IMG/VR virus record: IMGVR_UViG_3300044800_000423 | Span: 1 to 30,664 of that record | DNA from: a virus | Strand: one strand, 5' to 3' | DNA length: 30,664 bases | In this document: in pieces, positions 1 through 30,664 of the stretch | Layout: every line of letters begins with the position of its first letter | How positions within the stretch are numbered: the first letter of the stretch is position 1 | The notes under the pieces: model-generated | Seen by the model: only the letters and a program-made list of their open reading frames with translations | What the model was told of the DNA's origin: nothing | Database searches by the model: none | Made by a program: the position numbers and the translations under genes

Positions 1-132
1 TTAATATCTCTCCATGTCAGAGATCGGTTTACTTTTTGGAGCATTACTTAACGGAAGCGTTACGTCTTCTGTGCACGGACTAAACCCGTAAATTCTGATT
101 CGTTCAAGTTCTACTTGACTTATTCCGTTCAT
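1..132 (-). CDS. 43-residue hypothetical protein
   Basis: A complete short minus-strand frame runs from ATG at 132-130 to TAA at 3-1. A GAGG element lies about ten bases before the ATG, and a TATA-like TTTATAAG lies about 40 bases upstream. The protein begins MNGISQVELERIRIYGF and ends KPISDMERY; it is charged, with one Cys and no recognisable domain. It is divergent from the ribbon-helix-helix gene at 238 and shares its promoter region, so it may belong to the same regulatory switch. I do not recognise the family. It could be the last gene of a module that continues left of the window. Confidence 0.5.
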   Translation of the reverse strand: MNGISQVELERIRIYGFSPCTEDVTLPLSNAPKSKPISDMERY

Positions 133-150
133 TTCGCTTATTCCTCAAAT

Positions 151-237
151 ATACCTAAATACCTTAATTACTTATAAATATTGCGGTATCTCGGTAACTT
201 TAAATAAGTGAACTTATAATAAGGTAACTTGGTAAAT
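151..237. promoter_or_regulatory. Divergent promoter with iterated GGTA/TACC elements
   Basis: This A/T-rich gap separates divergent genes. For the plus strand, TATA-like CTTTAAATAAG (198-208) and CTTATAATAA (213-222) precede the ATG at 238. For the minus strand, CTTATAAATA (171-180) fits the gene ending at 1. Short repeats are superimposed: ATACCT at 151 and 159, GGTAT at 185, GGTAACTT at 193-200 and 223-230 (exactly 30 bases apart), and GGTAAA at 231. The left copies are inverted relative to the right ones. This looks like an operator array, probably for the ribbon-helix-helix protein encoded next to it (inference). Confidence 0.5.
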
Positions 238-396
238 ATGCAAAGTATGACAAAGAAAAAAACAAGCCTAAGCATCGACGATCAACTCTGGAAAGATTGG
301 GTTCTATATGTCGTCAAAAAAACAGGTTCAACTTACAAGGTCTCTGAGGAGACAGAACGATTAATCAGAAAAGAACTAAAAGATAATCCACTTTAA
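238..396 (+). CDS. Ribbon-helix-helix-like small DNA-binding protein (52 aa)
   Basis: The frame runs from ATG at 238 to TAA at 394-396. Residues 8-15 (KTSLSIDD) fit the short N-terminal strand of ribbon-helix-helix proteins. They are followed by two predicted helices, around QLWKDWVLYVVKKTG and SEETERLIRKELKDN. The length is typical of MetJ/Arc/CopG-type repressors, which dimerise and insert the strand in the major groove. The gene probably has a short or absent leader, since a TATA element ends about 16 bases upstream; a second in-frame ATG lies at 250. The downstream gene's GGTGA site starts just after its stop, so the two are likely co-transcribed. The GGTA repeats before it are candidate autoregulatory sites. 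Confidence 0.6.
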   Translation: MQSMTKKKTSLSIDDQLWKDWVLYVVKKTGSTYKVSEETERLIRKELKDNPL

Positions 397-406
397 AGGT
401 GAAAAC

Positions 407-1072
407 ATGTTAACGTTGAATAAAAAAGCTCTTTCAATCATCGCGGTAATCGCGTTAATCACTGCCGGAAGCGGCGCCTACGCCTACTCAAACAGCTTCA
501 CCATAAATGATGCGGACGTGCAAATCGGCGCAAGCAACGTAACCATCGACAACAGCAACGTCACCCTAGGGCAAAACAACACCATAACCTACCCGGACGC
601 AACGCCGACGCCTGAGCCATCAGCAACGCCGAAGCCGACAGCGACACCCACGCCGACGCAAGTGCCCGTGCAACCAACACCAGCGCCAACAGCGACACCG
701 ACGCCCGTACCCGTTTACATTCCGATAAATATTACTTATTGGGAATCGGCAAACCGCACCGTAACGGGGTTAACAACAACAATCACGCTTAAATTATCCG
801 TCAGGAACTACATTAACTCAACAGAGTGCCCAGTCTGCAATTACACCTTCACATACGGCAAATTCTATCTTGAATCGCCAACTGGAAGCCTATTAGCATA
901 TGATACCTATAACCCGCAATCAACGATTTTTAGTTACCCATATTCGTGGGGTACATTTACGTTGAAATTCAACATAATTGGAAGCTTCAGCTCTTACATT
1001 CTACGATACGACGACTCCTACGTAACATTTAATTATACGCAAAGTGTCCCGCCAGTTTATTCTAATCCGTAG
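407..1072 (+). CDS. Secreted or surface protein with Thr/Pro-rich linker
   Basis: The ATG at 407 has AAAGGTGA ideally placed in front of it. Residues 1-27 form a signal peptide or membrane anchor: lysines, then a hydrophobic stretch ending near GAYAYS. Residues 28-62 are Asn/Thr-rich with several N-x-T/S sequons, residues ~63-105 are a PTPTPEPSATPKP-type linker, and the C-terminal ~110 residues look like a beta-sandwich with a CPVC pair. The architecture suggests an exported glycoprotein of the archaeal cell surface. It follows the ribbon-helix-helix gene by ten bases and ends before a T-rich terminator. It could be a virus-encoded surface modifier (such as superinfection exclusion) or a host gene; the sequence does not decide. 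Confidence 0.65.
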   Translation: MLTLNKKALSIIAVIALITAGSGAYAYSNSFTINDADVQIGASNVTIDNSNVTLGQNNTITYPDATPTPEPSATPKPTATPTPTQVPVQPTPAPTATPTPVPVYIPINITYWESANRTVTGLTTTITLKLSVRNYINSTECPVCNYTFTYGKFYLESPTGSLLAYDTYNPQSTIFSYPYSWGTFTLKFNIIGSFSSYILRYDDSYVTFNYTQSVPPVYSNP

Positions 1073-1107
1073 TTTTTTATATTTTATGTTTTTACTTTCT
1101 CTTTTTC
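1073..1107 (+). terminator. T-rich archaeal-type terminator
   Basis: Directly after the TAG at 1072 come six T, then several further T runs (TTTTT twice within 35 bases) without a stable hairpin. Oligo-T stretches are the usual intrinsic terminators of archaeal RNA polymerase. Confidence 0.5.
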
Positions 1108-1114
1108 AAAGTCG

Positions 1115-1167
1115 CCATGTACATGGTAATTACCGAGTACATCTAAGGGCCTATGATGCACGTAGTA
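1115..1167. promoter_or_regulatory. Operator-like palindrome cluster (dispersed motif, site 1)
   Basis: Three nested symmetric elements lie between the convergent ends of the plus-strand surface gene and the virion operon: CCATGTACATGG (1115-1126, perfect), GGTAATTACC (1125-1134, perfect), and an imperfect pair TACCGAGTACAT (1131-1142) / ATGCACGTAGTA (1156-1167) with a 13-base spacer. The last pair matches the dispersed motif seen at 14596, 18333, 18945, 22932, 25797, 25830, 25903, 27908 and 28889. It could bind a viral regulator as DNA or fold in a read-through transcript. Confidence 0.55.
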
Positions 1168-1211
1168 AATGGCTTCTGCTAACCCGAAAATAAAAGATGG
1201 CTAAAAACTCG

Positions 1212-1541
1212 CTAAGGGACTATAGATTTCACATTTGCCGGCAGGACAAGCTTAGGCTGATTATTGCTCAGCAACAACTTTACGATGTCAGTTAGCACTT
1301 GAACTTTCGCGTCAGCAGTCTTCGCCGTACTCATTAAATCGTCAAGTTGCACTATCACCCTGAAATATCCAGCGCCACCCTTTTTGTACTGTTCCATTAT
1401 TTGCAATCCAGCATCCTTTATTGCGCTTTTCAGAGCCGCTTCCTCAGCGCTGGTGGAAAAACATATTTTGATGAGAGCGCCTTTATCCGTTGACTGCATA
1501 GCCTTAGTCAATGCCGCTAAATCTAATGTTTTTGCTGCCAT
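1212..1541 (-). CDS. Conserved-looking 109-residue protein at end of tail operon
   Basis: I place the start at ATG 1541-1539, which overlaps the upstream TAA (TAATG) and has GGAGGT a few bases before it. A longer frame to 1586 would run into the preceding gene. The protein starts MAAKTLDLAALTKAMQS and has a mixed alpha/beta look with no signal peptide. Its central part (SAEEAALKSAIKDAGLQIMEQ) resembles an amphipathic helix, and GYFRVIVQLDDL looks like a strand. As the last gene of the tail module it may be a small virion or tail-tip accessory protein. I do not recognise the family. Confidence 0.6.
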   Translation of the reverse strand: MAAKTLDLAALTKAMQSTDKGALIKICFSTSAEEAALKSAIKDAGLQIMEQYKKGGAGYFRVIVQLDDLMSTAKTADAKVQVLTDIVKLLLSNNQPKLVLPANVKSIVP

Positions 1542-4102
1542 TACATAACCTCCGTGTTGCTTACTGGCACGTTCGGGTCGTAACATAACTTTAAATGAGA
1601 TGCTATCGTTGTTGTTTGTGCTTCTCCTTCGCCTTTTCCCTTAACTTCAATTTCGTCGCCTGCGTTGATGTCTTCTACGTCAGTATAATACTCTGCTGAA
1701 CCTGTTACTTGATCAAACTCTTCTACCGTAACGTCATTTTTGCAGATTCTAAATCCAGATATGATGTCAGTGACGCCGGTGAATTTAATTCTTATTGACC
1801 CAACAACATTTTCGTTTATTACAGTGGCTTTAAGGTCTGTCCAGTCATTATTTGTAGTTGGAACATCATCTGCATTATCGTATCTTTCATTTTCGCTGGC
1901 TGAAAATGTTACTCCAGACTCCGCGACTATTCTAAACGCAGTACTCCAGTCGCCAACTGATCCAATGCGCATGTGAGCATAATAATCGCCCGGCACAAAA
2001 GTTGAATGCCAAGTATCTAAGCCATTAAAGCTATACTCCATCTGCACACTGCTGCCTTCCAATTGTATCGGCGTTCCCCAATATGGATACACAACATCTC
2101 CTGCAAACGTCTTCTCGGAAGTAATCGCCCACAACGGATTTCCGTCTGCTGCTGGCGGCGCGTCATCCCAACCGCTGGGGTCATTCACTTGACCGGGAGT
2201 GCTTGGTTGAGACGCAGCTCGGATAAATCTCCAATCAATATAGTGGCCGTTTGCACCAGCTGATCCCGTAGCGCCCGTTGATCCCGTCGCCCCGGTTGCG
2301 CCCGTTGACCCAGTCGCGCCTGTGGATCCTGTTGAGCCGGTCATGCCAACGATCCTTATCGCAACAGAATAGTTTCCATCCCCGACTTTTTGGCGTATGT
2401 AAAGGTCACCGATCACAAACGGCGGATCATGCCAACCCGTCACGCCGTCAACGCTGTACTGAATATAAACTGAATCTCCCTGCACCGAGCCGGCGCCGCC
2501 CTCCTCCGTCAAGTTAACGTCCCCCTCCATCACGGGAACACCAACCTCAACAGTTGACAAAACAGGCCTTTTAGTGACGCGCTGAATTATGAACGAGCCA
2601 ACAAGCGTCAAATCCGCGCGGCTTACGATTACGTATTGCCCAGGATGCCAATTGTAAGCCGTGTCAGTTAAAAGGCTAAGCGGACTACCCGTCGACGGAT
2701 TATTAAGCGTAAGCAATTTGTAGGCTGCGAGGCTGTTCAAGGTCGCGACGTCAGCAACCGCGTTATCCGTGAAAATTTTAATCGCTCCGCTTGAACCCGC
2801 GGAACCCATAATCGAAGCGCCGTTAACGTCGATTCCGTAAATTTTCACGATTCCATATTGCTTGCTCCGGTCCAAGCCGCTGCTCGTGCTGCTCTCAAAA
2901 AGTATGTTGTTATACAGGCTAAGAATTTCTTCTGCAGTTAAGGCGCGATTGTAAACGCGAACCTCATCAATAACACCTTGAAAATACTTTGCCCAAGCAG
3001 TATCAAATATCCCAACATACACATTAGAACCAGTTACATCACGTGGTGGCGTAGCACTTAAATCTATACTTGTACTTTTTAAAACACCATTAACATATAT
3101 TCGAAGATATGTTCCATCCCAAGTACCAACCATAAAATAAAAATTGTTGGGGGAAACTGCATCTGGAGATAGAAGTATATGAAAGTTTGCGCCATCATAA
3201 TATTCAACTCTTGGATAATTGTCACCACCTAATGAAATTGCGTAATCAGTTTCTTCACCAGCACGTGATTTGGCACATATCACTTGTTGTGCAGTTTCAG
3301 TGGTATTAAACCAAGCCATAATACTCCAAGAATTTTTAATTCGTAAAGACGCTGAATCAGCCACAGTTACATAGTTGCTTATTCCATTGAAACTAAGAGC
3401 TTGTCCATATTTCCCAGCAACCCAACTTGGCAAAGGCGAACCTTCAAGAGTGCCGTTGTTTCCGTTTCCGCTAATATCATACACCGTTGTCCCTGAACCT
3501 TCATCCATAGGCAAATACAAAACTAAACCCTCAGGGTAAGCAGTCGCGTCTCTGGTGCCAATGTTTATTGTGCCGCCCATGGAGCCGCCGCCAGCGCTGA
3601 CTCCCCAATAATAAAGCCCAAGAGCCTTCGCCAACGCAACCACAGCGTCAAAAGCGTTAGAATTAGCAAAGTTGATGCTAACCTGCGTCGTCGGACAGGA
3701 GCCAACGGACACGCCTGACGTTAAAGCTACTATGGCAGCAAGAATGGTGTTCGCTGCAGTTTCCACATAATTATCCGTTAACGTTGCAGCAGCCTGCTTT
3801 AACGCGACAAAAACGGGATTGTAAACGTAGCATTGCAGGTTGGAAGACGTGAACTTTGCGCCTGTGAGGACTCCGGAGAAAATGGTTGTGCCATCATAGG
3901 TCACATTCACCAAAACATTCGTTGCGCTCACCGTATCAAGGTGCAACGCCGTTCTAATTGCGCTCGTGTTAGGAATATTAAATACGGCTTCTTCCGTGCC
4001 GTTAAGCTCCTCAAGCACGTGGCTAAGCTCTGCATTCGCTAAAGTTACCCACGCTGAGCCATTCCAATATTGAATTAGCCATTTCGCCGTCATAAGTCGC
4101 AC
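1541..4102 (-). CDS. Large tail protein with LamG-like lectin and collagen-like domains
   Basis: This 853-residue protein is encoded after the tape measure, where tail-tip, baseplate and receptor-binding proteins sit in siphoviruses. Residues ~1-190 look like a tail-hub or tail-tip beta domain. Residues ~194-400 are a LamG/concanavalin-like module (LYLPMDEGSGTTVYDISGNG at the start, GVIDEVRVYNRALTAEEI at the end). Residues ~585-620 are a collagen-like G-x-x run. The remainder contains two similar segments with PxWG/GDYY-type strands. The start may be GTG 4102 or ATG 4093; AGGT precedes the former. The product is probably a virion component that contacts the cell surface through the lectin domain. 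The lectin segment is visibly more A/T-rich than its flanks. Confidence 0.75.
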   Translation of the reverse strand: MRLMTAKWLIQYWNGSAWVTLANAELSHVLEELNGTEEAVFNIPNTSAIRTALHLDTVSATNVLVNVTYDGTTIFSGVLTGAKFTSSNLQCYVYNPVFVALKQAAATLTDNYVETAANTILAAIVALTSGVSVGSCPTTQVSINFANSNAFDAVVALAKALGLYYWGVSAGGGSMGGTINIGTRDATAYPEGLVLYLPMDEGSGTTVYDISGNGNNGTLEGSPLPSWVAGKYGQALSFNGISNYVTVADSASLRIKNSWSIMAWFNTTETAQQVICAKSRAGEETDYAISLGGDNYPRVEYYDGANFHILLSPDAVSPNNFYFMVGTWDGTYLRIYVNGVLKSTSIDLSATPPRDVTGSNVYVGIFDTAWAKYFQGVIDEVRVYNRALTAEEILSLYNNILFESSTSSGLDRSKQYGIVKIYGIDVNGASIMGSAGSSGAIKIFTDNAVADVATLNSLAAYKLLTLNNPSTGSPLSLLTDTAYNWHPGQYVIVSRADLTLVGSFIIQRVTKRPVLSTVEVGVPVMEGDVNLTEEGGAGSVQGDSVYIQYSVDGVTGWHDPPFVIGDLYIRQKVGDGNYSVAIRIVGMTGSTGSTGATGSTGATGATGSTGATGSAGANGHYIDWRFIRAASQPSTPGQVNDPSGWDDAPPAADGNPLWAITSEKTFAGDVVYPYWGTPIQLEGSSVQMEYSFNGLDTWHSTFVPGDYYAHMRIGSVGDWSTAFRIVAESGVTFSASENERYDNADDVPTTNNDWTDLKATVINENVVGSIRIKFTGVTDIISGFRICKNDVTVEEFDQVTGSAEYYTDVEDINAGDEIEVKGKGEGEAQTTTIASHLKLCYDPNVPVSNTEVM
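2244..2347 (-). repeat. Collagen-like (G-x-x)n coding repeat
   Basis: The minus strand encodes about eleven consecutive G-x-x triplets, mostly GST and GAT, starting at GMTGSTGSTG. Such runs trimerise tail fibres in many phages. The DNA is correspondingly repetitive (GATCCCGT/GCGCCCGTTG units), so copy number may vary. Confidence 0.8.
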
Positions 4103-4106
4103 AAAC

Positions 4107-4496
4107 CTACAAGATAATGTTGCCGCTGCCCTGCATGAACTCCATCGTGAAAGTGTATCGCGCCTCTGTGCCTTCTGCTACGCGGTGAAAGTCCACACTG
4201 GACAGTATCCAGTTGCCAGAAAATTGGCTGTCGGGATCAGTAATCGTGACTTGCGTTCGTTTCATGGCGCGTAACGGAGCCAAGTAAGTGGACTCGATGG
4301 TAGAGTTTGTGGCACTCTTCACCCAAATGCTACCTCGCAAAGTAAGCTTCCGCGCATTCGTAAACCTGCTGACCAAAGTAGATCCGCCGCCGTCAATCCC
4401 TACCTCATCAACCGTGACAGGGTTCGCATCGACGATGTCACTTGGCGCCAACGGCAAAGTAACAGTCGTGCCCCCGACAATAGCCCAATTCGTCAT
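4107..4496 (-). CDS. Small tail protein between tape measure and tail tip
   Basis: The ATG at 4496-4494 overlaps the tape-measure stop (TAATG), and the gene ends five bases before the start of the next one. The 129-residue product starts MTNWAIVGGTTVTLPLAPSD. It is rich in beta-strand-forming residues, with the central segment RKLTLRGSIWVKSAT and a C-terminal RYTFTMEFMQGSG that looks like an edge strand. Position and size suit a distal-tail or tail-tube-like domain that joins the tube to the tip. This is inference from gene order; I see no diagnostic motif. Confidence 0.65.
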   Translation of the reverse strand: MTNWAIVGGTTVTLPLAPSDIVDANPVTVDEVGIDGGGSTLVSRFTNARKLTLRGSIWVKSATNSTIESTYLAPLRAMKRTQVTITDPDSQFSGNWILSSVDFHRVAEGTEARYTFTMEFMQGSGNIIL

Positions 4497-6835
4497 TAAC
4501 CGCTCCTCCGCGTCTTCTCCGCAAACGCCTGATTAAACGCCGTGACCAGCGGCTCCGCCATTCCGTTTTTAACCGCGAGCGTTATCGCGGTGACAAGCTC
4601 TTCCAAACTTGCGTTGCTGCGGATGCTTCCAACGCTTATGTGCGGACTCATAGTTACATAAATAGTCGTCGGCGTCGATTGCAACCTATTAAGTGGAATG
4701 ACAGCTTCAGGACCTGCTTCGCCGATAAGCGCATACGTCGGCTCAGTAACGATTCCGCCGTGCTGCATGATTCTTGCTGTTCCGCCTGGACCTGTCGTGG
4801 TACCTATCGTCTGATACTCTTCTGGAAAATTAGTGACAAGCGCACCTGTATAACTCATGAAGTTTTTTAAAGAAGTGTCGTACCCGCTTGACAGAACCTT
4901 TATGCTCGTGTTTACGCCTGCCTGATTTATCGAAGCGAGAATATCTTGATGCGTCTGCGCAGCCGCTTCCTCCTGAGCGTATGCTGTTTGCAAGTCAGCG
5001 TTCTTCTGGTTCTCAATACCTAAAATAATCGTTGCCAACGACGCTGCCAACTGCGCCAACGTGTTATTTAACGTTTGAAGCCCAGTCGTCGTTATCGTCG
5101 CGTACTGCTGTGCAGCAGCCAGCAAATCAGCGTTTTTCCGAGTTTCAATCGCCGCCAAGTCAGTTGCTTCTGCCCCAGCTATCGTAGTCAAATCAGCCGT
5201 CCTGCCTGCCTCAATAGTGACAGCTTCGTCAGCCTGCGTCTGCTCCGCCTCCAACTCTACCAGGCGATAATGGTCAGAAGTGTCGCTGCGTTGAGCGCTG
5301 TACGTTTGATTTAACTTCGCTACTTCCGCCTGATACTTCTTGTCACTTATGAGCCCAGCGGTATGAGCGTCTTCCAAAGCCACCCTTTGCGCCAACATGT
5401 TCATTTCAAGAGTGTCTAATTCGCCTTGACGCGCAGCGCGAATACTGTTCAGCCCCGTCATTGATGCCGCAATAAGGTCATCATAGTAACTGTTGGTATC
5501 GCTGATTTGCTGGTCATATGTTGTTTGCAAGTCACTAGTCTGCTGCGCATAAAACCGTTCAATTTCACTATCCACTGTCGTTAACTCGGTAGTTTGGAAC
5601 CCCAGTTTCAGACTCCAAAAACTTTTAAAATCAGTCAGCTGCTGGTCGTAAGCCGCGTTGGCAACGTCAACCTCGGCCTGGCTCGCTGTTTGAGCGGCTG
5701 TTTCTTCCGCAGTGTAGAAAGTGATGATTTCCGCGTCAATCGTTTCCAGAAATGTTTTTGTCAAACCAAGCCGTACATTCCAATACGCCGTAATAATCGC
5801 AAGGTCAGCTTGGTAACGAGCGTTTTCCGCAGTTACAAACTCGTTTATTGCGGCTGTAACCGCGGCGAGACCAGTAAGCGCCGTGCCAGTGATGCCTGTG
5901 ATGCTGGCTCCGTACGTGGTCGCCGCTGAACTTGCACCCTGAAGAGCAACAGTGACGCCTGCAACTGCGGCAGCAACACTTCCTAAAACGACTGGTAGAG
6001 CAGTACCCCAACTAAGCGCACCGTAGAAAGCTGCAACCGCAACAGTCGCCGCTATCAATACGCCTATGAGAATTGCGATAACAGCAGCTGTTTGCCGCAT
6101 CGGCTCAGGCACGCTTTCAAGAATAATGTAGGTAGCGGCGAAAGCGCCTACGGCAGCCGCCGTGCTTATAGCCAACGTTTTCATGCTGATATCGAGGCTG
6201 GCAAGTTTACTAGCCACATTAGCCATAGTTTCAGGAAGCTTGTGATATGCAGTGTAAAGACCGCCAATGACCGCGATGGCTGAAGGCACAACAGCTAACG
6301 CCGCGTAAATCATGCTATTATTAAGATTGTTCTGTGCGACACCGACGCGTTCCTGAGCCACAGTCAAAGAGTCCTGCGCAGTCGCAAGCCTAGCCGCCGC
6401 ATCCGTCGCCTGCTGACTATCAACCCCATATTGCACAACAGCCTTATTGTACGCTACCTGCGAGGCTTGAAGAGCATTCGTGCTTTTCTGAACGTTCAAG
6501 TTAGCACGGTCCAGATAAACCTCGCTGTTTGAGACACGTTCAAAACTCATAAACAACGTTGCGCCAGCCAACGCCAGACTATTCACCATAAGAACCTGGC
6601 TGCTGAAGCTTTGCGTCGTGGCATCAGCGGACTTAGTCACGTAGCCGTACTGCGCATTAATCTCGTTAACCTGACTGCTCGCACTCTTGTATGCGTTGCC
6701 CATGTTGCTTGTCGAGGTAGTAGCTTGCTGAGTGGCCGTGTCAATTTCGCTCAAATTAGAGAGTAAACTCTGAATAACGCTGCTCGATTCGTCGTAAGCC
6801 TGTATATAAATTCCTAATTCTGTTTCATAACTCAT
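4496..6835 (-). CDS. Tape measure protein
   Basis: The 779-residue product sets tail length and occupies the tube lumen in long-tailed viruses. The N-terminal ~170 residues are helical and Gln/Ser/Thr-rich; ~175-300 holds several hydrophobic segments (such as ALAVVPSAIAVIGGLYTAY); ~330-620 is a long coiled-coil region rich in Ala, Gln and Asp. The C-terminal part has the tape-measure signature GEAGPEAVIPL (residues ~705-715). The start at ATG 6835 lies three bases after the stop of the frameshifted chaperone, a coupling typical of this gene pair. By the rule of about 1.5 angstrom per residue the tail would be roughly 115 nm (inference). Confidence 0.92.
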   Translation of the reverse strand: MSYETELGIYIQAYDESSSVIQSLLSNLSEIDTATQQATTSTSNMGNAYKSASSQVNEINAQYGYVTKSADATTQSFSSQVLMVNSLALAGATLFMSFERVSNSEVYLDRANLNVQKSTNALQASQVAYNKAVVQYGVDSQQATDAAARLATAQDSLTVAQERVGVAQNNLNNSMIYAALAVVPSAIAVIGGLYTAYHKLPETMANVASKLASLDISMKTLAISTAAAVGAFAATYIILESVPEPMRQTAAVIAILIGVLIAATVAVAAFYGALSWGTALPVVLGSVAAAVAGVTVALQGASSAATTYGASITGITGTALTGLAAVTAAINEFVTAENARYQADLAIITAYWNVRLGLTKTFLETIDAEIITFYTAEETAAQTASQAEVDVANAAYDQQLTDFKSFWSLKLGFQTTELTTVDSEIERFYAQQTSDLQTTYDQQISDTNSYYDDLIAASMTGLNSIRAARQGELDTLEMNMLAQRVALEDAHTAGLISDKKYQAEVAKLNQTYSAQRSDTSDHYRLVELEAEQTQADEAVTIEAGRTADLTTIAGAEATDLAAIETRKNADLLAAAQQYATITTTGLQTLNNTLAQLAASLATIILGIENQKNADLQTAYAQEEAAAQTHQDILASINQAGVNTSIKVLSSGYDTSLKNFMSYTGALVTNFPEEYQTIGTTTGPGGTARIMQHGGIVTEPTYALIGEAGPEAVIPLNRLQSTPTTIYVTMSPHISVGSIRSNASLEELVTAITLAVKNGMAEPLVTAFNQAFAEKTRRSG

Positions 6836-6838
6836 TTT

Positions 6839-7401
6839 TTAGCCTCTTCGCTGCTGCTTCCAGAACCAACTCAACCACGCCTCTAAGAAAACGATTTGAA
6901 AAGGAGTCAACCCGCCGATGCGCTCGAGCGAGTAACCGAATTCATGCGCGATCAAACCGAAGTTTTGGGCTTCAACGTTGACGCTGATCCATTCTTCAAC
7001 GTCCCCGGCGTTGACGCCTGTTTGCGCGAAAAAAAACTTCCTTCTCCCTGCAACCGCGTCAAAAGCCTCACGACAACCTCATAGGGCATTGCTCGGACAT
7101 CCTGGTCAGTTAAGCCCGGGTTAGCAGGCGCCAACTGCTTAACGAGAAATTGAAGGCTGCGATCACGGTTATCCGGGTACTTCTCAATAATCTCGGTTAA
7201 GTCAGCGTAATTCAACAGTACATAGCGGATAGTGCCTAAGTCTTCGTCGAAGATTTCGCGGATCTGCTTGGCCTTGCGCACGATGTCTTTAGGGTCAAAA
7301 ACCAATACTCGCTTAAGCTTCTCTTCCGCGTACTCCTCAAGCGCCTCCTGCATCTGGGTTACCTTAGCCCAATCAATCTTTTCTGTTTCTACTTCACTCA
7401 T
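6839..7401 (-). CDS. Tail-assembly chaperone, -1 frameshift fusion (GT-like, ~187 aa)
   Basis: A second frame overlaps the end of the chaperone gene and continues it to TAA at 6841-6839. If ribosomes slip back one base on the T run at 7036-7029, residues up to ...GEGSFF are followed by FAQTGVNAGDVEEWISVN, then by a segment containing GLTPFQIVFLEAWLSWFW and ending KQQRRG. That tail reads as real protein, whereas the unshifted end is a Ser/Thr/Lys-rich low-complexity tail. This matches lambda G/GT logic, in which the fusion carries a tape-measure-binding T domain. The frame has no good start of its own and abuts the tape measure. A homopolymer sequencing error would give the same picture but would not explain the in-frame slippery heptamer. 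Confidence 0.75.
6952..7401 (-). CDS. Tail-assembly chaperone, zero-frame product (G-like, 149 aa)
   Basis: The start is taken as ATG 7401, with GAGGTGA a few bases upstream; GTG 7410 is the alternative. The acidic, helical protein begins MSEVETEKIDWAKVTQMQ. It includes RKAKQIREIFDEDLGTIRYVL and a central NYADLTEIIEKYPDNRDRSL, as expected of small cytosolic chaperones that coat the tape measure before tube assembly and are absent from the virion. The gene lies between the tail tube and tape-measure genes. After the slippery run the zero frame continues about 25 residues to a stop at 6952. Confidence 0.8.
   Translation of the reverse strand: MSEVETEKIDWAKVTQMQEALEEYAEEKLKRVLVFDPKDIVRKAKQIREIFDEDLGTIRYVLLNYADLTEIIEKYPDNRDRSLQFLVKQLAPANPGLTDQDVRAMPYEVVVRLLTRLQGEGSFFSRKQASTPGTLKNGSASTLKPKTSV
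7029..7036 (-). other. Slippery sequence for -1 ribosomal frameshifting
   Basis: On the minus strand the codons read AGT TTT TTT TCG, so a T TTT TTT heptamer (7036-7030) sits exactly in the X XXY YYZ register of the upstream frame. It falls in the last part of the chaperone gene. Downstream GC-rich bases (CGCGCAAACAGGCG) could give some structure, but I have not folded them. Confidence 0.75.
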
Positions 7402-7461
7402 TTCTGTCACCTCTGTTACCGTTAAAAACTGGAAAAAAAGAAACTGAGAAACTTAGTCCGT

Positions 7462-7860
7462 TTAGACTGTTCCAACCGTGAATGTTGCTGCTTCACCGCT
7501 TACGTCTTCGCCTACAATGCCTTTCTGGTCCGCCTTCAAACTCCACTTGTCAAACACTGCGCCGCCAAGCGTGAATTTCGGATTACCCGTCGATGTTGTC
7601 CCAGCAGGATACACAATTATGGTTACTGCTGTGCCAGCTAAAACCGCGGTAGCGTACGTGCTGTCAATGAACAGTTTGCCGCAGGTGAACTTGAAAGTTT
7701 GGTTGCCCGGCGCCACAACCGCCGGTAACTGACTGCCCATCTGATACTCCTTTAGTATGTCTGAGGATATGTCGCAGGTTATGTTTTGTGCGTAGCCGAT
7801 TGCCGTGCCCCCCATCGTTATTACTGCGAGACGCCCAATTATTGGTAAAGAATTCGTCAT
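7462..7860 (-). CDS. Major tail tube protein
   Basis: The ATG at 7860 follows AGAGGTGA. The 132-residue product begins MTNSLPIIGRLAVITMGG and reads as a compact beta protein with an internal helix (SSDILKEYQMG), the usual outline of tail-tube subunits. The end KGIVGEDVSGEAATFTVGTV resembles the C-terminal strands of such proteins. It lies immediately before the chaperone pair and tape measure, the standard place for the tube gene, and no sheath gene is nearby. This supports a non-contractile tail. The assignment rests on gene order and fold pattern, not on a signature motif. Confidence 0.75.
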   Translation of the reverse strand: MTNSLPIIGRLAVITMGGTAIGYAQNITCDISSDILKEYQMGSQLPAVVAPGNQTFKFTCGKLFIDSTYATAVLAGTAVTIIVYPAGTTSTGNPKFTLGGAVFDKWSLKADQKGIVGEDVSGEAATFTVGTV

Positions 7861-7884
7861 TGATTTTTTTCACCTCTGTTCAAG

Positions 7885-8436
7885 TTATTTTGTTACTTTG
7901 TCACTTTGTTTTCTGGGAAAGAACTGTTTACCGAACGGGAAATGCGCCACATCCCAGAGGCAAGGCGCATACTCCATCTCAAGAAAAGCGCGTTTGTGAG
8001 CGTCAAAATGCTCCTTCGGAACGAAGCTTTCATCCAGCGGGTACTCCCATTGACTGCGGATGCTCTGCAATGCCGCAGCGTACTCGAGGCTTGACGTGGC
8101 CGTAGTTACCTGATCCGCAGCTAAGAGAATCGCTAGACCCAGCCACCCCCGATAATACCTGTCCATTTCGCCAAGGTACATGACTAATTTTTCGCTAAGC
8201 TCAAGGGCATGCTGAAAATTGCGGTCTCTAAGCGTCTTGATTCTCTGATAAGGCACATCGTCGAAGATGCCGCAGTACACGCTAACGCTGAAAGCCTTAT
8301 ACATATTCCTGTAAATTTCGCTAAGCGCTTTCGTCTGCGGATACGTCGGCTCTACACGTGGAACAGCACGGTTCAAAACACGCACCGCCAAATTCACGAA
8401 ACGCTTAACCAGGTGAAGCTTCAACCACTTGTCCAT
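7885..8436 (-). CDS. Hypothetical helical protein in neck/tail module
   Basis: The ATG at 8436 has AGGAGG about ten bases upstream, so the 16-base overlap with the methyltransferase gene is real. The 183 residues are mostly helical and rich in Arg, Tyr and Trp (for example YRNMYKAF, DRYYRGWLGLAILL). There is a basic N-terminus (MDKWLKLHLVKRFVNLAVR) and a basic end (FFPRKQSDKVTK). It is placed between the neck genes and the tail tube, where a head-closure or tail-completion factor could sit, but I recognise no family. Confidence 0.65.
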   Translation of the reverse strand: MDKWLKLHLVKRFVNLAVRVLNRAVPRVEPTYPQTKALSEIYRNMYKAFSVSVYCGIFDDVPYQRIKTLRDRNFQHALELSEKLVMYLGEMDRYYRGWLGLAILLAADQVTTATSSLEYAAALQSIRSQWEYPLDESFVPKEHFDAHKRAFLEMEYAPCLWDVAHFPFGKQFFPRKQSDKVTK

Positions 8437-8918
8437 TCACCATTCCTCCTGCGGAGTTTAACAGTCATTTCCAAAGGCAAACGGAAAAGCGGAAAGAAAT
8501 TATTCGGGAAGCAACGCCACTCGCTGATTGTGACTCCTGCGCCTATCCTGTTGAAGTCGGTGCATTTGAAATGCCAAAGGTGAAAATCGTGACGTCGCTC
8601 ACCTAAACGATGCGGACATTTAACTGTTATTTCACGTCTCGCAACCCGCAACATTTCCCTAACGAGCAGAGCAGGATCCCGCACGTGCTCAATAACGTGG
8701 CTGCTGACGGCTTCCTCAAATGCGCCGTCCTTGAACGGTAAATGTTGACTGTCGCATAACACGAAGTTTGCAGCTTCTTTCGTGTCAATTTTCAGGTTAA
8801 CTAAATGCAACTTTGCTTTTTTACCGCTACGATGCCCCTCATCTTTCACGTACAAGTCGCAGTTAACATCGCCCGTAGGATGACATCCGCATCCGACGTC
8901 CAGCTTAAGCCATTTCAT
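8421..8918 (-). CDS. SAM-dependent class I methyltransferase inside the tail module
   Basis: Residues 5-14 (KLDVGCGCHP) are the glycine-rich SAM-binding motif I. QHLPFKDGAFEEAVSSHVIE (~58-77) and DPALLVREMLRVARREI give the Methyltransf_11-like strand-helix pattern around the active site. At 165 residues it is a minimal domain without an obvious target-recognition part. The start ATG 8918 has AAGGT eight bases upstream. It overlaps the next gene and follows the gp10-like gene by five bases, so it is made with virion proteins. A substrate cannot be named; modification of a virion protein, a glycan or a small molecule are all possible. Confidence 0.8.
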   Translation of the reverse strand: MKWLKLDVGCGCHPTGDVNCDLYVKDEGHRSGKKAKLHLVNLKIDTKEAANFVLCDSQHLPFKDGAFEEAVSSHVIEHVRDPALLVREMLRVARREITVKCPHRLGERRHDFHLWHFKCTDFNRIGAGVTISEWRCFPNNFFPLFRLPLEMTVKLRRRNGEWTSG

Positions 8919-8928
8919 TCAAGTTAAC
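8914..8928 (-). repeat. TTCATTCAARTTAAC repeat, copy 1
   Basis: The same 15-base string (plus strand TTCATTCAAGTTAAC) occurs at the start of the methyltransferase gene at 8918, and with A for G at 28988-29002 and 29835-29849. The minus-strand reading encodes VNLNE in all three. Copies 1 and 3 lie beside methyltransferase starts. Confidence 0.5.
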
Positions 8929-9376
8929 CTTCTGAAACGTTCCCCATAGCTTCATCCAGCACACGCAACGCAATCCTGCCCGCCTCGTCCCTTGTCTCAA
9001 CCGCCGTGGCCTCAACAAACGGGTTCGGCTTCGTGCCCGGATGATGCACATGCATAGCGAAAACCACGCCGCCCAACATGCCAGACGCAAACGCGAGGCA
9101 CCTGGCGTTAACAGGATAAATCTCGTGCGGACGCGTGCCCTTCTCCACGTAAATCGCGTACGGCGCCAAAGGCTTAATCGACGCCCAGCCTTCACCAACT
9201 TGTTTAGTGATACTCATTGCTAAATTGCCAGTTCGCCAAGGCGCATTACTATACATCCGGTCAAAAGCGAAATCAGCGGTTTCTTCAACCACGCGTTGAA
9301 CAACGTCGCCGCCGAATCTTTCAGCGAGCAATACGAGGTTTAATCCTCTGCTGGCCACAGTTACAGAGAACTGCAC
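8924..9376 (-). CDS. HK97 gp10-like neck/tail completion protein
   Basis: The 150-residue product has the gp10-family layout: an N-terminal helix, then APWRTGNLAMSI (an A-P-x-x-T-G-x-L motif near residues 45-56). There follows PYAIYVEKGTRPHEIYP (~72-88) and GTKPNPFVEATA (~114-125), the signature of the fold that joins head and tail or completes the tail. The start appears to be GTG 9376, with GGTGA just upstream at short spacing. It sits between the probable tail terminator and the tail-tube region, in line with siphovirus gene order. Confidence 0.85.
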   Translation of the reverse strand: MQFSVTVASRGLNLVLLAERFGGDVVQRVVEETADFAFDRMYSNAPWRTGNLAMSITKQVGEGWASIKPLAPYAIYVEKGTRPHEIYPVNARCLAFASGMLGGVVFAMHVHHPGTKPNPFVEATAVETRDEAGRIALRVLDEAMGNVSEG

Positions 9377-9388
9377 ATAGTCACCGCG

Positions 9389-9811
9389 TCAAGGAATAAA
9401 AAGCACGTCGGCAACAAAGCTAACTTGGCCGCCGAAAAGGATTTTATCGTTGAACTTTATTTCGCCCGGGTAGAATCCTGTCGGAATACAATCCATGGCT
9501 GTGCCGCCTAAGGTGCGGTCTGCAAGAATCGCGTCAACGACGTCGGCCATAACTGGGATAATGTCCGTGAACCAGTCTTGAGGCGTGTAATCTCGGATTA
9601 CGAGGATAACGCTGAAGTTGACTTTCACGCTTAAAAGAGCGCCCTGAGCAGCTTGCTGGATCGGCGCTTCCTCAGCGTTAATGATGGCTTTAGGCAAGTC
9701 TCCAAGCGTGAACTGCTCGCCGAGAATGACGGTTTTAATGCTGGTTTTCGTTTGGACCGCAACTTTGACCGCGTCGAAAACTGCCTTATAAAGCGCGAGA
9801 AATCCCGTCAA
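9389..9811 (-). CDS. Probable tail terminator/completion protein
   Basis: I choose TTG 9811 as start: it overlaps the upstream stop (TTGA) and follows AGGAGAGG by eight bases. The longer frame to 9844 lacks a comparable site. The 140-residue protein begins MTGFLALYKAVFDAVKVA and continues with strands and a helix (QDWFTDIIPVMADVVDAIL). It ends GGQVSFVADVLFIP, the pattern of gpU/Tc1-like proteins that cap the tail tube and connect it to the head. Its neighbours are the connector and the gp10-like protein. The assignment is by position and secondary-structure pattern. Confidence 0.7.
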   Translation of the reverse strand: MTGFLALYKAVFDAVKVAVQTKTSIKTVILGEQFTLGDLPKAIINAEEAPIQQAAQGALLSVKVNFSVILVIRDYTPQDWFTDIIPVMADVVDAILADRTLGGTAMDCIPTGFYPGEIKFNDKILFGGQVSFVADVLFIP

Positions 9812-10437
9812 CTGGTATCCTCTCCTATCGCGAAGGGCGAACACGTGTCCAGTTGACTTTCACAGTACGCATTCAGGAATTTTTCTGCTTCCGACCAGAA
9901 CGCTTCAGCCCCCGTCGGGTCACGTCTGTGACGGAAAAGCCAAGCAGCATAATGATTAGATGCGTCAACGATGTTCTGTGGAATTGGGCTGGGAACAGCT
10001 AATCCTCTCTTCAGGAGGAAACTATCCACGAGACCGTTACTACTCTGCATGCAACCAGCCAATTCAATATCGTATTTAGAGCCCTCTGAGTCGGCGATCA
10101 CCAGGATAGCTTTAACCGCGTCGGCAACAGCGTACGGCGCTGCGGGGACTGCTTCAACTGCGAAGGGGAAGAATTCTTCGTTCGCTAAGCCTCCGTATGT
10201 GGCGGTTACTTGAATGTTCCAGTTGCCAACTGCGCAACCCGCGGGCAACGTATACACCATTTTGAAGACGCCTAAGCTACTGCGTGTCAAATCCCCTATT
10301 GCCAGCGTCGCCACTGTAGCGCCCAACGGGTCAAGAATGAGAATCGCTATAGTGTCAGGGTCGAATAACGCGTCAGTCTCGTCTTTAAACGTGAATGTTC
10401 TTGTGATTGTGTCGCCGCTGAATGTTTTTTCCGTCAT
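9808..10437 (-). CDS. Head-tail connector (adaptor) with N-terminal Ig-like domain
   Basis: The 209 residues split in two. Residues 1-~95 are a beta-sandwich (TFSGDTITRTFTFKDETD ... GNWNIQVTATYGG), like domains displayed on virions. Residues ~100-200 are helical and resemble HK97 gp6/YqbG adaptors: ADAVKAILVIADSEGSKYDI, VDASNHYAAWLFRHR and a C-terminal WSEAEKFLNAYCES. Adaptors form the ring below the portal. The start ATG overlaps the preceding stop (ATGA). Fusion of a surface domain to an adaptor is less usual and could place a decoration at the neck. Confidence 0.7.
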   Translation of the reverse strand: MTEKTFSGDTITRTFTFKDETDALFDPDTIAILILDPLGATVATLAIGDLTRSSLGVFKMVYTLPAGCAVGNWNIQVTATYGGLANEEFFPFAVEAVPAAPYAVADAVKAILVIADSEGSKYDIELAGCMQSSNGLVDSFLLKRGLAVPSPIPQNIVDASNHYAAWLFRHRRDPTGAEAFWSEAEKFLNAYCESQLDTCSPFAIGEDTS

Positions 10438-12290
10438 GTTTTTTCGCTTTCTATTTTGATTTTTATTTTGTATTCTTGAATTTTTAGCGGGTTATTTTGG
10501 ACGCTTATTACTTGGCGATTACTAGCCATGCTTATCCGCAGTGCTTTCCGCAGGAAGCCAGCTAAAACGCTGTCGACGCCTAAGCCAGCATCCACAAGAG
10601 ATAACAGCGCATTCAACGTTGCTGCGTCAACGCCGACTCCTGAATCAGTTACGCTTAAGGATGCTAAAAGCGCGGCTAACTCGCTGCCTAATCCGCTGTC
10701 AGATATGTTGACTGTGACGGTTAACCCTGTTTCTACGCCAACGCCTGAATCGCCAAGTGTGATGATTCCTTGTATTCCTGCAGAGTCTAAGGCTGACCCG
10801 AGGTCGGAGACATTGATTGTTACGCCACTGATAATTATTGATGCGATTTCTTCGCCTGTTCCCGCGTCAACAAGCGTTAGCGTTACGTTTGCGGTTACTG
10901 TGTCTGCGCCTGCGCCAGCGTCATTTAAAAGTAGTTGAGCCTGCATATCCACAGCGTCGACGCCACCACCTAAGTCGCCTAAAGATAAAGCAGCCAGTAA
11001 AGCTAGAGAGTCGCTGCCAACTCCTAAGTCGTCCACGTTTACAGTTAAGCCAAGTATGAACGTTTCGATAACGTCAATGCCTACGCCAGCATCAATAAGC
11101 ATTAACGTTGCTTGAAGCAGGATCTCATCTAAACCTGAGCCCGAGTCGCTTAAAGCCAAGGTAGCCTGCAGGTCTAACGATTCTACGCCAGCGCAAACAT
11201 CGGCTAAGGGCAAAGTTGCAGTCATGCCTAAAGCGTCTGAACCACTACCTGCATCCGCAATTGGATGAGTAATGTTTGGAACCACGTCAACACCTGAACC
11301 AGCCTCAGTTAAGGGCAAAGCCGCGTTCATGCCTGCAACGTCGGAGCCTACGCCTGAATCTGACACGGACACGTTAGTGCTTTCGGGTCCAATGAGAACG
11401 TCAGCAGCAGTTACACAATCTATCCTAACAGTGTGTGCTGTTTGACCATCGCTCCACATTTCTCCAATCATGAATCTGTCATGATTTCCCCACTCATTAG
11501 TATCTAATCCTGTGTGCGTAAGGTCGGCTATTTCACTTCCAGCAAGAAAAACCCTTACTTCCCCAGCCGACGCATGAACTTTACTTTGCAATTCAATCTC
11601 ATAGTATGCATTAAGAGACACTGCCGTAGCAGAAATGTCCGTTAATTGATCTGCTCCACTCATGTAAGTAAGATACCAATATGATGCTGCGCCAGTGTTT
11701 ATTACACCAATTTGCGCTATTGTTTCGTCTGCTGCAATATTTCGGAAGTTTAGAATCTGAAAAGATTTACCGCTTGCTGGTAACGCTGTAATAAATTTAA
11801 CAGCTAAGTGAACATTCAAATTTGCTGTAGCTGTTATATCTTTCCATTCTTTAGCGTACTCATTAGTGGAACTACCATTACAATAGAAGCTGGCATGATT
11901 TGAACCATGATGCGGGTCTGTAGTCACTACTGTTCTTGTTTCACCAGTAGAATTATCTCCGCCAGTCCACGCACTGAAATCGCCAGCTGTCTCCATAGTG
12001 CTGCCGACTTGCCCGTCGGCAAAAAGCACCGTAAAATACTGCGTTAAGTAGTTGCGTTCAAACTCGCCGATTCTCGGAAAAACATGTTTGTGAACGTATG
12101 CTTCAAGCCTTTTCTTTCCCTCAAGCGTATCAAGCTTCTTTAATAACTCAAATGGTACTCTAACAGTAAGTGGATATTTCTCGCCACAATGCGGACATTC
12201 ATGGCTGTTAGCTTTAACTTCCTTTCTGCACTTTGGACATATATGCGTCCAATGAGGCAAGTAACGCCAAAGCCAAAAAGGAATGATCAT
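10434..12290 (-). CDS. Repeat-containing virion surface protein with zinc-ribbon N-terminus
   Basis: The 618 residues hold three parts. Residues ~17-38 carry CPKC and CPHCG, a zinc ribbon, followed by a basic helical segment (PFELLKKLDTLEGKKRLEA). Residues ~95-300 resemble a LamG/jelly-roll lectin-like domain (ETAGDFSAWTGGDNSTGETR ... ANEW-type strands). Residues ~308-581 are fifteen tandem repeats of 17-21 residues with consensus D-[SAL]-G-x-G-x-[DE]. The C-terminal ~37 residues are basic. It lies between capsid and connector genes, so a long fibre or head/neck decoration is likely. The start overlaps the glycosyltransferase stop (ATGA). A zinc ribbon on a predicted virion fibre is odd. Confidence 0.75.
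   Translation of the reverse strand: MIIPFWLWRYLPHWTHICPKCRKEVKANSHECPHCGEKYPLTVRVPFELLKKLDTLEGKKRLEAYVHKHVFPRIGEFERNYLTQYFTVLFADGQVGSTMETAGDFSAWTGGDNSTGETRTVVTTDPHHGSNHASFYCNGSSTNEYAKEWKDITATANLNVHLAVKFITALPASGKSFQILNFRNIAADETIAQIGVINTGAASYWYLTYMSGADQLTDISATAVSLNAYYEIELQSKVHASAGEVRVFLAGSEIADLTHTGLDTNEWGNHDRFMIGEMWSDGQTAHTVRIDCVTAADVLIGPESTNVSVSDSGVGSDVAGMNAALPLTEAGSGVDVVPNITHPIADAGSGSDALGMTATLPLADVCAGVESLDLQATLALSDSGSGLDEILLQATLMLIDAGVGIDVIETFILGLTVNVDDLGVGSDSLALLAALSLGDLGGGVDAVDMQAQLLLNDAGAGADTVTANVTLTLVDAGTGEEIASIIISGVTINVSDLGSALDSAGIQGIITLGDSGVGVETGLTVTVNISDSGLGSELAALLASLSVTDSGVGVDAATLNALLSLVDAGLGVDSVLAGFLRKALRISMASNRQVISVQNNPLKIQEYKIKIKIESEKT
10548..11369 (-). repeat. Fifteen 17-21-residue coding repeats (D-x-G-x-G-x-D)
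   Basis: Successive units such as VSDSGVGSDVAGMNAALP, IADAGSGSDALGMTATLP, LSDSGSGLDEILLQATLM and VTDSGVGVDAATLNALLS repeat roughly every 54 bases. Two units are three residues longer (around units 6 and 10). The regular hydrophobic and Gly/Asp spacing suggests a beta-solenoid or cation-binding repeat, as in RTX-like or fibre proteins (inference). Confidence 0.85.
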
Positions 12291-12784
12291 TTAGTTTTAC
12301 CCGTCCAATCAACCGCTCGATTATGTTTAACTTCTCCATGAACATGAACCGCTAAACCCTTCTGAACCAGCACGCTTGTAACGCGGCTGTCCAAATTGTA
12401 GTATGCCCAATCATCCCGCTTGTACCATGACGCGGCAGGCGCAAGACGCTGAGCCTCCAACGACAGTTTAGTAAAGCCGAATCCGTTTTCACCTTTGAAA
12501 GCTGCTAGTTTATCGTCCATGTAACGCGTCCAATACCAACAGCTACACCACGGATTCGGGCACTGCGTTAATTCCCTGATTAATTCAAGAGACGGAACAT
12601 TATCCTGCTCAACAATGATTAAGTCATCAACGCCCCACAGATGCAGCAACGCATCGTCATAGTCTTCTTTGTCTTTTACGAATACGTCTATAACTCTGAA
12701 ATGCTCTCTGATTTCTTCAAGAGCCTTCCATGTTTCTATTTGTTCACTTTGTCTAAAACGGGAAAAAGGGTGAAGAACAATCAT
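12287..12784 (-). CDS. Glycosyltransferase-like protein (GT-A type)
   Basis: ATG 12784, six bases after the upstream stop, gives a 165-residue protein beginning with a strand (MIVLHPFSRF), as GT-A enzymes do. A longer frame to 12823 overlaps the previous gene. The motif DDLIIVEQDNVPS (~55-67) resembles the acidic metal/nucleotide-sugar motif after the fourth strand. NGFGFTKLS and YYNLDSRVTSVLVQKG ... VHVHGEVKHNRA fit the acceptor side and a distal His. It lacks an obvious membrane segment. With the second GT-like gene at 13859 it suggests glycosylation of virion proteins encoded between and around them. The family is inferred from pattern only. Confidence 0.55.
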   Translation of the reverse strand: MIVLHPFSRFRQSEQIETWKALEEIREHFRVIDVFVKDKEDYDDALLHLWGVDDLIIVEQDNVPSLELIRELTQCPNPWCSCWYWTRYMDDKLAAFKGENGFGFTKLSLEAQRLAPAASWYKRDDWAYYNLDSRVTSVLVQKGLAVHVHGEVKHNRAVDWTGKTK

Positions 12785-12789
12785 TGTTC

Positions 12790-13383
12790 TTACGACAGCG
12801 TAATCGTTAACGTTGCAACCCATGATGTGCCAGCTGCTTTTGTGCCCATTGCCTGCACTAAACGATTCAATGCGTAGCCGTTTGTAGGATTCGCGCTGTT
12901 AAGCGGTAAACCGCTTGCAACTTCGCCAAGGCAGATTTCAGCCCACACCCAAACCGCGTCTGCACTTGCAAAAGTTGCCGTTGCAACGATTTTCTGAACT
13001 GTGCCCGTCGTTGGTTTAGCTGATAAAACATTCCAAAGATGGTTAGTTGCTGCTTGAAGCCCTGTCTGAGCCGCTGTCGCCGCTAAGGTTCCGTCGCCCA
13101 CGCCGATGCATCCGTAAGTGCCATCTACAGGATGCGGAATATCGCCTGTTAACGCCGGCATTATGACGCTGTTGATGCCGCTGTTAAGCAAGCAGTTGCC
13201 TTCAAAATCTAAGGTTTCGTATGGCTTTACGCCTGCCGCCTCAATTTCCAGCGCCGTCATGCCCGGGTAGTCGCCGACGAACTTTTTGATTTGCCAATGC
13301 GCATGCCACTTAGCCATGTCATGCAGTGGAATCTGTGATCCAACGTTTACTCCGTCTTTTCCTATTGCTTTTTCATTAAACAT
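12790..13383 (-). CDS. Probable virion structural protein (GDGT-type)
   Basis: ATG 13383 is preferred because AGGTGGTGA lies just upstream; GTG 13398 is inside that site. The 197-residue product contains NCLLNSGINSVIMPALTG and YGCIGVGDGTLAATAAQTGL, patterns recurrent in phage tail-fibre or head-fibre proteins, in which a beta domain follows a G-x-GDGT-x-A-x-x-x-T-x-L element. The C-terminal half (ASADAVWVWAEICLGEVASG ... SWVATLTITLS) is beta-rich. It lies between the capsid block and the repeat protein, which suits a head-associated or fibre protein. Confidence 0.6.
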   Translation of the reverse strand: MFNEKAIGKDGVNVGSQIPLHDMAKWHAHWQIKKFVGDYPGMTALEIEAAGVKPYETLDFEGNCLLNSGINSVIMPALTGDIPHPVDGTYGCIGVGDGTLAATAAQTGLQAATNHLWNVLSAKPTTGTVQKIVATATFASADAVWVWAEICLGEVASGLPLNSANPTNGYALNRLVQAMGTKAAGTSWVATLTITLS

Positions 13384-13402
13384 TTTCTTTTTCACCACCT
13401 TT

Positions 13403-13843
13403 TTATCCGGTTCCCGTCACATTAATGCAGAAGCTAAACACCGTCAAATTCCCAGTGTCCGCCGACGCCGCCAAAGTAAAAGTGACCGCGACGACTTGCC
13501 CCGGCTGCAACGTCGACGGCGCATCCCACGACAACGACAAAACCGACGCCGCAACCGCGGGACTCCAACTTGACGTTGACACCGACAACGCTTCAATCGA
13601 ATTCCCAGTGTTCCTAACATAAACCACATGCGTGATTGACGCGCCAGGGCCAATGTTACCCCACGAAAACGACGTTAAATTAACGGTGCAAGCCTGATCC
13701 TGATAGACGCCGACGCCGACAGCCGTGATTTGCCCAGTGACCGCGATCTGCTGAGTCGACACTAAAACCCCCGCGACAACTGCAGCGACCGCTAAAACCG
13801 CCACAGTCACTAGCAGGATAGCAACTGTTTTTTTCCTCAACAC
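13403..13843 (-). CDS. Membrane-anchored or exported Ig-like protein
   Basis: GTG 13843 follows GAGG by eight bases. Residues 1-30 are a signal or anchor: RKK then a long Val/Ala/Leu stretch. The remaining ~115 residues read as one immunoglobulin-like beta-sandwich (HVVYVRNTGNSIEALSVSTS ... QPGQVVAVTFTLAASADTGN), a domain type common in archaeal secreted proteins and flagellin/pilin-like surface proteins. It has several N-x-T/S sequons. In the middle of the virion operon it may be a surface receptor modifier, a minor capsid decoration or a lysis/exclusion factor; the sequence does not choose. Confidence 0.65.
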   Translation of the reverse strand: MLRKKTVAILLVTVAVLAVAAVVAGVLVSTQQIAVTGQITAVGVGVYQDQACTVNLTSFSWGNIGPGASITHVVYVRNTGNSIEALSVSTSSWSPAVAASVLSLSWDAPSTLQPGQVVAVTFTLAASADTGNLTVFSFCINVTGTG

Positions 13844-13858
13844 TTTTTATTCCTCACA

Positions 13859-14563
13859 TTAAACTCCCAGGTGCTCGCAAACCACGAAGCCATCCGTCAC
13901 CGCTGAGAAACCCGCTTTCTGCACATCATACCAAAAGAACAAGTCGAAACTGGCAACCGCTTTGGCGAAGCGGAAACGCAACCCCGACTCAAAAACAGAT
14001 CGTTTAATGAGGACGCAACTTGTACCGTTAAAAATCGGCTTTTCCACACTGCCAACCATCAACTTATCTTTCACGTCCTCGAGGTGAAGAGGCAGAATAT
14101 CCCATGAATTTGACGGCGTAACAAACAAGAACCCGCATGTTACCATTCCCTTGAAAACTGGGTAAGGCAAGTAATTTTCGAAGTGAAAAGGAGTAACGGC
14201 TGACGCCACATCAGCATCTACGCCAAGCAGTTTTGCGAGGGCATCCTGCGGAACAACCACGTCTGACTCCACAATCCACAAGTAATCAAAGCCCTCCGCA
14301 AGGACGCGGTTAACCACAACATTGTATTTTTCAACGACGGCTTCCCAAACTTGCCAGCCATCCACATCCACGCGGTCATCAGCATCTTCGCAGACGCTCA
14401 ATGTGACCTCGACGTTTGGAACATTGAAGTTAGCTTTTATCGCATCTGTGATTTGTTTGCGATATTGAACGTGGCTTATGTGGCACGCTGGAACCGCCGC
14501 TAAAACGCGAATTGCCTCTTGAGTTTCCTGAGTAACTATTTTTTTCTTCACCATATTCTTCAT
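13859..14563 (-). CDS. Glycosyltransferase-like protein (GT-A/GT2-like)
   Basis: The 234 residues (from ATG 14563; TTG 14566 and ATG 14554 are alternatives) have a GT-A outline. An N-terminal strand VLAAVPACHISHV is followed by VTLSVCEDADDR; then DYLWIVESDVVVP (~95-107), whose ESD triad takes the place of the DxD metal motif. Later comes NGTSCVLIKRSVFE, typical of the acceptor loop, and a final segment with FDLFFWYDVQKAGF. There is no signal or membrane helix. No clear ribosome-binding site precedes it. It lies directly downstream of the capsid gene, separated by a T-rich terminator and the inverted repeat at 14596, so it may be expressed separately from the capsid. Confidence 0.65.
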   Translation of the reverse strand: MKNMVKKKIVTQETQEAIRVLAAVPACHISHVQYRKQITDAIKANFNVPNVEVTLSVCEDADDRVDVDGWQVWEAVVEKYNVVVNRVLAEGFDYLWIVESDVVVPQDALAKLLGVDADVASAVTPFHFENYLPYPVFKGMVTCGFLFVTPSNSWDILPLHLEDVKDKLMVGSVEKPIFNGTSCVLIKRSVFESGLRFRFAKAVASFDLFFWYDVQKAGFSAVTDGFVVCEHLGV

Positions 14564-14595
14564 CAACTTAACTGGAATTTTGCCTTGTTAACGTT

Positions 14596-14632
14596 CACCA
14601 CGTACATGACAAGGCCTGCAATGTACGTAGTA
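14596..14632. promoter_or_regulatory. Inverted-repeat operator candidate (dispersed motif, site 2)
   Basis: CACCACGTACAT (14596-14607) and ATGTACGTAGTA (14621-14632) pair at 10 of 12 positions around a 13-base spacer with AGGCCT at its centre. Site 1 has the same spacer length and a GGGCCT core. The site lies between the capsid stop and the next start. Confidence 0.65.
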
Positions 14633-14656
14633 AAAAAAAGAAAAAGGGAAAATTAG
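14633..14656 (-). terminator. T-run terminator after the capsid gene
   Basis: On the minus strand, 16 bases after the capsid stop, TTTTCCCTTTTTCTTTTTTT leads into the inverted repeat. Oligo-T runs terminate archaeal transcription; partial termination here would raise capsid mRNA over downstream genes (inference). Confidence 0.5.
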
Positions 14657-14671
14657 TTTGTGGTTTAGATT

Positions 14672-15532
14672 TTAAATTGTGGTTAGATCGCAGATAGCGT
14701 TGCTATCTTTAATCACTGGCAAACCGTTAACGAAGACTCTGCCGAACAATCCTGCGCCTGCGCGTATACTTTCGGTTTCTGTTTCAACGTTGATGTCGCG
14801 AGATATCACATGGCTAAATCTAGTGATGTCGCCGCCAATGGGCGCTTTCATCAGGATCCCTGTGCCTGCGGTGATTGCTTCAGTACTGAATATTTGGCCG
14901 CCGATTCTGGCTAACACTCGGTCTCGCCATGCGACTGCGGTGCTTGCGACAAACTCGTCTAGTTCAATGTCCTGCGTCGGGTTAATCACGAGGTTATATG
15001 GTCCATAAATGTGGTCAGCGGCTAACTTCACGATGGCAGCTTTCAAGGTTATGGGGATGTTTGTGGCAGTTGTCCAATCCGCCCCTGTTTCACTGTTTCC
15101 TGCTCCATTATAGAGCCCCGGGATAACGTCTGTACCGTTGATTATCATGCTGTCTTCTTTCAATCCTACCTGGTAGGCTGCTGCGTCACTATACTTAGTT
15201 GGCAAGGGTATTCCCGTCATGCGTGAAGCGTCAACGTCTTTCTTTGGAATCACGAACTCGTGGTGCGTGCATGGAATGTTCACTGGAGTACGGTCTAAAC
15301 TAATTATGTCCAGCACTTCACGTCCCGGGTAACTCGGGTCAATTCTTGCAGCGCTCATTTCGGATAGTTTGTCGTACGCGTATGTTTCCGCGTTCGGATC
15401 AATATATTCAGGTTGCAGGAGTTTGCGTCCTACGAAGACTCTGCGTGCGATTGCAACGACTGTCGGCATCAAATAGAGGCCCTGCTCTGTCTGCAGCGGC
15501 TCGTCTTTTCCAACGTATCTTAAAGGTTTCAT
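14672..15532 (-). CDS. Major capsid protein (HK97/encapsulin-like fold)
   Basis: The 286-residue protein starts at ATG 15532 with GGAG eight bases upstream. The segment YIDPNAETYAYDKLSEMSAA is the N-arm/spine region of capsid proteins of the encapsulin-like branch. It is followed by an E-loop-like stretch (VNIPCTHHEFVIPKKDVDA) and an A-domain with HIYGPYNLVINPTQDIELDE, the last resembling the linocin/encapsulin P-P-Y-x-L/V strand. Its length matches small HK97-type subunits. It sits after scaffold and decoration genes in the usual order. No delta-domain cleavage is obvious, though a separate protease is encoded upstream. Confidence 0.85.
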   Translation of the reverse strand: MKPLRYVGKDEPLQTEQGLYLMPTVVAIARRVFVGRKLLQPEYIDPNAETYAYDKLSEMSAARIDPSYPGREVLDIISLDRTPVNIPCTHHEFVIPKKDVDASRMTGIPLPTKYSDAAAYQVGLKEDSMIINGTDVIPGLYNGAGNSETGADWTTATNIPITLKAAIVKLAADHIYGPYNLVINPTQDIELDEFVASTAVAWRDRVLARIGGQIFSTEAITAGTGILMKAPIGGDITRFSHVISRDINVETETESIRAGAGLFGRVFVNGLPVIKDSNAICDLTTI

Positions 15533-15534
15533 TT

Positions 15535-16104
15535 TTAACGCTCCAATGTCGCCATTATCCAGCCGCCGACGTCTACGACGGTCACGGATTCTTCAGCTTT
15601 TGCAACTACTAATCCTTCAGTAGGTATGTTACCTGCGATTGTTGGCGAAGCCGATGCTCCAAGAACTGCGGTTGCGGTAGATGTTGCGAATTTCGCTGCT
15701 GTTGCCTTGGTGACTTTGCCGTTTGCCGCCAAGATAAGGTAGTCGCCTTTAACGATGGTTGCTGCATCCGTTGAAAGATATATCATAACAGTTGCGCCTT
15801 TGCCTCTTTTGAGAACTGGCACTTGATCGCTTGCCTGGTAAATGGTTGCTCTTGTCGCTGGACGACACTTTTTACATGCGTGTTCGTATCCGAGAACGCC
15901 GACTGGCACTCCGCCTGCTCCGCAAACTGCCACATCATTGTCATGGGTGCCTTTAGTTACGAACCTGCCAGGGTAACATTCTGCAGCAGTTTCCAAGTTA
16001 AGGTACTGGATGTCGGGTTCGCCTGAGACCAATATAGCGTTGCTTGGTTGAGGGCCTATTCCAGGGTCTGCTGTTGCGGATCCATAAACTGGTTGAGTCG
16101 TCAT
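15535..16104 (-). CDS. Capsid decoration/cement protein
   Basis: The ATG at 16104 follows GGAGGA. The 189-residue, Ala/Thr/Val-rich beta protein has PGRFVTKGTHDNDVAVCGAG (~45-64) and a C-terminal half with KGDYLILAANGKVTKATAA and VVDVGGWIMATLER. This is the arrangement of DUF2190-like cement proteins that trimerise on capsids. A CKKC pair (YEHACKKCRP) could bind a metal or form a disulfide and is not usual in that family. The gene sits two bases before the capsid gene, the standard location for capsid decoration. Confidence 0.7.
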   Translation of the reverse strand: MTTQPVYGSATADPGIGPQPSNAILVSGEPDIQYLNLETAAECYPGRFVTKGTHDNDVAVCGAGGVPVGVLGYEHACKKCRPATRATIYQASDQVPVLKRGKGATVMIYLSTDAATIVKGDYLILAANGKVTKATAAKFATSTATAVLGASASPTIAGNIPTEGLVVAKAEESVTVVDVGGWIMATLER

Positions 16105-16105
16105 T

Positions 16106-16516
16106 TTACTCTAGTCCTCCCTCGAATTTGCGAGCGTTTTGGTCGTAACTCCCTACGGTCCCGGGGGATTTGGGTTTACCCGCATCAATTTCGGCTTGGC
16201 GCATGATAGTTATGGCGCTTGGCGGGGTAATTTTCACTGCTACCTCAGCCATGCGGTTTATTGTTTCTGTATCTGTGTCTTTGAGACTATCCTTGGTTAC
16301 TTTGCCTTTTGAAAGTGAAACTACAAGGTCTATAGCTTCTTCTCTGTCTGCTTGGTCGATGCTTGCTTTTTCTGTTTGTATGCGTGTTAGTAAATATTCT
16401 GCGTTATTTAGTGACTCTGTTAGGTGCTCGATTTTTGCGTCTTTCATTTCGCATATTGCTAAGACTTCGCGGTATTTTGCTATCGGTACGGTTGTGTCTG
16501 TATTTTTATCGCTCAT
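16106..16516 (-). CDS. Probable scaffolding protein
   Basis: This 136-residue acidic protein is predicted coiled coil at residues ~15-60 (REVLAICEMKDAKIEHLTES...). A Lys/Asp-rich middle and a short C-terminal PKSPGTVGSYDQNARKF follow. Such small helical acidic proteins just upstream of decoration and capsid genes usually act as scaffolds during procapsid assembly and are removed by the protease. AAGGA precedes the start. There is no catalytic motif. Function is inferred from composition and position. Confidence 0.65.
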   Translation of the reverse strand: MSDKNTDTTVPIAKYREVLAICEMKDAKIEHLTESLNNAEYLLTRIQTEKASIDQADREEAIDLVVSLSKGKVTKDSLKDTDTETINRMAEVAVKITPPSAITIMRQAEIDAGKPKSPGTVGSYDQNARKFEGGLE

Positions 16517-16643
16517 TTGTTTTTTTCTTCCTTTTAGTTTTTGTTTTATCCCTTCCTTCTTTAGTCACGACTCCGGTTGCGTGAAGAACCTGTTTAGTCT
16601 CTGGTTCAAAAAGAGAATCACGATTGTGAATGAGATTTAGCAC
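16506..16643 (-). CDS. Possible 45-residue basic protein (uncertain)
   Basis: From GTG 16643 a frame starts MLNLIHNRDSLFEPETKQVL and ends in a Lys/Arg-rich tail, KTKTKRKKKTNER. It overlaps the Cys mini-protein upstream and the scaffold start downstream. The reading (FEPETKQVLHATGVVTKEGR) looks protein-like, but no ribosome-binding site precedes the GTG. Expression would have to be coupled to the upstream gene. It may be only an open frame. Confidence 0.3.
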   Translation of the reverse strand: MLNLIHNRDSLFEPETKQVLHATGVVTKEGRDKTKTKRKKKTNER

Positions 16644-16725
16644 ATGCCAAAGCGTAAGGGCACTTGCCGCAACTTTGCAGTTTCAACTCAAACTTGCCAT
16701 AATAGCAAGGTTCATCTTCCGCCAT
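16618..16725 (-). CDS. 35-residue Cys-rich mini-protein
   Basis: ATG 16725 is preceded by AGGTGA at good spacing, in the gap between protease and scaffold. The product starts MAEDEPCYYGKFELK and has four Cys, at 7, 19, 22 and 28 (C-x11-C-x2-C-x5-C), which suits a single zinc site. It is far below normal gene-calling limits. In the capsid-assembly block it could be a structural zinc miniprotein or a regulator; no family is recognised. Confidence 0.65.
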   Translation of the reverse strand: MAEDEPCYYGKFELKLQSCGKCPYALACAKSHSQS

Positions 16726-16753
16726 ATTTGTCACCTAAAAGATTTCAAGCAGT

Positions 16754-18136
16754 TTATGGAAATAGAACCCCAAGTTCTTTCACTAAACCGTTTACTCGAC
16801 TGATCAACTGTGCTGTATCGTCTTCGCTGTCTTGAGGTTTTTGCCCTGCTATTTCATGCCCATGCTTCTTCATGGCAGTTTCGATTTTATCAGTGATTTT
16901 GGTTTTTTCCTCTGCGTTGTACTCTGTTTGATTTGCAGGTTTATTCCAGTACGCCCAAGCCGCAACCACATGCGCTTCGTCGATGGGGTAACGGTAGTTC
17001 ACTGGATCCGCGAACTCGCCGTCAGGAATGTTGCTGTACTCTGTAGGCTTAGAGACGTTACCGCCTTCCTTCACTGCTATGCCATACTTGCTTGAGCGTT
17101 CCGCCTGCAACTCCTTATCCGTCGGCGGAGCATCACTGAGAGCTAACAGAGCATCGGCGGCGCTGTAAACCTTGATCAGCCGCTTACCTGTTTCTAAAAC
17201 GCCGAGTTCATCAATTTTCTTGCACACCGGGCAATCATAAAACGCCTTCAAATTCTCAGAACTGTCTTTTTGGTGTTTCGCAAACCACGCTTTAGCCTTT
17301 TCCATGTCAAACTTGGATTTATCAAAAAGGAAACTTTGCGTTTCCATGCCTACCGTGCATTTGCCGTCTGCGTAACTGCCTTTCGGGCAACCAACAACCG
17401 CTTTTATTCCGTCAGTTATATCGATGGTGCGGAAGCTGTCAGGGTCAAAACTGTTTTTGTCGCCGTGCCCGCTGCGTATGTTTTCCTCTGTGATTTCCCA
17501 TGTGTCAACTTCGTCAGCACTATCCATACCTATACCACAGAGAGGAGAAGCACATCGTCCTTTCTCAATCGGCGCGGCTACGTGGTTTCCTCGGATTTTG
17601 CGTTGTACCACATCATAATGTTGCCCTTGCCACTCGCCAGAGGTTAGGTGATTATGGCAACTAAAGCCGATGCTGTTGTCTTTAAGGGTGCCTTTGCGGA
17701 TTGATTCAGCTATTGCCTCTGTAATAGGTGTGTAGTTTCCTGTTTTAGCTTCGGGTGAATTGTCTCGATAAAAGCAGAGTTCGCCAACTATTCCTCGTCT
17801 ACATGGGCGATTAGTTTTTGGGTCTATGAGGTCTTTTCTGAATATTGGGTTTTCTACTCTGCCATTGTCGTCTTCGGCGTCTTCTATGTGGCTACCTTTT
17901 GGATGGCTTAAAACTTTGATGGGTACGCCTCGGAATGTTAAAACAGCTTTTTCTAGTTCGTCTGCGGGTTTGTAGGCATAGAAAGTTTTTCCTGTTTTTT
18001 GATCGCGGTAGGGTTGAACGATTTCTGATGCAAGTACGGATTTTACAACTAAGTATTGGTCGTCATCTCGGATTATTGCGGAATCTTCGAATGTTCCAGC
18101 GTCAACCATGTTCATGCGTTCAAGTTTTTCACTCAA
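16754..18136 (-). CDS. Prohead protease (DUF2213-like) with C-terminal DUF6582-like domain
   Basis: The 460-residue protein starts at TTG 18136, which overlaps the upstream TGA (TTGA) and follows AAAGGTGA. Residues ~25-210 match the DUF2213 layout: LTFRGVPIKVLSHPKG, then NSIGFSCHNHL and VVQRKIRGNHVAAPIEKGRC. The NHVA segment supplies a His of the predicted serine-type active site, and the family matures capsids. The middle holds a four-Cys cluster (CPKGSYADGKC ... CPVCKK). Residues ~350-430 (EYSNIPDGEFADPVNYRYPI, DEAHVVAAWAYWN) form the domain often found in phage proteases. Neighbours are portal/MuF and scaffold. Confidence 0.8.
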   Translation of the reverse strand: MSEKLERMNMVDAGTFEDSAIIRDDDQYLVVKSVLASEIVQPYRDQKTGKTFYAYKPADELEKAVLTFRGVPIKVLSHPKGSHIEDAEDDNGRVENPIFRKDLIDPKTNRPCRRGIVGELCFYRDNSPEAKTGNYTPITEAIAESIRKGTLKDNSIGFSCHNHLTSGEWQGQHYDVVQRKIRGNHVAAPIEKGRCASPLCGIGMDSADEVDTWEITEENIRSGHGDKNSFDPDSFRTIDITDGIKAVVGCPKGSYADGKCTVGMETQSFLFDKSKFDMEKAKAWFAKHQKDSSENLKAFYDCPVCKKIDELGVLETGKRLIKVYSAADALLALSDAPPTDKELQAERSSKYGIAVKEGGNVSKPTEYSNIPDGEFADPVNYRYPIDEAHVVAAWAYWNKPANQTEYNAEEKTKITDKIETAMKKHGHEIAGQKPQDSEDDTAQLISRVNGLVKELGVLFP

Positions 18137-18297
18137 TTTTTGTCACCTTTAAAAAAGAAATTCTTTGTTTTCATATTTTTAAAAATGTCCTTGTTCAGAT
18201 TTGTTGCTTTATTTCCTTTAAATCGAATTGTTGGAAAACTGCTCATATGAAGATAGAAAACCAAGTTGCCATCTTTATCCCAAAGTCGATATATCAT
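18133..18297 (-). CDS. 54-residue small protein upstream of the protease
   Basis: This short frame fills a gap: ATG 18297 has GAGG about ten bases upstream, and the TGA at 18135-18133 overlaps the protease TTG. The product starts MIYRLWDKDGNLVFYLHMSS and is basic and aromatic, with a Lys/Asn-rich end that itself encodes the next gene's GGTGA site. No domain is recognised. Coupling to the protease and a good ribosome-binding site support it being translated. Confidence 0.6.
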   Translation of the reverse strand: MIYRLWDKDGNLVFYLHMSSFPTIRFKGNKATNLNKDIFKNMKTKNFFFKGDKN

Positions 18298-18332
18298 TTT
18301 TTGGTTCCTCAATTACTGTGAAAAAGCTTAGG

Positions 18333-18344
18333 ATGTACGTAGTA
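18333..18344 (+). promoter_or_regulatory. Dispersed motif, half-site (site 3)
   Basis: This is an exact copy of ATGTACGTAGTA, followed by AA. It lies 36 bases before the small gene at 18297 in the MuF-protease gap. No good second arm is visible at the 13-base spacing. Confidence 0.55.
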
Positions 18345-18389
18345 AACTTTTTTAGCCATAACAGTGTTATAGTGAATTTATGAGCAATA

Positions 18390-18554
18390 ATGAGCAAACC
18401 CGTCTACATCGCAAGGTTTCTTAAAGATTACGATTTAATAGATTGGATGCTCAGCATCGGCTTCGACGCTTGGAACGGCAAGTTTTACTCCAACAAACCC
18501 CAGAACGCTGCAAACGCAGACTCAGGATTAGCCCCAACCCGCTCCACAGTGTAA
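18390..18554 (+). CDS. Possible plus-strand 54-residue ORF inside the late operon
   Basis: From ATG 18390 the plus strand reads MSKPVYIARFLKDYDLIDWM, then LSIGFDAWNGKFYSNKP. This looks like a small alpha/beta protein over its first ~38 residues; the rest overlaps the MuF gene antisense. A TATA-like GTTATAG lies about 20 bases upstream and the half-site at 18333 about 45 bases upstream. The minus strand has no open frame across 18345-18484, so this is the only coding candidate there. It could be chance. Confidence 0.3.
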   Translation: MSKPVYIARFLKDYDLIDWMLSIGFDAWNGKFYSNKPQNAANADSGLAPTRSTV

Positions 18555-18814
18555 AAATGTGGGCAAAAACAATGCTTCGGAAGCTCAGGCATGAACTGCC
18601 CCCGATGATAAGTTTGTCCCACGTGCATGATGCACCATGAACACGAGTTATTCGTTAAGTCCCCGCTGATCGTGAAGTCTGTCGCTCCCACGGCTGTCCC
18701 GAAGACTTTAACCGCATGATTATACGTGCCAAGCTGCACCTGGTCGGCTAAGAGTCCCATCCGTTCAAGCAGGCCCTCTTCGCTCTCCCAGAAACTCACG
18801 GCAGCGTCGCTCAC
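18485..18814 (-). CDS. MuF-like minor head protein (C-terminal domain only)
   Basis: The 109-residue protein starts at GTG 18814, overlapping the portal stop (GTGA). Its second half, SCSWCIMHVGQTYHRGQFMP followed by ELPKHCFCPHFY, carries the Cys/His pattern typical of the MuF/SPP1 gp7 C-terminal domain (C-x2-C ... P-x-H-x-C-x-C). Those proteins enter the head with the portal and are often larger; here only a short N-terminal helix precedes the domain. It may package with the DNA or contact the portal. The order portal-MuF is standard. Confidence 0.75.
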   Translation of the reverse strand: MSDAAVSFWESEEGLLERMGLLADQVQLGTYNHAVKVFGTAVGATDFTISGDLTNNSCSWCIMHVGQTYHRGQFMPELPKHCFCPHFYTVERVGANPESAFAAFWGLLE

Positions 18815-20574
18815 GGCAACTTCGCCTTCACCAACTTCTCCGCCTTACCCAAAATCTCAAGGAAATCTTTGGTGAAACGTGCCTTTTGGTCGACGAATTC
18901 GCGTTCCTGCTCCGGACTTATGCCTAAAGTCGGGTTCTGGAATTTACCACGTACATACTCGAGGGCACGTTCCTTCTCAGTGTCACAGTAGAACCCAATC
19001 AGCGCAGTGCCCTGTTGGACTGCTACGTCATGCGTCATGTGCCCATCGAAAACCTGCTTAATGATCGGTTGAATGAGAACACGCATCGTTGGAAGCGCAG
19101 CATCTAGGCCTTGCTGTTGACCGCCAAGGTTCTGAGCGTTGTTTTGGTTAGGTTGAACGAGTTGACTGTTTGGGAACGAGTTAACAGGCGCCTTCAGGCT
19201 CAAAACAACTTCTCCTTCGCCCATTGGCAATGGAGGTTTATCATTATCCGCTCTTACTTCGTCGATGGTACTGTATTGAAGCTCTGTCTGGTTTGCCTGC
19301 TCATTAAGCAACCTGATTCTTGCTTCGTCTAAGGCAGATAGTTGGAAAGCATTATTCCACACAATCTCATAATCAATCTGTTTACCTGTCGCCTGGTCTT
19401 TAACGATTTGAGGAACTACTTTACGAAGCATCCTTTTAAGAACTGAACCCGCAGATTTTTGAGCAGAGTCAACAACGGCATTCGTGAATGTGCGAAGCGG
19501 GTCTAACTGGTCAATTACCCAGCGGTTAACGTCTTCCAAACTGCTTTGTTCCCCACTAATTTTCTTGTAGTACTGCTGATCGTTCTTTTCACTGCCTGTT
19601 AACGCGCCTGCCTCAGCACCCTCCAAAATACTTTTCGGGATGCCAGTGGCGATACTGATTTGCTTCAAATTAGTGTCAAAAAATGGCTCAGGATTAAGAG
19701 CTGCGCCTTGTGCGCCTTCAAAGTGAAAGCCCATCGTGTCTTTTATGAGACAGATATATTTGCGGTGCGTTATATCCTTGAACTCTGCTGATGAAGCCCA
19801 CTCCTGCAGTTTCGCAGGCGTCGTGGCAATTAAGGGTGCGCCTGGTGACGGCGAATATTCTTTTGGGTACTCGATGACTGCGAAGCCGCCGCCGACACGA
19901 TAAACCCATTGCCCGACTCCCCAGCGAATGTTGCGCCCACACGTCAAATCATCCCAGATTAAGTCTAGGATGCTGTCGCCGACATACTCAAAGCAGCGAG
20001 TCCAATGCGCACGGAAACTTTGCGTGCCATTATTCACTTGATACACAAGTGGTAAACCATAGCGGAAACTTTCAGGATTCTCATCTTTCTGGAAGACAGC
20101 GTAACTGATTTTGGGAAAAACAGTTAGGTGTGCGAGGTTGGCGGTTGCAGGTTTCTCAGTTGCTAAATCCGTAAGTTTCGATGCGTCATCAAAAAAACCC
20201 ACCATTAACGTGTTTCCATATAAGCGTTTAAACTCGTCAAATGTTCTGAGAACCAGTTTGTATTTTAGTTTACGCAACTCAGTTTGAAGACCACGGTCTA
20301 ATTCGGGGTCGGGGTTTTTAGTGTTTAAGTCGTTGATGCTGAACCATTTTTCCACGACGTCAGCGGGTACACCATAAACTAGGAATCCTGCGACTGGTTC
20401 ACGGTGCGCCGCGAAAAAGCGGTTGTCATCAGTTATTTCTTCGCCGAAGTCCGCACCCATGTTCACATTAACTTGCGGAACCCTGATTGAACTGCCATCG
20501 CTACTGTCTGCAAGGGGCGGAGACATTACTATGCCGGCGCCGTCTTTTGTTAATGTAACTGGGTTTTCTGTCAT
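18811..20574 (-). CDS. Portal protein (DUF1073-like)
   Basis: The 587-residue protein forms the dodecameric ring at one vertex through which DNA enters and leaves. Recognisable features are: an N-terminal part with AGFLVYGVPADVVEKWFSIN; the wing region KYKLVLRTFDEFKRLYGNTL; a stem region; and TGIPKSILEGAEAGALTGSE (~310-330), the conserved portal segment before the tunnel helix, with SLEDVNRWVIDQLDPLR following. The C-terminal ~150 residues form a helical, Gln-rich crown. AGGA precedes ATG 20574. A motif copy (TACCACGTACAT) lies inside the coding sequence at 18945-18956, where it encodes Y-V-R-G-K. Confidence 0.85.
   Translation of the reverse strand: MTENPVTLTKDGAGIVMSPPLADSSDGSSIRVPQVNVNMGADFGEEITDDNRFFAAHREPVAGFLVYGVPADVVEKWFSINDLNTKNPDPELDRGLQTELRKLKYKLVLRTFDEFKRLYGNTLMVGFFDDASKLTDLATEKPATANLAHLTVFPKISYAVFQKDENPESFRYGLPLVYQVNNGTQSFRAHWTRCFEYVGDSILDLIWDDLTCGRNIRWGVGQWVYRVGGGFAVIEYPKEYSPSPGAPLIATTPAKLQEWASSAEFKDITHRKYICLIKDTMGFHFEGAQGAALNPEPFFDTNLKQISIATGIPKSILEGAEAGALTGSEKNDQQYYKKISGEQSSLEDVNRWVIDQLDPLRTFTNAVVDSAQKSAGSVLKRMLRKVVPQIVKDQATGKQIDYEIVWNNAFQLSALDEARIRLLNEQANQTELQYSTIDEVRADNDKPPLPMGEGEVVLSLKAPVNSFPNSQLVQPNQNNAQNLGGQQQGLDAALPTMRVLIQPIIKQVFDGHMTHDVAVQQGTALIGFYCDTEKERALEYVRGKFQNPTLGISPEQEREFVDQKARFTKDFLEILGKAEKLVKAKLP
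18945..18956 (-). promoter_or_regulatory. Dispersed motif, half-site inside the portal gene
   Basis: The minus strand reads ATGTACGTGGTAAA, the full 14-base consensus, within the portal coding sequence. It may be a binding site that happens to be codon-compatible, or a coincidence. Confidence 0.4.
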
Positions 20575-20608
20575 GTTTACTGTTCCTAACTATTTTAAAT
20601 ACCCTATT

Positions 20609-21907
20609 TTAGCCAAGTACAAACGCGGGGTAAACATCGAGGGGTTTAGGAGTCTTCAACTGCCACGCCATCAACGCAAGAGCGATCACAGTGTCATCGT
20701 GCAAGCCTTCAGGAGCACAATAATGAATCAAGCCAGTAGGACCAAGCTCGTAAGTGAAAGATTCAAGCTCCGACTTCAACACCGGGAACTGAGGGTCCAA
20801 GGTAGTACTGAACTCTTTTCTCTCAATGTTGCCCGGGAACGATATCTCGCTATTATCCAAGGCGATACTCAAGTTTTCTATAAGCGCTTTCTTCGTCGGG
20901 TTAGTAAGTTTGAAGCCCTGCACATTCCTGTATTCACGCTGCATCTCATCAAAAACAGGATCACCCACGCCTGTACTGTCAATAAGCAAGAAAGCGTTTC
21001 CGAAACGCTGACAAAACGCGACAGTACGTTTACGGATCAGGGGCCATTCCACTTGATTGAAACGTTCGTAACCTATGAGTTCTCCGTTGAGCCGGCAAGC
21101 AATGTTAACGGTTAAATCTTTCGATTTGGCTACGTCACTGCCAACGACAACGACTTCGCCGGGCTGGTAAGGCTTAATCAACTTCTCATCTTTGATTCTG
21201 CTTGCGATGTTGCGGAAGACTACGCCTTCACCCTCCATTTCTTCCGCGAAGATTTCCTGTCGCTTGAGCAGTTCAGTCATGCCGTTTGCGATGGCGTCAA
21301 TGTTAGCTTTAGGCAGGAACCCGCCGTTTTCTATGGCGTTATCATAACTGCTTCCATGCCAACTTTTCCATTCAAGGTTATTTGGATCTAGTCCTTTCGC
21401 GACTAACTTGCTGAACCAGTTTTTAGGCTTAGGCGTGCCAATGAACATGACGGGAGCATTGAAATCTATAAGTGAAGGCTGAAGTTCCGCCTCATACCTG
21501 CTAGGCTTCAATAATGGTGCTTCGTCAATGGTTAAGCGGTGCAGTCCTGAACCGCGCAAGCTGTCTTCGCGGTCTGCACTGTGAAAGAAGCATTCAGCTC
21601 CGTTAAAGATGCGAATGTACCGTATCGTCTCATTGTTCTCAAGTTGCTTGCTTATCCAGGTACGCGGCGTCAAGTCGCGAACCTTTTTGGTTGCAGGCAC
21701 CAGCTCCTTGTATAATGGTGCAACCCACCATGTGAGACACCCAGGATTCTTAAGCATGAACACAAGGTTTTTTATCCATGCGAGCTCAGTTTTTCCCCAG
21801 CGACGCCCAGCTTCAACAACTTCAAAGCGGTGGGTGTCATGGTAAATCTCAAGTTGCTTCGGGTGAAGTCTGAACTGGACCATCTGAGTTTTCTTTGCTG
21901 TTGTCAA
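20609..21907 (-). CDS. terL: Terminase large subunit
   Basis: The 432-residue packaging motor has an ATPase with Walker A GRRWGKT (~34-40) and Walker B LTIDEA (~125-130). It also has an RNase H-like nuclease with the acidic residues of VVGSDVAKSKD, FLLIDSTGVGD and LHDDTVIALAL. TTG 21907 is preferred as start because GGTGA precedes it by seven bases, although it overlaps the small subunit by 59 bases; ATG 21883 has no such site. The length is normal for archaeal and phage terminases. The gene heads the virion operon with the small subunit. Confidence 0.95.
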   Translation of the reverse strand: MTTAKKTQMVQFRLHPKQLEIYHDTHRFEVVEAGRRWGKTELAWIKNLVFMLKNPGCLTWWVAPLYKELVPATKKVRDLTPRTWISKQLENNETIRYIRIFNGAECFFHSADREDSLRGSGLHRLTIDEAPLLKPSRYEAELQPSLIDFNAPVMFIGTPKPKNWFSKLVAKGLDPNNLEWKSWHGSSYDNAIENGGFLPKANIDAIANGMTELLKRQEIFAEEMEGEGVVFRNIASRIKDEKLIKPYQPGEVVVVGSDVAKSKDLTVNIACRLNGELIGYERFNQVEWPLIRKRTVAFCQRFGNAFLLIDSTGVGDPVFDEMQREYRNVQGFKLTNPTKKALIENLSIALDNSEISFPGNIERKEFSTTLDPQFPVLKSELESFTYELGPTGLIHYCAPEGLHDDTVIALALMAWQLKTPKPLDVYPAFVLG

Positions 21908-22238
21908 GTATCTTCACCACAAAACTGTTTCCGCCCTGCATCGTGATTTCCTGCTGCTCCTTCAAACGTTTCTTAAGCAAGTCAGCCACAGTACGGTAAC
22001 TTTGCCCGCCATCTTCTTTGTTAAGTTCATTTTCGTGCAGGCGTAGAAACTCGCTGAGAAGCCACTTGTCAAATCCGCCGTTATCCTTCCACTCCGCCAT
22101 GTCGCGGTCAATGGTTTTTTCTGATACACCGCATTCTAGAGCTACATCTGCAAGAAGTGTGCCTTTTCTAAGGCCTTGGATGAGTTTTTGTATGCGGAGG
22201 CGTTTTCGAAGGCGTTTCTGAGGGACATTAAGGGACAT
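21849..22238 (-). CDS. terS: Terminase small subunit
   Basis: The 129-residue protein has a basic N-terminus (RLRKRLRIQKLIQGLRKG) leading into a helix-turn-helix (TLLADVALECGVSEKTIDRDM, ~28-48). A helical oligomerisation segment (FLRLHENELNKEDGGQSYRT) and an acidic, Ser-rich end follow. Small subunits recognise packaging sites and activate the large subunit. Its overlap with the large-subunit gene and its place at the head of the operon support the call. No ribosome-binding site is evident. Confidence 0.8.
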   Translation of the reverse strand: MSLNVPQKRLRKRLRIQKLIQGLRKGTLLADVALECGVSEKTIDRDMAEWKDNGGFDKWLLSEFLRLHENELNKEDGGQSYRTVADLLKKRLKEQQEITMQGGNSFVVKILDNSKENSDGPVQTSPEAT

Positions 22239-22267
22239 TTCAATTTAGCCTACTCGAGGAAATTCAC

Positions 22268-22507
22268 TTACTCTGTTATGCCGCGGTACTCCTTCAACTT
22301 CACGAGGAACGTTAGACCGAAAGCGATGGCGAAAACCTTCAATGTCGCATCCGGGCCCCCGGCGATGTAAGCGCTAAAGCCCGCGATGCCACCGACAATG
22401 CCACTGTCAAGCAGTTGATCGCAGAATATTTCAAGTTTAGACGGCTTACCCTTGCAGGACGGCTTAATATTTATGATCCTTAAAATTTTAAGTGTGGTTT
22501 TGCTCAT
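22268..22507 (-). CDS. Small two-helix membrane protein, holin-like
   Basis: The 79-residue product has a charged N-terminal third (MSKTTLKILRIINIKPSCKG). Two hydrophobic segments follow, around LLDSGIVGGIAGFSAYIAGG and LKVFAIAFGLTFLVKL, with a short polar turn and a charged tail. Size and topology resemble holins, and it precedes the terminase genes in the late operon. No lysin is adjacent, and for most archaeal hosts the wall-degrading partner is unknown, so the role is tentative. The ATG is two bases after the upstream stop. Confidence 0.5.
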   Translation of the reverse strand: MSKTTLKILRIINIKPSCKGKPSKLEIFCDQLLDSGIVGGIAGFSAYIAGGPDATLKVFAIAFGLTFLVKLKEYRGITE

Positions 22508-22509
22508 AG

Positions 22510-22740
22510 TTAAACACCAAAATGATTCAACACTTCACCGTACTCGTGGTTTAACGCGTATGGCTGCTCCTGTGACAAGCCGTTATCCCTCAGGGCTTGG
22601 ATAACTATACTTTCTGTATGTAACGTGTGGACGGTTTCTGCGCGTTGATAATCGTGGAGACTGAAATCTAAGAGTATGTTGTGAGCGCGTTGCAACGCTC
22701 CAGCACGGTTTTGTCTTTGGCTTTTATGTTTCTGCGGCAT
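22510..22740 (-). CDS. Hypothetical 76-residue protein, first gene of the late operon
   Basis: GAGG precedes ATG 22740. The protein begins MPQKHKSQRQNRAGALQRAH, is basic at the start and His-rich overall (DYQRAETVHTLHTES, LNHEYGEVLNHFGV), and is mostly helical. It is the first frame after the control region at 22741-22988 and is coupled to the membrane protein. It could be a late regulator or a packaging accessory; no family is recognised. Confidence 0.6.
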   Translation of the reverse strand: MPQKHKSQRQNRAGALQRAHNILLDFSLHDYQRAETVHTLHTESIVIQALRDNGLSQEQPYALNHEYGEVLNHFGV

Positions 22741-22988
22741 AATGTTCCCTCATTTTTTAGTTATCAAAGAAAGATGCTGTGTCCTCGGTTTGGTTTCACC
22801 CCAACCCTACTTTGGGCGGGCAAAAGAAACTTTAGCGAAGACAAATACATCTAGATGGTTAACCCTAAGCTGAACCCTTCTTTTAAAAACTTCGATTTTA
22901 TAATTCTAGTGCTTTAACGTTCTTTTCACTTACTACGTACATCAGACCCCAGGATGTACTCAGTGGTAGGCAAATTGTCACAAAAGAA
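22741..22988 (-). promoter_or_regulatory. Late-operon control region with TATA element and long leader
   Basis: This 248-base gap has no convincing gene. On the minus strand TTATAAAAT (22895-22903), flanked by A/T-rich DNA, is the best TATA element in the window. A start about 25 bases beyond would leave a leader of ~130 bases before ATG 22740. The leader contains only a weak 28-codon frame from ATG 22850 with no ribosome-binding site. The inverted repeat at 22932 lies just upstream of the TATA element, where an activator or repressor would act. Confidence 0.5.
22932..22966. promoter_or_regulatory. Inverted-repeat operator candidate (dispersed motif, site 4)
   Basis: An exact TACTACGTACAT (22932-22943) faces ATGTACTCAGTG (22955-22966) across 11 bases; arms match at 9 of 12 positions. 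It sits ~30 bases upstream of the late TATA element and 23 bases after the stop at 22989. Confidence 0.6.
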
Positions 22989-23198
22989 TTAGACCCGCCA
23001 AACTTTAGCACCAAGATATTGTCTTGCCGTTTTTATCCAAGTGTCAAGGGCAAGTGTATCTTTAAACTCAGGTGTGAGTTTCTTGATTCCCAATGCTTCA
23101 GCTAAATCTAAGGCTTCTTGTGGATAGTGGCAGTTATCACAGTAAGCTCTATCAAGTTGGGTTAAGCAAGCACATTTAGGGCAAATCCAATACTTCAC
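22989..23198 (-). CDS. Zinc-ribbon protein (69 aa)
   Basis: Residues 6-23 hold C-x2-C (CPKC) and C-x2-C (CDNC), a zinc ribbon, with an extra Cys at 11. The rest is helical (YPQEALDLAEALGIKKLTPE). The ATG overlaps the upstream stop (ATGA). This is the last gene of the early-type operon before the control region. Such small ribbons usually bind nucleic acid or a protein partner; no target can be named. Confidence 0.65.
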   Translation of the reverse strand: MKYWICPKCACLTQLDRAYCDNCHYPQEALDLAEALGIKKLTPEFKDTLALDTWIKTARQYLGAKVWRV

Positions 23199-23362
23199 GG
23201 TTTTTCTTCCTTCTTGAGTTCAATACTCAGAATCTCAGCTTTTGGTCGGAACCTTGCAACAACCCTCCTTACCTCTTCTTCGCTTTTCCAAGCACCGTCA
23301 AAGGTTTCCACTAACGGTTTTCTGAGAAAACGTTTTGTTTTTATAACTAATTTATAGCTCAT
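23195..23362 (-). CDS. Hypothetical 55-residue basic protein
   Basis: ATG 23362 overlaps the upstream TGA (ATGA) and has AAGGA about eight bases before it; a longer frame to 23416 would run far into the previous gene. The protein begins MSYKLVIKTKRFLRKPLVET and alternates strands and helices (GAWKSEEEVRRVVARF, AEILSIELKKEEK). It may be a small alpha/beta fold. No family is recognised. Confidence 0.6.
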   Translation of the reverse strand: MSYKLVIKTKRFLRKPLVETFDGAWKSEEEVRRVVARFRPKAEILSIELKKEEKP

Positions 23363-23517
23363 AGCTGTTCCTTCAATTTCAATTCTTTTAAAGACCAAGA
23401 ACTTGAAACAATCCATCTGCCTGTCCTTTTGCTTTTTATACCACGTGGATTATAGAATTGCTTGACTAATATGGTTAAACAGCCTTCTGACACAACGACT
23501 TTTGTTTCAGGTATCAC
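23359..23517 (-). CDS. Hypothetical 52-residue basic protein
   Basis: GTG 23517 overlaps the nuclease stop (GTGA) and follows AAGGAG by eight bases, so it is preferred over an upstream ATG at 23553 that lies within the nuclease gene. The product, MIPETKVVVSEGCLTILVKQ..., is beta-rich then basic (NPRGIKSKRTGRWIVSSSW). It could bind nucleic acid, perhaps with the nuclease; this is inference from adjacency. Confidence 0.6.
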   Translation of the reverse strand: MIPETKVVVSEGCLTILVKQFYNPRGIKSKRTGRWIVSSSWSLKELKLKEQL

Positions 23518-24305
23518 TTTTTTATCTCCTTGTTGTTTTGTTGTGGAATGCATGGCACTTCAAGCAAAGTCTTTTGAATCAACTTATCAGAAAAACCCGT
23601 TGATTTAACACTCGATACATCTTTCTCAGTTGGAGGTTCACAAATTACAGGATTTAAGTGATAACCAAAGATTTCGTAAGCTATTGCTGCCTCTTCTTGA
23701 GTAAATTTATCTTCTTCGCCATATCGCCATTGATTAGCGGTTAAAGTTGCGATAACAGCTCTAATTTGCCACATCCTCTTTGACAGTTCCCTTATTTTTT
23801 GGGTGTCATGTGTTCCAAACGCTTTTTCTATAGCTCTATGTGAAATTTCAGGATAACCATGATTGTGGAATTTATAGATAGATTCTGTTACTTGGTCGAA
23901 GGTTACGCCATTGAATGCCCATATTTCAGTTGGCAACATCTTATCGAGATGAAGTTTCTTAACCTTGAATGCTTGTTCCTTCCCTAATACTAACATTGAT
24001 TTCTCAAAGTTTTTAATGTGAACCCAAATCTGAGCGCGAAGTCTATCATCCAATACATCTGTGTCTGCTTTAACTTCTACAGGAATAATCTCTTTTGTCA
24101 AACCATGATGTTTTCTAAATAGAACCGCGTCATAAGCGCCATAGCAAGGTTCCTTTGCAACCTCAATTTCCCAAGTGTGATCATCAATATATTTGCTACT
24201 TTTCCAATCACTACCACTACCAACATAGGCTAAAGGATAAAACCGTTCAGGTCTTTCCTTTTTAATCCATGATAGAAACTCAGCTAGTAACTCGTCGCCG
24301 TTCAT
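23514..24305 (-). CDS. PD-(D/E)XK superfamily nuclease-like protein
   Basis: In the 263-residue protein, D59 (in YGAYDAVLF) and E77-V-K79 (in IIPVEVKADTD) have the spacing and strand context of the PD-(D/E)XK active site, followed by a helix (DDRLRAQIWVHIKNFE) as in the family core. The C-terminal ~120 residues are helical. Possible roles are recombination or repair, packaging-related cleavage or attack on host DNA. The start ATG 24305 overlaps the stop of the Cys mini-protein at 24302. Identity beyond the superfamily is not clear. Confidence 0.65.
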   Translation of the reverse strand: MNGDELLAEFLSWIKKERPERFYPLAYVGSGSDWKSSKYIDDHTWEIEVAKEPCYGAYDAVLFRKHHGLTKEIIPVEVKADTDVLDDRLRAQIWVHIKNFEKSMLVLGKEQAFKVKKLHLDKMLPTEIWAFNGVTFDQVTESIYKFHNHGYPEISHRAIEKAFGTHDTQKIRELSKRMWQIRAVIATLTANQWRYGEEDKFTQEEAAIAYEIFGYHLNPVICEPPTEKDVSSVKSTGFSDKLIQKTLLEVPCIPQQNNKEIKK

Positions 24306-24412
24306 TTTTCAACCTTCGTTTGTTGTGAAATGAAATACTTATCTCGTTTTTCGCAACTGCAATAATAATTGTATATATTACGGCATTCACAACAAGGCAT
24401 ATCTTCAATCAT
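24302..24412 (-). CDS. 36-residue Cys-rich mini-protein
   Basis: A short frame fills the gap between two genes: ATG 24412, with AGGAG further upstream inside the previous gene, to TGA overlapping the nuclease ATG (ATGA). It begins MIEDMPCCECRNIYNYYCSC: five Cys in twenty residues (7, 8, 10, 18, 20), enough for one zinc site. The overlap at both ends supports coupled translation. An internal ATG at 24400 is an alternative start. Function is unknown. Confidence 0.55.
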   Translation of the reverse strand: MIEDMPCCECRNIYNYYCSCEKRDKYFISQQTKVEK

Positions 24413-24413
24413 G

Positions 24414-24641
24414 TTATTTCTTTATCTCCTCAAGTTGTGAAATGAATCCCGCCCGGGTTTGAACCCGTGCCCCTTTCTTTTTTTGCCTATCAACTAATAC
24501 TTCTTCTTGACTAACGAGAACTTCTAATGCTGCATGACGCTTATACTCAGCCATTTTATCACAAGCATCAGGGATACAATATTTATTATGGCAATCTTCA
24601 AAACCGTAGGGGCAATAACCGCTTTTATGGTAAACACTCAT
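24414..24641 (-). CDS. Cys-rich 75-residue protein
   Basis: The N-terminal part has Cys at 10, 17, 22 and 27 with Asp and His between them (GYCPYGFEDCHNKYCIPDAC), probably a zinc site. A helical, charged region follows (KMAEYKRHAALEVLVSQEEV). The start overlaps the preceding stop (ATGA). Its 3' part contains a short tRNA T-arm-like string that I judged not to be a tRNA. It belongs to the run of overlapping Cys-rich genes; no family is recognised. Confidence 0.6.
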   Translation of the reverse strand: MSVYHKSGYCPYGFEDCHNKYCIPDACDKMAEYKRHAALEVLVSQEEVLVDRQKKKGARVQTRAGFISQLEEIKK

Positions 24642-24811
24642 TTGTTTTTACTCTCCACATCGCATTTAGGACAAAAATAATAATCAATCTCTCCGTGTAG
24701 ATAGTGAGGCACTAATCGAGTTCCACAGATTTTATAGCCTTCTCCAGCAACTATGTAATGGCAAACTCCAATGCCGTTTTCATCTAAATCTGAAAGTTGA
24801 CTTTGTTTCAT
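24638..24811 (-). CDS. Zinc-binding 57-residue protein
   Basis: ATG 24811 overlaps the stop of the winged-helix gene (ATGA), so the longer frame to 24835 is not used. Cys at 17, 29, 47 and 50 (GVC ... KIC ... FCPKC), with His between, form a split zinc ribbon. The segment PHYLHGEIDYYFCPKCDVES resembles ribbon proteins that contact nucleic acid. The gene is followed immediately by the Cys-rich 75-residue gene. Confidence 0.65.
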   Translation of the reverse strand: MKQSQLSDLDENGIGVCHYIVAGEGYKICGTRLVPHYLHGEIDYYFCPKCDVESKNK

Positions 24812-25104
24812 GTCTTGTTGCTCTCCGAATAGCATAAATCCTCAGTTAACTCATCATACCGCATCAAAAACTTTAATCCAGCCTCAGACGCCACAAAACC
24901 AGACTTGCCCTCACCCAGTGAAGCGTAACGCATCAGCCCACTAGAAACAAGTTCAGCAAGCAAAACCGAAGCCTGAACCCAACTGACATTCACGTGCGAA
25001 ACCACCTGGCCCTGCAGTTTAGGCGGGTTATCCCTGCAAAAACGCAGGCAATCAGCAGCAACCGACAAGCGATGCCGACGCCTCTTCCGCTCATGATTCC
25101 CCAT
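24808..25104 (-). CDS. Winged-helix DNA-binding protein (98 aa)
   Basis: ATG 25104 (in a GGAGG context, overlapping the previous gene by 14 bases) gives MGNHERKRRRHRL, then a winged helix. Helices cover DCLRFCRDNP and HVNVSWVQASVLLAELVSSG; the wing is RYASLGEGKSGFVASEAG; a C-terminal helix, LKFLMRYDELTEDL, follows. The pattern G-L-x-F-L-x-x-Y-D-x-L is typical of small archaeal winged-helix regulators (HTH_45-like). It is a good candidate for a regulator of the viral operons and a possible reader of the dispersed motif. Confidence 0.7.
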   Translation of the reverse strand: MGNHERKRRRHRLSVAADCLRFCRDNPPKLQGQVVSHVNVSWVQASVLLAELVSSGLMRYASLGEGKSGFVASEAGLKFLMRYDELTEDLCYSESNKT

Positions 25105-25648
25105 CGTCAGGCGCCTCCTCTTTCGATTCTTCAACCTCAGTCTCGCCATAAACGGCAAACGCGAACCTGGTCAAAGCCCACCTGTGACCACGCTTCTCAA
25201 ACAACACCTTACCCGTCTCAAAATGCAAACGCTTATTCATCCGCACAATCCGTCTGCTAACATCATAATATTTCAGACCGTACGCACCCAACTTGTTAAC
25301 CCACTCAGCAACATCCTTCGGAAAAACCCCCGCATCGCCCACTTCACGCACCCTCTGCAAAATCTCCCTGTCAGCCTGATCCTGAACAGCAAAGCTCTCA
25401 AATGTCACCTCATCATAATCAGCCTCACCCAACCGATCCAACTTGTGCCGAACCCAACGAAGCTCAGTCAAAATCCGTTCATTCTGACACTTCACCTGCT
25501 TAAGCAGAACGCTTTGATACTTAATCCTGCCAACTTTATCCTCTTGAGACCGCCCTTTTTTACACGTTTCAGTAACTTTTTCGCCAATTTGAACCGTTTT
25601 TTCTTCTACATCCCGTTTATCTTGTTCAATCAAGACAATCCACTCCAT
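25091..25648 (-). CDS. Putative DNA-binding protein with coiled coil and winged helix (185 aa)
   Basis: ATG 25648 follows GGTG; GTG 25657 is an alternative. Residues ~10-70 are coiled coil (EEKTVQIGEKVTETCKKG, VLLKQVKCQNERILTELRWV). Residues ~90-170 look like a winged helix: ADREILQRVREVGDAGVFPK, a recognition-helix candidate YDVSRRIVRMNKRL, and a wing with GKVLFEKRGHRWALTR. The acidic tail ends DDGES. It is the first gene downstream of the motif-rich gap 25658-25920, so it may regulate itself through those sites (inference). Confidence 0.6.
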   Translation of the reverse strand: MEWIVLIEQDKRDVEEKTVQIGEKVTETCKKGRSQEDKVGRIKYQSVLLKQVKCQNERILTELRWVRHKLDRLGEADYDEVTFESFAVQDQADREILQRVREVGDAGVFPKDVAEWVNKLGAYGLKYYDVSRRIVRMNKRLHFETGKVLFEKRGHRWALTRFAFAVYGETEVEESKEEAPDDGES

Positions 25649-25657
25649 CAACACCAC

Positions 25658-25920
25658 GCAAAACTAACACTCCCAAATCTACACCAAACACTTCAGAAAC
25701 CCCCAAGACAAAAGCATGGACTTTTCCCATGCCTACCGAAGACACTTTTCAACATGCGAACGTGGTTTACGCAACCTTTCGCATCCAAAAACCCAATACC
25801 ACGTACATCGGCTAGGGCACTGAAAACTCTACCACGTACATACGCACATACCGCACAAAAACATATTTTGCACTTATGCACAAATCTACAGAGTACCTTA
25901 GAATGTACGTAGTAAACCAA
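25658..25920. promoter_or_regulatory. 263-base intergenic control region with three motif copies
   Basis: No convincing gene lies here; the longest minus-strand frame (75 codons) is Cys/Val-rich low-quality sequence over the repeats. It contains TACCACGTACAT at 25797-25808 and 25830-25841 (33 bases apart, same orientation) and ATGTACGTAGTA at 25903-25914 (opposite orientation). The last begins seven bases before the stop of the 25921 gene. A weak TATA-like CAAAATATG lies near 25863-25871 on the minus strand. A promoter/operator or a replication origin are both plausible. Confidence 0.5.
25714..25732. repeat. Short hairpin (6-bp stem, 7-base loop)
   Basis: GCATGG (25714-25719) and CCATGC (25727-25732) flank ACTTTTC. 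It lies 66 bases before the start at 25648 in the minus-strand leader, where it could affect translation or mark a transcript end. No conserved class is recognised. Confidence 0.4.
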
Positions 25921-26145
25921 TCAAGAAACCTCCTTGAATACTTGATAATCAGGCTGACCCAGACCATTCGTTTTTCCAGTCGGGGCAAGAATAACTCGCC
26001 GAACCTTAAAGGAACCTTTCTTCTTCAAAATAATATGCTCCATAACTTGAAGTTCACCTAAACCAAAGAAAAGTTGATGCCGCATACCGCACGGGCAATC
26101 AAAAATAATAACGCAATCAGGTCTTGACTTCTTAACCTTCGGCAA
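25921..26145 (-). CDS. Small CPCG-containing protein (74 aa)
   Basis: TTG 26145 lies one base after the stop of the ribbon-helix-helix gene and follows GGGGGT; a longer frame to 26355 would be antiparallel in reading to that gene and is not used. The product begins MPKVKKSRPDCVIIFDCPCG. CPCG with an earlier Cys and a His may form a small metal site, and a Lys/Arg-rich segment follows (KKKGSFKVRRVILAPTG). It may bind nucleic acid. The family is not recognised. Confidence 0.6.
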   Translation of the reverse strand: MPKVKKSRPDCVIIFDCPCGMRHQLFFGLGELQVMEHIILKKKGSFKVRRVILAPTGKTNGLGQPDYQVFKEVS

Positions 26146-26146
26146 A

Positions 26147-26413
26147 TCAAGAAACCCCCGACTTCTGAAGCGGACTCTTCCGACTCTGCAACTCAACAAG
26201 CCGCTCAACAGCAGCCAGCTGGCGCTCACTCGGAGGCTTATAATCAGTCTTAGCTTCAAACTTACTATGAACTGTGAATTTATCATGCTCAGAAAGCAAA
26301 GAGCGCACAGAGATCCGAATCGCTTCCGCACGGTTAGGATAAAATCGCTCAGCAATCAACTCATCAAGCAACTTAATGTAAGTCTCAGGAAGATACAAAG
26401 TAATCAACTTCAT
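26147..26413 (-). CDS. CopG-type ribbon-helix-helix protein (88 aa)
   Basis: Residues 1-9 (MKLITLYLP) are the DNA-contacting strand. ETYIKLLDELIAER and YPNRAEAIRISVRSLLSEHD are the two helices, with the N-R-A-E-A-I-R turn usual in CopG/NikR N-terminal domains. The C-terminal half is charged (ERQLAAVERLVELQSRK). The ATG overlaps the preceding stop (ATGA). A transcription regulator of the early operon is likely; its site is unknown, although motif-rich regions lie on both sides. Confidence 0.8.
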   Translation of the reverse strand: MKLITLYLPETYIKLLDELIAERFYPNRAEAIRISVRSLLSEHDKFTVHSKFEAKTDYKPPSERQLAAVERLVELQSRKSPLQKSGVS

Positions 26414-27429
26414 GCGACATACTCTCCCAGTTTCTTCTGGCCTTCAGCAAGACGCTTCGGATCCTCAACATCGCCAAGCTTGCCTAAAACTTCCGTCAGC
26501 TTATTCACGTTGAAAGCAATCTTCTCAACAGCAACCTCAAGATTCTCAATCTTCCCCGCAGGCGCCTTACTGAGAACATTATAGATAGCTTCCTGCAGCC
26601 GCTCAACCCCAAGCAACCGCGAGTTATTAAATTTCAAAGCTTCAGAAACACGCTTAACCTCCTGCTTTAACTCAAAACTCGCCTGCAACCGGTCATGATC
26701 AGTGAAGCCTTTTGAAATAGCCTCCTCAAACTTTGTCACGCTCATAGGCCTCGTAATCTTGCGTTCCTTACGCACCAAGCTCTCTTCCTTCTGGTAAACG
26801 CGCTCAACCATACCAAACAAATCAAGTTTCGTGACACATTGAACCCCATCAATCCGCACGCCATAATAGTCCTTGTTACATTCAAAAGTCAAAATCTCCA
26901 GGTCGTTGAGTTGCCAACCCAAATGATCCTGCACAACATCAAACCAGCGATTCAAGGCGAGCAGGCACGCATCATGGCTCATACCGCCAACATCACAAGC
27001 GATGTAACCGCTAATTTTACGGCGTTCAGACCCAAAACAAACATGAATCTTAACCCCACCCACAAACTCATCCTTCACCCAACTCTTAACATCCTGACAA
27101 ACAAAACTCCGCAACGAAATGTTGTGCACGCAAAGCGGAACAAACCGCAACCCGTAGGTGATTTTATTGCAGTAACTTCCAACATAAGGCTGCAGAACAA
27201 GACCTTTCTCCAAGAGTTTTCTCAAGACACATCGAACTGTCGTGCACTGACCACGCGTAGGCTTACGCGGAGCATGGATTTTACGGGCAATCTCAACAGG
27301 CCTAAGCTCGATTTCTGAAGCATCAATAACGTGAAAGACTCTTGCCTCAACAGACCAGGACCTATCTGCTAAACTGTTTAAACTGGTGTTGCTCTGGATG
27401 TTTGTGGAGTTAACAGATGAGGCAGCCAA
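26410..27429 (-). CDS. Putative DNA-binding replication or regulatory protein (339 aa)
   Basis: TTG 27429 follows GGAAGGT and lies four bases after the upstream stop; extending to 27732 would overlap the Cys-rich gene. Residues ~30-85 form a winged helix (IELRPVEIARKIHAPRKPTR, then a recognition helix VRCVLRKLLEKGLVLQ). The middle (~95-210) is a mixed domain with KISGYIACDVGGMSHDACLL and FECNKDYYGVRIDG. Residues ~215-325 are helical coiled coil (SFELKQEVKRVSEALKF, KIAFNVNKLTEVLGKLGD). It is the largest early gene and could initiate replication or act as a master regulator. No polymerase or helicase motif is present. Confidence 0.6.
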   Translation of the reverse strand: MAASSVNSTNIQSNTSLNSLADRSWSVEARVFHVIDASEIELRPVEIARKIHAPRKPTRGQCTTVRCVLRKLLEKGLVLQPYVGSYCNKITYGLRFVPLCVHNISLRSFVCQDVKSWVKDEFVGGVKIHVCFGSERRKISGYIACDVGGMSHDACLLALNRWFDVVQDHLGWQLNDLEILTFECNKDYYGVRIDGVQCVTKLDLFGMVERVYQKEESLVRKERKITRPMSVTKFEEAISKGFTDHDRLQASFELKQEVKRVSEALKFNNSRLLGVERLQEAIYNVLSKAPAGKIENLEVAVEKIAFNVNKLTEVLGKLGDVEDPKRLAEGQKKLGEYVA

Positions 27430-27433
27430 AAAA

Positions 27434-27706
27434 TTACCTTCCGTCGTTCTCCTTGAAGTTGTAAATGCAATAATCACCTTCAGAAACATTTGTGCAGAGG
27501 CCCCGTTCAGAAACGATCCAGCAACATTGGTTAATATTATCCCAATGACCGCAACATTCTCCGCAAGTCCGAGTTTCAGGTTTATCGGAATCATCGACAT
27601 CGTAATCCTCAGCGGATATCCAATCTCCTGCAGACGGCCAAACTGTTGGATTCTGCTTTTCCTCAAATTCTTCGCAAACGCTATTAGGAACAGGATTTTC
27701 AACCAT
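27434..27706 (-). CDS. Cys-rich 90-residue protein
   Basis: ATG 27706 is placed nine bases after AAGGAG and just after the previous stop. The N-terminal half is acidic (EEFEEKQNPTVWPSAGDW, SAEDYDVDDSDKPE). The C-terminal half carries a Cys cluster: TCGECCGHWDNINQCC, then GLCTNVSEGDYCIY. Eight or more Cys suggest one or two metal sites or disulfides. It is part of the run of small Cys-rich genes. Function is unknown. Confidence 0.65.
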   Translation of the reverse strand: MVENPVPNSVCEEFEEKQNPTVWPSAGDWISAEDYDVDDSDKPETRTCGECCGHWDNINQCCWIVSERGLCTNVSEGDYCIYNFKENDGR

Positions 27707-27707
27707 T

Positions 27708-27821
27708 TTACGCCATCTCCTTGTAACCGCATTTATTGCAGCGCCAAAGCAACTCGTGCTTTGAATCGTGTGCATAAGGCTCCATCGGCTTGTGACCGCA
27801 TTTAGGACAAATTTTAACCAT
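27708..27821 (-). CDS. 37-residue zinc-ribbon mini-protein
   Basis: ATG 27821 has AAGGAG nine bases upstream. The frame reads MVKICPKCGHKPMEPYAHDS, then KHELLWRCNKCGYKEMA: a complete zinc ribbon, C5-x2-C8 and C28-x2-C31. Its last codons (TAC AAG GAG) are themselves the ribosome-binding site for the gene at 27706. It shares the CGYKE ending with the gene upstream, which suggests duplication. Confidence 0.75.
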   Translation of the reverse strand: MVKICPKCGHKPMEPYAHDSKHELLWRCNKCGYKEMA

Positions 27822-27822
27822 G

Positions 27823-27906
27823 CTAACAAAACTCCTTGTAGCCGCAATCGCAAACCCAAAAACGCCCCACACGCACGGCCTTCTTACGACAAACCTTCTC
27901 GCTCAT
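27823..27906 (-). CDS. 27-residue Cys mini-protein
   Basis: ATG 27906 overlaps the upstream TGA and is preceded by GGAGGT. The product starts MSEKVCRKKAVRVGRFWVCD and ends CGYKEFC: Cys at 6, 19, 21 and 27. Its end copies the CGYKE of the next protein and supplies the AAGGAG for it. It could be half of a zinc ribbon or a leader peptide; the good ribosome-binding site favours translation. Confidence 0.55.
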   Translation of the reverse strand: MSEKVCRKKAVRVGRFWVCDCGYKEFC

Positions 27907-28112
27907 TTACTACGTACCTCCAGGCGATGATGCTGTTTTTTGCCATCCATCCCGACATCCCAATACTTGCCACCCGGCGCATGATTATAGCAAACACAGC
28001 AGTCATCGCAAAGCATCAAACGCCTACCAAAACCGCCCTCGATCCCACTACCCTTGTTACCATGAACCATCGTAACCTTACCGCAAAGACCGCAAGTTCC
28101 AAGCTCAGGCAC
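27903..28112 (-). CDS. Zinc-finger-like 69-residue protein
   Basis: GTG 28112 overlaps the preceding gene by eight bases and follows GGGAGGC. C7-x2-C10 and C35-x2-C38, with further Cys at 39 and 41, form a ribbon or treble-clef-like site; the segment between is Gly-rich (GNKGSGIEGGFGRR). A His/Lys-rich tail follows (MDGKKQHHRLEVRSK). The stop region overlaps a copy of the dispersed motif (27908-27919). Nucleic-acid binding is plausible. Confidence 0.65.
   Translation of the reverse strand: MPELGTCGLCGKVTMVHGNKGSGIEGGFGRRLMLCDDCCVCYNHAPGGKYWDVGMDGKKQHHRLEVRSK
27908..27919 (-). promoter_or_regulatory. Dispersed motif, half-site overlapping a ribosome-binding site
   Basis: On the minus strand AGGTACGTAGTAAA sits between GGAGGT and the ATG at 27906, so the motif and the ribosome-binding site share bases. 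If a protein or a structure occupies it, it would affect the mini-gene. One of 12 positions differs from the strict copies. Confidence 0.45.
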
Positions 28113-28764
28113 GATTCCAAGCCTCCCGCAGCGACTTACGAAAAACCTTAACCCCAGCCTTCTCCAACAAACCGATGAGCTGCATAGTTTTCTCTAAACT
28201 CGGCTCAGGCAACTTATTGCAGTAATTATCATAGCCAACAGCAACAAACGCTGGTTTGATGTTAAGAAGACGCTGAGCAAAGTATCGGCTAAACTCCATA
28301 ATGGGCTCAATCGAAACCATTTTTTGAGAACAGGGTATTTCAACTTCCCACAAGTACTCAAGCCTAAAAGCTTCTGGCGGACCAGTTAACTCATGATCAA
28401 TGTCGCTTTCGATTGTGGCACCACAAACACAGTTCTCAGGGATCTCAAATTCTCTGTAGCGCCCTGGATTCTTTGTAAGCAATAGAAACTTGGCTGGGCT
28501 TTTACGGATATACGCCAAGATTGCCTCAATTATTTCGGCTGGAACCCAATGCCCAAATAAATCCGTCATGTCACAGACAAAGACAAAATCCGTTGCAGCA
28601 AACTTTCGCGTTAACTCATGTGTGATTAATCTCGGTTTGCCTTGATATTTCTTTTGCATGTAGCGTTCCGCTAATTTCCTAGCCCAACAGTAAGAACATT
28701 TATGAAGGCACTCGCCACCGAGCGGATTCCATGTACACGTGATAAAAGGAAACATTTTGCTCAT
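28105..28764 (-). CDS. DUF5131 (phage Gp37/Gp68-like) radical-SAM-like protein
   Basis: The 219-residue protein has C19-x3-C23-x2-C26 (ECLHKCSYCWARK), the iron-sulfur cluster motif of radical SAM enzymes. It also has the family-typical FVCDMTDLFGHWVPAEII, LLLTKNPGRY and MVSIEPIMEF segments, which identify the DUF5131/Gp37-Gp68 family found in many phages and archaea. The chemistry of the family is not established to my knowledge. ATG 28764 overlaps the stop upstream. Together with the methyltransferase at 29263 it may modify nucleic acid (inference). Confidence 0.85.
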   Translation of the reverse strand: MSKMFPFITCTWNPLGGECLHKCSYCWARKLAERYMQKKYQGKPRLITHELTRKFAATDFVFVCDMTDLFGHWVPAEIIEAILAYIRKSPAKFLLLTKNPGRYREFEIPENCVCGATIESDIDHELTGPPEAFRLEYLWEVEIPCSQKMVSIEPIMEFSRYFAQRLLNIKPAFVAVGYDNYCNKLPEPSLEKTMQLIGLLEKAGVKVFRKSLREAWNRA

Positions 28765-28973
28765 CTTCGTTTTCTCCCCGTAGTCATTTGCCTAGCTTTC
28801 AAAAGGCACAATGCACCCTTGCTGCAACCAACCTCACAATTACAAGATTCAGGAACACCCGAAATCATGTTGCCCTTAGGCTCCTGTGATGTACGTAGTA
28901 AAATCAAAACGTGACCGCGCTTTTTACTGCAGAAAGTTTCAACATCTTCCTGGTAAGGTTCAGTTTCACTCAA
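28761..28973 (-). CDS. Cys-rich 70-residue protein
   Basis: TTG 28973 overlaps the upstream TGA (TTGA), with GGAGGT eight bases before it. The middle has CNCEVGCSKGALC, a cluster of four Cys, plus an earlier Cys at 15; the end is basic (KARQMTTGRKRR). The dispersed motif copy at 28889-28900 lies inside the coding sequence. It sits directly before the radical-SAM-like gene and may be an accessory to it. No family is recognised. Confidence 0.6.
   Translation of the reverse strand: MSETEPYQEDVETFCSKKRGHVLILLRTSQEPKGNMISGVPESCNCEVGCSKGALCLLKARQMTTGRKRR
28889..28900 (+). promoter_or_regulatory. Dispersed motif, half-site within a small gene (site 8)
   Basis: This is an exact ATGTACGTAGTA followed by AAA on the plus strand, within the 28761-28973 coding sequence. 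CTTAGG lies a few bases upstream, as also at 18333. Confidence 0.5.
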
Positions 28974-29263
28974 GAAATAACCTCCAATTCATTCAAATTA
29001 ACAAAATCAAGCAGTTGTTTCTCATCTAAGCCTCCAGGATAAAGGACGTCGACCTGAACTTTCGCAATCCTAATTTGTGTAGCGTAAGGGCTAGACTCAG
29101 GCGAAACATCATAAAACCTAACACGGCCACCAGGCAAAGCACGCTTACACTTAGCTAGCCTATTCCTGGCCATCTCAGCAGCCTTACGATTACAGCAGAT
29201 AGCAAAAACGAAAATCCCAGCAGAAATAGCACTTTTAAAAACAACAAAAACCGCATTCGCCAT
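28970..29263 (-). CDS. Hypothetical 97-residue protein with N-terminal hydrophobic segment
   Basis: ATG 29263 overlaps the methyltransferase stop (TAATG) and follows GGAGGC. Residues 1-25 are hydrophobic (MANAVFVVFKSAISAGIFVF), possibly a membrane or buried segment. A basic helix follows (KAAEMARNRLAKCKRAL), then strands, PYATQIRIAKVQVDVLYPGG. Its end (VNLNELEVIS) matches at DNA level the end of the small gene at 29820. No family is recognised. Confidence 0.6.
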   Translation of the reverse strand: MANAVFVVFKSAISAGIFVFAICCNRKAAEMARNRLAKCKRALPGGRVRFYDVSPESSPYATQIRIAKVQVDVLYPGGLDEKQLLDFVNLNELEVIS

Positions 29264-29820
29264 TAAGAAGACGCCTCCAGGGGCTTCATGAAAATGCACC
29301 AATAAGTGTGACTGGGCTTTCCATGCTTACTCGTGCCGGCGCCGCTATTCATATTGCAGAACAAAGGCTTACACGGAAACAGCTTCAGAACCGTCTTAAC
29401 GGAAATGTTGTTGTCGTTCCACTTGAAAAACAGAAAGCCCCCAGGCTCTAGAACCCTGAAAAGCTCCTTGGCGCCACGCTTGATATCGTCTGGCCAAGTT
29501 TCAGCGTTAAGTTCACCATACTTTTTCTTGAAGAGACTTTTTTCTCCGAGCCACTTCAGATGAGGAGGATCCCAATTAACAGCCTTGAACCTGCCATCTG
29601 GAAAATCAAGCTTACGAAAGTCACCTTCAACCGTCAAATTCTTAGGCAGCCACTTCCGACGCCCACGCCTACCTCTCTGCGTATTGTAAGCATCAAAATC
29701 CTTAGCTAACTCTGCATCATCACGCTGATCCAAAAAGACAACAAGCGAATTATCTTTGTCCAGCCACATTTCCCTAAAGCCTGATGAAGCATCCAGAATA
29801 ATCGGCGCCTTGGAATCCAT
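29263..29820 (-). CDS. Phage-type class I SAM methyltransferase
   Basis: The 185 residues follow the layout of a methyltransferase widespread in phages: ILDASSGFREMWLDKDN (motif I region, usually with Cys-Gly where Ser-Ser-Gly stands here); VEGDFRKLDFPDGRFKAVNW; the catalytic DPPH (a D-P-P-Y variant); KYGELNAETWPDDIKRGAKE; and VLEPGGFLFFKWND. Histidine in DPPH and the substituted motif I are worth noting. Substrate could be DNA or RNA base or a small molecule. ATG 29820 overlaps the stop of the small upstream gene, with GGAGGC at eight bases. Products of 28105 and 29263 may act together. Confidence 0.8.
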   Translation of the reverse strand: MDSKAPIILDASSGFREMWLDKDNSLVVFLDQRDDAELAKDFDAYNTQRGRRGRRKWLPKNLTVEGDFRKLDFPDGRFKAVNWDPPHLKWLGEKSLFKKKYGELNAETWPDDIKRGAKELFRVLEPGGFLFFKWNDNNISVKTVLKLFPCKPLFCNMNSGAGTSKHGKPSHTYWCIFMKPLEASS

Positions 29821-29981
29821 TAAGAGGCCTCCGATTCATTCAAATTAACGTAAACAAACAAGCAACAGCAGAAAACTACAGAAAAAGGGGGAGAGGCGCG
29901 GGAGACAACTCCATTTTCCTTTTCGTATAAGTTTATGATGTTGCTTCCGCTTGTAATATGACTAGAAAACCAAAGACCCAT
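29820..29981 (-). CDS. 53-residue small protein at start of the early operon
   Basis: ATG 29981 to TAA overlapping the methyltransferase ATG (TAATG). The frame reads MGLWFSSHITSGSNIINLYE, then a short KENGVV segment and a hydrophobic Cys-rich stretch (SVVFCCCLFVYVNLNESEAS) that could be a membrane anchor. No clear ribosome-binding site precedes it. It shares its last residues with the protein encoded at 28970. Moderately likely to be translated as the first gene of the operon. Confidence 0.45.
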   Translation of the reverse strand: MGLWFSSHITSGSNIINLYEKENGVVSRASPPFSVVFCCCLFVYVNLNESEAS

Positions 29982-30070
29982 GAAAACTAAGAACACTAAT
30001 GTTCAAATCAAATTTCAGGCTAATTTTTGCATGCAATATAACTTATAACTTGAGATGGCTATGGCTACTC
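29982..30070. promoter_or_regulatory. Divergent promoter between early operon and plus-strand glycosyltransferase
   Basis: The 89-base gap holds AATATAACTTATAAC (30035-30049), an A/T-rich element that can serve both strands. It is about 25 bases before ATG 30071, suiting a leaderless plus-strand message, and about 55-65 bases before ATG 29981 on the minus strand. No copy of the dispersed motif is present. I see no attachment-site repeat with the left end of the window. Confidence 0.45.
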
Positions 30071-30664
30071 ATGAGTGTCGGCAATGAAATGGCTCAGGGC
30101 ATATCCGTAGTAACAACGACTTGGAATGAAAGAGAAAACATTAAGGAGTTAATTCTTAAAGTTAGGTCAGCGCTTCGAGATTTCCCGCATGAAATTATTG
30201 TTGTTGACGATAGCTCTTCGGATGGGACCCTTGATGTTGCTAAGCGTTTTGCAGATTTGGCGGTTGCAAAAATTCGAGAAGGGCAAACTAAAGGTTTATT
30301 GTACGGAATGAAACTAGCCAAGTTTCCTATAATAGTAACAATAGATGCTGACTTGGAAAACAATCCTGACTGCATACCTACCCTTATCACAAAACTCAGC
30401 GAATTCGATTTAGTGGTGGCATCGCGAACGGGTCTTCCCAGAATTTCAGAGAGGCTAGCTTCCAAAACGTTAGGTAAAATGTTCGGAGTATCGGATTTTT
30501 TCTCAAATTTTAGGGTTTACAAAAAAGAAACAATAGCTCATTATTTGAGAGGCGGAGAAACCTTTGGCGGTGAATTATTGGTTATTGCTAAAAAGAATGG
30601 TTTCAAGATTGGCGAAGTAATGTATGAACCGCCGCCTAGGCGCAGTAACCCTCGGATTGGCGGC
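30071..30664 (+). CDS. GT2 glycosyltransferase, dolichol-phosphate mannose synthase-like (partial)
   Basis: An open frame of 198 codons runs off the window end. After a short N-terminus come SVVTTTWNERENI (~12-24), VDDSSSDGT (~45-53), the DAD metal motif (IDADLENNPD, ~91-100), and RKTGLPRISE-like and SDFFSNFRVYKKE segments typical of DPM synthases, which transfer mannose to a lipid carrier at the membrane. Start ATG 30071 is favoured because a TATA element lies ~25 bases upstream (leaderless). Strand, metabolic type and lower G+C suggest a host gene beside the element, not a viral one. Confidence 0.8.
   Translation, partial: MSVGNEMAQGISVVTTTWNERENIKELILKVRSALRDFPHEIIVVDDSSSDGTLDVAKRFADLAVAKIREGQTKGLLYGMKLAKFPIIVTIDADLENNPDCIPTLITKLSEFDLVVASRTGLPRISERLASKTLGKMFGVSDFFSNFRVYKKETIAHYLRGGETFGGELLVIAKKNGFKIGEVMYEPPPRRSNPRIGG

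Follow-up and report, generated by a model that had tools for sequence, protein, structure and literature searches.

A tail gene in the 30,664-nucleotide stretch of viral DNA studied here (IMG/VR record IMGVR_UViG_3300044800_000423, positions 1-30,664, hereafter the window) is divided between two reading frames that meet at a slippery heptamer, and the pattern of this heptamer is deeply conserved against codon bias in related viruses and proviruses. We consider it highly probable from the sequences that the gene undergoes −1 programmed ribosomal frameshifting, with a tandem slip as the best reading, and that it thus produces two tail assembly chaperones, G and GT, much as an initial annotation of the window had proposed.

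Gene layout and relatives

Every coordinate in that annotation holds, and the features of the locus are collected in Table 1. The zero frame of G opens with an ATG at 7401 and ends at a stop at 6954-6952; its final 25 codons, past the slip site, form a variable, low-complexity tail. The zero-frame codons AGT TTT TTT TCG start at 7038 and place the heptamer in the −1 register, inside an eight-T stretch (7036-7029). The −1 frame opens at 7078, and its extension past the slip site has the length and the stop that had been annotated, with three bases between that stop and the tape measure ATG at 6835. Joined through the slip, G and T form a GT protein of 187 aa.

Table 1. Features of the predicted frameshift locus, with positions in the window.
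Feature	Positions	Strand	Basis
Tail tube protein, directly upstream of G	7462..7860	-	Pfam PF18906 (Phage_tube_2) and synteny in relatives
G, zero-frame tail assembly chaperone (predicted), 149 aa	6952..7401	-	ORF, relatives, AlphaFold2 model
Slippery heptamer T TTT TTT	7030..7036	-	In-register equivalent in 83/83 T-bearing copies; codon control
T, −1 frame extension, 63 codons plus stop (6841-6839)	6839..7030	-	Conserved in 41-row alignment; AlphaFold2
Tape measure protein candidate, 779 aa	4496..6835	-	Assigned by position and length

Relatives were selected by protein similarity, and the heptamer was not a criterion. Searching viral contigs with each of the two parts (zero-frame and −1) and with their alignment yielded 67 IMG/VR loci, and a scan of genome contigs yielded two loci in one Candidatus Bathyarchaeota MAG. 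A profile search of 257 Bathyarchaeia genomes gave 13 gene copies in 7 genomes (both MAG loci included), and 398 genomes of the phylum Thermoproteota gave three more, two of them alike. The set of copies with both parts (n = 83) comprises the window, the 67 viral loci, 12 of the 13 class copies (spread over six genomes) and the three phylum copies. These copies are related, some of them near-identical. The first set contained 68 complete fused proteins (the window, 65 viral loci, L078 and L079), which fell into 16 clusters at 60% identity. Phage records held no relatives detectable by DNA search or by protein search with G and T, and the terminase, used as a query for viral relatives, found none.

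The order tube-G-T-tape measure is kept in relatives and proviruses, which agrees with the lambda G/GT-like arrangement described in the initial annotation; the tube assignment is weak in Pfam (E 3.8e-5, just under the curated cut-off), and the tape measure is called by position and length. T is followed by a homologue of the tape measure candidate in proviruses and in the 18 viral relatives used for comparison, and a family search with the candidate itself returned no match.

Sequence-family searches with G and GT likewise returned no match, and the absence of a curated family leaves some room for a frameshifted viral gene pair with a function other than tail assembly chaperone. We regard such a function as unlikely, given the tail tube and tape measure genes that flank the gene in relatives and proviruses, the size and architecture of G and T, and the fold matches. 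The AlphaFold2 model of G (pLDDT 84) aligned best in VIA-align with YqbN (3klu, Z 7.1) and the HK97 tail assembly chaperone (2ob9, Z 6.1), followed by alignments at Z 5.2 and 4.8 and then a drop to 2.8, all of these scores being below 8. A Foldseek search of viral models gave weak matches (E > 0.005), several of the named ones being tail assembly chaperones, and Foldseek against the PDB gave no significant match. Taken together, the fold matches and the synteny make a chaperone the likely identity of G.

Conservation of the slip site and of the extension

All 83 T-bearing copies carry a canonical in-register X XXY YYZ heptamer at the junction, as the proposal of a programmed −1 frameshift would lead one to expect. 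The kinds seen are T TTT TTT/A/G/C, G GGT TTT, A AAT TTT, A AAT TTC, C CCT TTC and T TTC CCT. In long open frames, taken from the window plus 16 related loci, in-register X XXY YYZ occurs at 0.35% of codon positions, and the set of heptamer kinds specified for this count occurs at 0.044%. The initial annotation had expected both the T run and the overlap to persist in relatives; the overlap does, whereas the T run itself does not, the bases of the heptamer varying among copies while the slippage pattern stays.

Codon choice at the junction departs from that in the rest of the gene. In a 41-copy codon alignment, the Phe column of the slip site is TTT in 40 of 40 copies, compared with 19 TTT and 18 TTC at one Phe conserved elsewhere in the gene; of conserved Gly codons away from the junction, only 2 of 39 are GGT, whereas all Gly codons inside or leading into the heptamer are GGT. 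The codon ahead of TTT TTN encodes Ser, Gly, Leu, Asn, Asp, Ile or Arg, to which the proviral copies add Ala, and its third base is T without exception (third-position T in general, 26%). One provirus in genome G086 (L106, G086:C130:30000-31900) provides a natural control: T is missing, G is followed directly by the tape measure gene, and the sequence reads GCT GGG TTT CTA, so that the residues GFL are kept and the heptamer is lost by synonymous change. The slip-site pattern is conserved deeply and against codon bias, and on these comparisons we judge it to be more than chance and to reflect something other than sequencing error.

Transcriptional slippage, in which the polymerase adds a base at the eight-T run and some mRNAs encode GT directly, is slightly less probable still than a non-chaperone function. 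The run in the window is of a length that can in general cause polymerase slippage. Relatives with seven, six or four T nevertheless retain an in-register X XXY YYZ, and copies with G GGT TTT A, A AAT TTC, C CCT TTC or T TTC CCT keep the pattern with no long run at all. Polymerase slippage fits these observations poorly because a mechanism based on run length predicts no codon register.

No other part of the protein is as conserved as T, which follows the pattern AQ-x-IG-x-IAHEYGYTL...LTPFQ, and the AlphaFold2 model of T is all-helical (pLDDT 92). Relatives back the T-like extension read from the window, which is conserved in the 41-row alignment. Overlapping genes with their own start codons are common in viruses, and T might by the same token be a separate protein. 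In the stretch from the opening of the −1 frame to the T core, no ATG and a single GTG occur in 71 copies, and a separate start would leave the conservation of the heptamer unexplained. We consider this very improbable; the second frame overlaps the 3′ end of G without a start of its own, and T is best predicted to be part of the same gene.

Homopolymers are prone to errors, and the junction might in principle come from misread or misassembled DNA, or from a recent mutation that shifted the frame of an otherwise continuous gene. This has next to no probability, and the relatives already refute it: the two parts stand in the 0/−1 relation in every one of the 83 copies, which come from many metagenomes and several host genomes, and the nearest relative, at 72% nucleotide identity, carries seven T in place of eight with the register unchanged, CCC standing where the window has TCG. 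Relatives in which the two parts are fused without a slippery run were sought as a refuting case, and none was found among the 83 copies.

Proposed mechanism and candidate stimulators

Under programmed −1 ribosomal frameshifting, the majority of ribosomes would stay in the zero frame and make G. In a minority, the P-site and A-site tRNAs on TTT TTT would shift back by one base, and translation would continue in the −1 frame to give GT, in which G is extended by the T domain. If the parallel with lambda holds, G may coat the tape measure protein, and the rarer GT may bring tail tube subunits to it through T.

No conserved stem-loop was found 5-9 nt past the slip site in 32 loci (folding without pseudoknots), and shuffle z-scores of the downstream folds were near 0 in most of them. 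The window has a downstream fold with z −2.6 at 55 nt and −1.0 at 95 nt; the nearest relative has z 0.3, so the 55-nt fold is not common to both. RNAalifold gave −1.6 kcal/mol for the downstream region, with no compensatory pairs. A Shine-Dalgarno-like sequence upstream of the slip site is present in part of the loci only; it is favored in most sequences of the poly-T clade, and its median percentile over the 32 loci is 0.5.

The U-rich sites, together with remarks in PMC5009743, prompt us to raise, purely as a hypothesis, that tRNA-Phe modification might play a role. Each of the seven host genomes tested carries a wyosine-formation family gene (PF08608), and TYW3 was not found in one of these genomes. 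The broader proposition would be that Thermoproteota ribosomes make tandem −1 slips at X XXY YYZ sites, U UUU UUN in most cases, that are bare of any conserved RNA stimulator, and that a property of the host tRNA, e.g., the wyosine state at position 37 of tRNA-Phe, sets the G:GT ratio; we hold it to be doubtful.

Host of the virus group and comparison with known systems

The earlier attribution of the window to an archaeal virus gains backing from relatives in Bathyarchaeia genomes. The Bathyarchaeia genome G054 is one contig of 2,202,057 bases with an archaeal 16S rRNA gene at 1,953,037, and the gene occurs in it twice, at 793 kb and 1,366 kb, in two proviruses. Each copy lies in a module of homologues of window genes (portal, protease, cement, capsid, tube, tape measure and fibre). 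Over longer stretches, tail genes of Bathyarchaeia proviruses share ∼65-72% identity with the DNA of the window, and the product of one tail gene of the window is 69% identical to the counterpart in the L079 provirus. An archaeal host, probably of the Bathyarchaeia, is well supported for the virus group, and we infer the same for the virus of the window itself.

Other genes of the window, all on the minus strand, also drew attention. The gene at 14675-15532 likely encodes the major capsid protein and matches Linocin_M18/encapsulin (PF04454, E 1.8e-18), which reads as an encapsulin-like HK97-fold capsid in a Bathyarchaeia-linked virus. A DUF5131 or radical SAM-like protein is encoded at 28108-28764, and two methyltransferase-like genes lie at 8424-8918, within the tail gene region, and at 29266-29820.

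Frameshifting in lambda G/GT is a textbook case, and its slip site is G GGA AAG. The gene described here resembles lambda gpG/gpGT in that one gene would give two chaperones by a −1 slip late in G, with T in the −1 frame, and in that it precedes the tape measure gene; it differs in its mostly T TTT TTN sites, in its archaeal host and in a sequence similarity that is undetectable. A −1 frameshift is conserved in the tail genes of long-tailed dsDNA phages, lambda gpG/gpGT among them (PMC5009743).

The initial annotation had called frameshifting sparsely documented in archaeal viruses. PMC5009743 and PMC8211752 list −1 frameshifts predicted in HVTV-1 and HCTV-1, -2 and -5, and a counterpart predicted as a +1 frameshift in HSTV-2, and a G-T gene with a −1 frameshift at G GGA AAT has been predicted in Hardycor1 (PMC7911831). 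Frameshifting had thus been predicted earlier in several haloarchaeal tailed viruses, and the present gene is an added member, not the first case. Like HVTV-1, HCTV-1/2/5 and Hardycor1, the viruses studied here are archaeal tailed viruses with a predicted −1 G-T frameshift; those siphoviruses have halophilic hosts and few members, whereas here the hosts are Thermoproteota, the second half of the heptamer is pyrimidine and there are 83 copies.

A 2021 review gives fucA1 of Saccharolobus solfataricus as the only reported archaeal −1 case (PMC8211752). Both fucA1 and the present gene would involve −1 frameshifting on a Thermoproteota ribosome. The former is a cellular gene with the site A AAA AAT, interrupted only in two strains (PMC8211752), while the latter is viral and widely conserved, and its frameshift is predicted. 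In the open-access literature, frameshifting is absent from two surveys of Bathyarchaeia viruses and proviruses (PMC10848311, PMC11705971); reports in subscription journals are possible. The lambda mechanism and the halovirus predictions were already known, and what appears to be new is a well-supported case on Thermoproteota ribosomes, predicted on strong comparative evidence. A single viral gene gives dozens of natural slip-site variants under selection on archaeal ribosomes, and these many variants, together with the natural loss-of-T control, make the question of which heptamers archaeal ribosomes accept directly testable.

HFTV1 and Drs3 were considered as sister cases and rejected, their T-like frames being +1/−2 and not −1. 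In HFTV1, gp37 (50 aa) overlaps gp36 between the tube and tape measure genes (L125, 17693-18308) in a +1 (or −2) frame without a −1 heptamer, and Foldseek weakly matched the T model to a 50-aa HFTV1 protein. Methanobacterium virus Drs3 (L126, 23208-23909) contains an unannotated T-like stretch, DLTPLQSYF, after ORF 30 and ahead of a large tape measure-like gene, likewise in a +1 (or −2) frame, and is possibly a +1 case in a methanogen virus.
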